DNA from: Trichuris trichiura
Lineage: Eukaryota > Nematoda > Enoplea > Trichinellida > Trichuridae
Length of the DNA: 64,000 bases
NCBI GenBank assembly: GCA_037903355.1
Contig: JBAJFE010000042.1
Span: 3,236,001-3,300,000 of the forward strand
Direction of reading: 5' to 3'
The notes under the pieces were generated by a model, which was not told where the DNA came from, did not search any database, and worked only from the letters and a program-made list of their open reading frames with translations. The position numbers were made by a program, and so were the translations under genes. Below, in pieces: positions 1 to 64,000 of the stretch (the first letter of the stretch is position 1; every line of letters begins with the position of its first letter).

Positions 1-607
1 AACAAAGCTAGACTAGCTATAGCGAAAGGAGGGAGATGAGCAACCTTTTGACGACAGACCATAGACAAGGACACGAAGACAGGATTTGCTTTTGTAGCCA
101 GAACTGACCATAGCTTTGTGCCATTTTCGGAAGCGCTGGGAAAATGCGCAGATATTTATACAGCGGGAATGAAGAGCGAGTAGCTTTTGCTGAAAAAGGA
201 ATCCCAAAAAGACATCTGCTCTTAGTGGAAAGCCAGAAAGGCACCTGCTCTCAGTGAAAAGAGAAACTCAAAAAGCGCATCGTGTACAATCGCTATTATC
301 AGTATTGCTCCACAAGTAACTGAGCGTCCCCGGTTCAGCGGGCTGACTAATAGCAGATATGTTTTAACGATACAGAGCTGAATTCAGCACAATTGTGGCG
401 CCTACGGGCGCAGTGCAGCTGCGTCTCAGGGCGCACGGTGGGGGGGTACTGAACTCCCAGTCCTTCAGTGCCTGCTGATTCCTCGCCGTCCCACCAGCGC
501 CTTACTGCCCCCCAAATACCCGTCCCTTTTGCGTCCACCGCCCCCAACCGCCCCTTTGGCGCCCACTGCCCCCTGGAATCTTTCACCGCTCCCTATGAGA
601 AACACTG
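1..607 (-). mobile_element. hAT non-autonomous derivative, cut by window edge
   Basis: The right terminus reads TGAGAAACACTG and ends at 607, the reverse complement of the CAGTGTTTCTCA end used by several hAT copies in this window. The body matches, in reverse complement, the left part of the copy at 25624-27129, including the stretch rich in CCGCCCC and GCCCCCTGG blocks near 480-590. On the minus strand around 20-130 a reading frame contains FWLQKQILSSCPCLWSVVKR, similar to the C-terminal hAT dimerisation region. The rest lies outside the window. It has no complete transposase, so it would depend on an autonomous hAT for movement. Confidence 0.7.
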
Positions 608-1254
608 CGCTGAAAGATATAAGACGCTGCTGTGAGAAGGAAGCAAGTGAAAGCTGCTTTTAGACGCGGATTAAGCGTTAGTTGTAACGTAGAATGCAGA
701 TGAACAACGGATAAAAAATCCTCCCAGCAGCTGGAATGATTCTCGCTGGCGCGCCTCCCTGTCCCGCAGGTTAATTGTGTATGCAAGTCGCCTGGCTGAA
801 CTGTGCTTCCTTACGAGTGGGTCGCTGGCTGCAGCTGCGATTTACGCTTCTGGCATTAGTTGCAGTTGATTTTGTCATAACGTACCAGTTCATTCCGTGG
901 ACGATTCACAATGAATGACTTCATTCTCTTTCACATTGCTAAAGTGCTTACCAGCAAGGATTAATTCTAGAAAGTTCTTATTGATCAATTTTATTTCTAA
1001 ATTTAAGAAATAAGAATTTGAGCCAGAACCTATCCTTTTTCATTTCTGCGGTCTTTTGCGATTTCGGAAAATTCTGGTGAGGCGGTAAAGACAGACGAGA
1101 ATGGACATAAAACCATCCACTGGAGGTATCTCTATTCGCTCGTGTCAGACGAAGGAGCGAAAGAGTTATGCCAGGGAACACTGCCGAGACAGAAAGTGTG
1201 GGCGCTTATGCGGAAAAGGTTGAAAAACTATGGCGTTGTGTAGGGTGTACCTCT
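608..1254. other. unassigned stretch
   Basis: I see no coding frame with a recognisable domain and no clear repeat structure here. Short open frames exist on both strands but look like chance. Confidence 0.5.
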
Positions 1255-1440
1255 GATTGAAGGAAGCAACTCTTTAGCAACGAATGGATTAGCGATTATT
1301 AGGAAAACGCACAGAACACAAATAACGCTTGCGTTGTGTATATGCGTTTGAGGTGGTTACATTCTGTACTGGCCTCTAATCATTACTCATCGATCCGTTG
1401 GTAGAGCAGTTGTTTTATGTAAATTGCAGAGACATTCGTT
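1255..1440. repeat. diverged copy of foldback repeat family
   Basis: The left arm near 1270-1305 (AGCAACGAATGGATTAGCG) and the inverted right arm near 1378-1440 (CGATCCGTTGGTAGAGCA) match the arms of the better preserved palindrome at 5202-5473. The arms are diverged and the loop differs. No coding capacity is seen. Membership rests on the shared arm sequence, not on target duplications, which I could not identify. Confidence 0.5.
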
Positions 1441-1961
1441 ACACTAAAAACGAGAAAAGTTGTGGAAACACCGTAAAAATGAATCATAACCTTTGGTCTG
1501 ATAGTTCGTTAGCAAGGAACGCGTTGAATTGAAGGACGAAACATACCAGTGCTTTTGTACTTTTCCATCTTTTCCTTTACGGAAATGTGGTTCAACGTAG
1601 CTGAAGGTTTGACTGCACAGTAAGAAGTTCACAAATAATTTTTGATGTAGTCGCAGAATTTAATGGAACTGGCTTCGCTAGCCCGAATACTAAAAAAGTT
1701 CAAATTTTATCAGCAAAGCGTAGTGCTACATTCTTAAACAGGCAGTCCACGGGGAAGAATGTGGCTCACAAGAATTCTATGAGCTTTTGAGACCTCTTCT
1801 TGCCTCTGCTATTTAAGTCAAGTGCACTCACCCAAAATTTTGACCACCACACAAAGCCAGTATTAAATAGCGCAAGTATTTCTCAGCCCGCAGCATTAAA
1901 GCAATTTGACCTGAACTACAGAAGACTGAGCGAATACATTGCCAGTGCGTTTCTGGTTACC
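1441..1961. other. unassigned stretch
   Basis: No domain, RNA gene or repeat was recognised. The short minus-strand frame at 1444-1632 has no family resemblance I can name. Confidence 0.45.
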
Positions 1962-2235
1962 AGTAAATTGTCTTCATGTTTGAACAGTTTGTTTGTACGG
2001 TATTTGTCCCGCTGAAAAACACGAAACATTTTTAAATGGAAAACCGTAGCTTTCGGGCCGCACGTGAACAGTCCTAAGCGGTACTATAAGTCAACGTTTT
2101 ACATTAATTTTTAGCATCGCTGAGGATGGGTCACGCGCGACCCGAAAGCTGCGGTTTCTCATTTAAAAATTTTTCGTATTTTTCAAGGGAACAAACTCCG
2201 CACGAACAAAAAGTTTAAACATGAAAACTGATAGT
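1962..2235. repeat. imperfect long palindrome, about 100-bp arms
   Basis: The left arm (about 1962-2070, containing TTTTTAAATGG and CGTAGCTTTCGGGCCGC) is the inverted partner of the right arm (about 2130-2235, containing GACCCGAAAGCTGCGG and CATTTAAAAATTTTTCG). About 60 bases separate them. One arm reappears at about 63425-63545, so this is a dispersed repeat and not a lone hairpin. The structure suggests a foldback or MITE-type element with no coding capacity. Confidence 0.6.
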
Positions 2236-3957
2236 CCGATACTAAAAAGTTATATCTTCAAAACTATGAAATTGTCAGTACAGTGCACAAGGCATACATT
2301 CGTTATGTTATCACAGACGTAGTGATTGCATGCAGCTGGGTATTTGATAACGGTTCTTATTAATATGCTCTCTCTTTTATGAATGAGCCGGTCTGCAGAA
2401 AAACGTTTTATTGTGCTACTAAGAAATTAGCGGTATTGAAATCAGCTTCAGCGCTTTAAAATTTAATAGCACTTTGATGCACTTCGCCGCTATTGACTAA
2501 CATTTCTCCGGTATCTGTTAAAGAAACAAGAGCGGTCCTGAAATCTTCAGATAATAGAACTTTAAACTCCAGTGCTCTCCAATGAGTCTGATCATGTAAG
2601 TGAAATGAGAATGAAGTCACCTGTCAATTGCATCATTTTTTCCTGAGATGCCTTATATTTAACTTCATGAAAAATAATGTGGTTTCATCGTTCCTAAGAT
2701 AAGCATTCAGCTAAGTCAAAAAGAATACCATACACAACGCAAAACTTCTGTATTTCATGAATTAACGATGGGTTTAAGAACGAAACTTTGCGTAAGCTCG
2801 AGGAGTACTATTTGGAAGTACCACAAAGGTTCTTCGTTTGTAGGCTAAAGGATAGCATCGCTGACCATGAGCCTGTCTTGTTGCCTTTTTTTGAAGATGC
2901 TGCTGTACTTTACGTCCCTTTTAAATGCTAAACAGACTCGTAATAACAGGGCAAATGACCTGCGGACCTGGTTCGAACTGCATGAGCAATCTGTTAGTAA
3001 TAAGCGTCTGATATTGAGCTAACGATGAGCTTCCCAACCAAAATTATTTTTTGCCAGCGTGATAGTAACTGGACTGCTGCCTTGCCCATTGCTCTTGAAC
3101 GAGACCGTCAAAGTTGAGACCGCTATTCCGCGACTTCTAATGTTGTTAGTAGTTGTTCTATTATTTCACTGTTCTCGATACCATTTTGAGCCTCACCCCG
3201 ACACAACGTTACGCAAAAGAATCTCTTTTATTTCTCAAAACCTGCCCTGTTTCAAAGAATTCTATAGCGATCTTGTTTCCCAGACGCCCCACTGTCACAC
3301 TGTAACTTTGCTGGCCATTCTGGCCTGGCCTTACCTGAGCCTAAGCTTAAACATAAGGCTTATGTCTTGGCCTAGATATGGGTAAGAGCAAAAAAGGGTG
3401 GCTGGCACGCTCCCTAGTAAGAGCACAACAAGTTAAGGGCATGCTTTCAGGAAGGGATTTGCATTTCTCAGACGGTGGAATGATTAAGAGTCAAAATCCA
3501 ACTTTAGTTATGCAAAGACTTCTTTTCCATATTTTAACTGGTGGCATTGTTCAAGGCTAAGGTGCAGAACAGTTGTGAAGCGATAAGGACATTTCCTGAT
3601 TAATATTAAGCTTGTTCGAATATGCCCCTCTGTAACATTTCTCATTAGGAATTTTGTGATGAAATGGTCAGGGACACTCTTTCATTTACAAAACTTCTGA
3701 TATAACGCAATAGAAACGTTTCTGGAAAAATTGATGCTTTATGAGGCAAAAAGGTATAGAAAATAAAGGTTCAGGACAGTGTCCTCTGAAAGTTTCTCTG
3801 TGATAAACAACAATATCGAACAGATGGAAACAACAGAATAGTGATATAAGAGTTTCACGGAATAAATGTGGAGATGATGCTTACATGCTGGAATAGAATG
3901 CAGACATGGAGAGCTACCAGATTTTATTACTAATGTAATAACGGTTGAACCAGATGT
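2236..3957. other. mostly unassigned stretch with a possible Merlin-MITE trace
   Basis: No gene is recognisable. Around 3320-3360 the sequence CTGAGCCTAAGCTTAAACATAAGG resembles, in shortened form, the interior of the Merlin MITE at 26210-26678. No termini or target duplications could be placed. The frames at 3059-3385 and 3378-3560 overlap this trace and have no recognisable domain. Confidence 0.35.
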
Positions 3958-4525
3958 TTTTCGCTTAACGCTTTCGGGACCCACAGAGCTGATGACTTCC
4001 TCAGACCAAGGGTTTCATGTAGTATTCCAAATGCAAAATGGAGGAAAATCCCAGCCATTCTAGCAATCCTCCTGATGGTAATTCCGCGGTTTGCTTCCAC
4101 TAGGTTCCGGACAAGAGCCCCGGTTCCTTCACTCGCTGCAGTTGCTGGTCTTCCCGCTCTCCGGCCGTCTTCGATGGCCTCTCTGCCCTCCTTAAAACGT
4201 CTTACCCCCTCATGGATAACCGATTTAGATGGCGCACTACTTCAGTGAACATGCTGCAAAGATTGAATAATCCTCCTCAGCTGGCAACCAGGCCTGGATA
4301 GAAATTTAATGTTAGCTCGGATCTCAAAAAGATCTTCCATATCATGGCAAAAACGATTACTTTACGAGCAGCTTGTAACACACTGGCGCAGGGTGGGATA
4401 AGGTTACCCCTCTGTACAAATCTAAAGATAATGGAGATAAGATTAAACAAGTGTTGGCTCATTGGTTGCATCCTCTTTGAAGCTGCATAGTCTTTCCGGC
4501 AACTTTCCGCACATCCCTCACATAT
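3958..4525 (-). pseudogene. mariner fragment: N-terminal transposase and 5' flank
   Basis: On the minus strand this aligns over its whole length with the mariner remnant at 11230-12077 plus 17036-17215. It encodes decayed mariner helix-turn-helix regions, with counterparts of GRRAGRPATAT and of the helix before WVPNAL in the other copy. It breaks off abruptly near 3958, so the catalytic domain is missing. The start resembles the NI.F..KLG opening of mariner transposases. This copy also serves as the empty target site for the Merlin composite: it reads straight through, near 4345-4356 (GGCAAAAACGATTAC), where the other copy holds a 5-kb insertion. Confidence 0.75.
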
Positions 4526-5201
4526 GGCATAAATATTGTTTGCAATAAAGAATTCACATACACACAGGATAAGCAGGGCAGTGATCGACAAGTAACAACG
4601 TTTTGCAGTTCCTTTGCAGCCTGACGTTTCTGCAATGAGCGCGAGCCGCCTGTATAAAAGGTTAGTGAAATCAATTTAAAGATGTGCCCGTTTTCGTACA
4701 TGTTTTCTAGTTAGCGTAGTAATGCACCACCTGTCCTTTAAAACAACGCGGGCTCAGTCATCCTCTGTTTGCAGAAATTTTACAGTTTTTGCGCCTGCCG
4801 CATTCTCAGTTGCTGACGTAAATATTCTAAGCTTTGCGCTCTTGGTTCCTGCGGGATAATTTAATCCATTTTAGTCAATGCCCACCAGAGCAGCGATGTT
4901 TTGTCGGCATTAAAGACTTGCTCTGGCATCTGTTTTCTATCAACGATGCTTTTGGCAAACTCTTAAACAAAATCTTCTGCCGCTTTGTGATTAGCATATG
5001 CTTTATCACCAGAAATCTCTACGTGCGGCAGTTCTGTCCCGATGGGTTAATCATTGTTACGTCGTAAGCGCAAACCAAACCGCCGCTGGTCTTAGTCATG
5101 CCGAATAGTGAAGTTCAGCTGTACACTAAATCAAAACGCTGAGCAAGGGACAAGGAAAGTCCTGAAAGTTGTGCAACATTTCGCAGAATAAACGATACCT
5201 G
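4526..5201. other. unassigned stretch
   Basis: No recognised gene or repeat. The plus-strand frame at 4834-5067 has no named domain. Confidence 0.4.
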
Positions 5202-5473
5202 TTTTGTAAATCTCGGCTTTTCCCATTTTTCTGTGTGATGGTATCTGTAATTAGACAAAATAATTGCTCTACTAACGAATGGGTAAGCGATTATTGGGAA
5301 AAATTCAGAAGCGGTACACTCAGCTTTCGAAACGCTCTGAATAAAAGCTGAGTGTACCGCTTCTGAATTTTTCTTAATAATCGCTTACCCATTCGTTAGT
5401 AGAGCAATTGTTTCGTCTAATTACAAATACCATCGCACAGAAAAAACGGGAAAAGCCGTAAAAATCTACCAAA
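5202..5473. repeat. foldback repeat with arms of about 125 bp
   Basis: The left arm 5202-5326 and right arm 5344-5473 are inverted copies with an 17-base loop. The innermost arm sequence ACTCAGCTTT pairs with AAAGCTGAGT, and the inner blocks GAAGCGGTACACTCAGC and GCTGAGTGTACCGCTTC are perfect complements. The outer arms are diverged. Related arms occur at about 1255-1440, 43080-43245 and 54408-54470. There is no coding capacity, and the transcript would fold into a long hairpin. Confidence 0.8.
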
Positions 5474-5570
5474 CATGAAACATATGTCCTTAGCAAAGCA
5501 CCTGGTGTTCAAGAATAAACGATACCTCGTAATCTTGAAAACCGAGTGTTTCTTAACGGAACGATAGAGT

Positions 5571-5923
5571 TTCATATCTTCAATACGGTTTCTGTCTAGC
5601 CCGTTGATGAAGTCTGAAATCAAACCGAAGCAAATGCCCTACCAACGGATGGATGAGCAATTTTTAAGGAAAAAATTTAGAACAAGCATTTAGCAATATC
5701 ATAGCTTTCGAGACCAACCCTGCCCCGTCGTCATGTCATGTAGTGTCATCACCATCATCGCTGACGACGGGACAAGGTTGGTCCCGAAAACTACGATATT
5801 GCTAAGTTCTTGTTCTGAATTTTTCCATAAAAATTGCTCATCCATCTGTTGGTAAGGCATTTGCTTCGGTTTGATTTCAGACTTCATCAACGGGCTAGAC
5901 AGAAACCGTATTGAAGATATGAA
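5571..5923. repeat. foldback repeat with 162-bp arms
   Basis: Arms at 5571-5732 and 5762-5923 are nearly perfect inverted copies around a 29-base loop. The outermost block CATATCTTCAATACGGTTTC pairs with its complement at about 5903-5922. The arm includes CCTACCAACGGATGGATGAG, the same signature as at 54408 and in the neighbouring palindrome at 5202-5473, so the two belong to one wider family. Arm identity is higher than in the neighbour, which suggests a younger copy or more recent arm homogenisation. Confidence 0.85.
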
Positions 5924-7689
5924 GACACGTCGTGATTACCTTATCTCGAGCAAGAAAACTTTATGTTCAAATTTTCAGACGTTTTTACCCTGTTTTTCAC
6001 CAAAGCTACACTTCGTTTGATTATGTCGTCTCTTACCTAGTTCTGTAGGGTATCTGTCTAAATTTTAACGAGCTGTCAGAACTAATAACACTTTATCATT
6101 TCATCAGTCGGGAACGCATTGGGTAGACACGAGAGAGTCATTTATTTGCTTATTGACAGCATAGACAAATGGGTTAGTTCACTGAAAATATTATTACTTT
6201 TAGGAATGGCGCAGGTCTGGGCAGATTTGCTTCTCTAGTTAAAACAAATGAAAAACGGCATACAAATTGTGATTTTGGGGTAGTAAACGCAAAGCTGGTT
6301 CCATTGCAAAAAGGGTAAGGCTTTTTTAACAGGGACCCGTTTCTTAAATTCAAAATGTGTGATTACCGCGTATAACGGGAAGGCTAGAGAAATATTACGT
6401 CAGTAATTTAAAAACTGGTTTCTTCCTTTACAAATTTGCATATCGCGTTATTAATAAAAGAATGCAATACTATAAGTGATTATGTAAACTAGCAAGGTGC
6501 CATTAAAAAACTAAGCAGAATTTCTGTTAACTGAACTGCTCAGGGAAGCCATATAATACTTGTTCGAGCAATGAACCAAAAGACCAGTTCGTATTAATGA
6601 AGCCCTGGGGCTTAATATATGCACTTTGTATTCTGAGATAGAAACGACAAATGACCTTCGTTAACGTTTTTGGTTCACTACGGCTTCTTCATTTTTGACC
6701 TATTGTTACCATTGGAAATAGGTTCCTGGTTTTTCTGGAAACGTAGCTCTACCTAACTACATGCTTGTTTGGACCAGAATTGGTTCGCGCCAAAAACCAA
6801 TAAATCCCAAAAGAAGAGTTACGCATAGTCGAATCAGTGCTCTAGGTTTTCAGACCAACTTTATGGAGTCGGCATTTGAAAACCTGTAACCACGGAACTT
6901 GTGACCATATGGGGGCGTTAGCAACGTTCAGGGGAGCTGATAGAGGTCAAGTGGTGATATTGCTTCTCCCCATCAGCCTGAAATGCATGGAATGCATGTT
7001 AGTCAGGCGGGGACGACCTTGAGGTCCCGTCAGGAAGCATGCCATTTGGCTTCCACGCAACATCTTTTCTCTGCGGGCTCTCTGATGTCCAGGGAAAGTA
7101 TCAGCCCATCTGCGTTTGCCATATGGGCCAATCACAACAGGGGAATGGCGACGCACTGCTTGTGAAATGCTAGTCTATGCCGGTAATTCCGCACTGTTAA
7201 TTTGTTCTCACCACTGCTCCCTTTTTGATCAGAAATTTTTCCAGAGGATCATAGCGGCGGATAGTTTTTTCCAAGCAAAGAAGTCAAACCCTTACGCAAA
7301 ATCAGCACCTAACAGATGTTTGCGTAAGAACTGTGTATACTGTACTCAAATTATAACAGAAAACAATGCATTTAATTTTACTATGAAATTGGAGATGCCC
7401 CAATGAAGGTCGTTTTTCCTATGTCAAGCTCAGCTACTTAGTACGCAGTGGTTTTCCATTTTTAGTAGTTTCTTTTCGTCAGAGACCCTTAGCAATGTCA
7501 AAATTATGCTCAGCTAAGCTTGACACAGGAATGAAATGAGCAAGTCTCATCAATAGTAGGAGCATGATCTGTATACAAGAGTTAATTGTGAACCCTGAAA
7601 CAAAGGCTTAGTATTCACGGATTCTGTGCCTTTCGAAGTCACAATGATTACTGCTGTGGATAACCTGGCGTCTGGCTCTGCTAACAGAG
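5924..7689. other. unassigned stretch
   Basis: No domain-bearing frame, RNA gene or repeat with defined ends. The region around 6940-7160 has overlapping short frames on both strands without a recognisable product. Confidence 0.4.
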
Positions 7690-7756
7690 GTTTGACCCAG
7701 GAGGGCAACGATGCGGGCTCCCCGGTGGGCCACATGCCCCACCGTAAGAATCACTG
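7690..7756. mobile_element. hAT terminal fragment
   Basis: The sequence CACATGCCCCACC followed by GTAAGAATCACTG resembles the right-hand end of the hAT derivatives at 9616-10832 and 41178-41643. Those carry the same CATGCCCCACC block close to a terminal .CACTG. The left end was not found. Confidence 0.4.
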
Positions 7757-8778
7757 ACCTAGACTTTTAATTTAAACATACAACTAAGCATCAAACTCGA
7801 GCTGCAACGAAAACGCCATCATGAACAAAACTTACGGTCAGTCGTAAAAACGTTTTTTGTGCAAGCGTTCAAGCGAAGCGTCATCAGTGCTAAGCTGCGG
7901 CAATATGTCCAGTTACTGCATCAGCCCTTGGCTGGAGATAGCGTCCGTGAGTCAGGAAACGGGTCAAGCAAAAACAGATGACCAGGTGGCCTAGCTTGTC
8001 TGTCGGAACCATACGACTAGCATTTGCTTTCCGACGCTTCCAAGGAGTCGCTAACGCTCCGTGGCTTATCAGCACCCCTAGTAGAACTTTCCAGCACTAC
8101 CCTTCCCCCAATAGGAAGCTGCACTACCTCTGACACCTTCTGTGCACAGTCAGCTGCATATCCAGCTCTGCTTTCGTTTTTTCTGTCTTCAGTTCACATG
8201 TCAATTCGTCATTCAACTTAACTGAACATTCAAGCACGTCCTGAGCACATCCAGGCACTGCCGCAACCACGCGACGGACCACTATTCGGCTGATAATGTT
8301 TCATTCTTCTTCCAGTAACAGGAAACATATTGGCAATAATAAGTACGCCGAGATGCCGTGGCGGCAAGCGTACAGTTCGCCCGTTGTCGGGACATTCTTA
8401 AGGCAGGACTGTTGGTTCATAGCAGTTGGAATTCTGCTCAAAGGAGGTTAAATAGTTCTACGAAGTCGTTTACTGTCCGAGTGCAGCAGCGTACGAAGCA
8501 AAACGACTCGGCCTAGACGAGAAGAAGTAAGGGAGCTATGGCGAGAAGTCAATCGATCGCTGATTAAACGGGGGATTGGTTACGCATCAAAAATGTGGCC
8601 GACGCAAAGACCAACAGATTTATCTTTTTCGGCGTCGAAGCGTTAGGGCGGTCAATAGTGTTCGAAGAACTATTCAACGCAACGCAATGTCTTCATTTTT
8701 TGCTGGTGCGCCTAGTGAATTGTTACCCCAGGCAAAGCGTGCTGCAGAAAACTACGCAGGACGAAAAGCCAGATGTTC
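7757..8778. other. unassigned stretch
   Basis: Several open frames of 60-90 codons overlap here without recognisable domains. Nothing supports a gene. Confidence 0.4.
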
Positions 8779-9130
8779 TGTGCCGGTGTCAGCAGGAGGA
8801 TGAATCCCACAAGGCACAGAGCGAGGACGCACAACGTGAAGATCGCTCTGAATAGTCTCGCACCAGTGTCGCTCAACCGCGGTCGCACCTTAATGGGTGC
8901 AATGACCAGCGTCCGGGGCGAGACTGACTGCGGCATGTGGTCCCTCAAAGGCGAACCGATGACAAGGTCGCGCCAAAGTGAACTCAGTCACCCCGCTAAT
9001 GGGGTCATCATGCCTTATATAAGGAGGCACTGTTTTTCTCAACTGACTGTTTCTTTCATCGTACACTCGCTTACATCAGTAAACAGTTCAGTGAATCGAA
9101 GCCTTCGTTCTTGGTGCAAGTGTTCTCCCA
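8779..9130 (+). mobile_element. LTR-like 352-bp repeat, copy 1
   Basis: This aligns along its length with the reverse complement of 24150-24497. It begins TGTGCCGG, ends GTTCTCCCA, and contains a TATA-box-like TATATAAGG near 9016 followed by a presumed leader, which is what a solo LTR promoter would look like. It is flanked by GATGTTC (8772-8778) and CATGTTC (9131-9137), a 7-base duplication with one mismatch; copy 2 has a perfect 7-base duplication. LTR retrotransposons usually make 4-6 bp duplications, so the class is uncertain. No internal LTR-element sequence adjoins it. Confidence 0.65.
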
Positions 9131-9615
9131 CATGTTCGCACGTGCTGAAGAGCTCATCCCGATTTCTCTAGTCTTTCCATCTTTCAGACCTGCCCTCTCA
9201 AAGGCAGACAACTTGCACTGCACACTTCGGTGATGTATTGTGGTTACTGAGACATTAAACCTTACTCTGTGTTGTCTTTTCTGACGGAAGAAGAGCTGGT
9301 ACGATCGGACAAGTAACAGATGCTTTTCAACAGACAGCACGTGGATTAGTAATATCAAAGATAAAGTGGTTTTGCGTTCCAGAGAAGTGTTGAAAAAAGC
9401 GATACATGCTACTTGACATAGAACCGCTTCACGCAGGGTCCCTTGACCTATAAAGTTTTTGTTTTATTTGAATTCGTTTACGCTCGCTGTTTTGTGACGG
9501 GTGTTTACCTTTTATACGAGAGTTGTTCGAAAAGTTCCCGAAAATATTAAATGCAAATTTCACGTGCGATGATATCAAACTTATTTCTCAACATATCTTG
9601 CGTCAACCTCTAGAC
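9131..9615. other. unassigned stretch
   Basis: No gene or repeat recognised. Confidence 0.4.
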
Positions 9616-10832
9616 CAGTGTTTCTCAAGCGGAAGGCCGTTTGGGCTCCCCAGAAAACGTCTCCGAGCGACCGGGCCGCCTATTCTGATTGGCCAACTTA
9701 GAGCACACTGATTGGCTGAAATGACCGCAACGCCAGAAGGTCAACTACAGCTGTACAGATTTATTCTTGCAACCTGTTTTTCGAGAAGTCAAGGAGAGTA
9801 GCTTAGCTCGCCCAGATGCGATCGAACTAGCCTGTTGATCGAGGTAGCTTGCAGACGCAGATCGCCACGTCTGACTACTTGCAGCTTGCTGCGTTTCTTC
9901 GTTACTAGATCCGTAACGATACTAAATGCGCGCTCCACTAGACTCGATGAGGGAAGAAAAAAAAGTAACCTTTTTACCACACCCCATAGGCCAGGGTACA
10001 ACTCCAGGACTTCTATCTTCAGCTGGAACTGCTGACGGCCCTGTGACAACCTGCCCTTCAACTACACGTTGGACTGCAACTCCAGCAGCTTTTCTTGCAG
10101 TGACATCTCTTATACAGCATAATCTCTTACGAAACTGGAGCGAGCGTACCGTACTGACAAAGCGTTTGCAGAAAATGCGCACGCAACACACGCAATTCCT
10201 TGTCGCTAACGCAAATGCTTGCATTGTGGCTGTGTGAACAATAGACGCGAAGAAAGAAAAGGAAGAAAATGGGAGTCGAATTTTTTGCAGATCTAGGGCA
10301 AGAGATGGTAATCGCTGGTAAAATTGTAAAGCAGGGTCATTGCTACCAAGCCACGCCAACACGCGCTAAGCGCTGATTGAATCGTAAAGCAAGTGCGAAT
10401 AGATCACAAAACCTATGTCGCATTCTGATAACGCGGACAGCCATTCTCTGATGTGAACCATGTGCTCTGCGCTCAATGCTTCTCATCAGAATGCTTCCCT
10501 TACTCAACTCTACGCCGGGAAGGTCGCGGTGACAAACATGCTATCCTTTCTGCCACGTGTTCTGAATGGTCATTTTCACGAGCGGTGATTGGTTCATGTG
10601 GTGGTGGAGGGGTAGCCGGCACCACGCATAGCCTGCAACGCTATCTTAACCAGTACGCACAATACCTGACCGTCAGACCTCACCTTTCGGTGCACCTCAA
10701 CACGACGGCCCAGGTGGGGCATGTGCCCCACACAGCTGAAATGGGCCTTCCAGCTGGCTCCCTGGCGCTTTAGGCCCCCTGGTAGGGCACCTGCCCAACC
10801 AGAGGGAAGCTGCTCAACCGTGAGAAACACTG
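9616..10832 (-). mobile_element. hAT non-autonomous element, family A copy 1
   Basis: It starts CAGTGTTTCTCAAG and ends TGAGAAACACTG, which are inverted termini typical of Charlie-type hAT elements. The flanks CTCTAGAC and CACTAGGT agree at 5 of 8 positions, as expected for an old 8-bp target duplication. Near the ends there are GC-rich blocks such as GGTGGGGCATGTGCCCCAC. The interior keeps only the C-terminal transposase piece on the minus strand. It matches 43416-44629 in the same orientation and 61380-62571 in reverse. Confidence 0.85.
9789..10061 (-). pseudogene. hAT transposase C-terminal dimerisation fragment
   Basis: A 90-codon minus-strand frame contains LYPGLWGVVKRLLFFLPSSS, then VERAFSIVTDLVTKKRSKLQ and GDLRL. 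This is the conserved C-terminal (hATC-like) region of SCAND3/ZBED5-type hAT transposases, where the usual motif is a serine-rich turn followed by E..FS....KK.R. The BED finger and catalytic RNase-H-like part are absent. It has no start codon context of its own that I can defend. It is internal to the derivative at 9616-10832. Confidence 0.75.
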
Positions 10833-11229
10833 CACTAGGTATTTATGTAGACAGTGTCTCTACCTTCACAAGTCTTTCTTGTAGAAACCTGGGGCTGTAT
10901 ATTGTAGCAGGTCGAGACGACGCGTTTCACGTCGTCCATTGACTCTTGAACAGCGTGCTTTCAACTTTTGGAAGAGGAAAATGTCTGACGGGGCAAGGTC
11001 TAGTAGACCAGGGATGGGGAACCGTTTTGCTGCCGCGGACCCTTCAGATGTTTATAAGACTATTCACAGGCCGTACAGAATGCTCACCTGAAAAACATAG
11101 CCTGCTTGGTTTGCACGTTTGTTCATTTAAGTCACCCGTTTGTTCATTTAACAAAGCAATAAGGCGAGATAAGAATAATACTTCCCGTCGGTAGGCGGCC
11201 AATGGTTAACGTTACCGATACGCGCACTA
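10833..11229. other. unassigned stretch with a hAT-like end
   Basis: Near 11012 the run AGGGATGGGGAACCGTTTTG followed by GCTGCCGCGGACC resembles the terminal block of other animal hAT MITEs. No opposite end was found. Nothing else is recognised. Confidence 0.3.
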
Positions 11230-12077
11230 GTGCCGCCTACTGCTTGCCTCTGAAGACTAGCGACATCAGTTTGTCGGCAGAGAGCTGAGAGCGGTCCCGT
11301 TATCGTGATGGAAAAAGATACTGAGGTGCAACTTGCCACGCCGTTTTCTCACCAGTGCGGTCTTTAATTTTCACAAAACTGTTTTGTAATAACTTGGAGT
11401 GACTGTTCGCTCTCTTTCAATAAAGTCAGTCGGAATTACTCCGTCGTTGTCCCTGAACATGGTTGCCATAACCTTCCAAGCCGACCTCTCCGCTTTGAAC
11501 TTGACCGGACCTGCTGATCCCCTCAGTAACCAGTGCTTGGATTGGTCCTTACTCTAGGGGTCACATTGGTGGATTTATGTTTCATTTCCCATGGCGATAC
11601 GATCAAAAACGCGGTCTCATTTGCTCCTATCTTCATTGAAAGCTCTCAAAAAAGGTTAACGCGTCGTACCAGCTGTTCCTCACTCAACGCGTTCGGGACC
11701 CACTGAGGTGAAAGCTTCCACAGACCAAGGGTTTCATGCAGTATTCCAAATGCTGAATGGCAGAAGATCCCAGCCATTCTACCAATCCTCCGGATGGTGA
11801 CTCCGCAGTCTCCTTCCACTAGATTCCGGACAAGGGCTCCGATTCCTTCACTCGTTGCGGTTGCTGGCCTTCCCGCTCTCCGGCCACCTTTGATGGCCTG
11901 TCTGCCCTCCGTGAAACGCCTTATCCACTCATAAACAAGTGACTTAGATAGTGTGCTACTACCGTAAGCCCATTGCAAAGATTGAATAATCTTCTTCGGC
12001 TGCTAACCAAGCTTGGGTAAAAAATTAATGTTAGCTCTGACCTCAAAACGAAGATTTTTTCTTTCATGAGAAAAGCG
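11230..12077 (-). pseudogene. mariner transposase, decayed
   Basis: Reading the minus strand from about 12045: a start region resembling NI.F..KLG, the helix-turn-helix part (GRRAGRPATATSEGIGALVR), then IRRIGRMAGIF and LGLWKLSPQWVPNALSEEQL, the linker typical of mariner. After frameshifts near 11640 it continues through GNET (the first catalytic Asp of the usual GDET is Asn here), KVMATMFRDNDGVIPTDFIE, and FFHHDN, which keeps the second Asp. The third catalytic Asp is not found, and the 3' end of the element is missing. The element's 5' part lies beyond the Merlin insertion at 17036-17215. Confidence 0.8.
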
Positions 12078-12562
12078 GAGTCTTTAAAGCTCTTTCCTCA
12101 CCAGTTCCGGCGGGGGCAACTTCAAAGGAGGTCAAGTGGGGATTAGAGGGTATTGTGCACGGCGGCTTACGTAATCAGATTATCAGGTTACGGCTAAAGA
12201 ATTTCTGGCGGCAACGACGAAGCGCACTAACAGTTACTCATGGACCAATGGACCATATGCCGATAGCACCGCTACGTCTAACCGTTCTACCCAAACGCGT
12301 GTAATGAAATTGAACGTAAAACAAGCGTACATACCATTCGCTGGGAGTAGGAGACTGAGATCTTGTTTGTTAGTGGCCCAGCGGAAGTTGAGGCGGCAGT
12401 GTCAAAGCATAACGCGTGACTCTACGGCGTAATGATTTGTGCTCAGCGGCACAACGGGAGGAACCTGTATCGTCGGTTTTAGTGAACACGTGCAGATTAG
12501 TTGGCGTGGCATCACAATGAAGCATTAGTGGCACATGCACTGACCCGTATGTCAGTCTAACG

Positions 12563-13386
12563 TAGTGTTTCTCAACGTGAGCCCTGGGGCCCCCTGGGAG
12601 ATTTTAGGGGGCCCTGGAAGCCAGGGAGCCATGGAGGATAATGCGGCAGGAGATTGTCCCAATCAACAGTTCAGCGGTAATAAGTAGCGTAGGAAAGTAA
12701 TACGGTGGGCCTATTTGTCACTAACAGGAAGGCGTTGACAGCCCAACGGGAAATGTTCCATTGCAAAGTCAAGACGCATTGACGTTATCTTTCTTCCCTA
12801 GGAGCCAATGAAAAACATGCTTTTACATTTCGTCCTGCCCGGTACGCTTCTAAAAAGTCTCTGTGCATGGCATGCTTCTAAAAAGCCCTTAGCCTTTCGG
12901 TAGGGAGCAGTTCGCAGAAATGTGTTCCATCTGCACATCCGTCTATCAACCCATAAAAACTTGTTATTCTATTCCTTCTCGTGCGGTGCAAACAAGCGCC
13001 GTGCCCTTCAGTTTCCGCGAACGGAACTTCAGAACAACTCATTCCATCCGACCGTTCGTAACACAATAGCAACCGGTATTCCCGTACGTACGGCTTTTCC
13101 GTCGCACATTCCCCACTTTTTCCCTTGACTCATAAAGGCGCCGACTCACAGAAGCGTACCCTTCCATTTCTTCCTCCCTGGTATGCGCTGAACAAACAGC
13201 ATTTATAGTGGTCCTTTTCTATTATTCACGCGGACTCTAGGCTGCGCGACAGGAGCGGCCAAAGCAAGAAAGCTGTGGGCACTAACAGACAAGGGGGCCA
13301 TCTGGGGGCCCTGGTGAGTCCAGGGGCCCTGGTGAGCCCTGAAAAGGCCTAGGGGGCCCTGGGGCAAAAAAGGTTGAGAAACTATG
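12563..13386. mobile_element. hAT MITE, family B copy 1 (824 bp)
   Basis: The ends are TAGTGTTTCTCAACG and GTTGAGAAACTATG. The flanks GTCTAACG (12555-12562) and GCCTAACG (13387-13394) match at 7 of 8. The body is the near-exact reverse complement of 16107-16876, with GC-rich CCCTGG blocks at both ends. It contains no transposase; short frames on both strands are mirror shadows between the two copies. It lies inside the left half of the Merlin composite, so it is the younger insertion. Confidence 0.9.
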
Positions 13387-14418
13387 GCCTAACGGATTAG
13401 CGCTGAAGAATTCTGCTGCACTGCAGCTGAATAGCGATTGCAAGTGTCACTGATGGGGTTAGTGACCTGTTCAGAAGAGTGAAGGCGAAGGACTTATTCA
13501 GCTGCGCATGAACTGAAGGTACAGGAAACACAGTGGGGCGTGCAGAGGTTCAAGCTCAGACCTCGTTTAGTAATTCGTCGAAAACATCGGAGGTCAAAGG
13601 TCTGTGCCGCTTAGTGCCTTGGTAAACTGCGTAAAGCTCATTCTGCGTTATGTCTATGCCAGCGTCCAGCGATAGTATGCCATCGAGTGAAGGGTATGTC
13701 GTGCGTTTACGTTTATTTTTTCTAAGCGCGTTTCTCTGATCAGGTCGAAACCGTCCGCCCGTAACTACTGCCTTCATCAGACTCTTCGCCTCAGTGAACG
13801 GTATGTACTTTGGTTCGCCTTATCCATTTCTTGTCGCTTGAAAGTGAACGCTTGTTTGCGATAAGTGTCTCTGCCCGTAGGCCCGTTTATCGTCCGCGTC
13901 AACGTCGTACAATAATAATCCTAATAATAACGAAACACACACACACATGTTCAGGTTTAGGCTTAGGCTGGGGCAGAACAGGATGGCCGACAGACCTACA
14001 GTATGACGGCAGATGCAACGGTGAAACACATCGTCGCCGTCGGTATCTTTCATTACTTCAGCAATACGCGACCTTTGCGCATCGGTGCGCTGATAATAGG
14101 ATTACGCCAGTCATTGTTCCTCTGACGTAATAACCCCCCTTGACCTCCTTTGAAGTTGCTGCAATAACTTCCGCTGGGCAACTAACATACAAGACCCAGA
14201 GACTGTCGCTGGAGGTTTCAGGGGCAGGCGCTGCGGTCACTTAGGGCTGGTTCAACCTGAACATCGTTACGCGCATACAGAAAATGACCGTGAAGTTTAA
14301 CTGCGTACCATTCACTACGGCACGCAGACTGACGAACTGATGACTTGGAACCGATGCGACCTGATCACAGTTACGCACATACAGAAAGTAAAGGTAAACA
14401 AGCTACCATCTACTGCGG

Positions 14419-15502
14419 CTAGGAAACGGGCGCTGGCGGCGCGTCCACTCGCAGCGGGTGCAACCGGAGGATGTCGCTCAGGATGGCGTCGAACACATCG
14501 GTGCCTCCCAAACGCTTCCTCCATATGAACTCAAAGAGGTGCAATGGGAGAGCGCACTGATGCCTTCCAAAACGCTGCTTGTTGTCCCGTTTGACCTGAG
14601 CCCACAGCGATTCAACGGACTGCGTATGCGCACCTGTACCTCGGTCTACGAAGTTCGCCGAGTGGTTCACTCGTGAGTGCTAGAACCCCTCGCAGCTGAG
14701 ATACCGGTACGCACGCCATTTGTTCGTGACCACGGCAGACTCACGCCTACGTGCGACTATATAACCGGCAGCAGCGTTCTAGACGAGCGGTCCTCCATGG
14801 TTTTGAGGTGGACTGCGCCAGTTCCCTGGCATACACCACCGAAGACCCGCAGCGGTGGGTGCTTCTTCCCTCAGTTGTACTTGCTCTGGGAAAACAGGGA
14901 CTTGTCCAGCTCGACAGTCACCCTCAGACCTCCCAGTTGCACCGAAGCTTGGGCAAGCGCTTCTGCTGCAACTTGCCTCAAGTACCTACACCACCGCACT
15001 GCATTGGTGCGGTTTACCCCTGTAATTAAGACAACGTCTACAGGAACAAAACAAAGCGCGCGTATCACTACCAGCTCCTCTTTACAGAATTTCACCGTGG
15101 TCAGCCGTCGACTCCAGAAGTACACAAACTCCACCGCCTTCTGGAACTTCATCCCGTGCTGGGGGACTGTAACAGAAACATTGCAACGTACAACCAAAGA
15201 CAGCTACTGTACTTAGTACGCTTACTGTCAAACCACGTGCCCTTCCTTATGAACAGTTCCTTGTGACAGGACCGTTTGTGGCACCGCCAGGCCATGCCAC
15301 CGCGCCTCAGACGCATCGCCTGTCTGCACGAGAGGCAAAGCCTGTCACTGTACAGCATGCCCTCACCGCGAAGAAACTGCATCGCCGTTTTTTCGTTAGG
15401 CACAGTCTGCTGCAGCCATAGCAAGCCCTTACGCGCGCTTTTACGTGGTCGACGACTTCGGCTTGCCGTTGGCAGGTTTGGACTTTTCATCAGCGTAGTC
15501 AT
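14419..15502 (-). pseudogene. Merlin (IS1595/ISXO2-like) transposase, decayed
   Basis: Three minus-strand frames together cover the protein. The first (15149-15502) has an N-terminal zinc-ribbon region, with RLCLSCRQAMRLRRGGMAWR then CHKRSCHKE. The second (14871-15197) reaches VTVELDKSLFSQSKYN, where the first catalytic Asp is kept but the usual following Glu is Lys. The third (14419-14670) has NHSANFVDRGTGAHTQSVES, which includes the catalytic Glu of the ISXO2 fold. The middle segment with the second Asp is broken. Frameshifts separate the three pieces. The intact motif order matches the better copy at 30620-31660. Confidence 0.8.
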
Positions 15503-15503
15503 A

Positions 15504-16973
15504 CCGCAAAATGAGCTCTACGCAGTGTACCATGGCCACTGCACATTAGAAGGTTGACCTTTGATGTTTTCGACGAATTACGAACCGAACCCTACCATAC
15601 AGCGCTGCTGCCCTACTGTGTTCTACGTGCCAGCAATCTAAGCGCAGCTGCTTCATACCGTTACTGACCATTGTTTCTCAAGGGTCAGTAACCGCATCCG
15701 TGACAATCCCATTAGTATTGCCTGCAGTATTAAGGAATTCCTCGCCCGGTGATCACGCAGGCAAAAGACCTCAAGTCTGCAGGTGCCACTGGCGCTGCAT
15801 TGTCCAGCCTGTCCCGGTTGATCGGCTGTTTACACTTCAATACGCAATATCGCAAAATGAGCTCTATGCAATGGCGCAACGCTCATTAGAACGTTGACCT
15901 TCGATGTTTTCGAGGAATTATGAAGCTAACGTTATCATGAAACGCAGTTGCATCATTGTGCTCCACGTGCCGGCAATCTATGCCCAGCTGTTTCATTCTG
16001 TCCTTTACTGACCATTGTTTCGGAAGGGTCAGCAACCGCATCCGTGACAATCGCATCAGTATTGCCTGCAGTGTTAAGGAATTCCTCACCAGGTAATCGC
16101 GTAGGCCATAGTTTCTCAACTTTTTTTGCCCCAGGGCTCCCCTAGGCTTTTTCAGGGCCCCCAGATGGCCCCCTTGTCTGTTAGTGCCCACAGCTTTCTT
16201 GCTTTGGCCGCTCCTGTCGCGCAGCCTAGAGTCCGCGTGAATAATAGAAAAGGACCACTATAAATGCTGTTTGTTCAGCGCATACCAGGGAGGAAGAAAT
16301 GGAAGGGTACGCTTCTATGAGTCGGTGCCTTTATGAGTCGAGGGAAAAAGTGGGGAATGTGCGACGGAAAAGCCGTACGTACGGGAATACCGGTTGCTAT
16401 TGTGTTACGAACGGTCGGATGGAATGAGTTGTTCTGAAGTTCCGTTCTCAAAAACTGAAGGGCACGGCGTTTGTCTGCACTGCACGAGAAGGAATAGAAT
16501 AACAAATTTTTATGGGTTGGTAGAAGGATGTGCAGATGGAACACATTTCTGCGAACTGCTCCCTACCGAAAGGCTAAGGGCTTTTTAGAAGCATGCCATG
16601 CACAGAGACTTTTTAGAAGCGTACCGGGTAGGACGAAATGTAAAAGCATGTTTTTCATTGGCTCCTAGGGAAGAAAGATAACGTCAACGCGTCCTGACTT
16701 TGCAATGGAACATTTTCCGTTGGGCTGTCAACGCCTTCCCGTTAGTGACAAATAGGCCCACCGTATTACTTTCCTACGCTACTTATTACCGCTGAACTGT
16801 TGATTGGGACAATCTCCTGCCCCATTATCCTCCAGGGCTCCCTAAAATCTCCCAGGGCCCACGTTGAGAAACACTGGCGTAGGCAAATAACCTTAAGGCT
16901 GCAGGTGCCGCTGATGCAGCATTGTCCAGCCCGTCCAGTTGCTCAGCTGTTCACGCTTCATCACGCAGTCTCA
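15504..16973. repeat. tandem duplication of about 345 bp in Merlin subterminal DNA
   Basis: The unit starting CGCAAAATGAGCTCTACGC at about 15508 recurs at about 15850 as CGCAAAATGAGCTCTATGC. Both continue through GTTGACCTT.GATGTTTTCGA, GCCAGCAATCTA or GCCGGCAATCTA, and TTGCCTGCAGT.TTAAGGAA. The second unit is interrupted by the hAT MITE at 16107-16876. The Merlin at 30158-32255 shows a looser doubling at the same position upstream of its transposase, so the doubling may be a family trait. Confidence 0.7.
16107..16876. mobile_element. hAT MITE, family B copy 2 (770 bp)
   Basis: It starts CATAGTTTCTCAAC and ends GTTGAGAAACACTG. It is flanked by a perfect 8-bp target duplication GCGTAGGC (16099-16106 and 16877-16884). 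The body is the reverse complement of 12563-13386 with a few indels. It has no coding capacity. Removing it rejoins the second unit of the tandem duplication in the Merlin composite. Confidence 0.95.
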
Positions 16974-17035
16974 TCATGTATCACTCACTGAAGTTGCCGC
17001 CGCCGGAAATGACGGGGAAAGAGTTTTAAAGACCC

Positions 17036-17215
17036 GAAAAACGATTACTTTAGGAGCAGCTTGTACCACACTGGCGCAGCTTCGGATAAGGCTATCTTTC
17101 CGTACAAGTTCAAAGATAACGGAGATGTGATTAGACATCTTTTGGCCTGTCAGTTGGTGTCTTGATAGACACTGCACCGTCTTTCCAGGAGCTTTCCGAA
17201 CAACTCTCGTGTGTT
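17036..17215 (-). mobile_element. mariner 5' segment beyond the Merlin insertion
   Basis: This aligns with 4346-4525: ACGATTACTTTA.GAGCAGC, CACACTGGCGCAG and AGTTCAAAGATAACGGAGAT have close counterparts there. It is therefore the continuation of the mariner whose transposase lies at 11230-12077, displaced by the 5-kb Merlin composite. No mariner terminal inverted repeat could be placed with certainty. Confidence 0.75.
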
Positions 17216-18803
17216 CCGAAGGGAAGAATTGGAAAAGCAAAACGGTTTGCTGGTCAGTTCTGTTAGGAAGTTCCGTTCACTAATGCAGGAAGTGTGAACC
17301 GTTTAGTTGTGCACGGAAAACTAATTGTAAATCAATTGCTTCACTTTTTTTGCCAAATACTGGTAAACTATATGCTGCATTAAGCTTTGTTTCTTTATCG
17401 AGGACGTTATTAGAGAAGTTCGACACATGAAATGTTTACTGGGCGAAGCTTTCAGGAATGGTTTCTTTCCGTCTTCAGCGCACGAGCAATCATGTTCTTG
17501 TCTGTGCAGTTTTTCTGGTCGTTTTGGGAGTGCTTTGCATGGGACAGCATTGGGGCGTGCAGCAGCGGGTTAAAAATGATAGTGTTGATCATTTTTCGTT
17601 CATCACCATTCCACTGTCACTGTTGATTTTTGCTTTGCAGCGACTGCACAAAGCTTTTTTAATCTTCCTTAGCCAGAACCTGGGTCCTGGCGGTCTTTTA
17701 ATGCTTAGTTCTTCATCATTAAAGAAACATTTGGCAGACGTTCTACTACCGCAAATGTCATCACCGTCTGCTGTGAGAATGTTCCTACTTGTTTTCAGGT
17801 TTTTCTGATGTTGTATGAATCTGCGACATACTGTATGAACCTTTTCTACGGTTCTATAACGTTGCAGACTATTCCTGGTTTTTGCTTTGGTGGGCTTTCG
17901 GTCTTGTTTGACTGCAGAATCGAACATAAGATCAAATGAATACCAAGCTGAGACTTAAACCTTGCATGGTTGTGACAATTTTCTCCCCACACAGGGTAGT
18001 GAGGCAGAATGGCTTGAGGCGCGATTTTTTATTGCTGTCACTTCTTAATTCATATCTGTTTAGCCCTCTGATGCTGCAGTTGAAGGTCGTCTCAGGCAGT
18101 TTCCATGCCTAGTCGTCCTGTGTCAAACTCCTATAAACATGAAGCTGCTTTTTCTCTATGAACACTCTCATAAAGACTGACTGTGCGATCTGCAATCTGC
18201 AAGTCAAACACCAACAGGGGCAGTCTACAAGATCACGTGTGGTGCAGGGGCTGCCTATTTCATGAAGCGGGGTAACCAAGAAACTAATGTCTGAACAGCG
18301 TGAAGCAAATTTAAAACAAGCAGAAATGCAGTGACAGCTTTAAGGAGGCTATGCCAGCAGAGCCTGACAGCCAGAGAACAATCTCTTGAGGCCATGGAAG
18401 AGACAGTGACGCTGTCAGCGGTAGATGAAGACGCAATGAATTGTCTCTTCGATGAACATCTCAGCACTACAGCGCTTTACCAGGAGTCTGACATCCGCCA
18501 CGGGAACGCCTAAGAGGCTCTGAACCATTCTGTATAGTGCAGAAATGAACAGGGAAAAAGGGTGAGGATACGTGTTCAGTAGTAGAATTTTTAACTGGCT
18601 GCTAAAAATCCCACAGCTACCAGAAAGACAGCACGAACGAGATCGGTAACTTTGCCAACCTTTGGCAGCGTCGTCTGTACACAGTCTTCAATAGGCCGCA
18701 TAAGCACCATATTTGCGGGTTTTGATGATTTAGCTTCGTGTAACTGGTGTCTTCACTGCCTCACTTATTAAAGAAAATTCTCGTTGTGTGTTCTTTCTCA
18801 TAG
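17216..18803. other. unassigned stretch
   Basis: Opposing open frames of 110-116 codons overlap at 17458-17808 (+) and 17589-17927 (-). Neither shows a domain I recognise. No repeat ends were seen. Confidence 0.35.
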
Positions 18804-19019
18804 TCAAGGAAGGACAATTTTTCCATATGATTACGGAATTTATTTATGCAGAATAGGCAATTCATTAGCATGCAGTGAAAATTTGTTTAGTGAATTCATG
18901 AATTTTAGTGCTTGCTTATATCAGCTGATTGAAATACCTGAACCATACCAAAATGAATGCTCTGAAATGGATATTAGTGAGCGCATTTCCGGTGGGCAGG
19001 CTGAATCATTACCGGAGAA
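18804..19019 (+). CDS. putative internal exon of an unknown gene
   Basis: A 216-base open segment is preceded by a pyrimidine-rich acceptor (TTCTTTCTCATAG ending at 18803) and followed by a consensus donor GTAAGT at 19020. It encodes about 71 residues with acidic, non-repetitive composition, including QLIEIPEPYQNECSEMDISE, followed by RISGGQAESLPE. I recognise no domain. The phase (one base in, two bases out) does not join directly to the next acceptor-like site at 20817, so another exon would be needed. It is not part of any transposable element identified here, which makes it the best candidate for host coding sequence. It could still be chance. Confidence 0.25.
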
Positions 19020-19315
19020 GTAAGTACTGCCTCTACTTTTCCCAGAGCAACAAATGTACGTCATCTATTAAAATCTGAAATGAGTTCACATTTTTAATTT
19101 TATATAAAATCTGATTGGTTCTTTATTGTTTCGGCGGAGTCTTTGCCAGACACCATGTATGTAATTATGACATAGTAAAACTGTCAACCTCAACTAACTG
19201 ACGTTATTGGTCGCTTCAGTGGTATGAATACGTTTTAGAACCTAGCTATTACTATCACTGATTCTCGAAGAATTTATCTTCCCTTGTATACGCAAAGGTT
19301 TGGAAAATAAGAGTA

Positions 19316-20048
19316 CAGTAGAACCCCTCGTATCAGGGCTCCTCACATGTGAAACCCCTCATATCTGTGATCATCCATAGGCTGACCGCGCGCAGTGAAG
19401 GTGCGTGCGCAAGCTACTTCATCGCTGCCTATTGTTATATGCTCCTTTCTTTTCTCTGGTCATTTTTCATTTGACTGTGCTGCGCGCCTTGCTAAATCTA
19501 AAGTGCTGTTCTTCTTTTGAAAGTAGGGCCCACCTACACGACGAATCATAGCTTGAGACGTTTTCTAAAGAAGACTGGTACTTTACCATTCTTAGGTCGC
19601 CCAGGTACTATATTTCATTGCATCTCGAGGGTGAGTAGGACAATTTTTCAAACGTTTGCTACCTTGTTCGGAACCAAACGATACTTGAAACGTAAGTTTC
19701 CCAAGCGTTAGCCAAAAATAATCCTTGATGGCACTAAAAGCAGTCTGACACCAACAGGGACGAACAGAAGAGCATAATTCCCGGTCACCACCGGGTCCTG
19801 CAGTTCCTTAGAAAATTGATTTCTGTTGGTCACAGTCTGTAGACGTCAACCAGAGCTTAGGTATTAGCTTAAGCTTACGTGATCTAAGGTCACCTCGACC
19901 ACAGGGATCAGTGAGCAACAGCGACTTAAGTTCACATGAACTGAATTTTCAATCAAGTACACCATGTAGGAGAATTCTTCCTATGTGAAAGCCCTGCGTA
20001 TCCGCGCGACCCAGGTTGCGAGCTGTCTGGATATGAGGGGTTCGACTG
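19316..20048. mobile_element. Tigger-type MITE (733 bp)
   Basis: The termini are CAGTAGAACCCCTCGTATC and, in reverse complement at the right, CAGTCGAACCCCTCATATCC. They are flanked by TA (19314-19315 and 20049-20050), the Tc1/mariner/pogo target duplication. The end sequence is of the CAGT.GAACCCC type seen in Tigger elements. No transposase remains inside. Confidence 0.9.
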
Positions 20049-20213
20049 TAATACGTTTTCTCCAATGTAAATGAAGCTAAACATTCGAGTGAGACATAAT
20101 GATTTTTTTCCGCAGTTGTCCCCAACCGCTCATGAATCCCAAACTATTAAGTGCATTAATAATAAAAGGTAACAGCAGACACAACTGACAGCATAGTGTG
20201 TGTGGTTGTATTA

Positions 20214-20430
20214 CCGTTTATTACGGTCTATAAGAACACCCCTCTACCTAAGTTATGGGTTGTAATAATTGGCCCAGTTGGTACTTCCTAGGCTCGCATT
20301 CGACTTATTAGTCCTATGAGCTGAACAGCAATTCTTCTACCTCAATTAGACTGACTACGTGATTAACTGGGCCAATCATTACTACCCATTACTTAGGTAG
20401 AGGGGTGTTCTTATAGGCCGTAATATACGG
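20214..20430. mobile_element. pogo/Tigger palindromic MITE (217 bp)
   Basis: It is flanked by TA on both sides. The arms read CCGTTTATTACGGTCTATAA and, reversed, CCGTATATTACGGCCTATAA, then both continue GAACACCCCTCTACCTAAGT. The same terminal motif caps the large Tigger palindrome at 35726-40291, so this is probably a short derivative moved by that family's transposase. No coding capacity. Confidence 0.92.
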
Positions 20431-22554
20431 TATATGACTTTTCTGAAAACACAGAATTTATCTTTTATTTTCTGGCATTTGCGCTTGACAATCTCGAAGT
20501 AACAAGATACTCTGTTAAGTCACATGTGTTCATGGTTGCTTTTTAGTATTTGGTCAGTTCTGTCTTCTGCATTGAATGTATGAACATTTCGTTCATTCGG
20601 AAAAGTCATGAAACATTCTTCCTCATGATAGGGTTTCAGGAGTGCTGTAGTTTTGTTCCGCGACAATGTTCATAAATAAAACAAAAAAATTGCCTTTCCA
20701 AAGGATTGGTGTTATGCTGCTGGGAAAACGTATGGTGAATAAAGTAAGTTCAGGTTCCCAGTGCCGTAGAAAGACAACTAAGCAAGTACCATTGTGCATA
20801 TAACGTAAACATTTCAGGTGACAATGAATCAAATGAACCCTTCGCGCCTGAGCAAATTAGCACCGTTTCTGTCGGCGAGCACTCAGAACATCTTTGTTTC
20901 TCCAGCAGTATTGATTGAATGCGTATTTCTTCTGTGCACAAAAGAAAAGCCCGTTTCTATACGCTATATATGGAGAATCAGAATGGACAGTTGCTGTCTA
21001 GTTCTGACAAGCAGCATAGGATGAGCTCGACTGCTCCGCTTTTCTTTCTGTATTTTTGACAGAGAAGTTTATCGAAGGTAGCTGTCGCATTCCAGCAGTG
21101 GTTTCGTACAGCTGGTGCAGCTGCGGTTTTAAATACAGCATATTTCTTAACATGTTATGGGTTTTCACATCCGATCTCCATGTGTCCTTTGTCCATTTCC
21201 TCCACTAGTTGCTGATCTAGCTCTTCTCGTTTTCAGCAGCAACTGTTGTCAGTCCTTTTCTCTAAGGACGGGTAAAGTTAGCCGTCAAGAAAACGAAAAC
21301 GAGTCGCTCTGCTCTATTAGGTTTTTAAGAGCTGCTCGCCATCTCCTGGTAGAGCGTTTCTTTCGTTTAATCAGAGGGAAAGAGGCAAAAAGCTGCAAGA
21401 CGCTTGGAAATCAAAACGTAGCTTTAGTGTTTGTTTGTTGCTCATCTTTGCATAGTTATGTCACCACAGCTAATTGCTCAATAGCCTCCTGTGTCATTAA
21501 GCTTGTGGTGCCGCGTCACATCCCACAAAAAAACTTCAGTAGCGCATTTCAGCATACGGAATTGCTTACGTCAAAAATGATTCTTGAGGTGGTGAGTATT
21601 TTTACACTTTAACAGGCTTAGAAACGCTGTTTTTTGGGGAGAAAACGTTTTTGTGAGTGATCGATTTAGAACCGTGCCTTTTAAAGAGTATTAAAAGTTA
21701 AAGGGCGATTGGGAAAATGCTGGGCCGAGAACGGCCGCTTCCATATGGGGGCAGCGGACACGTCCAGGGTCAACTGTTCCATCCAGCCTCTCCTTTTTCC
21801 TGCCGTTTTTCCCTGGGTCAATGGGCTACGATGAGCTAATGGGTGAGTTCAATGCACTAAAGGGGGCCGTCGTTGCTGTCACTGAAAAACTTTGATTTAA
21901 ATATTAATAAAAGCTAAAGACAGAATGGTTTCCAACTGCCCTTCTTTGATAACATCCATGCCATTCATAATGCAACTATAAGAGTATCCGTGAAAACAGC
22001 AGGACCCAAAGAAGTACAATCCGTTCAGACAGGTACTGAGCTTCTAGCTGTAAAACAGGGTGATACCCAGTGTGTCCTTGAAAAGAAAAGGTTTAATTCG
22101 GTTGTTCCAAAACTTTCTGGTGCTACTGCCTCCTTTTGAGACGAATACTTTGTCATCGCTCCCACCCCCACCGCATCTCTCTGTCGAGCACTGCCCTGAT
22201 TTTAGTTGACGGTGAAGATAGGTCAAAGTGTGTGCCGATGCTCCGCAATTATCGGTTCTCTGATCTTTTTGCATATTGAATGAGTTGCCTTTCGTAATAA
22301 TCAAGTTATGAAGCGTGGCGGATTAGCACACGCTATTCCGTGTGCAGTGTGATGGCAGGGAGCTTAAAACGCGTGACATGAGCTTTTGACAAATGAGAAA
22401 AGAGATTACAATGGAAATTCGCGTCAGTAATCCTTTATTAGTCATAACATAACATGCCAACCTACTTTTCAACGTGAAAGATGCTTATGATGAAGCGAAA
22501 CTAACCTTTTACGTCTTGATTAATATTTGTGAGCACTATTCTTGGGTTTCCTTG
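20431..22554. other. mostly unassigned stretch
   Basis: An acceptor-like TTTCAG at 20817 is followed by an open frame beginning DNESNEPFAPEQISTVSVGE that closes after about 33 codons, and a 151-codon frame lies at 21157-21612. Neither is supported by a domain. No repeat ends were recognised. Confidence 0.35.
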
Positions 22555-24701
22555 TTTCGCCGTTTGTAGTCGATTCGTTTTTTACTCAGCAGGTCAGTAT
22601 CTTTACTGAGTTTATGTTCGGCTGAGCGTGATGATGGAAGAGCGATAAGAAGCTTTTCCACTACAGTGAGGATGAAGTTGTGCTATTTTCTGGTGTCAAA
22701 ATGATTGGTAATATCCGCTCCTAAACTTCTGTTTCAGCTCTTCAATGTTTTGCAATTCTGCTAATTCTTGCTGTAGTTCCATTTCTGCTACTTCACATTG
22801 CGGAATGGGCTTACAACCCAGTTTGGAACTGGCATGGATAGAACGCCATTGAATCGTTTTGAGAAGTCTGCATGCAGCACTTTTAATTGATAGCAGTGCA
22901 CAGAAATGTCATCATCTGCGACTTCTACGTTTTTCTTGAGTGCAGCGAAGAGTGGGAATCGATAGAACTCGTCACATCCCAGCTTTCGTTTGAAAATAAT
23001 TAACTTTGAAACAAACGCAGATATAATGCCCTTTGTTGTCTTTTTCGTTGGGTATGCGATGTCGTTTTTGAATTTCTTCAGCATGTCTTGCAGTGTAGCA
23101 TTATCATCCACTAAAAGTTCCTAAACTGTATCAAAAAGGCTGTAAACACGGCTTGAGCAAACGCTTCTCAATAACCAGGTCTCTATCATTCGCTTGACGC
23201 AAATGGCTGAATAATCTCTCATTCAGTGGTTTTCTCTTGATTTTGTTCACCGCTGCATTGACAAACTGCGACCAGCAACTCAAACAGCCACCAAGTGTTT
23301 AGCAACCAAGTGCTGTCGATAAATTATGCGGTGAACAACTAACATACAGAATCACCTCCTTCAAGTGCACAATAAATCCACAGTAGCTTCCTATCATACA
23401 TGATGCTCCGTCAGTTGTTACAGTGGTCATGTTCGTAAGAGGGGTATTCTTTCCTTGAAAAATGTTTGTATGGTGCGTACTATTACTCTCATTTAATGTC
23501 CGTTACAAGTTCTTTGCCATATGGTGGTTCCCTCTGAAATGCTCTTTTACGAAGCTAACGCATGGTAGCAGTAACATCTCACTGCCAGGCAAAGTGTATT
23601 TAAGTGCAAATAGACAAAATAATCCTCAAAAATTGCATACGGTTTCTCCTGCGTCACTGTTCATTCCGTCGAATGAATTCTGCACTGTATTATTGTTCAG
23701 GGAATCTTTCCGTTTGTTTCAGTGGATGATACGTGCAAGAACGTACGCAAAACTTCACTTGTAGCAGGAAGCAATAGCTCTTGTCCGATGCTATGCAGCT
23801 TTCAGATTTTGCGATTAGTAACAGAATGCTGTAGAAGCAAGCAGTCTATCATTTTTTCTGTGCTAAGAAGAAGAACACAACATATTTCACAAGGTTGGCT
23901 TTCTGTGGAATTATCCCAAGGTGACTGAAAATAAACTATGCCCTTGAACGCATAGCTTTCTTTACAGGACTATAAGCTTTCATGCAGTGTACAATTTATT
24001 TTCAGAGAGGATTCCATTAGCATCTTATCAAAAATTAGCGCTTTTTTGATTACTTTTGCAGTTCAGCCGCTAATGATGAGTAGTGTATCACCTGAAAGCT
24101 CTTGTTTTCAAAAAACTTTCGAATGTGGTCTTCTCCGTAAATAAATCTTTGGGAGAACACTTGCGCTAAGAACGAAGGCTTCAATTCACTGATCTGTTTT
24201 GTAAGCGAGTGCACGATAAAGGAAAGAGTCAGGTTGGGAAAAACAATGCCTCCTTATATAAGGCACTATAATCCCATTAGCAGGGTCACTGAGTACACTT
24301 TGGCGCGACCTTGTCATCGGTGCGCACTTGAGGGACCACATGCCGTGGTCAGTCTCGCCCCAGACGCTGGTCATTGCACCCATTAAGGTGCGACCGCGGT
24401 TGGGCCAAACAAGTGAGAGACTATTCAGAGTGGTGTTCATGCTGAGCGTCCTCGCTCTGTGCCCTGCGGTACTCATCCCCTTGCTGGCACTGCCACAAAA
24501 TCTTATAAGCATATCGTTGTTAGACTTGTCGGTATGCGCTCTTTTCATGTGTTCTTGTAATCTCAGTGGCTTTAGTGATTTGCTTGAGAACACTTTCTCG
24601 CAGATCAAACATACAGGTGAATGTTTAATAGCCAATGGAAAAATAAATCCATATTTCAACTATTCCAAATTGTACTTACTGCATCTTTTCGTTTCTGCCA
24701 T
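22555..24701 (-). pseudogene. ZBED/SCAND3-type hAT transposase, decayed
   Basis: From the minus-strand ATG at 24701: MAETKRCSKYNLE, an in-frame stop, then a BED-type zinc finger (CLICEKVFSSKSLKPLRLQE ending in HMKRAH). It is interrupted by the LTR-like repeat at 24150-24497. It resumes with LLLPATSEVLRTF near 23800, VTTDGASCMIGSYCGFI (catalytic-core TDGA.SM.G motif) near 23400, AAVNKIKRKPLNERLFSHL near 23230, and the 107-codon frame at 22788-23111. The end is LIALPSSRSAEHKLSKDTDL followed by LSKKR, matching the hAT dimerisation motif. Many stops and frameshifts make it inactive. The same domain order is seen at 54785-56884. Confidence 0.85.
24150..24497 (-). mobile_element. LTR-like repeat, copy 2 (348 bp)
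   Basis: This is the reverse-orientation counterpart of 8779-9130, flanked by a perfect 7-base duplication AAATCTT (24143-24149 and 24498-24504). On its own strand it starts TGTGGCAG and ends GTTCTCCCA, with TATATAAGG upstream of the last 115 bases or so. It sits just downstream of the BED-finger coding region of the hAT transposase. A solo LTR is the best reading, but a 7-bp duplication is unusual for that. Confidence 0.75.
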
Positions 24702-25319
24702 AGTGGTAAAGGTTAAACACTAGTCGCTGTTCATTTAGAGATGCCCAGTTGCGTAAAACTGAGTAGGGTGGGATGAAAAAGCAGCAATCCCTATGCATTC
24801 AGAATCTCGGAGAGAGTAAGCTGATTATTGCACGCATAATGAGCACCTATACAGGACAGTATAGTAAATCTGAAAATAAAACAATCGCCTTCTGTAACGC
24901 CTTTTGCTTTCATACAACTCTTCATTCTGTTTTTAAATAATAAATAAGTAAAATATTAATAGCAATAATTAAAAATAAGAAGCTACGCATATCGTTAAAG
25001 TAAGTCGCATGTCTTTAATCTCAACAACTTTAATTAATCGTTCAATATCAGTGCTCAGTCGGTAGTAGTAACCCTAAAAGTTACTTACGAAGTGCGAGCG
25101 TAAAGTCCAATGTAGGCGGTACAAAACCATACGTCTGATATAACGTTGTGTATAAATTATATACTTGAGAAACAAACTGGAATTTTACATACTGAAGTTC
25201 GCTAACGGAGTAGTTAATCAACGATCAGTCATTTAGCGGATGAAGTGTCATAATCCATGAAAAGTTCGCTCCCGCCCATTTCCGGAAGGTTTACGCAAAA
25301 TCTTACTGAAAGCAAACTA
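24702..25319. other. unassigned AT-rich stretch
   Basis: No gene or repeat recognised. The AT content is locally high around 24930-25000. Confidence 0.4.
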
Positions 25320-25507
25320 CAGTAAAACCCCCTGTAAGTTGACCACCCAACGGGCTGGAGAAAACTGGTCGACATAGGAGGTGGCCAATATACAGGAAGT
25401 GGGTATAAGTCGCTCAGCTAACGTGCGGACTAATCAACTGGCCAAAGTTCGGTCAAATTAGGGAGGTGGTCACTATATAAGAGTGGTTAACTTCAGGGGT
25501 TTTACTG
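25320..25507. mobile_element. Tigger-type MITE (188 bp)
   Basis: The ends are CAGTAAAACCCCCTGTAAGT and, reversed, CAGTAAAACCCCTGAAGTTA. They are flanked by TA at 25318-25319 and 25508-25509. Subterminal GTTGACCACC / GGTGGTCA blocks resemble those of the MITE at 60964-61199. No coding capacity. Confidence 0.92.
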
Positions 25508-26099
25508 TAGTCGTTATTTAGAAAGTTGCACCTATCTGCGGACCTTTCAAAGCTCGTTGCGTTTCATCAACAGCACGAAATGACGAGGCTGTAGTGAGAT
25601 CGACAGTAACCTATCAGTTATGTCAGTGTTTCTCATAGCGGGGCGATACGCCCCCTCCCAGGGTACGCCGCTAGATTCCAGGGGGACAGTGGACGTCAAA
25701 GGGGCAGTTGGGGGCGGTGGACGCAAAAGTGGATAGTTGGGGAGCAGTAAGGAGCTGATGGGATGGCGAGGAATCAGCAGGCACTGAAGGACTGGGAGTT
25801 CAGTACCACCTCTCCCCTAACCGTGCGTCCTGCACCCGTAGACGCCGCAACTAAGCTGAATTCAGCTCTGTATCGTTCAAACACAATTGCTATTAGTCTG
25901 CCTGCTGAACCGGGACGCTCGGTCACTTGTGGAGCAAAATTGGTAACAGCGATGGTACACGATGCGCTTTTTGAGTTGCTCCTTTCACTGGGAGCAGATG
26001 GCTTTCTGGCTTTCCACTAAGAGCAGATGTCTTTCTGGGACTCCTTTTCTGGCAAAAGCTAGTCGCTCTTCATTCCTGCTGTATAAATAGCTGCGCTCT

Positions 26100-26800
26100 T
26101 TCCCAGCGCTTCCGAAAATGGCACAAGGCTATGGCCAATTCTGGCAACGAAAGCAGATCCTGTCTTTGTATCCTTGTCTATGGTCTGTCATAAGAAGGCT
26201 GCTAATCTCGGGTCTTGACAACATTCTTCCCCCAACAGCTGTGACGGCAACTTCAAAGTAGGTCAAGTGGGGATTAGGGGAGATTGTGCACAATGCCCAT
26301 GCCTGCATGTAACCAGTTCACCCGAGCGTCGTACCGTAGGTCTGCCGGCCATCGTGCCCTGCCCTAGCCTAAGCCTAAGCCTAAACATAAGGTGTGCGTT
26401 AGTCAGGTCAGCGAAATTCTAGGCCAAGGGGTCAGACATAACGCAGAATGAGTTGTGCGCCGTTTATTAAGACGCAACGCGAATCGGTCCGTTGAGCTTC
26501 GATGTTCCTTCGTTGACCAATCTTCTCCTCGTGCCAAACACTCGGCATGTGTTCAGTTGCCAGCAATAAGACGTCCCTCCAGTTGTTCCTCTAATAACAC
26601 TTCATTGCGCAGTATCGTCGCGCATTACCCGTTGATATTACCGCCACTACTCCCGGGGTAAGAATGTTGTCAAGATTTCTAATCTCCTTCGTTTCGTCAT
26701 CGTCAGTCGAGGATATCTTTAGCATCGTTCCCGATCTCATATCAAAAAAGCGCAACCGCTTACAAATAGTCAATTGAGGGGATCTTAGGTTTTGCGTGAC
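26100..26800 (+). pseudogene. hAT C-terminal fragment split by a Merlin MITE
   Basis: Before the MITE the plus strand reads GQFWQRKQ... and LYPCLWSVIRRLLIS. After it, the frame resumes with SSSVEDIFSIVPDLISKKRN and RLQIVN, a stop, then GDLRF. This is the same region as the dimerisation fragment at 9789-10061. Removing the MITE with one copy of CTAATCTC rejoins the frame. No catalytic domain is present. Confidence 0.7.
26210..26678. mobile_element. Merlin MITE (469 bp)
   Basis: The ends GGGTCTTGACAAC and, reversed, AAATCTTGACAAC are flanked by a perfect 8-bp duplication CTAATCTC (26202-26209 and 26679-26686). Just inside the left end is GGCAACTTCAAAGTAGGTCA then AGTGGGGATTAG, which is shared with the Merlins at 12078 and 30158. 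The interior contains three GCCTAA units and a CATAACGCAGAATGAG block also found in the larger Merlins. No transposase remains. Confidence 0.92.
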
Positions 26801-27234
26801 GACAATGGAAAGCGATAGAAGACTTAGTTCTTTTGCATGTGCATGAATTATTCTCTGTAACGCTGCTTTTGACTGACGTAAAGTAGTAAAGTAAAGCGGA
26901 CTGGTACAGCGCTGTCATGAACATGCGACTAATGAAACTGAAAATGGCGTGAAAGTGTCGGCGAATACCAAGCTGACATGAAAGTCGCTGAAAAAATATT
27001 CCTCTTCGCCCTTGCATCTTTTTCTCCCATTCATCGCGAGAGCCGGTAGAACGGTTATGCGCAGGGGGCGGTGGCGAGTTCAGAGCCTGAACAGGGGAAC
27101 TGTGGTGAGTTCAGCCGTGAGAAACACTGAGCTACGCGGTTTCCTGAAAGTTAAAAAGCGTGGACTTGTTAAGAATTACGACTATTCCTTCAGATATGAT
27201 TGCATTGCTAATTGACTACTTGATTTAAACCAGT

Positions 27235-27548
27235 TGTTGCCAGGAGAAATTTGATGAAGTGCGCTGGTTCAGGAATCTTGGCAACAAAGGATGTACGGCG
27301 CGCATACAGTGGCGCCGAGCGTCGACGAGTAGATACTGATTTTACTTAGCAATCAAATGAGCACGAGCGAAAGACAAAACCGATCGATCTCGACCAGAGC
27401 AAACGACCGAAAGAGAAAGAATGAGTGTCCACTCGGGCGATGCAGAGTGCTACCTCGCCAGAGGGCACGAATCAGTAAGTTGGCTACCTGCCAACCGGTC
27501 GGGAGCCCCCTGCGTGAGCGCGTCGTCGTCAGTGCCTAATTGGCAATA
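27235..27548 (-). repeat. BEL/Pao 3' LTR
   Basis: 314 bp, the same length as its partner at 35199-35512. It ends TTGGCAATA where the partner has TTGGCAACA. The end of the integrase frame runs a few codons into it. Confidence 0.95.
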
Positions 27549-29719
27549 TCGCCGGCCCTGTGGACTGAGGGGCTGTCCACGTCGTTATCTGCCGATTCCA
27601 GAAGGCACAATTTCGTCGCTGGCCGATGGATGGTTGTACCGTTCGCCTGCACCAGCGCTGAGCGAACGATGCCATCATCGCCCGGGAACACATGTATTAC
27701 TCGGCCAAGCGACCATTTTCCTCGGGGCATATCCGACTCAATCACGATGACTACGTCGTCATTTCGGAGGTTACTTCCCTGAGTGAACCATTTTCTGCGA
27801 CCCATTAGTGTCGGCAAATAGTCTTTAATCCAACGTTTCCAAAACTGGTTAGCTAAGAACTCTGAGTATCGCCAGCGTTTCTTCAGGTTTATACCTTCAG
27901 TAGAAATGACGTCCGGCGCCAGGTCGGGTACGGATCTTCCCATCAAAAGATGGTTCGGGGTTAGCGGCTGAGGGTCATCAGCCCCGGAAGACAGATAGGT
28001 TAATGGCCGTCCATTGACAATACACTCGACATGTACTAGCGCGGTCACAAGAATTTCGTCAGTCAGGGTGCGCCCTTGCAACCCCACGGTTAAAGCGCGT
28101 TTTACCGACTTTGTCAACGCATCCCAGGCTCCGCCCATGTGAGGTGCACTGGGTGGGATAAAGTTCCATGCAGCTCTCCTGACGGACAGATTTTCGGTGA
28201 TTTTCACTTGGTCAAGGCGCTGCAGGCATTTCAGTAGTTCTCGATTAGCGCCAACAAAATTCTTTCCATTATCGCTCCAGTAAGCGGCAGGGGTTCCACG
28301 ACGATGCTCAAAACGGAGCATAGCGGCAAGAAACGATTCAGTGTCCAGCGAGGACGTCATCTCCAAATGAATCGCTTGCGATGGGAGACAAGTAAACATG
28401 CACGCCCAACGTTTTATTCGTCTGCGGAAGAGGAGTACTTCGAATGGACCGAAATAATCCACGCCGCAGTTAGTGAAAACCGGAAGCCCTGGCGTTATGC
28501 GTGCTGTGGGCAGACCAGCCATGAAGGGGACGCCTGGTCGAGCAGACGCCCTTTTGCAAAATCCGCACCGACGAATGACGGCACGAATGACACGCCTTCC
28601 GTTGGGTAACCAAAAGCGCTTCCTCAATTCGTGCAGGGTCCGCTCATTTGAGGAGTGCGCAATCTTCCTATGGACCTCCAGGGCAATCAGTTCCGCAAGG
28701 CGATCTTTTGGTGGAATTATGATAGGATGCCGCGCATCCAGTGGAACACTGGCCTTTTTCAGCCTGCCGCCGACTCGCAGTAATCCCTTTTCGTCAACGA
28801 AAGGCGTTAGCGTAACCAAACGCGATCGTTTGCCTAGCTCTCGTTTCTCGAGCAAGGCAGATTTTTCTGACTCAAAGGCGCGGGTTTGTGCTAGCCGAAC
28901 GTGGAGGAAAAAGGCTTCACTGAGTTCGCTAACGGACAGCGGACCGATGAACCGGTGCCCATCTTTGAGCTTTCGAGCGTTGGAGATGAAACGCATTGCG
29001 TACGCCGTTACGCGAACCAGTCTTTCGAGCTGAGAGACTTTAGCGACCAGTTCGTCAACGCGGTTTGTCGTAACTTGGGCGGTGCCTATCCATGTTTCAT
29101 ACTTGATCTCTTCGTCATCTTTTGGCGAAACGTCTTCGTTCGCGAAACCAGGCTCGTTCGGCCAAGAGCTGCGGTCACGCCAGAGAAACTCAGGGCCGCG
29201 GAGGAACCGATGGTTTGGATGCAGCTCGGATGCGAACAGACCACGGCTGCAGTCGTCTGCTGGATTTTCAGTGTTGCGGACATAATGCCATTGTTCTGGG
29301 ACACTGGATTCAAGAATTTCCCCAATCCGGTTTCGGACATAAGTATGGAAACGGCAGGAGGTAGACCGGATCCACCGCAATACTGTGGTGGAGTCCACAT
29401 GAAACATGACCCTGTCGAAGTTCAACCCTAGGCAGTTCTTGATCATGTTCATCAACCGGGTGGCCATGACAGCAGCATTGAGCTCCATCCGCGGTATTGT
29501 AGTCGGCTTGATTGGCCCAACACGCGATTTAGCCATGACGAAACTAACGACGATGTCATTACCCACTTCTACCCGCAAATAGGCGACTGTGCCGTAGCCG
29601 GCTTCCGACGCATCGGCAAAAACGTGCAGCGCAGTCGAGAAGGCGGGAGCGTCGGTATTAGGCACCGAGAGACGATCACGGGAGAGGATTCGAGACAGCG
29701 TGCTAACCATGCGTTCCAT
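27536..29719 (-). CDS. pol: BEL/Pao RNase H and integrase region
   Basis: A 727-codon open frame. It opens in the RNase-H-like part (HVFADASEAGYGTVAYLR, then KSRVGPIKPTTIPRMELNAA and FHVDSTTVLRWI). Next is a zinc-binding HHCC-type region (HRKIAHSSNERTLHELRKRF followed by CGFCKR), then the integrase core with GVDYFGPF and YWSDNGKNF supplying the two Asp residues. The third catalytic residue would be Glu in the usual GG.WE motif, but here it reads GGAWDAL, that is Asp. The C-terminal part (LTPNHLLMGR to VIHVFPGDDG) is the DUF5641-type tail. Length and integrity are near complete. It must join the upstream RT frame by a frameshift near 29620-29640. Confidence 0.9.
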   Translation of the reverse strand: MERMVSTLSRILSRDRLSVPNTDAPAFSTALHVFADASEAGYGTVAYLRVEVGNDIVVSFVMAKSRVGPIKPTTIPRMELNAAVMATRLMNMIKNCLGLNFDRVMFHVDSTTVLRWIRSTSCRFHTYVRNRIGEILESSVPEQWHYVRNTENPADDCSRGLFASELHPNHRFLRGPEFLWRDRSSWPNEPGFANEDVSPKDDEEIKYETWIGTAQVTTNRVDELVAKVSQLERLVRVTAYAMRFISNARKLKDGHRFIGPLSVSELSEAFFLHVRLAQTRAFESEKSALLEKRELGKRSRLVTLTPFVDEKGLLRVGGRLKKASVPLDARHPIIIPPKDRLAELIALEVHRKIAHSSNERTLHELRKRFWLPNGRRVIRAVIRRCGFCKRASARPGVPFMAGLPTARITPGLPVFTNCGVDYFGPFEVLLFRRRIKRWACMFTCLPSQAIHLEMTSSLDTESFLAAMLRFEHRRGTPAAYWSDNGKNFVGANRELLKCLQRLDQVKITENLSVRRAAWNFIPPSAPHMGGAWDALTKSVKRALTVGLQGRTLTDEILVTALVHVECIVNGRPLTYLSSGADDPQPLTPNHLLMGRSVPDLAPDVISTEGINLKKRWRYSEFLANQFWKRWIKDYLPTLMGRRKWFTQGSNLRNDDVVIVIESDMPRGKWSLGRVIHVFPGDDGIVRSALVQANGTTIHRPATKLCLLESADNDVDSPSVHRAGDIAN

Positions 29720-30149
29720 TCTTCTTGGATGTCTATCGGAAGGGGTTCATCCCAGTCAAGTTTTAGCCTCCATGTAGCCTGCACGATAAGTTTCGCGCGC
29801 AGCGTAACGGGTTCAAGAAAGCCAAGCGGGTCGAATATCTTGGGAACACTGCGCAACACCTCGCGCTTGGTTCGGTTACCGAATCTGACATTGAAGCAGA
29901 GTATAAAGGCGTCCTTTTGGGTGTCCCAAGTCAGACCTAGCGTTCGTTCTACCGGGATGGAATCCAGATCCATGTTAACTGACGACAGAGACTCTTCACT
30001 GACGGCACGAAGGGCGTAGGGACGGGAAGATGCCCACTGCGCGAGTTTAAACCCGGCTCGATCCAGAACTCTGGTCACCACACCAACCGTTGGGCAGCCT
30101 TTGCTTCGGATCGGAAGGAAGCTAACCAGTTATCCACGTAGAAGTGGTT
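29569..30149 (-). pseudogene. pol: BEL/Pao RT, part downstream of the Merlin
   Basis: It begins beside the target duplication with VVNHFYVDNWLASF, the reverse transcriptase active-site box in the YVDN form seen in many BEL/Pao elements. It then crosses a frame break and continues through RAGFKLAQWASSRPYALRAV, TLGLTWDTQKDAF and FDPLGFLEPVTLRAKLIVQA. It overlaps the integrase frame in another phase, which marks a frameshift around 29620-29640. In the original element this joined directly to the end of the frame at 32264-34094. Confidence 0.88.
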
Positions 30150-30157
30150 GACTACTT

Positions 30158-32255
30158 GGGTCTCGTCCGAAATCAGCCCTCCGTCGGCAGTGGCGGCAAC
30201 ATCAAAGGAGGTCAAGTGGGGATTAGTGAGGCTTAATCGGCTTAGCACACTGAGCGGCTAAGCACGCGCAAATGGTCTGGCACACTAACGCTGATGAATT
30301 TATGCAGTGTACGCATGATTGCAGTAACGTTTCTGAAGAAAAGTATGACAACTTTACCGTACGGGTAGGTGAAAACTGTCTCAGTAACGCGCGCAGTACA
30401 CGCTAACGTACAGCAAGGGTACATACCGTCTAGTGTTGCGCCTTCACCGAGGAAAACGCTGAAGAAGCTGGGGACACTTCAGTCAGGCGTGTGCCCTGGC
30501 ACGGGCGGTGCGTTCACCGGGGGCTCTTGTTCGACCTGTGCATTCAGACGCGCATAGAGAACAGAAACGTTAAAGAAGCAATTTACCATCCGCTTTGGCA
30601 AGGCCGCTTGCGCTGGCGTCGCGTCCGCTCAGGGCGGGTGCAACATGCGGATGTCGGCGAGGATGGCCTCGAAAGCATCGGAGGGTCCCAAACGTTTTCT
30701 CCACATGAACTCGCTCAGTACGACAAGACGACGCTCCGATGCGTTCCGCACCGCCGCTTGTTGCCGCGCTTCAACTGGGCCCACATGGACTCTACGGTCT
30801 GCGTGTGGGCGCCCGTGTCTCGGTCGACGAAGTTCGCTGAGTGATTCACTCGCGAATGGTCGTACCCTTCACGGCCGAGACGGCGGTAGGCACGCCACTC
30901 ATCAGTCATCACTGCAGACTGCGGCCTCACATGAGACCGTACAACGGGTAGGAGGGTGTTCGCCGAACGGTCCTTCACGGGTTCGACGTGAACTTCGCCG
31001 TTTTCCCGACATACACCGCCGAAGAGCCACAGCGGCGAGTACATCTTCCCTCGGTTGTACTTTCTCCGGGAAAAGAGGGACTCGTCCAGTTCCACCGTCA
31101 TACCTGGTCCTCTCAGTTGCACCGGTCTTTTGGCCAACGCGTCTGCAGTAACTTGCCGCAGGTGACCGTTCCACAGCACTCCGGTGCCGTGGCTGAGTCC
31201 TAAAGCACACATACTGCCTACAACAACAACAGAAGGCATGCGAATCCGCACCCAGCTCGTGTAAACAGAATTTGGTCGTGGTGTACTCACGACTCCAGTT
31301 GAAAATGATCTCGACGGCCTTCTGCGGCTTTACCTTGTTCCGTGGGACTACAATGGACACACTGCAGTGCATAGCGCTCGTAACGGCTTCAGCGCATAGT
31401 GCCCTTACCGTCGAACCACGTCCCTGTTCGTACAGCCACTTCCTTCCTGCAGGAACGTTTAAAACACCTCCAGGCCATGCCACCGCGTGTCAGACGCATC
31501 GCCTCTCCGCAAACGGGGCACAGCCTTTCGCTGTGCAGCAGCCCTTTTTCGCGAAGGAAATTAGCCGCCGTTTCTTCATCCCGCACCGTTTGGTGCAGCC
31601 AGGCGGTGTTTGTTCGGTTGCTTTTCCGGTCAGGTTCACTTCGACTTGCGCAAGGTGTGTTCATACTTTGCAATGAGGTTCGCACATTTTGCCACGACAC
31701 AGTGCCAGCCGGAGCGTTGACCTTCATTGTTTTCGATGAATAACTAACGGAACCCTGGGATACATCTCTGCAGTCACATTGTACTCCCTGTGCCAGCAAT
31801 GCATGTGCAGCGGTTTAATCCTTCACCTTCACTGTTTCGCAAGGGTCAGTAACCGAATCGGTGACACTTGCAACCATTACTCAATTGCACAGCTACACAA
31901 TTCATGCACAGGTAATTCGCGGGTCAATAACACCCTCTCTGCGTGTGCCGCTGCCGCTCCATTGTGTTACCCAATCTAGGAATGCGCGCGCAGCTGTTTC
32001 ATCCCTCACCAGCACTATTTCGCAAGGGTAAGCAGCTGCATAAGTGACATGGATACGCAATCCGCAGGTCAGTGACCGGTTAAACAGCAGGTAGCACTAA
32101 CCGTCCTTTGTCTCTTCGTTCAACTTGCGCGGCACGTGTTCTTCAACCCACAGTATACCGTCACACCCGTTGCGCGGCTTATCCGCATTATCGCAGCGTA
32201 TTACCGTGTGAAGTTGCCGCTTCTGCCGACGGAGGGCTGATTTCGGACGAGATCC
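30158..32255 (-). mobile_element. Merlin element inserted in BEL/Pao RT (2,098 bp)
   Basis: The inverted ends are GGGTCTCGTCCGAAATCAGC and, reversed, GGATCTCGTCCGAAATCAGC, with similarity over about 43 bp. They are flanked by a perfect 8-bp duplication GACTACTT (30150-30157 and 32256-32263). Without the element and one duplication copy the BEL/Pao frame reads MSQVVNHFYVDNW. It carries its own broken transposase on the minus strand. It is more complete than the copy in the 12-17 kb composite. Confidence 0.95.
30620..31660 (-). pseudogene. Merlin (IS1595/ISXO2-like) transposase
   Basis: The N-terminal zinc ribbon is RLCPVCGEAMRLTRGGMAWR with CFKRSCRKE (31389-31660). After a frameshift comes AVEIIFNWSREYTTTKFCLH. 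After another, HLRQVTADALA leads into the catalytic domain: VELDESLFSRRKYNRGK (first Asp), VMTDEWRAYRRL (second Asp) and VNHSANFVDRDTGAHTQTVE followed by SMWAQLKR (Glu). All three acidic residues are present. A stop just after RSVVLSY and the frameshifts interrupt the protein. The family performs cut-and-paste DNA transposition. Confidence 0.9.
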
Positions 32256-32263
32256 GACTACTT

Positions 32264-34094
32264 GACTCATAACTAAGTCAGCATGCTCACCCGAATCTAT
32301 GGCCGCCTTCCGCAACGTATATGCGCAAATGGTCAGCGAGCATGTAGCGCCAAAGATCTGGACCGTCATTTGGTAGTCACAAAGCGGTTGAGAGGATCCT
32401 GGCTCTTTCCACACAAAACGTAGAGCCGATCTGTCAGGTGGTTGCACCATTACTTGATGGAACATCTTAACGATGTCACTACTAACCGCGACAGGATACA
32501 AACGAAACCTAAGGAGGACTGAGGTCATGTTCGCGGTCAGATCAGGTCCTTTCAATAACGCTGAGTTAAGTGACACTCCCTTGAACTTTGCGGCTGCATC
32601 AAAAACTATCCGTAGTTTTGATGGCTTATTTGGACTGATCACGGGATGATGCGGCAACCACCACGTGCGGCCTAACGGTCCTGCATTAACTTCATCGGGC
32701 GATAACTTCCGCGGGTGACCTGCTGCTATATACTCTTGCATTGCAGCAACATACTTCGCACAAAACTCTGCGTCGGAATTGAGACGACGTTCCAGCGATG
32801 CGAACCTCCTCACGGCTGCAACGCGGTTAACAGGCAGCCCTGGCTGGTCGCGTGCCCAAAGAAGCCCTGATTGATACCGCTGACCGTTGAAGCGTGTCGT
32901 TTCTTTAAGAATCCGCCAAGCTCGTTTTTCCTCCAAGCTGATGGGCTTATCGTGATTAGCGGGGGGACACATGAGTTCACAAGAGAAGAACCTATCCAAA
33001 AGTTGGTCGGTCGCTGGCGATTCCCAAGCGTCGTTTGTTGCCAAACGATAACAGTGCGGTTCTTTCGGCAGTCCCTGTCCATACGGTAACGGCCCAACAA
33101 CTGTCCAGCCGAAAGGCGTTAGTATTGCGCGAAGACTCCGCTGATTGCGTCGGTCTGATTTTGAGTCGAGTATGGCGTGTGCGGCCGGGTAGTCCATTCC
33201 GATTAGCAAAGTAACGTCTGTCGTCCCACTTGTATCGACAGTGATAGAACGGAGAAACGAGTAGTGCCGCATCGCGGTTCCTGTACCCTCAATCTGGTTC
33301 GGCAGCTGTAATTTCGGGACAGCATATGCATCTTCTATGTCCTCGGTGTAGAGACCATCCGTCGATTTAATTCGGAATGATACTCGACGGAAGCTTAGTG
33401 CTCGCTGCTGGTCGTGGAACGTAGTGAAGCGGCATGACTCCCGTGCTCCCTTCAACCTGAGGGCAATTGCCACGTCCATGTGGATCATGCTAACTTCGCT
33501 CCCACTATCGAGAAGAGCACGCGTACGATAGCACCGCCCGTCGGGCGCGACGAGCATTAGCGGGACGATTGGCAGCAAGCAATGGATCGTCTTCTCGTCA
33601 CAGACAGCACCCGTAAAGGGCTCGTTCTGCTCGCCGCGCGTGGTTTCTGACGGCTCCTTCATGTGAAACAAACGTGGCGCGCCGTGTAGCATAGGGTGGT
33701 GTGCTGCTCGGCAGCCGGTTTCTGAGCAACGACTGCGACTGTTGCAACGTTTAGCTGTGTGTCCCGGTTGTAGACAGCGGTAACAGCAACCCTTGATTCT
33801 GACTACTTCAGCACGTCTGTCCATTTGCATGCGGATAAACGTAGGGCAGGAGGGGAGCAAATGGGCTCCACCGCACAAAGGACAGGCAATAGCGCTGGTG
33901 TCTGGCAATGTGGCTGAGGCCACTATTCGAGGTCTTCTTTTTTTATCGTGCAAGGTACGCTGAAGGCCACGAGGCGGGTCGTCTGACTCGTCGGTGATTA
34001 CGTCAGCTGCTTCCCGTCTTTCGCTAACCAGTCGGACAAATACTGGAGACTTGGGAACCTGGGCCTGATGCTTCTTGTGACGAATTGACCCCAT
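32264..34094 (-). pseudogene. pol: BEL/Pao zinc knuckles, protease and RT 5' part
   Basis: A continuous frame from 34094. Cys/His-rich knuckles come first (CPLCGGAHLLPSC, CCYRCLQPGHTAKRC, CSETGCRAAHHPM), then a retropepsin-like aspartic protease with RALLDSGSEVSMIHMD. The BEL/Pao reverse transcriptase follows, with GRTWWLPHHPVISP, KLRIVFDAAAKFKGVSLNSA and AVSSDIVKMFHQVMVQPPDR. It ends at MSQVV, where the Merlin begins; the remaining residues up to 32097 are Merlin-encoded read-through. The link to gag upstream requires a frameshift at about 34090. Confidence 0.92.
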
Positions 34095-34246
34095 TCATCC
34101 CTCAGCTGTCTCGGCATCTTTTTGACGACAGTATTCACGTTAGTGGATGAACAAATCTCTACTTCATGTCCGCCGAGGGACAGGACTGATACGATGCTCT
34201 GTAGTTCGTCCGAAAACGCGCGAAGACCATCATAATCGAAATCGTG

Positions 34247-35118
34247 TCATGGGCGCAAGGCAGCGACAGACTTCAGGCAGGCGCGAACCAGTCGCTGGGG
34301 ATCACCATAGCGGCGCTGGAGTACCTCCAGTGCTTGCGTGTATTGCCGGGGTTCATAAAGGTACTTAGCCATCGCTTTGCGTACTTGCGGAGCGAGGAGT
34401 TCCCGCAAAATGCATAGGCGGTCCGCGTCAGAATTCAGGACGCTGTGCACCGATTGATGAAAAGCCGATGAAAACATAGGCCATTCCATTGGGTCGCCAG
34501 CAAAACGGGGTATTTCGAGCTTCGGCAGACGACTTCGCAAATCGAGGTTGTTCCAGTGCGGACAAACGGATGAGCAGTGGCCGACACAATTTGGTCGCTC
34601 ATAGTGACAGTTCGGCGGCGATGAAGGCTTGCCCGGACATTTATCATCGTCCACGTTTTCCCTGACAGGCAGCGACAAATCTGCCTGAACCGGTCCCGCT
34701 CCGCCAAAAGACGCGAGCTCGGAAACGTCGGCCGGCCCGTCACGAGTCCCCTTTGCGATTTCTTTGAAACTAGGTACGCGAGGCTTACCTTCTACGTCAC
34801 CTTCGTCAGGCACATTGTGGTCGGCAACACTACTGCTCCTCTGAAGCAAACTTGGTTCGTTAGGACCGAGTGGTCGATTCTGGGCGATCGACGAAGACAC
34901 TTCGAGCCGCAGGGTTTCCAGGCTTGAGCTTATCCGCGCAGCTAAACGATCGGCAATGGTTTCGGCAATACCTGTCGCTAACTCAATGACGCTAGCCCGT
35001 CGAGTAAATCAGTCAGGGAACGTGAAGACAAGCGACTACTGGACCTCGGCTCCTGGTGGTCGGACGCTGACATCAACCGCCGACTGGGCGTGGTCCCAGA
35101 TCGCGTAGGCCGTGGCAT
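34247..35118 (-). pseudogene. gag: BEL/Pao gag
   Basis: The start is taken at the ATG whose first base is 35118, directly after the 5' LTR and primer site. A frameshift near 35000 separates that opening from the longer frame (ELATGIAETIADRLAARISS onward). The C-terminal half contains LPKLEIPRFAGDPMEWPMFS and LRELLAPQVRKAMAKYL, the DUF1759-type gag region of BEL/Pao elements. A TGA interrupts it after VAALRP at 34247, and the same frame carries on beyond as HDFDYDGLRAFSDELQSI. Confidence 0.85.
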
Positions 35119-35177
35119 ACCGATACGTGTGGCCAAGTAGATACCTCAACCGATACAAGCTCAATCAGTCAAATGAC

Positions 35178-35195
35178 TCCCGGCTCGAGGCACCA
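35178..35195 (-). promoter_or_regulatory. BEL/Pao primer-binding site
   Basis: On the element strand, three bases after the 5' LTR, it reads TGGTGCCTCGAGCCGGGA. It begins TGG as expected for pairing with the CCA end of a tRNA. It resembles the 3' end of animal tRNA-Tyr (GGCTCGA..GACCA type) at most positions, but the primer tRNA is not certain. Confidence 0.7.
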
Positions 35196-35198
35196 ATT

Positions 35199-35512
35199 TG
35201 TTGCCGGGAGAAATTTGAGGAAGTGCGCTGGTTCGGGAATCTTGGCAACAAAGGATGTAAGGCGCGCAAACAGTGGCGCCGGGCATCGACGAGTAGATAC
35301 TGATTTTACTTAGCAATCAAACGAGCACGAGCGAAAGATAAAACCGATCGATCTCGACCAGAGCAAACGACTGAATGAGAACGAATGAGTGTCCACCCGC
35401 GCAATGCAGAGTGCTACCTCGCCAGAGGGCACGAATCAGTAAGTTGGCTACCTGTCAACCGGTGGGGGGCCCCATGCGTGAGCGCGTCGTCGTCAGTGCC
35501 TAATTGGCAACA
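35199..35512 (-). repeat. BEL/Pao 5' LTR
   Basis: 314 bp, nearly identical to 27235-27548. It is bounded by TGTTGCC and GGCAACA and followed outside by the CCAGT duplication. Confidence 0.95.
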
Positions 35513-36059
35513 CCAGTCTTTCGTTCCTTGAGTATCGACTGCACCCAGCGTTCTATTAAAACCATTTTGCTTTTGTGTTACCTACCCCAGCCGCGCGCTC
35601 ACGCGCACCGTTGTCCTTCAAAGGCCGTATCAGCATTAAGAAAACAAGGACGGAGGATAATAAGATGTAATAGAATAAGACTTGAAAACGATTGACCTTT
35701 TAACGTTGTTTCCGAATTTTAGCCACCGTATACTATGGCGTATAAGAATACCCGCTACCTACGTAATGGGTGATGATTAGCCCAGTTACAGTGAGGCTGA
35801 TTGCTCAATTCTAAGGCAATTCTGATTAGTCAGTTTCCTGTCAATGCTAATCGTCCGTTCAATTGAAACTGTCGTGCCTCAACTTCAGCGAAAAAATTCA
35901 TCAGCTGCCCATTAGCGCGTGCTGTACAGCACTACATAGGCTATAAGAAGCGAACTGTACTGAATATGTTTATTCGACGCATATTACAACTGCTGCACGT
36001 AAAACACAGGTGAATAGATTGTAGAAATGGATAAATATGGTGCATGAAGAGAAGAACGT

Positions 36060-37402
36060 TAATAGCAGAAGAGACAAATCAGTAAAGCTAGGCATAGTCT
36101 TCGTCGTTGTCTTCCAGTCCATCGTCTTCTGTATCGTTCAACGGGGTTGAGATAGAGCACCTTCAAAAAAGCTTCATAACAGTTTCTGTCTTCACCTTGT
36201 TCCATGCCGTTATTGTGAGGAAATTGAGCGATGGGGCTCACATTCGTCCGCCGGCTGTGTAGCTCTTCTGCCTATTCACATTCCTTTCTTTCCACTCTTC
36301 TCGCATGTAGTCTTTAAAGGGTTTATTAACGCAGACGTCCAGCGGCTGAGGAACTAATGTAAGCCCACCAGGAATTACGGCTGCTTCTATTTTATATTTC
36401 TTTAAATGTGATTTTATTGCTTCAGCTACGTGACTTCAGAATGAGTCCCACACCAGTAAGCTTCTGTTGTTACCATGCTCAGGCCTTTTTCTCCAGATGT
36501 TGTCAATCCTCAATTTCACACCCTGTTCGTCCATGCAGCCGTTCTCATGAAAGTGGACAAAGGCGCCAGAAGGAAAATCCTCCTTTGGCGTCCTTTTCCT
36601 CTTAAATGTGACCATGGGCTTCAACTTCATTCCATTAGCCAGTCAGGACAACACCACCGTGAAATGAGTTCTTTCATGTCCAGTGCTCTTCACTAGAATA
36701 GACCTCGTGCCTTTACTGTCTACTGTTCTATTGCCAATCATATCGAAAAATATTGGCGTTTCATCCATATTACCGATGTTGCCCAATAAAAACTCATTTT
36801 TCCTTCTCAGATTACTGACATGCCTGGAAATACAATTTCATGAGATAGAGTACAGTTTCATTTCTTCTACAAAATACAGCTTCGACTTTTGCTTATTTCG
36901 GGATGGCACGCTACGCCTCTTCAAAAAAGAGACGTGTAAACTTACCGCCGGAAGTCACGCAGCTTATCCTCCAAATCCACAGGCATTTTCTGCGCAGTTT
37001 TCGTCCTCCGTCTCAGGACGAGGTCCTTCTTTTTCATGAAACGGCTGCACCATCCATGCGTTGCAGTAAAGCCGTACGATAAGTGTGAATTGCAGCGCGC
37101 CCAGTTCATCGCTTTATCTTGCATGTCTGTTCCTGTGACGATACGGCCGCTCTGTCGCTGTTCTCAGACCCATTCTGCCAAACCGTTCTCCAGTTCCGGC
37201 CGCGAGGCGGTGCCTGAGAGCGTCTTGCGCGTTGTTTCATTGGCATCTTCTTCAGAGCCTCTTCCTGTTTTCTCCAATCTATCACCATCTTCCGGGTAAC
37301 GCCATCATTTCTGGCCGCCTGTGCATTGTTGCTTTCTTTTGCCATCTTGACGACTTCCAACTTGAATCCGGCTGTACGGCTTTTCCTTTTCATCGCTCGC
37401 AT
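36060..37402 (-). pseudogene. Tigger transposase, left arm copy
   Basis: It opens near 37393 with MKRKSRTAGFKLEVVKMAKE, a brinker-type helix-turn-helix, then loses frame near 37220 and resumes as MQDKAMNWARCNSHLSYGFT (the CENP-B-like second DNA-binding region). After an intron-like gap the DDE part contains LKPMVTFKRKRTPKEDFPSG, HENGCMDEQGVKLRIDN and LLVWDSF followed by TGA. The catalytic block in this arm is open where the right arm is frameshifted. The C-terminal end is broken near 36240. Confidence 0.85.
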
Positions 37403-38617
37403 GCAGAATGCAATAAGTAAAATTGAAAAATTCTTTCGTTAAAGAGACTTATTCTTCCTTAGTCACATGGTTTTTTCAGTTGCTACTGAGAGAGCGATAC
37501 AAAGCGACACGCGATACGCCGGAACAAAGTTAGACGAAACTGATTGAAACAAGTGTGTTCAAACTGTCCCAGTACGTCACTGAGACTGACGAATCAAAGA
37601 AGCACAGTGGTCCGGAGAAACAACTTCATCCCACTTCAAATGCCAGCACCTACGTAGCACTGCCTTCTTCGTTTCACAAACACGAAGCGAATGGAGACGC
37701 AAACTGTTCAACATTTCGGCGAAAGAACGACACACTCCATCCTCACTGGTTATTATTAGCTAACATGTCACGCTACTCTTGTCTGTCTGATGCAGCAAAG
37801 GATGGGAAATCACAGCTCCTTGTAGTTTAATGATAACACGGCGTGACCTCTATCGATGATACCTGTAAGCTCAATCGATGACGGCTTCACGCTCAGTCGG
37901 TGGGTGCTCCTGCAGCTGCAGGTATGCGCAATGGCTCTTGAAGTTTTATGATAACGTTGCGTGACCTCTATGCAGGATGACTAAAAGCTCGGTTCTCAGC
38001 GGGCGCACAGTTCTCTTGGATTCAGCTAACAGTTATCATCGATATAGGTCACGCAACGTTATCATCAAGCTTCAACAGCCATTGCGCAAACTTACAAGTG
38101 AAGGAGCACCCACCGACTGAGCGTGAAGCCGTGATCGATTGAGCTTACAGATATCATCGATAGAGGTCACGCCGTGTTATCATTAAACTTCAAGGAGCTG
38201 TGATTTCCCATCCTTTGCTGCATCAGACAGACAAGAGTAGCGTGACATGTTAGCTAATAATAATCAGTGAGGATGCAGTGTGTCGTTCTTTCGCCGAACT
38301 GTTGAACAGTTTGCGTCTCCATTCGCTTTGTGTTTGTGAAAAATTAGGCAGTGCTACCTGGGTGCTGGCACTTTGAAGTGGGATGAAGTTGCTTCTCCGG
38401 ACGACTGTGCTTCTTTGATTCGTCAGTCTCAGTGACGTACTGGGACAGTTTGAACACACTTGTTTTAATCAGTTTCGTCTAAATTTGTCTCCGCGTATCG
38501 CGCGTCGCTTTGTATCACTCTCTCAGTAGCAACTGAAAAACCATGTGACTAAGGAAGAATAAGTTTCCTTAACGAAAGAATTTTTCAGTTTTACTTCTTG
38601 CATTCTGAACGCGAGCA

Positions 38618-39929
38618 ATGAAAAGGAAAAGCTATACAGCCGCATTCAAGTTGGAAGTCGTCAAGGTGGCAAAAGAAAGCAACAATGCACAGGCGGCCAG
38701 GAAGTATGGCGTTGCCCGGAAGATGGTGATAGATTGGAGGAAACAGGAAGAGGCTCTGAAGAAGATGCCAAAGAAACAACGCGCAAGACGGTCAGGCACC
38801 GCCTCGTGGCCGGAACTGGAGAACGCTTTGGCAGAATGGGTCCGAGAACAGCGACAGAGCGGCCATATCGTCACAGGAACAGACATGCAAGATAAAGCGA
38901 TGAACTGGGCGCGCTACAATCCACACTTATCATACGGCTTTACTGCAACGCATGGATGGTGCAGCCGTTTTATGAAAAGGAAGGACCTCGTCCTGAGACG
39001 GAGGACGAAAACTGCGCAGAAAATGCCTGTGGATTTGGAGGATAAGCTGCGTGACTTCCGGCGGTAAGTTTACACGTCTCTTTTTTGAAGAGGCGTAGCG
39101 TGCCATCCCGAAATAAGCAAAAGTCGAAGCTGTATTTTGTAGAAGAAATGAAACTGTACTCTATCTCATGAAATTGTATTTCCAGGCATGTCAGTAATCT
39201 GAGAAGGAAAAATGAGTTTTTATTGGGCAACATCGGTAATATGGATGAAACGCCAATATTTTTCGATATGATTGGCAATAGAACAGTAGACAGTAAAGGC
39301 ACGAGGTCTATTCTGGTGAAGAGCACTGGACATGAAAGAACTCATTTCACGGTGGTGTTGTCCTGACTGGCTAATGGAATGAAGTTGAAGCCCATGGTCA
39401 CATTTAGAGGAAAAGGACGCCAAAGGAGGATTTTCCTTCTGGCGCCTTTGTCCACTTTCATGAGAACGGCTGCATGGACGAACAGGGTGTGAAATTGAGG
39501 ATTGACAACATCTGGAGAAAAAGGCCTGGGCATGGTAACAACAGAAGCTTACTGGTGTGGGACTCATTCTGAAGTCACGTAGCTGAAGCAATAAAATCAC
39601 ATTTAAAGAAATATAAAATAGAAGCAGCCGTAATTCCTGGTGGGCTTACATTAGTTCCTCAGCCGCTGGACGTCGGCGTTAATAAACCCTTTAAAGACTA
39701 CATTCGAGAAGAGTGGAAAGAATGGATGGCGAACGGACCGAAAACGTACACTGCCAGCGGACGAATGCGAGCACCATCGCTCACTTTGCTGTGCCAGTTC
39801 GTAATAAAGACATGGAGCAAAGTGAAGACGGAAACCGTCGTGAAGTCTTTCCGAAAGTGCTCCATCTCCACCCCGTTGGACGACACAGAAGACGATGGAC
39901 TGCCAGACAGTGACGAAGACTATTCTTAG
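38618..39929 (+). pseudogene. Tigger transposase, right arm copy, two exons
   Basis: Exon 1 (38618-39063) is fully open: a brinker-type helix-turn-helix (YTAAFKLEVVKVAKESNNAQ) and a CENP-B-type DNA-binding region (MNWARYNPHLSYGFTATHGW). An intron is predicted at 39064-39185 with donor GTAAGT and acceptor TTTCCAG. Exon 2 begins HVSNLRRKNEFLLGNIGNMD and then ETPIFFDM, with the first catalytic Asp in NMDET. It loses frame near 39405 by a one-base deletion relative to the left arm, carries the shared TGA after WDSF, and resumes with PLDVGVNKPFKDYIREEWKE. It ends in an acidic tail PDSDEDYS with stop at 39927-39929. Confidence 0.88.
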
Positions 39930-40291
39930 CTTAACCCCTTTGTCACTGGAATTAATGTTTTCCGTGTCATGTACCATGTTTGTCCTCTTCTACAATCTAT
40001 TCATTCGTGTTTTACATGCAACAGTTGTAGTAGAAGTCGAATAAACCTATTCAACACAATTCATTCCTCGTAGCCTACGCAATGCTGTACAACACGCGCT
40101 GATCGGCAGCTGATGAATTTTTGAGTTGAAGTTGAGGCAAGACAGTTTCAATTGAATGTCTGATTAGCATTCACGGAAAACGGACCAATCAGATGTGATC
40201 TAGACTTGAGCAATGAGCGTCTTCGTTGCAGGGCCAATCATTACCACCCTTCGCTAACGCAGGGGAAGTTCTTATACGCGGTAATATACGG

Positions 40292-40689
40292 TAAATAGAA
40301 TTGTGGAACAAAAACTTGGTATTTTTCAGTCGTGTAAATCTACAATCTGTTCTCATGTAACGCAATGATCGGCTGCTAACTCAATTTATTTTCGAGCCAA
40401 CAGAGCCGGCTGGCAATTACGAATATGGAAAAATAAGTTCATAGGAACTATTTCCCTGTCGCTACGCGGTACTGCGTCCACACCATTTAAGAAACTAGTT
40501 TCTGCTGGTCAGTCGTTTTCCTTGATCAAACGGATTTCACTGCCCTCATTAAGCTATTCAAAGCTTGCGGAGACTGACATCGCACTGTAGGCGCCCGGAA
40601 CATGCGTGTAAACTTGCATTACCTGCTTTTCTATTGCCTGCTGTAAATCTCTTCCATTAATCAAAATTTTTCCGTGATCCGAACTACCC
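40292..40689. other. unassigned stretch
   Basis: No recognised gene. Part near 40490-40540 weakly resembles a segment inside the Tigger MITE at 19316-20048. Confidence 0.35.
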
Positions 40690-40725
40690 CCAGCCCGACG
40701 CGTTCGAATTAGGGAGGTTTTACTG
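40690..40725. mobile_element. Tigger-type terminal fragment
   Basis: The sequence TTCGAATTAGGGAGGTTTTA followed by CTG and TA is, reversed, CAGTAAAACCTCCCTAATTC, a Tigger terminus. The opposite end could not be placed. Confidence 0.55.
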
Positions 40726-41177
40726 TATTGTGTTTTTTAGATGAATACACGAGCGTTGGTAGGAGAGTGAGCTCAGAGAATAGGATTGACACTAGAATGA
40801 AGCCGAATGCTCGGACAGGTCAGCCTCTAGTGCTTCCAATAAATGCAGTCTCTTGCACATCTCAGAAGTTTCTTTTTGAATGGGGCTCTTAATATTGCGT
40901 GGCTATTTTCACAATGGTACCACAGAAATTCGACTCGTGAAATTTATTTTGCGAAGCCTTAGGGAAGCTCTGTTCTCCAATTTTTACGGGTCGAATTTTC
41001 GTAATGCCGTTCTGTATTTTCACCCGTTCCTTAAAAAGATGTTCATTCTGAATGCAATGTACAGCAATTTGCGGTGCGGAAGGTTTAATGGGCACTCGCA
41101 AATCAGTGAATTATTGATAAGGAAGCATAAGATGCGACTAGCTTGTCTTTGTCTAGCAATACGGAATTGCTCTGGGC
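40726..41177. other. unassigned stretch
   Basis: Overlapping open frames occur on both strands around 40880-41275 without a recognisable domain. Confidence 0.35.
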
Positions 41178-41643
41178 CAGTGTTTTTCAAGGCAAGGGTC
41201 GTTTTAGCGCTCCCTGTAAACGTTTCCGAGCTTTTGGGTTCCCTAATGCTGATTGGCCGATTGCGAGGGCGCTGATTAGCTGGAAGAGAGGACGGCGGGT
41301 AGCCGGGACATCATAGTACAGGTGCTGCACAAAGTTATTTGGAGAAAGCTTTCCCCACATAGTGTGTGGAGCACTTACATTCTCACCTCCGAGCCGTCTC
41401 CCTTCCTTTCTGCTCTCAGAATTGCAGAGCGCAATAGCATGCAACTTTTTCCTAATCCGTACGTACATTACCTGACCTGTATACTCCACCTTCCTATGCG
41501 CTTCAACACAATGGATTGCCCAGGTGGGACATAAGCCCCTCACAGCTCAAAAGTGTCTCCTGAAGGCTCCCTTGGCGATTTGGTCCCCCTGGATTTCAAA
41601 AAGGTCCCCCGGTTAGGCACATGCCCCACCATGTGAATCATTG
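41178..41643. mobile_element. hAT family A short deletion copy
   Basis: The left end CAGTGTTTTTCAAGG is followed by ACGTTTCCGAGC.TTTGGG and CTGATTGGCC blocks shared with 9616 and 43416. The right end GTGAATCATTG follows CATGCCCCACC. The transposase fragment is deleted. The flanks do not match, so the target duplication has eroded or the right boundary is imprecise. Confidence 0.65.
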
Positions 41644-43079
41644 TTATAAGCTGACGGCTGCGCTTACCTGACAGCAGAGGAGAGCAATTTTTGTGATAAA
41701 AAAGCTGAGCAGACTTATAACAACTAAATATGCCTACTTTTAATGTTTACTTCGATTTGCACATGCAGAAACGGCAAGAACCGCTTTTATTTGTTATGCA
41801 AGCAGCGAACTGCGTAATAATAAAGTGAGTGGGCAGGTGTGAGAGCAACCGCGGATGCAGAGGTTTTACTGCGTTTTGTTTGTTTTCTTTCCTTTGTTTC
41901 TTTTCTTAATTTCCTGTACTTTTGGTGTTACTCTATTTTTGTTTCTGTTTCTCCTCCCTTTAGTCTCTCCTTCCATTTTCTTTTTATTCTAATTTTATTC
42001 CCGTGTTCGCAGTTTCCAGGGACTTCGTCCTTTGAAGTAATTAGAGGGCCCAATGGACTACAATAGCTGGTTTCAGCTAATATTCTTTCGCTGAACACTG
42101 GAACAGAGGCTTCTTGAAAGCTTTGCATAATAAAATTTTCACTGGCTGAATTTCCGTAATTATATTCTGCACGTTCCGACTTTCATCCAAGCTTTGATGA
42201 GACCTTTTTCATTGTCGTCTGAGGAGTCCAGAAAAAATTCTGAAATGTTTCTGACAAGCGAACCGATATTTGGCCTTTTGTGAGCGTGCTACTTTTAGAG
42301 AATGAGTCTAATAACATGTAGTAATTTCACAAATAAAGAAAACATGTTGACGGCTGTAGTTAATCCATCAGATAAAACCTTCCTGAAATCAGGAGCTGCA
42401 ACAGTCGCAGAACGCTGCAATACACGATAAGTAAATGATTTTTTCATGAAGTGTTGTTGTCAATTAATAAACGCCGCAATATAGATGGCCATCAAAGATA
42501 CGTTCTTATTATAAAATTGCGAAACCTTGTGAAAAGGGCGTTTCTTAACTTAAGTAGAATTGTCTGTGTTCTATGCAGTCCATGGAAGGTTAAGCATTAA
42601 CAGAAACTCCGGATACCTATTCATTTTCTTTAATTACGGTTTAAAGCACTACATCTGGCCCTGCTAACTTTTTTGGCAGCGAGATTGACAACTCTGCTCA
42701 CGCAAATTGTACTGTTTTTAACGGAGCAATAAAATGAATTTCATGCGGTGCAAGAAAGACATACATGAGCTAAAATAAGCTAAGCAAAAGCTAACATAAG
42801 CTAAAAGCGATTTAATGAGAATTCAGCCCCGCTGTGATCTAATTACCCCACGCTGGCAGTATAATCAGCTTGGCACAGTGACAATCCGGTGAAGTAGGTG
42901 GCCGGCATGCAGTTTCTGCTAGTTACCGTGAGCCACTTAGCCTAGGGCAGTCAATGAAACTACACCAGTCTCATAGGTAATGCAGTGGTTCAGTAAGTCA
43001 GCAGCGATGTGGAAATTCTGCATGTAATTTTTTGAGTCCCGGAATGTTCTTAAACGCGGAGTGCTTTATAACAGCCATG
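41644..43079. other. low-complexity and unassigned stretch
   Basis: It contains a pyrimidine-rich tract at about 41875-42000 and a short repeated AGCTAA.ATAAGCTAA array near 42766-42808. The frame at 41839-42066 is a translation of the pyrimidine tract and is not accepted as a gene. Confidence 0.45.
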
Positions 43080-43245
43080 TGTTTCATGTTTTGGTAGATC
43101 TAAGGCTTTTCATATTTTTTCTGTTTTATAGTATCTGTCATCAGGTGAAACAATTGCTCTAGCAACAAAAGGACGAGTGATTATTAGGAAAACTTCAGAA
43201 ACAATACACTCAGCTTTTATTCAGGTGCTTTCGGAACGCTCTAGT
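43080..43245. repeat. half copy of foldback family
   Basis: AACAATTGCTCTAGCAACAA, GTGATTATTAGGAAAA and ACACTCAGCTTTTATTCAG match one arm and the loop of the palindrome at 5202-5473. The second arm is missing. Confidence 0.6.
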
Positions 43246-43415
43246 TCCTGTAGGAGCAGGGCTTCTTGCGATGATATACGACATATATAAGTCTTTTATC
43301 GGAAGGATATTCTAGTTAACTTCGTGTAGACCGTACAAAACAGCAATGGTGGTACGACAGCAATACCATCAATTCGGCGACCCAAACCATTCCTGCGACA
43401 GCCGTTTATACAGAC

Positions 43416-44629
43416 CAGCGTTTCTCAAACGGAAAACCATTTGGGCCCCCCTGAAAACGTTTCCGAGCGTCTGGGCCCCCCTATTCTGACTGGCCAGTTT
43501 CGAGCGCACTGATTAGCCAATTTTCGCGCACTGATTGGCTGAAATGGTCGCAACGCTAGGTCAACTACAGCTGTACAGATTCATTCCTGCAAACTGTTTT
43601 TGGAGAAATCAGTGAGAGCTGCTTAGCTCGCCCAGGTGCGACCTATCTAGGCTGCCGATGTTGGGCTCGATCGAGGTAACTAGCAGATGCAGATCGCCGC
43701 GACTGACTATTTGCAGCTTGCTGCGTTTCTTTGTCAATAGATCTGTAACGATACTAAATGCGCGCTCCACTAGAGTCGATGAGGGAAGAAAAAACAGTAA
43801 CTTTTTTACCACATCCCATAGGCCAGGGTACAACTCCGGGACTTCTATCTGCAACCAGAATTGCTGACAACCCTAAGACAACTTGCCCTTCAACTACATG
43901 TTCGGCTGCAACTCCAGCATCTTTTCTTGCAGTGACATCTCTTATACGGTGAAATCTTTTGCGAAACTGGAGCGAGCGTACCGTACAGACAAAGCGTTTG
44001 CAGAAAATGCGCGAGCAACACACGCAATTCGCTGTCGCTAATGCGTGTGCTTGCATTGTAGGTGCGTGCACAATAGAAGCGAAGAAAGGAAGGTAAGAAA
44101 AAAAAAGTCGACTTTTACGGAGCTAAGGCAAGAGATGGTAATCGTTGACAAAATTGTTAAGCAGCGACATTGCTACGCCATCACGCACTAATTGCTGGTT
44201 GAATCGTAAAGCAGGTGCAAATATATCGTAAAAACTGTGCCGCATTCTGATAACGTAGGGAACTATTCTCTGATGTGATCACGTGCTCTGCGCTCAATTC
44301 TTCTCAGCAGAAAGCTCCCCTTACTAAATTCTATGCCGGGAAGGTCACGGTGTCAAACCTGCGATCCCTTCTGCCGTGTGTTCTGAATAGTCATTTTCAC
44401 GAGCGGTGGTTGGTTAATGTGGTGGACTGGGGGGTAGCTGGCATCACGTATAGCCTGCAACTTTATCTTAACCAGTACGCACGATACATGACCGTCGGAC
44501 CTCACCTTTCGATGCACCTTAACACGACGCCCCAGGTGGGGTATGTGCCCCACACAGTTTAAATGGGTCTCCCGGCGGACCCCCTGGCGCTTTGGGCGCC
44601 CTTGGATTTCAAAAGGGCCCTCCATTGTA
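43416..44629 (-). mobile_element. hAT non-autonomous element, family A copy 2, right end lost
   Basis: It starts CAGCGTTTCTCAAACG and follows 9616-10832 through the ACGTTTCCGAGCG and CTGATTGGCTGAAATG blocks, the transposase fragment, and GGTGGGGTATGTGCCCCAC. It stops at GGGCCCTCCATTG near 44629, where a different AT-rich sequence starts, so the right terminus is missing. Confidence 0.8.
43609..43854 (-). pseudogene. hAT C-terminal dimerisation fragment
   Basis: The minus-strand frame begins with VPELYPGLWDVVKKLLFFLP, then SSTLVERAFSIVTDLLTKKR, SKLQIVSRGDLHL and IEPNIG. It is the same fragment as in the copies at 9616 and 61380. No catalytic domain is present. Confidence 0.75.
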
Positions 44630-44639
44630 GAAGCTCAAA

Positions 44640-45480
44640 ATGCCGAAACTAAAAATACTGAAACCCAAAACCCCACAGAAAGTGAACAAATGGGATTTAT
44701 TTTCTGTCAAAGCGAGCTCCCTTTTATTTTGGGTAAATTCCATCTAGGATTTTTACCCATTTGACGTTGCGACCTATACAGAACATCTGTCCATTCAAAG
44801 CATCAGTCAATCTATCATTTTTGTCCGGGCAGAATTCTGGCCGTTGGAAATTTTTGCCGTCTCAGGGTTTCATCCCGTTCAGCCTTTCGACGAATTCACG
44901 ATTATGAATTGTTTGAGATTTCTACACATCCAAGATCCACAATTTTGACCTAAGGGATTTCGATCCATTCGGCCTTTTGATTCACTCTCTGTTCATGGCA
45001 GTTCAAGGGTTGGGTCAGTTCATGACTTTGACCCATTCGAAATCATGTACCATTTTGACCAGTTCAGATTTTTGAATTTTCACTGTTTCGACACGATCAA
45101 AGTTTCGAACCAGTAGGCATTTAAGCCCACTCTGTAAGTCGTTTTATTCCACACTTCAAACCGTTCAACTTTCTGAGTTTCTTCTTTCAGATTTTTGACC
45201 ACCTGCAGTCTGAAATGAATGTGATCTTGAAATCGAGTAAAATCACTTTTCAAGTATTCTTCACTTCTTTTCTTAAACTTTCCTTTCGGAATTTTAAGGT
45301 TCAAGGTTTGGGTTTTGAGAATTTGACAGTTAAGGATGTTGGTAGCTTGTCATTTTTGAGTTTCGAGATTTTGGAGTACGTCCCATTGCCCTAACATGAT
45401 AATTACGAGTTTTTGCTTCTGGAGTAAGATTTTAGCAGTTTTTCAATTGTCTGTCGTATATATCGACCTGAGTTTGAAGA
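44640..45480. repeat. degenerate short-period TTTTGA/CATTTC-rich stretch
   Basis: Loosely repeated elements such as TTTTGACC, TTTGACCCATTCGAAATC, ATTTTGACCAGTTCAG and TTTCGA recur every 20-40 bases with much drift. It could be an old minisatellite, but no clean unit can be drawn. It begins at the broken end of the hAT element. Confidence 0.35.
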
Positions 45481-47031
45481 ATTTTTGAAACCCAAGCATG
45501 TTCTCAAGGATAAGCTCTTCTTGAGGAAACAGCTGTTTGGTTATCGGCGGTTAACCTCACGGAACTAGGTTTACAGCAATCTAAAACGTGTTCAGCACTG
45601 GACATTTATTAAAACTTTTCGTGGGCTTGCAATTTTTTTCTTAAGGCTGTACCCGTGAGGAAACAATACTTGTTTCTTATTGTGTTGAGCTTTCAGGACT
45701 AGCCTTGTCGCGTCATCAACAGAGATCAAGTCAGCACGAAGAAGTCAAATGTCCAGAATATATGGAGAAATAAAAAAGACCACGAACCAGATTTTTTTCA
45801 GAGAATAGAGTAATTTTTTACTTGAGAATTGTCAAAAAGTGATTTATACGCATTTTTAAAATACTACTTCAGTATGAAATATTGCTTACCTCCCCTATCC
45901 GCTATTTCTTCCGCAGCACCTCTTATCTTAATAAACTCATCATGCAAATTACGCCCTGACAAGTGCGGTTTAGGTAGCGGAAGTCATGCTGTAGTTCTAA
46001 CCTGTTTCCCCCTTACACATCAATGCGCTAAATTCAATATAAAAGTTAAGCTAGTATGCATAGTATTGTCGGAACGTGTTTCATGCTGTGACACAGACGG
46101 ATCATATAAGAGCGGCGTTTTACTAGCAGCCATTCAAGAATGGCGCACAGAATACGATGAGCAGAACGAGTGAGATGTTTTTTAGTGAATAACTCGGTGC
46201 TTTTTGTTGAGTGTAGAGGATTTCATGCTTGAGATAAATTGGTTACGTCTTGGCGTGTTTTGTGAAGTTGCGGAGCTTTCAGGACACCTCTGGTCCCATC
46301 TTCACAAGACATTGATGCCGGACGAGACGTATCTGAAAGTTCCGCTATTTTTCAAGGAATAAACGAGCACGTATGCAGCTTGCTTTTTATTGCAGGAAGT
46401 GATAAGATAGCTGTAATAGTGCACAGACCAATGACCTGCGGACAGTTTTTAGGTCCCTCCGCGGTGGGCTATTTTCGCTAACGTATGTTTGGCAGCAGTT
46501 TTTAACAACTGTTCATAGAATCTGGCATTAAATCTTGTAAACTGGTATCTGGTAGAGCAGGGATACGGAAAACTGGTTTCGTAGTAACGAGACAATAAAG
46601 TTTTATGCGTTTCTTAAACGGCTGGATGGCCCTTCACTTTATTCTACTGTTCTGGCTTTTCTGCGCAGGAACAAGTACGCCGTTTTTGTTCAGGCACAAA
46701 GACAGCTTTAGAACTTTGAAGCTTTCAGGAGTCCGCCGTCCGCAAGTTTTAACGATGACAAATACAGGCTCTTATGATTGTAAAAGACAACAAACAATAA
46801 GAATTGATAGGCCAGGTACAATTAAATCGAACTAAGGAAATGGAAAGTCTAGTGGGAAATAAGCATAAGAAACGTGAGTGGTTGCTCGTGGTCATGAGAG
46901 TTGTCATGTTGTCCGTAACGTAAGTGAAGTTATGACACTCTTTTTGGTCTTCCAAAGTGCATGCAACTATTATAAAAGTAGATCCCTTCCATACAGCGCA
47001 ACGCTTTTTCTTAGTGCACTTAAAGACGCAT
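45481..47031. other. unassigned stretch
   Basis: No domain was recognised. The frame at 46605-46835 begins with a hydrophobic segment (LNGWMALHFILLFWLFCAG) like a signal peptide, but it has no supporting homology or paralogue. Confidence 0.35.
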
Positions 47032-47091
47032 AAAGAGGAGAAAAAGAAGAAACAAAAAATAAAAAAAGAACAAAAAGAAAAGGAGAAAAAA
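47032..47091. repeat. purine-rich tract
   Basis: Some 60 bases of almost pure A/G. The reverse complement and its surroundings resemble the pyrimidine tract at 47843-47975, including AACTTCACAAAGTG at 47810 against CACTTTGTGAAGTT at 47156. The two may be an old inverted pair. Confidence 0.6.
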
Positions 47092-47361
47092 CCAGTGTGC
47101 AAAGGAATGAAGAGGAAACCAGAAAACAAAGTAAGAACACAACTAAGGAAGCAGCACTTTGTGAAGTTAAGTTGGTCTACAAATCACTAACCTTGACCCT
47201 ACTGTCGGGATAGTTGTATTGCGGTGCATAAAGAGAGCCTTTATAAGTCTAATGCAAAATGTCGCTCCCTGCGTACAGATGGTTCCGTAAAATGCCCGCC
47301 ACAACTGTCAGTGTTAGTTGCGATTCGCTCGAAGTAGTTCCTTCGCAGTTGAAATGCATGT

Positions 47362-47577
47362 ATGCCCGGGCAGACTTCTGAACAGTTATTATATTTGTTC
47401 TGCCTGGTTTTCATAATACTTATGAGCGTGGCGATTACAATGCAGGACGGTCTCCCTGTTGCATTCAAATTAAAAAAGATAGCGGAAGTTTGTTACAAAA
47501 GCCAGAAATGCGGGCCTGCGGTTGCCGAACGTGCTTCACAGCCCATATGCCTCTTAAAGGTCTATGATCTATGTTAG
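47362..47577 (+). CDS. possible small secreted cysteine-containing peptide
   Basis: A 71-codon frame. It opens with a polar N-terminus, then a strongly hydrophobic segment (LLYLFCLVFIILMSVAI) that would serve as a signal peptide or membrane anchor. A basic mature region follows, KLKKIAEVCYKSQKCGPAV, with two further cysteines near the end (PICLLKVYDLC). The start could also be the inner Met of MSVAIT. A related but disrupted sequence lies at 48002-48155, which argues against pure chance but may simply mean that both are copies of a repeat. No family is recognised. Confidence 0.3.
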   Translation: MPGQTSEQLLYLFCLVFIILMSVAITMQDGLPVAFKLKKIAEVCYKSQKCGPAVAERASQPICLLKVYDLC

Positions 47578-48001
47578 AAGTCAAACCTTTCTATTAGACG
47601 CGTCAAAGATAACTTTACATAACATAGTACTGTTGTATTTGTCAGGAGCCCAGTAAACAAGCGACCACGCTTACTCCGTCGAGTCCCCGAACACCTCATC
47701 GTACCGTAACGTTAGACAGGTTCGTGCATCCTACTGTGGTCCCAACAAGTACAATCATAAATCCTGACAATGGTGTCAAAATTAGTGAAGTATGAATGAA
47801 CTAAATGAACTTCACAAAGTGCTACCTACTTAATTGGGACTTTACTCTTCTTCCTGTTTTCTTCCTTCTTTTTCACCTTCCTTCTTGTTTTTCCACCCAT
47901 GTCTATTTTATCATTTTCTTGTTATTTTTCTAACTTTTTATGTTTTATCTTTTCTTTTCATGTTTCTTTATGTACCTCATTAAGAAACCGTCATTTGGAT
48001 T
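47578..48001. other. intervening stretch with pyrimidine tract
   Basis: Contains the pyrimidine-rich tract at about 47843-47975. No gene seen. Confidence 0.45.
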
Positions 48002-48155
48002 ACATGGTGATTACGTTGTAAAACAGCCTTCCCTGTCCTACCCAAATTGAAAAAAGGCAGACATGTCAGTAAATCGCAAAAGCAGAAATGTGAATCCTTC
48101 CTCAGAATAAAAGTGCCCATTTACTGCGTTACGCTGTTGAAACCAGAAAGTGAAG
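48002..48155 (+). pseudogene. disrupted relative of the 47362 peptide ORF
   Basis: The nucleotide sequence aligns with 47425-47560 over GTGATTAC, CCTTCCCTGTCCT.CC, CAAATTGAAAAAAGG, AAAGCAGAAATGT and CCCATTTACTGC. It has an in-frame TAA early on and frame changes, but keeps KLKKG, SKSQKQKC and VPIYC in one phase. It may be a dead tandem paralogue or a repeat. Confidence 0.3.
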
Positions 48156-50425
48156 GGCAGATTACAATTTTATTTTCTTTTTCAATAGCTAATGGTTTAG
48201 GTATCGCAACGGGTTGTTTTTTTGAAAGCATGCTTTTCTCTTTATGAGGGCAGCAATAAATGTGATTAACGGTTGAGAATCCAAAGGTGAACATTCGATA
48301 ACAGCCATGAAGGATCTCTAGCACAAGAATTTCATATTATTGCTGAATATTTCAGTGGAAAAGTTAGGAGTTTTTACTCCAACCGTTCAACTACTCTTTT
48401 CGCTACCTGTTACAAGCAGTCGTTTCTCAAAATTAGCTGAAAGATGTAAACAAAAAGAAACCGCAACTTAAAATGGTCTACTCTGTGGTTTCAGAAGTTA
48501 TTCCTGTAATACATGCTGGTGCCTGAAACTTAACGCAAGCAGTCTCAGGCTAAGGGACTATGACTACTGGCTTCTAAGTCAGCAGTGCACTTCGTCCAGG
48601 GATAGGTAAGCCCTTCTATTCAATGTTCCAGATATAAATTAAGTATTATTGCAGGTTTCGCATTCTGTTTTTTTCATTTGCTGACCTATTTGCTCATAAA
48701 AACCTGCGTTAGTATTCACTGTGCGTCGGTTTTACATTTCTGAAAATCTTATGGTAGAGTAACTATCATGAGACAGTGCCTGCATGTAAAACTAAGCACC
48801 TCCCGCTTGATCGTTGGGTTCGTCATTTCATTCAAATTAGCTCGTTTTCCTTTGTTGCGTTCTTAATTAAAATTACGAAACATGACGCTTCGACGCAGAA
48901 ACTGCAATGAATTCGTTTCTACGCTATGGACTTTAAACGCGAATGCGTTCCAGTGCAAACATGCTTTTTAAGCCTTTGTTTTCAAAACAGCATATCACGC
49001 TGTCAGCAACGAACACAGTATTTTTTGGGTAGCCCTTGGTTCAACACTACCAGTTTGGCGCTTACCCGTGATTCACCGCTCCTAGTTGTGTGCCGTTAGT
49101 TTGCCACCGCAGTTTGATCTCTTTGCTTCGCTACCGTTAGTATTTTCCATTGGGTTATCATTCTTTTCTGATCGCTTTGGTTTATATCCACTGGTTTACC
49201 ACTGTTCAGTCATTGTTCTTGGTTTAGCTTTTACTCGCAGCTGCTCAGGTAAATCAGTTCAGACACGACTGCGCAGAACCGACTGTACGTTCCCTCTAGT
49301 AAGAAGACCCGCTGACCTATTCTCAATGCCTCGATGCGATCGGCTCCAAAATGCACAGAAATGCTGTGATATTGCTGCATTTATAAGCGCAATGCATCTG
49401 AAACCCATCCCGTTAGAGCGCCTGGCGTTGGAGGGTAAGTGGGTTGAGTCCGCCCAGCCAGGCTAATTTAGCTGCTCCAGTGGTGCACACGCTGACGCAG
49501 ATCACGCTGCCGCATGGGAGTTAGGTAATTACCGCTTGTCCAACGCTATCTGACCGCTGTTCTGCTTTTTTTTGCTATGTTCAATCGCTTAGAGTTACCT
49601 CGCTTTCACCTCACCCTCAGCCTCAATTCTTTGTTCTCCTGCAATCGACGTTCGCTGCTTTTGTGAGCATTTGTGAATTTCGAATGGGCTCGAATGGTCC
49701 TGAATACAACATGAGTCGAAAGGTTGGACAGGTTGATGTCCCGAACCGTCCAAATTGCAAATTTACCGCATTAGCAAAAAACTACATGGACGATGGTCAA
49801 CGACGGACAAGCGCGCGTCAACTTGAACGATGCGAACACGTGATCTGCGTCAACGTGAGCATCCTCAGCTGCTTTACTTCACCAGTCGTGTGTACAGACC
49901 GAACTAAACGCGGCTAACAAATGGCAGTGAATAACCAGCGATAAACTGACTCGGTCAAGCAACCAGAAACATAGCACGCGGGTGAACCAAGAACAGTATT
50001 CCAAGGAAACATGCAAATAGTTCTCGTATAACGCGAGAAGTTTGATCACTTGAAAATCCTAAGAAATTTCGGGTTTTATCAAATCGCGATGTAGGAGACA
50101 CGTAAAATATAGAAAAATCACAATTTGGCTCAACGTGTCAAAAAGATTGTTTAGTTGTAAACATCAACGGAAAAGAATCATTAATAAACTGCTTCGAAAA
50201 AAATTATTCTGTATCGAGCTATACATTCGCCCGCTGTGCATGCTGTCATCGTTTAATACGTGCAAATACAACGAGATTAGGCAGTCTCAGCCGAAGAGAG
50301 AAAAGAGAGAGCACACATGTAAGAACCCATGCAGAACACTAGCTAGGTGCTGAAGGAGAACCGCTTAAAAAGGAATGAATAGGTCATCATTCCGGTTCAG
50401 AAGCGTTATGTAAAATCACCTTAAC
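48156..50425. other. unassigned stretch, lower part a candidate copia 3' LTR
   Basis: No domain-bearing frame. The frames at 49086-49466 and 49663-49917 were not recognised. The end nearest 50425 should hold the 3' LTR of the copia element, but the LTR's other boundary was not found. Confidence 0.35.
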
Positions 50426-50426
50426 A

Positions 50427-50437
50427 TTCTCCTCTCG
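50427..50437 (-). promoter_or_regulatory. candidate copia polypurine tract
   Basis: On the element strand CGAGAGGAGAA is followed directly by TGTTAAGG, the usual arrangement of a copia polypurine tract and LTR start. It lies just after the end of the RNase H frame. Confidence 0.5.
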
Positions 50438-50448
50438 AAGTGGTGCAT

Positions 50449-51033
50449 TTAGTGCAATGCATCCAATGCATCGTTTAGCGCGAGAAGTCTGTCCCTGAGA
50501 ATTTTGTGCCGAATTTCACTGAAAGGTTTCGTCAGAAAGTCCGCTAGGCTCCTATCACTGGGAACGTATATCGGTTCAATGGTGCTGTCTTCGATCTTTT
50601 CTCGCACGAAGCGATATCCTATTGAAATGTGTTTGATTTTGTTTTTGCCAACTGAATTTTTCGCATGTGCAATCGCAGCCTGACTGTCACACTTCAACTT
50701 TGTTGGCCCAGCCACCAGCTTGGAATCTTGTCTGACAGACTCAAAGAATCCTCTAACCCAAGTTACTTCTCTTGAGCATTCGCTGATTACCACGTACCCT
50801 GCTTCCATGGTGCTTAGCGCAGTAACTGTTTGCTTTGTGCTTTTCCAAATCATAGGCGCAGTACATAAGGGCACGACGTACCCCGTAGTACTTTTCCTAG
50901 TTTCGCTACAGGACGCCCAGTCAGCACCAGCATAGGCTGTCAGTGACTTATCTGAAAGTCGGTATACCATAGTGATCTCCATAATTTTCTTCAAGTAGCG
51001 CAACACTCGCTTAGCTGAATTCCAATGTTGCAC
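50449..51033 (-). pseudogene. pol: copia RNase H domain
   Basis: The 194-codon frame shows AKRVLRYLKKI, YAGADWASCSETRKSTTGYV (normally Y.DADWA), STMEAGYVVISECSREVTWV (normally S..EAEY), LKCDSQAAIAHAKN, KHISIGYRFVREKI and SLADFLTKP. These are the hallmarks of the Ty1/copia RNase H end of the polyprotein. The Asp and Glu changes suggest loss of activity. Confidence 0.9.
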
Positions 51034-51348
51034 TGTGATACTGCAATTTACTGCAATACTGCGTCAGTTTTCCAACAGCAAAGGAAACGTCTGGTCTAGT
51101 TCTCCGGGCAAAATACAGTAAACTACCAACTAGCTCTTTGTAAGGCACGTTCGCGTTAATATCTTCCGCCTCACCCTTTCCAGAAAGAACGGTCGCATCT
51201 CCATCGGTGTAGTAGCACCCTTTGCGACTTGCAAATGAAAACGTTATAAGATGCGTTGTATTTATGCCTGCTGAGACACTGTAACGCTTCCGTCATTACC
51301 ATAACTAAACTTGACGCGGAGCAAATACGAGACCTTACCTACGTGCTT

Positions 51349-51915
51349 TCATTCAGAATGGTTATTTAGGAGCTGCTTCGTCTTTTCTCTGGTCCTTTCA
51401 TTTTCTGATATGAGCAACATATCGTCAGCGTAAACGCATATAATGAGACGCCCTTCATCCAACGTGAGTGTGTATACGCACGGGTCCGTATGGTTTCGTT
51501 GGAATCCTACCTTTTTCAGACACGCGTTCATGTGTTCGTTCCAACACTGTTCAATTTGGTTCAGCCCGTAAAGACTTTTCAAAAGCCGACAGTATACATT
51601 CTCCTTTTTATGTAGCAGGAACCCTTCAGGCAGCTCCACGTAAACCGCCTTGTTCAGTGTTGCACGCAGGTATGCGTTTTTGATTTCGATTTGGTCAATT
51701 TTCTATTTTATGCTGACTCCAACAGCGATTAATATTCTAATAATTTCAAATCCTGAAGAGTAAACATCTTCATAATCTACTCCTCGTTGTGAGTAGCCGT
51801 TGGCAACTAAACGGGCCTTGCGACAGACAACTTCTTCCAAAGCAATTGTATTCTTTTGAAAACGCAAGTACACTTGATTGGTTTCACGACTTTTGGCAAC
51901 TCTTCCATTGTCCAA
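51349..51915 (-). pseudogene. pol: copia reverse transcriptase
   Basis: Two minus-strand frames. The first (51703-51915) has KARLVANGYSQRGVDYEDVY and IIRILIAVGV, the opening of the copia RT. After a stop, the second (51349-51639) has MELPEGFLL, LLKSLYGLNQIEQCW and ICVYADDMLLIS, where YADD is the active-site box. Stops separate the pieces and also the link to RNase H at 51034-51348. Confidence 0.9.
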
Positions 51916-52669
51916 CCATTGTGCTCACTCAAGCTTTCCATTGCCTCCAACTATCTTGAGGCCTCAACGCCACTTGCTGCTTCACAATACGAATCAGGAG
52001 TGTCCACTTTGAGCTGTTTGCAAGGTGATGCATCAGAAGAGATATTACAGCGGTTTTGTGACTCTGTACTGTGTCCACAAGATAAATGAACCCCATTAAC
52101 ATATAGGTTTGAATTGACATATTGACACCTGCAGTACGACTCTGATTTCTTAAGATCATTGGATGACTTCTCAATACTTGCTTCCCTTGAGACAAATTCT
52201 GATGCTGTTCCCCTTCCAATCTTCCTTAGAAAAACATGGTTAAGGTTCATTCTTGCCAGCTTCATCGGCACTTGGGAGAGTATCAACACTACGGTTTGTC
52301 CTTTGAAGATAACTTCGTTGTTGTTCTTATTGAGACTTGCATGCAGGCCTTTTTCTTTTTCGAGAAACGTGCAGTCCCGCGATTCAACAACTCACAGTAA
52401 TTCGGGCACCTATATTCGCCAAGCTTTGCCTCTCACCGCGTATCCAACAAGATAACCTTTGTAAACTCTGGGATCAAATTTGGACTTCCTCTTCTAAGTT
52501 GGGATGCGAACATATACTTGGCAATCGGAAGTTCTGAGATGGCGCAGACTGCCCTTTTTGTTGAACCACAGCTCGTAAGGCGTTTTCGCTTCATTGTGTC
52601 TGTTCGTTACTCTGTTTCTTATATAAGCTCCTGTGTATATCAATTCTGCCTATGTTGCATGAGGAAGAG
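51916..52669 (-). pseudogene. pol: copia integrase C-terminal/linker region
   Basis: A decayed frame at 51951-52289 (VPMKLARMNLNHVFLRKIGR) lies between integrase and reverse transcriptase, where copia elements have the variable integrase tail. No motif is firm. Confidence 0.5.
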
Positions 52670-53029
52670 TGCGCCCAGTCATCGTGCTCTTCTGACCAGG
52701 TCCAAAAGCGTACAGTTCATGCGTTCGGCTACACCATTTTGCTGCGACGTGTAAGCCATAGTACGTTCATGAATGATACCTGTTGCCAAACAGGTTTCCC
52801 AGGCCTTTGAGCAGAATTACAAACCATTATCAGGACGTATTCTCTTTAGGCTTCTTTGAGACTGCGTTTTTGCTTCAATGAGCCACGTTTTAAATATGCC
52901 TAGCACGCTTCCCTTGTTTCTCAAGAAGTACACCCTTGCGTAGCGTGTGGCGTCAACAATGATTGCGAGAACGTATCTTGCTTTTTCCAGACTAGGGGTG
53001 TCCATCGGTCCCATCAAGTCGCAATGCAC
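52670..53029 (-). pseudogene. pol: copia integrase core
   Basis: The frame contains MHCDLMGPMDTPSLEKARY (first Asp), RYVLAIIVDATRYARVYFL and RIRPDNGL (second Asp). After a frame change it continues with GIIHERTMAYTSQQNGVAER, which places the catalytic Glu in NGVAER. The motif order is that of the copia integrase. It is frameshifted. Confidence 0.88.
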
Positions 53030-53080
53030 GAAGTCCAGTGGGTGTGATGCAATGCTTGCTTCTTCATCTGTTAAGTAACA

Positions 53081-53659
53081 TCAGAAGGGTTGTCGGGTCG
53101 CCTTACCGCTTCGGCAGTCCTCACAGTTCGAGAGTGCTGTTACGCTGCAATGTAGGCCTCTTGCAGCTTGGCTTCTCACCATTTGAATGATGCGCTTTTT
53201 GCTAACGTGCCTCATCCGTTGATGCCATCGATCGACGCTTAGTTTCCTACAGTCAGCAGTCTCTGTGCGTTTTGTTGAGTACTTCTGCATTGTTTTTGCA
53301 ACGTACAGACGTCCTTGCCGCTGTGCCTCAACCAGCAAGTTGCCATGTTCGTCACGGATGCGACAACCTCGTCTGTCAAAGACGATTCTTCGATTGTTGT
53401 CAACCATTTGTCTTACCGATAAAACTCCCTGTGGGATCCCAGGCATGAGCACACTGTTGTGGGCAACGAATTCATTCAACATCCCTTTGTTATGAAGCAG
53501 TTTTACCGCAACTGTGCCTCTTCCGGCTGCTAACGTTGTCGATCCATCAGCAGTGAAAGCTCGCATGTTCGCAGTGTCAGTCTTGTCCAGCGCGGCGAAG
53601 TATCGTTCGTCAAGGCACATGTGATGCGTTGCTCTAGAATCGATAATCCAACCGCTCAA
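53081..53659 (-). pseudogene. pol: copia protease and pre-integrase region
   Basis: It opens GWIIDSRATHHM, which is the aspartic protease site (normally DSGAT.HM) with the active-site Gly changed to Arg. It continues through VLSVRQMVDNNRRIVFDRRG and then the zinc-binding pre-integrase block SVDRWHQRMRHVSKKRIIQM with CEDCRSGKATRQPF. It is contiguous in one frame of 192 codons. Confidence 0.9.
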
Positions 53660-53749
53660 CCTGTGGCCTGCAGGAGCGCCTTACGAAGCGAACATGCAGG
53701 AGTGAACACTTCTCTGTTTCCCTTTCATTGACCCGATGTATCCCACTGA

Positions 53750-54338
53750 GTTCTTTGCTCTTAGCAAACAATCCCTCGCGAAACGACCTATTTTTCAGCA
53801 TTTGAAACGAATGAGTTTGCCCACTGGTAGTCGAGCTGTGCTCGTCTGAGTTTTTTCTATAGCAGTAGCAGTCATGGCTTCAGCACATCTGCCGCTGTTC
53901 TCAATTCGCCCTGCTAATTCGGCTATTAATTTCCGTTTCACCGTGACACAACAGAACTCTGACTCTGGGAGATTGCATATTGAAGAAACCACTGTCCCAA
54001 ACTTCAGGGAGCTCACAGAGGATGGTTATTGCAAGATCGCCATCGTCAATACGGTCACCAACATTTGTTAGTTCAGAAACAAGACGGCTCATTTTTTCGA
54101 GATAAGAATCCATACTCTCGTGGGTCTGCAGTTTTCCTGAGTACAACTGCTTCCGTAACTGTAGAATATGCAATCTGCTGTCCTTCAGGGCATACAGTAA
54201 ACCCACCTTATCTGCGGCTGTTGGTTCCAGGACTTTCCGCGTATAACGAATTCCGTGTATATTCAAGTCCCCTGCGTAAAATGTAGAATCACTTGTAAAC
54301 AACCTGCGCGCTTTCTCGTGTACTTTGCAAATAAACAC
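53750..54338 (-). pseudogene. gag: copia gag
   Basis: The UBN2-type gag region is seen as HILQLRKQLYSGKLQTHESM, DSYLEKMSRLVSELTNVGDR and DDGDLAITILCELPE. Further on, a degenerate CCHC zinc knuckle reads KC, a stop, then KIGRFARDC with the His replaced by Arg. The N-terminus and the 5' LTR are missing, and a foldback repeat arm starts about 70 bases upstream. Confidence 0.85.
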
Positions 54339-54407
54339 GAAATTGCTTATAGATCTTCAGATTCACGGGTTTTGGCCTGTTGGATGTATCTGTAAATAAA
54401 CTTCAAA

Positions 54408-54470
54408 GTGCCCTACCAACGGATGGATGAGCAAATTGTAAGAGAAAATACAGAACAATTTGTATACCGT
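54408..54470. repeat. foldback family arm fragment
   Basis: CCCTACCAACGGATGGATGA followed by GCAAAT, AGAAAATACAGAACAA matches one arm of the palindrome at 5571-5923. It lies where the copia 5' end would be expected, so it may have disrupted it. Confidence 0.6.
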
Positions 54471-54784
54471 ACGTTTCGGAACTGCTCGTGTTCCGTCGTC
54501 CGTCGAATGCTCCTAGCGATATTCGAAGCCGTTGACGCCATAAATTCTTTATTTGGCACTGAAGGCGTTCTTTTCGTATTACTGGACTTAAGCCGGCTAA
54601 CTGCAGATCAGGGAGCATTCAGAGTACAAGCGCGGCATTGGGTTTCCTCTTCCTTAATTTTTCGGGCTGTTAGCAATGGTAGCGCAAATTGTAAGTGAGG
54701 CTGCGATGTTGTTCTCAGTGCTGCGCAACAATAAATCTAAATTCAATATTTCCTCGGAGCAAGACGACAGCCGCTTGATCTTAC
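54471..54784. other. unassigned stretch
   Basis: No feature recognised between the foldback arm and the hAT gene. Confidence 0.4.
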
Positions 54785-56884
54785 CTCACTTTGTGCGACG
54801 GTTGGGTCTGGTGCAATGCTAATAATTTATCCACGTCCGGCTCGATAGTCGTCAGGAGTAATCTCAAGTCGCCTCGCCTGACTATCTGTAAGCGGTTTCT
54901 TTTTTTCTGAGAAGGTCCGTTACCGCACTAAATCCGCGTTCAACCAAATAGGACGACGGAAAAGGGATGAGGAACTTCTTAGCTACGTTCCATAGCCTGG
55001 GATACAGCTGTCTGATTTCCTGCTGCAGCCAGAAACTGGTATAGCCGCCCTTCATCTTGGGCTTCAGCTCCTCGTTGGCTTGCATCTCAATGACCTCTTC
55101 CTGGTAAGCCACTTCAACCTCGGCGAGGCATGTAAACGGGTCCAAAACCCAGTCCGGTATCGTCATGGACAAAATATCTCTGTACCTTTCGCACATGTCC
55201 TCATGGAGCATGCTGAGATGGTCACAGAAGGAGCGTATGACATCGTCAGGGAGGCCGCCATTCTTCTTGAGGTCGTCAAGGTTAGGGAACTGGCGGAACT
55301 CTCCGCGCCCCAGGTTTTAACGGAAAATGGAAAGCTTGTCGATGAAAGCCTTTACAACCGTCTTGGTCTTGATAAGATTCAGTTGATCTCCTTGCAACTG
55401 CAAATTCATCTCGTTAAACTTTAAGTAGAGGTCCGACATGTAAGCTATGTCAGCTCTCGATTTCTCCACGTTGTCGCGTAATTCCGTATCCTCAGTTTTG
55501 AGAAACTGTAAGACGGTGTCAAAAAGGGCATAGAAGCGGCTCAAGCAGGCGCCTCTTGAAAGCCAGCGTACTTCTGTGTGAAGCAGGAGGCGGTTAAAAT
55601 CTTCGTCATTTTCTTCGCATAGTTGGCTGAACAATCTCTCTCTCAAGGCACTGCTTTTGATTTTATTAACCGCAGTGATCACGTACTGCAGCGAACGGTG
55701 CAGTCTGTTACTGAGCCGCTTCGCCACCAGATGTTTCCGGTGAATTACGCAGTGCACGGCCAGCAAATCCGGTACCTTTCCTTTTAGATACGAAAGAAAC
55801 CCGCGATGGTGTCCAAGCATTGACGGGGCTCCATCCGTCGCGACAGCGATTACGTTCGTTAGTGGTATCTCCTTCTCTTTAAAAAAGTTTTCTACAGTAC
55901 GAAATATTGATTCTCCTCTAGTGACAGTCAGCAGTTCTCTTGCGAAGAGTAACTCCTGAACTAACTTGCCTTCCTTGATGAACCTAACATAGGCCAGCAG
56001 CAGCGCTTCGTTATGTGGCAACGTCGAACCATCCACCTGTAAAGAAAATTCCTCTGTTCTCAAGAGGTTGCAGAGCGTATTCTCCACATCAGCGCTCATT
56101 TCATCAATACGTCGCTGCACCGTATTGTTGCTTAAGGGAATCTTTTTAATTATTTCAGTTGCAGGAATGCGCAACACAGTACGCAGCACTTCCGAAACAG
56201 CCGGCAGTATCAGTTCTTCTCCGATGGTATGCGGCTTTCCAGATTTCGCGATTAAGAGGGAGATGTTATAGGACGCGCGCAATCCGTCGGTGTTTCGTCT
56301 TGATGCGGATGAAAAACTCCCTGGCAATTTAGGTCGCTTTTGGAAGTTATCTTGAAGGGATTGGAAGTAAGAAAGGTGTGACGAAAAGCGCGACGGGAAT
56401 TACGGAAACCGCCCCCTGCACGACTGGCGGTGAAAGCGACGATCCCTGCAGGGCAGACCTTGATAGTGATTCACGCAGGGTAGTCACCGGAAATAGCTAT
56501 CAGGACGCGCGGGCGGTCACCGGAAACGTGCGTCAGACTTCACCTCGCCCACGAAGTGACGCTTAGCCCCCGCCAGGATAAGGAGTATATAAAGAGCACC
56601 CGCGGAAGGCTGATAGATTGGTGTTGTGTCAGTACAATAAAGTGTTTGACGACCCTTTTTGCGTGCGTCTGTCAACCGCGTTTACTACAAAAGGTCTTTA
56701 TTGGCCTTGTCACCGTGCATCGTTTTCAGGTGTTTTACTAATTTTGGGGGCTTCATCAGTTCATTCGCAAAAGCCTTTTCACAGATCAAGCAAAATGGTT
56801 GCTGCGAATTCGAGGGTGACGGTATAAAACCGTATCTTAGATATTCGACGTTGTATTGCCTACATTTCTTTTTGGTTCTACCAT
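54785..56884 (-). pseudogene. ZBED/SCAND3-type hAT transposase with a solo LTR in it
   Basis: The start is at the minus-strand ATG at 56884 (MVEPKRN), with a frameshift soon after. A BED-type zinc finger follows (CLICEKAFANELMKPPKLVK, HLKTMHG), split just after it by the solo LTR at 56377-56689. A long open frame (55317-56327) has IGEELILPAVSEVLR, IIKKIPLSNNTVQRRIDEMS, FSLQVDGSTL, VIAVATDGAPSMLGHHRGF (core motif), AVHCVIHRKHLVAKRLSNRL and TEVRWLSRG. After a frameshift at about 55310 comes MLHEDMCERYRDILSMTIPD, and finally the dimerisation motif FPSSYLVERGFSAVTDLLRK with another frameshift at 54895. It is the best-preserved hAT transposase in the window but is not intact. Confidence 0.92.
56377..56689 (+). 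mobile_element. solo LTR (313 bp) inside hAT gene
   Basis: It starts TGTGACG and ends TTTACTACA. It is flanked by a perfect 5-bp duplication AAAGG (56372-56376 and 56690-56694). It carries a TATA-like TATATAAAGAG followed by an AATAAA-type polyadenylation signal (ACAATAAAG near 56636). Removing it with one duplication copy restores a continuous hAT frame between the BED finger and the core. The size resembles the BEL/Pao LTRs (314 bp) but the sequence is different; the superfamily is open. Confidence 0.93.
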
Positions 56885-58977
56885 CTGTAGAAATTTACAT
56901 CCGTTACTAACAAGTTCAGAGCCAGACAGTAGCACAGTGGTTTTAAGAAATCAATTAGCCAAGCGTCATCTATGCTCCCGCAGTAAGAACACAGGGGATT
57001 CCGTACCGGACGGCACTGTCCCTCTACGTCGGTCCTGGAAGCGGGAGCAGATCGCTTTCATGTGATCACCCCGCTCTTTTCTGATGGTAGCGACGGACAA
57101 ATAGGCTCAAAATAAGTCTATGAAGCATGAGGTTGCGACAGGGTCGTTCTTGTCCTCGCGCGGCGGACAACGGAAAGCACGCGATACAATTTTCTGCCCA
57201 GGTTTGCGGACATCCTCCCTCTCCCTGGTGTTGTCGTGTCATGTTTGAGAAGGTAGGCTGGCTGACAAGATTTCGCATGGTTTCAAGTTCGGAAATACTT
57301 CCGCCCACCAAGGTTTGATGGCAAACAATGCCCGCAGTTTAACGACGAACTCTCCGCTACTGGCTGTCTTTTTAGATATCAAACCAGTGAAGAGTGGGGG
57401 ATACAAATGTTTGACTGAGTACTGCTTCAAACAGATCTACACCTCCCGTACTAGGCCTATTTTCCTTGCTATTTTTGCGAACCGCAAGGCCATGCGTAAG
57501 GAAGGAAGGCAGACGGTCATAAGATGCTCCTACCTGTAAAGCAAACTGGGCGTGTATTCTCCTTTTTGCTGGTGAGCGCTACTGAACTTGTGGGTTTATC
57601 ATTCGCTACTTAAACATAGGCGTGGTTAAACATAAGCAAACTAATCCTTTCCCGAAGAAGTTGACGAACAACCGGAGGCTGATGCTAGTTCAAAGCCCAA
57701 GCATAGCAAAATGGGTGACGTCGTCGAGCGCTATAACTTAGGTTAAGACTTCCGCGACGGACCCTGTCGGCCGTCCTGAAGCCTGACACGCCGTGAGAGT
57801 TGTCGCGGAAACCTGCTGGCGTTTACGGAGCGCGTTTCTTAGAAAGCACCGCCTGTGGCTTAGTTTCTCTGGGAAATATGATCACAAGGAGCGGCACTAG
57901 GCGTTGCCGAAGTCCCGCGGGCGATAAGCTTCAGGCACAATACATAGCGCGCGACGTGCCTGTTAGCGGCCGAGAAAAAGACGTCCACTATAGTCATGAA
58001 ATGGGCGCACTTCGTCGTTTAAGTAGCCGTAGTAGCGAGCATATGACTTCTTGTAATCCCGTTAGGTATCTACACTAGATGTAGAAATCAAACTGAGAAG
58101 TAGTGCTTATAAGATGTCCCCGTTAAGTGAAGAGCCACGGCAAGTGTTTCAGACATATAAAAGGTAACCTGTACAAAACTGTGATGTGATGTGCCTTTCG
58201 CGTTGATAAGGGCTCGGGGGTTAAGCTACCGCCGACGTATCAAAGATGGATGGGACGCATTGGGACAGTCAGAAGGACCGCCGTCAGTCAAGGATCCCCT
58301 GTACTCACTAAACTAGCAGATCAGAGCTTATTATCCTTACAGGTACTCCTATGGTTGCGACTGAATCTATTTTAATGCTCAAGCAATGCTGATCTCCTGG
58401 TAACGTGAGCCATGTTTCAACCAGAATCTTACAAGACACTTACCTTTCTATTTTTAAGAAGTTCGTCGAATTTCAGGAGAGGTCCGTAGTCGCGACAAAG
58501 CAGTTTCCTAACAGCTGATATAACGGGATAGCTGAATAGATGAGAACTACAGCACTGAGGAAACAAGACACAAGAAGGATCGCAGAGCTATTATTACTTT
58601 CACCGTCAACGCACAGGAGAGAATAATCAGTGTCTACTGAGCATTTTCCCCATTACCCCCCAGGCGCGCTTGTCCGCCCCCGCGAAGAAGCTGTCATCGC
58701 CCCCTGCAGGTTGTAGTTTTCCGAGCCCTCCGATTTGCGCCAGGGTGGTACGCTAATGCGAAAAAAACCAACCAAAATAATTCATTTTGAATTGCGCTTT
58801 GGCACAGCAGCAGATGGCGAAGCACAGAAATCGGACAATTCGCCTTTCGGTCAGGCTATCTTTCGCCAATGGCTTTTTTTGTAGTGTGGCTGGACTTCGC
58901 TACGCAGCGTAATATAGTAAGAAAAACTTTCGCCCGATACATCAGGGTAAACGACAGGGCAATGATAACAAGCTATT
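56885..58977. other. mostly unassigned stretch
   Basis: Overlapping short frames occur at 57066-57540 and 57800-58078 without recognised domains. The GC-rich patch near 58660-58760 loosely resembles hAT termini but lacks definable ends. Confidence 0.35.
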
Positions 58978-59263
58978 GGATCTCGTGTATTCTTCTCACC
59001 GCCAGAAACGGAGACAGCAGCATCAAAGGGACGCTTATTTACGTTAACTGTCTTAGCGCGCTACGCTAGTGTATCAAGCTCGCCAACGTCTCACAATAAC
59101 ATCGAAGAACACATGTTCAGTCTTAGGCTTAGGCTAGGGCAGGACAGGACGGCCGGCACGGTTAAAGAATGCGAACCATTGTTACTGTGACGGCGTAATC
59201 TTCACTTGACCTCCGTTGATGTTGCCGCGTCAACTTCAGCCGGGGGTACGATACACGAGACTC
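58978..59263. mobile_element. Merlin MITE (about 286 bp)
   Basis: The left end GGATCTCGTGTAT and, reversed at the right, GAGTCTCGTGTAT are inverted, and the subterminal GCAGCATCAAAGG / GGCAACATCAACGGAGGTCA blocks match other Merlins here. The centre has TTAGGCTTAGGC followed by TAGGGCAGGACAGG, as in the larger copies. The flanks (AAGCTATT and GCTAATTT) are similar only with a shift, so the target duplication is uncertain. Confidence 0.7.
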
Positions 59264-59304
59264 GCTAATTTCCATAGCCAAACTACGTACAGGCACGGCT
59301 GCGC

Positions 59305-59423
59305 GCTCTCGTCCTGCGGCACCGAATACCAGGGACCCCCTAAATCCCCAATCCTTCACTGGGACCCCTTCAAGTTTTTCAGGGCCCCCAAGGGGTCCCT
59401 GGGGCCCCCGTTGGGAATCACTG
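59305..59423. mobile_element. hAT-type terminal fragment
   Basis: GC-rich GGGACCCC and GGGGCCCCC blocks are followed by GTTGGGAATCACTG, a hAT-like end. The partner end was not found. Confidence 0.4.
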
Positions 59424-59455
59424 CACTAGATAGATAAGTCGCTCCTTTCCTTTTC

Positions 59456-59841
59456 AGAAGGTGTGTAGACGCCATCTTCGTAACTATAAAAAATGGAAAA
59501 GAACAATTTTTACACTTCCTAAACAGCATCTGCCCAAACCAATCTGCTTTCACAATGGAAAAAGAAGAAAATAAAGCCCTTCCCTTCCTAGACGTTTTGA
59601 TTATTCGCATCAACCAATGGTTTAAAACCAGAATCTACAGGAAACCAACACACGCACAGACCAATCTCAGTTTGTCATCGCATCACCCAGTTCGGCAGTG
59701 CGTGGTATTCTGTCAGGAAGGATTGATAGAGCAATCAATTTGTGCAATCCCGAATATCTTCAGCCGGAACTTAACTATATTAGAAAGGTCTTCTGCAAAA
59801 ACGATTATCCGAAATCTTTTATTGACGACGTGTTCAAGTAA
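59456..59841 (+). pseudogene. Penelope-like reverse transcriptase fragment
   Basis: The frame reads RRCVDAIFVTIKNGKEQFLH, where the active-site box normally YVDD appears as CVDA. It continues FLNSICPNQSAFTMEKEENK, LPFLDVLIIR, RIYRKPTHAQTNLSLSSHHP. After a frameshift near 59690 it goes on GRIDRAINLCNPEYLQPELN and KSFIDDVFK with stop at 59839. This is the end of the RT domain of Penelope-like elements. The GIY-YIG endonuclease expected downstream is missing. It is the only plus-strand retroelement coding remnant seen. Confidence 0.85.
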
Positions 59842-59866
59842 AACCGTGAGTTGCCCAAACCAAATA

Positions 59867-60961
59867 CAGGCGACCCTCGTTATCCGCGATTAATTTGTCC
59901 AACATTTTGAGCATTTTACCGCGTTAAGTTGAATTCCGCGTTATATAGGCTACCCTATGAAAAAGGCTAAATAGCTTATAGCTGCGTAATTCGTCCTGTC
60001 ACCTTGAATTTCTTCGGGAACGTCGAGGCAGCTACGAAATCAGCCGATGCCGTTTCCCCAGTGATCTTTTAGTTCTTGAGGCTGAAGCACTTCACGTATT
60101 TTGCTAGCCATCCTTTGCTAGCAGTAAACCTTTTTCTCTCCTTCTCTGCAACCACGCCAGAGAAGTGCCCATATAAGATCAACGCTTTCTCCCGAATAAC
60201 TTTCCCGTCGATGGGGACGTTCTTCCGCGACATGTCCTCTATCCAGATGCTTAGCGCTTTCTCGGCCTTCACGAGAACTTTGTTGCGAATTACAGCAATT
60301 CTTTTCGCCAATGAAGGGTCAGAATACACGTTTCCTCGAATCTCAGCTTCCTTCCGTTTTATCCCGCGAATGCTGGATTCAGTCTTCCCGATATTGTGGC
60401 CCACTTCGGCAAATGACAATCTGCTTTTTTCAGAAGATCAAGGACTTCATTACGGATCATGTGTCCCGTTGGTATGTTTAATAAACAACTTTAAAAGATC
60501 AAGGACTTCTGCTTTCTCATGAAGAGTAAGGACGCTATGTTGTCTCTTAGCCCTAGAGGAACCGCTCTTTTCACTTACTTGCCTTCTGTCAGCCATCCTG
60601 CTATGCGACACCAGTTAAACGACGCGAAAGTTCAGACCTACCACGCTGCTGGGAAACTGATGTTTGCGCATGGCGAATAGACTCGACAACGCGCACGAAG
60701 CAATAACGAACAATCAGAGAAATGACAAGGTCTCATTAGCATTGCGCATGGTTAAAGAGCGTTGTAGGCAGAAAAAGTCTTTCCCGCCCGGGCAGACGAT
60801 CACGCTGCTGCTCAGGCAGGCAACGACATTACTGCAACTATAATGCCAGCCAGCGACGGGCATGTTTTTGTGAAAAGATGACGTGACTATTTCACGCCGG
60901 ACGAACCGCGTTGTATAGAACCCCGCGGTTAACGAGGTCGCGGATTAACGAGGACCGCTTG
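59867..60961 (-). mobile_element. Tigger deletion derivative (1,095 bp)
   Basis: The ends are CAGGCGACCCTCGTTATCCG and, reversed, CAAGCGGTCCTCGTTAATCC, flanked by TA at 59865-59866 and 60962-60963. It retains the DNA-binding half of a Tigger transposase but not the DDE domain. The right-hand TA is shared with the next MITE. Confidence 0.9.
60069..60596 (-). pseudogene. Tigger transposase DNA-binding half
   Basis: The start is at the ATG at 60596: RAKRQHSVLTLHEKAEVLDL is the psq-type helix-turn-helix. A short duplicated stretch (AGATCAAGGACTTC twice) and a frameshift follow, then MSFAEVGHNIGKTESSIRGI. The CENP-B-type region comes next, with KALSIWIEDMSRKNVPIDGK, REKALILYGHFSG and FTASKGWLAKYVKCFSLKN. 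It stops there; the catalytic domain is deleted. Such a truncated protein would bind ends but not cut, if it were expressed. Confidence 0.85.
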
Positions 60962-60963
60962 TA

Positions 60964-61199
60964 CAATGGAACCTCCAAAGTTGACCACCTCTATATGTCG
61001 ACCACCTGCCTAAGTTCACCGCATTTTGACAAGTTGGTTTGTCCGCACGTCAATAAGCGCAAGGACGACCTCTATACGTCGACCACCGTAAGTGGGGAGT
61101 TGACTGCTTTAGCCTTGACGTGGTGTATGGACGCAATGCTAGTTTGCTCTCTGTAAGTTGACCAGTCTGTTGAGTGGTCAACTCACGGAGGTACAACTG
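60964..61199. mobile_element. Tigger-type MITE (236 bp)
   Basis: The ends are CAATGGAACCTCCAAAGTTG and, reversed, CAGTTGTACCTCCGTGAGTT, flanked by TA at 60962-60963 and 61200-61201. It abuts the preceding Tigger with no spacer beyond the TA. Subterminal GACCACC blocks resemble the MITE at 25320-25507. Confidence 0.9.
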
Positions 61200-61379
61200 T
61201 ACTTCACACGATCCATGTTTAATTATTCCTAAGGTGGTAAGACTAGGCGAAAAGATTGTCCGGCTAGGAGGACAATTAGGTTTCAGAGTCTTTTTCAAGA
61301 GTTTCCCCAATCTCAGAGTAATTCTTCGTAAGGACGAAACGAAAATCCCGGCAAACAAAAAAACGGGGTTAGTCTACGC

Positions 61380-62571
61380 CAGTGTTTCTAACGGTGGGGC
61401 AGATGCCCAGACGGGGGGCCTTTTGAAGTCTAGGAGGGCCCAAAACGTCAAGGGAACCTTATGGGGGCCACTTGAGCTGTTTGGGGCACGTGCACCACCT
61501 GGGCCGTCGTGTTGAGGTGCATCGGAAGATGAGATCCGAGGGTCAGATATTGTGCGTACTTGTTAAGATAAAGTTGCATGCTATGCGTGATGCCGGCTAC
61601 CCCGCACTCCACCACATAAACCAATCGCCACTCGTGAAAATGGCCAATCAGAACACATGGCGGAGGGGATCACAGATTTGACACCCTGACCTTCCCGGCG
61701 TAGGGTTGAGTATGGGAAGCTTTCTGCTGAGAAGCATTGAACGCAGAGCCCATGCTTCACATCAGAGAATAGTTGCTGGCGTTATCAGAATGCGCCACAG
61801 TTTTTGCGATATATTTGCACCTGCTTTACGATTCAATCAGCGATCAGCGCGTGTTGGCGTGGCTTGGTAACAATGACTCTGCTTTACGATTTTGTCAACG
61901 ATTACCATCTCTTGCCCTAGATTTGTAAAACGTTTACTCCCTTTTTCTTCCTTTTCTTTCTTCGCGTCTATTGCCCACACAGCTGCAATGCAAGCATACG
62001 CGCTAGCGAAAGGGAACTGCGTATATTGCCTGTGCATTTTCTGCAAACGCTTTGTCTGTACGGTTGCTTTTCTCCTATGCTCGCTCCAGTTTCGCAAGAG
62101 ATGTCATTGCAAGAAGAGCTGCTGGAGTTGCAGTCGAACGTGCAGTTGAAGGCCAGGTTGTCATAGGGCTGTCAGCAATTCTGGCTGTAGAAAGAAGTGC
62201 GGGAGTTGTACCCTGGCGTATGGGATGTGGCCAAAAAGTTACTGATTTGTCTTCCCTCATCGAGTCTAGTGGAGCGCGCATTTAGTATCGTTACGGACCT
62301 GGTGACGAAGAAGCGCAGTTAGCTGCAAGTAGTCAGACGCGGCGATCTGCGTCTGCGAGTAACCTCGATCGAACCAACATCCACAGGCTAGTTCGATTGC
62401 ATCTGGGCGAGCCAAGCAGCTCTCGTTGACTTCTTGAAAAACAGTTTGCAGAAATAAATCTGTACAGCGGTAGTTGACCTTTTAGCGTTGCGGCCATTTC
62501 AGCCAATCAGTGCGCTGAAGTTGGCCAGCAGAATAGGGGGACCTAAAGGGCCTTCCGCTTGAGAAACACTG
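61380..62571 (+). mobile_element. hAT non-autonomous element, family A copy 3
   Basis: It starts CAGTGTTTCTAACGG and ends TTGAGAAACACTG. A perfect 8-bp duplication GTCTACGC lies at 61372-61379 and 62572-62579. It is the reverse-orientation counterpart of 9616-10832 and the best-bounded member of the family. Confidence 0.95.
62170..62430 (+). pseudogene. hAT C-terminal dimerisation fragment
   Basis: The plus strand reads QQFWL, a stop, then ELYPGVWDVAKKLLICLPSS and SLVERAFSIVTDLVTKKRS with a stop after it, then LQVVRRGDLRLRVTS. It is the same retained fragment as at 9789 and 43609. Confidence 0.75.
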
Positions 62572-63424
62572 GTCTACGCGATCGAATGTACTTGTTTAAG
62601 AGTGTACACTGGAGAAAGAGGCGATACTCTAGAACACCGAGTCAATGAACATATAAAGAAGTTTACTAGTTACAACAACGCAAAAATCAATCAACAATAA
62701 TTGCACTTCTGTAGCACATCGTGGAAGATGTTGGATCCACGAGCTGCCATGGAAAAGCTATACAAGGTTCCGCTGTGGTGGAACGCACGGCACATTGCAA
62801 TCAGCTTCTGCAACCAAACATCTTGTGCTATGAAAGTTATGTACGCTTACGAAGACTTAAAGAAGCTCTTTGCATTAGACAGAATGTGACATACAATCGG
62901 GATCAAGGAGCGGAAGTAAATGAACTATGCACCAACATTGTGACGCGCTCCAATTGCTGCTCACTAAACTGATTGCACGCACGAACACTTGAAACAAGTC
63001 AAGAAACATGGTAACAGCACATTATAAAGCCATGAAACTTTATGCGCAGACCACTACATATGAAAGCATAAGAAGAAAATGGATAAACTTACGTGAAACA
63101 AAGGATAAACATGAAACAGATTAAAGCATATAGATCAAAATGAAGAATAGATGAATTAACATTACATATGGAATCAACATTAAAAGAATTTAACATATAT
63201 GGAACACAAAATAGGAAACGGGAATAACAAACGTGAAATAACAATGCGGAAAATAAATTAACAGGTACACAGTATAATAGTACAGTGTGTGCGCTACAAC
63301 AGACGCAGCCAGCTGACAGACAGAAAAAACTTCAAGAAACAATAGTTTAAAACACTTGTTTTAAATCCTTACGACCGATTGAATCATAGCCTCGCACTCG
63401 CCAATTACATCCGTTTTGATACCG
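62572..63424. other. unassigned stretch, purine-rich in its second half
   Basis: From about 63000 to 63260 it is A-rich with many ACAT and GAAA words and no repeat unit that I can define. No gene was recognised. Confidence 0.4.
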
Positions 63425-63545
63425 TTGCGGACGGGTCACGCGCGGCCTGAAAGCTGAGCCTCTTTAAAATCTTTGTATTTTCAACAGGACTTTATTCCGT
63501 ACGAAGAACCAATTCCAATGTTAATTTCATCTTAAAATTTCAGTT
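63425..63545. repeat. copy of one arm of the 1962-2235 palindrome
   Basis: GGGTCACGCGCGGCCTGAAA, CTTTAAAATCTTTGTATTTT and TCCGTACGAA follow the order of the right arm at 2130-2235. Confidence 0.6.
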
Positions 63546-64000
63546 CCCGCAAAAAAGTAAAATAAGTAAGTAAGGGAATCATGAAGTCACAGACTTGTCT
63601 TTTGAGTGAGCAGTCGTTTGTAGAAGTGTTTTCCAACGAAACGCAATTCCAAAAACCTTGTTCTCGGAGATGGGGCAGCGAAATTTAACTGCGCTTACCC
63701 TCGCTTTATCAAACATTACGAATTTATTTGGAATAGGAAAGGAGACCGTGTAAAACCCAGTGACAATCTAGTTGATCTCAAAGAATGTTTGGAGGAACGT
63801 GCGAAGAATTAGCTAACGTTTACGCATTTCTCGGAAGCGTGTGTTCGCACTGCTAAGTGCAGCAACAAAGACGGAAAGAGACACGTCAACAAAAACACGT
63901 GACGAATAGATTAGATAATAGCCAGCTGGCAGCTGACGGCGCTTCTCAAAAATTTGTTCTCTTCGGCCGGTGTGTAAGTCTGGTTTACTTACGAAGCTAA
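63546..64000. other. unassigned stretch
   Basis: Nothing recognised up to the end of the window. Confidence 0.4.

Follow-up and report, generated by a model that had tools for sequence, protein, structure and literature searches.

A 4.6-kb palindrome on contig JBAJFE010000042.1 of Trichuris trichiura raises the question of whether two facing transposase genes represent neighbouring insertions, an assembly error or a single mobile element. The palindrome lies within a stretch of 64,000 nucleotides that was analysed in full, hereafter the window. In the self-comparison of the window, an inverted repeat at positions 35769-40245 comprised seven long blocks of 145-615 nt each, with 78-98% complementarity. 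The element spans 35725-40292 and consists of two ~2.27-kb arms that differ at 9% of sites, confirming the facing arms of ~2.2 kb described in an earlier note on this DNA. Self-comparison and arm matches delimit the left arm (A arm; 35725-37989, minus strand), which reads outward from the centre; self-comparison and genome matches delimit the right arm (B arm; 38024-40292, plus strand). Between them, the innermost repeat block leaves 34 nt, an asymmetric core at 37990-38023, instead of the ~60-bp spacer given previously. A ~55-nt unit is present twice in the left inner arm at a spacing of 118 nt (family D2; 37819-37990, minus strand), and the same unit occurs twice again at that spacing in the right inner arm (family D1; 38019-38193, plus strand).

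The ends of the element lie only on its outside. Scanning the whole window for the tip motif with up to 5 mismatches returned four places: 35725 and 40292, the outer ends of the palindrome, and 20213 and 20431, both ends of a small, separate MITE; there was none at the palindrome centre, in agreement with the claim that the terminal motif is found outside only. The left outer tip (terminal inverted repeat; 35725-35749, plus strand) has 3 mismatches and has lost its TA, while the right outer tip (40268-40292, minus strand) has 0 mismatches and adjoins a TA.

Both genes of the window element have two exons and read outward, diverging from the centre. In the right arm, transposase exon 1 (38618-39063, plus strand; BrkDBD and HTH_Tnp_Tc5) is open and followed by a GT donor, and exon 2 (39186-39929, plus strand; the DDE_1 region) is broken. 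The mirror copy in the left arm (36087-37393, minus strand, with approximate limits set by eye against the right arm) is also broken, with 3 stops in its exon 1. The window copy is decayed and both of its transposase genes are dead: the earlier note was right that each arm bears a transposase gene copy, but both copies are broken here. It had also foreseen a hairpin transcript. Because the two genes diverge from the centre, their own transcripts are not expected to form hairpins; a transcript spanning both arms would have to come from read-through that starts outside the element.

We searched the 72.7-Mb host genome with the right arm, which gave at least 81 matches with 40 of 206 candidates scored, and fetched 38 regions chosen from these matches. 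Arm matches of at least 100 nt in both orientations were present in 25 of the 38 regions and in the window, a recurrence that excludes a chance origin of the palindrome. Both arms could be compared in 19 palindromes, counting that of the window, some of which are incomplete: one arm of L020 lacks its outer end, L025 carries an extra stretch, and the palindrome L029/L030 is interrupted by an insertion. Outside the arm statistics stand L026, a larger palindrome with outer parts of another sequence, and L031-L034, which are rearranged asymmetric derivatives.

Assembly of palindromes is difficult, one copy (L009) has almost identical arms, and misplaced reads in polishing could blur or mimic exchange between copies, all of which would fit an assembly artefact. 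Against this, the arms of the 19 palindromes differ by 0.7-19%, the structure occurs on many contigs, and the flanks compared are mostly unrelated (exceptions being L009/L010 and L031-L034). Because the arms are divergent, an artefact is refuted for the family, and we give it a negligible chance as the source of the palindrome.

The centres point to a common ancestry. The note had proposed looking for palindromic copies with the same central junction, and the search bore this out: a 131-nt centre query found at least 40 centres with 40 of 56 candidates scored, comprising 13 in the palindromes retrieved, 22 in 2.5-kb derivatives (assigned by position) and 5 without assignment. A homologous core, in either orientation, was common to 21 of 21 aligned centres; in each of these, a 14-nt core motif has 0-3 mismatches in one orientation and 5-6 in the other. 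One core in all aligned centres, together with the centres found by query, indicates that the palindrome most likely arose once, at a single founder junction common to the family, and then spread. The same evidence weighs against two independent single-armed insertions lying head to head, here and at other loci, as do the empty sites spanned for two copies. A founder could have formed once in that way, with later loss of its inner ends. Head-to-head insertion is, from the alignments, refuted for the family as a whole and very improbable as a general account, so the earlier rejection of two independent insertions stands for the family, although the founder may still have begun so.

To locate these empty sites, the joined flanks of 8 copies were used as queries against the genome, with 40 of 94 candidates scored. 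Those of L014 matched across the junction at 20 places at 86-91% and at 3 more at 75-80%, and those of L009 at 1 place at 90%; the joined flanks of the other 6 copies gave no junction-spanning match among the candidates scored. The matches for L014 and L009 are read as paralogous empty sites, which include C61:20725-20947 and C46:61403-61612, and indicate that the whole 4.6 kb was inserted as one piece. Judged by the position of these sites in two copies, the palindrome inserts as a single unit, as had been supposed. Hidden inner termini, a possibility that the note itself raised, were absent near the centre of every palindrome scanned at up to 5 mismatches. A pattern control was clean, with 183 and 184 matches versus 1 and 0 for the reversed pattern. 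In all nine copies of a set selected for this feature, a TA stands next to each tip. This TA may belong to the tip, and the empty sites are located by position only.

A tip scan of 12 one-sided copies (L035-L046) found no intact single-gene element. Ten of them have one tip, L041 has none, and L036 has two, separated by 1.66 kb, of which the second carries 4 mismatches. This tip scan did not extend to further one-sided matches of the protein, such as those on C41, C7, C16 and C19, so that a single-gene ancestor may still exist. Eight other DDE_1 loci (L047-L054, out of 150 matches, 3.5 kb each) contained no inverted repeat longer than 161 nt and thus lack the palindromic structure.

The dead genes of the window have an intact counterpart in L009 (at C24), where both genes are open, with 396 codons and identical proteins; leaving aside the innermost ~70 nt, a single site distinguishes its two arms. 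A domain search of the 396-amino-acid L009 protein found BrkDBD, HTH_Tnp_Tc5 and DDE_1. Its triad, chosen by motif and not by structure, is D169, D275 and D311, and the 35 residues between the last two make it DD35D. In the accessible text of PMC7386202, the marks of Passer are BrkDBD with HTH_Tnp_Tc5, or HTH_Tnp_Tc5 alone, plus DDE_1 and DD35D; Fot and Fot-like transposases are also DD35D, but are described there without BrkDBD. By domains and DD35D rather than by a family tree, the transposase is of Passer-type pogo. The earlier note had called the element a Tigger, whose DNA-binding pair is given in the same source as CENP-B_N and HTH_Tnp_Tc5. We set that identity aside, as the L009 protein shows BrkDBD and no CENP-B_N at E 0.001. 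The named Trichuris matches to the transposase were from T. trichiura (79%, the top match), T. suis (77%) and T. muris (68%), and the other named matches were vertebrate, at about 50-56%. The Trichuris matches, at 68-79%, point to that genus as the host, whereas an ORF of a Pao retrotransposon had no close named match, the best named one from Trichuris being at 50%.

Between two subfamilies, most differences in the open genes are silent. For comparisons restricted to open arms, dN/dS was 0.23 over the whole gene between L009 and L012, and 0.17-0.20 over exon 2 when L009 was set against five arms from the other subfamily. Evidence for selection was weaker in exon 1 (0.31-0.66) and in exon 2 within the second subfamily (about 0.28-0.57). 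The low values between subfamilies suggest that the transposase was probably under selection while palindromic subfamilies diverged.

We then compared the two arms of each element with one another and with those of other elements, and found that both arms of one element tend to evolve together. Mean A-B identity within elements was.923, versus.844 under random pairing, and 0 of 20000 permutations attained the within-element mean (n=19). A tree of 40 arms placed the two arms of an element as strongly supported sisters in 12 of 19 elements, the other seven being L009, L010, L013, L014, L017, L025 and L030. This tree was built without L024, L026, L031-L034, L028_B and all one-sided fragments except L035, which has no second arm; L028 was also outside the permutation, column and lesion analyses. 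Along the arms, side identity fades with distance from the core. Namely, up to 75 columns from the core, identity between elements was higher for A-A (.83) and B-B (.85) than for A-B (.75), whereas beyond 200 columns the three were equal within.003, so that side identity is erased. Damage is held in common as well: among gap events found in exactly two arms, 10 of 17 fall in both arms of one element, and lesions in common numbered 1.89 per own pair versus 0.16 between elements. L017 and L025 are 99.5% identical for 2061 nt across the centre, with outer ends at ~80-88% and flanks without a match. Human Y palindromes, which are not mobile, behave comparably in that arm-to-arm gene conversion keeps the arms alike while lineages diverge.

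Such likeness could also arise without lasting conversion. Whenever the element jumps or replicates, one strand might fold into a hairpin and one arm be copied, so that every palindrome is born perfect and its arms then diverge independently. Several observations are in keeping with this copying. The arms of L009 and of L012 are near-identical; elements with more decayed tips have more divergent arms (rho 0.55, p 0.02, n=17 of 19); A-B identity is fairly even along the arm in several copies, among them L011, L015, L016 and L021; and significant identity runs are lacking in 13 of 18 own pairs. Runs longer than expected occurred in the remaining 5 of 18 own pairs and in 20 of 760 other pairs, in a test that assumes an even spread of differences and for which the L009 pair has too few differences. 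Because between-element identity varies from 76 to 88% along the arm, its p-values are approximate.

Patchy tracts within single elements argue against jump-linked copying: identical runs reach 796 nt amid 163 differences in L013 and 335 nt amid 215 differences in the window element. A second difficulty is L010. Its right flank matches that of L009 at 99.25% over 4 kb, but within the inner ~1.5 kb of a single arm it is identical to L013 for 1484 nt. A third is that private lesions, absent from other elements, occur in both arms of L019 (7), L023 (5), L021 (3) and L027 (3), although trans-mobilisation of a dead copy might produce the same pattern. We regard jump-linked copying as an unlikely substitute for conversion; it may act beside it. 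The lesions of these four elements further indicate that homogenisation is blind and not simple gene repair. That the palindrome serves as a simple repair backup of the gene is rejected, as broken code is also common to both arms.

The non-autonomous members of the family bear on the same choice. A neighbour of L009 lacks ~1016 nt of arm, corresponding to most of the transposase gene. With a query across this deletion junction and 40 of 338 candidates scored, 39 of 40 matches carried the junction at full length, and 34 of the 39 form 17 pairs of about 2.53 or 2.65 kb; two more stand in a 4.1-kb pair, and three have no partner among the matches listed. The family core sits at the middle of 17 of 17 deletion pairs. 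Paired junctions with the core between them indicate that the same deletion is present in both arms and that the derivative multiplied as a unit. These derivatives are better explained by deletion in both arms than by MITE-style inverted duplication, which the earlier note had offered as the source of derivatives. Were the arms folded together in a hairpin, one event would remove the same segment from each, again in keeping with jump-linked copying. Taken further, the element would re-make its own symmetry within its life cycle, a folded form copying the arm, genes being born identical and deletions mirrored, which would lead to palindromic non-autonomous families. We hold this to be a doubtful proposition. 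To our knowledge, no transposition-linked mode of homogenisation has been described for cut-and-paste elements.

The small MITE of the window (217 bp, 20213-20431, no strand assigned) offers a contrast. It was thought to have the same ends as the large element; its tips are related, but the likeness is confined to ~64 nt shared with the arm at 77-81% identity. A MITE origin as a derivative of the large palindrome is unsupported, this tip of ~64 nt being all they have in common, and so is the idea that it arose by the same inverted duplication. With 40 of 185 candidates scored, the MITE has at least 39 further copies, alike at 94-97%, yet the 40 copies match their own reverse complements at only 73-77%. 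The MITE moves as a unit without arm homogenisation, and the concerted pattern is therefore not general to palindromic elements here.

In aggregate, we favour with good confidence the reading that the palindrome is an autonomous Passer-type transposon whose terminal inverted repeats have engulfed its gene, with working outer ends and arms homogenised, probably by gene conversion. The founder may have formed when a break in the 5' region led to a fold-back inverted duplication. The terminal inverted repeats would then have grown to include the whole transposase gene, giving two divergent genes, either of which could supply transposase acting on the outer tips at TA targets. Gene conversion between both arms would keep them alike and, more rarely, would pass between elements.

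Known Passer elements share much with this one. In the accessible portions of PMC7386202 and PMC9976928, they likewise have BrkDBD, HTH_Tnp_Tc5 and DDE_1, a DD35D triad, TA beside the tips and a transposase of ~400 amino acids. Three Table 1 rows there list lengths of 1.8-2.9 kb and inverted repeats of 24-28 bp, whereas here the repeat is a whole arm, and Passer copies are described with two TIRs and an intact transposase, whereas the present element has two genes. It departs from the usual Passer architecture of one gene between short inverted repeats, which is an architectural habit and not a family definition.

In foldback-type elements, as here, very long terminal inverted repeats account for most of the length. 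Galileo, a foldback-like P-superfamily element of Drosophila, likewise has long TIRs that grow by inverted recruitment of inner sequence, and chimeric copies with exchanged centres (PMC3573991, as far as its accessible text goes). Its repeats reach ~1.26 kb, the copies with the longest repeats are never reported there with a transposase ORF, and its transposase lies between the repeats, whereas here an open gene lies inside each repeat. Tetris has long inverted repeats, and those of 2 of 3 complete elements group together, which was read as possible homogenisation; unlike the present element, its complete copies are described without conserved ORFs (PMC4079207, in part). Tm1 is a nematode foldback element, of which Tm1-A has one Mutator-like (Phantom) transposase and foldback-like repeats (PMC3169594, in part). 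In the accessible text of these two sources, neither Tetris nor Tm1 is described as a palindrome with two transposase genes. Among the titles and abstract openings of the open-licence papers listed, there was no palindromic two-transposase element. The phrase 'two transposase genes' occurs once in PMC5105172.

Dozens of dispersed palindromes of varied age in one small genome make it possible to measure how arms convert each other, how elements exchange sequence and how deletions come to match between arms, and they suggest how autonomous elements may give rise to palindromic non-autonomous families. Here the repeats took in the gene, and the resulting form multiplied.

The palindromic Passer-type pogo element varies among its genomic copies in the inner arms, the parts nearest the core, where a unit spaced at 118 nt (in the window, for example, at 37819-37990 and 38019-38193) differs in copy number from element to element. 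Judged by eye, the two arms of any one element mostly carry equal numbers of this unit; in copies L017 and L025 it is present in a single arm.

Further differences were found at and around other copies. The right flanks of L009 (contig C24, from 1311137) and L010 (contig C51, from 156932) show 100% identity for 962 nt, then 99.25% for the next 4 kb; on the left, the flanks are unlike right from the palindrome end outward. The right-flank stretch is duplicated or allelic, and a breakpoint lies at the element. Four copies (L031-L034; one on C13, two on C16 and one on C34) have in common a single rearranged form of the palindrome that is no longer symmetrical, and their flanks are related in part. 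Copy L026 (C9:5404000-5409900) is a palindrome larger than the element, its arms retaining the inner ~1237 nt of the element and continuing outward into sequence foreign to it, with a mirror identity of 98.9% over 1035 nt, a stretch that reaches the edge of the region retrieved. A 382-nt stretch of L026 matches window positions 54506-54886 at 88%.

The window also holds two retrotransposon pieces, both on the minus strand: a Bel-Pao-type ORF at 27536-29719 (Peptidase_A17, Integrase_H2C2 and DUF5641 domains) and a Pol fragment at 53081-53659 (Pol_BBD and gag_pre-integrs domains). Neighbouring the Bel-Pao-type ORF, on the same strand, is a 665-amino-acid ORF at 32097-34094 that has no Pfam match.

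Elsewhere in the host genome, among the 150 of 751 candidates scored, were numerous further genes of the pogo-superfamily type with DDE_1, a domain also present in the element's own transposase, in open frames of ~530-600 codons.
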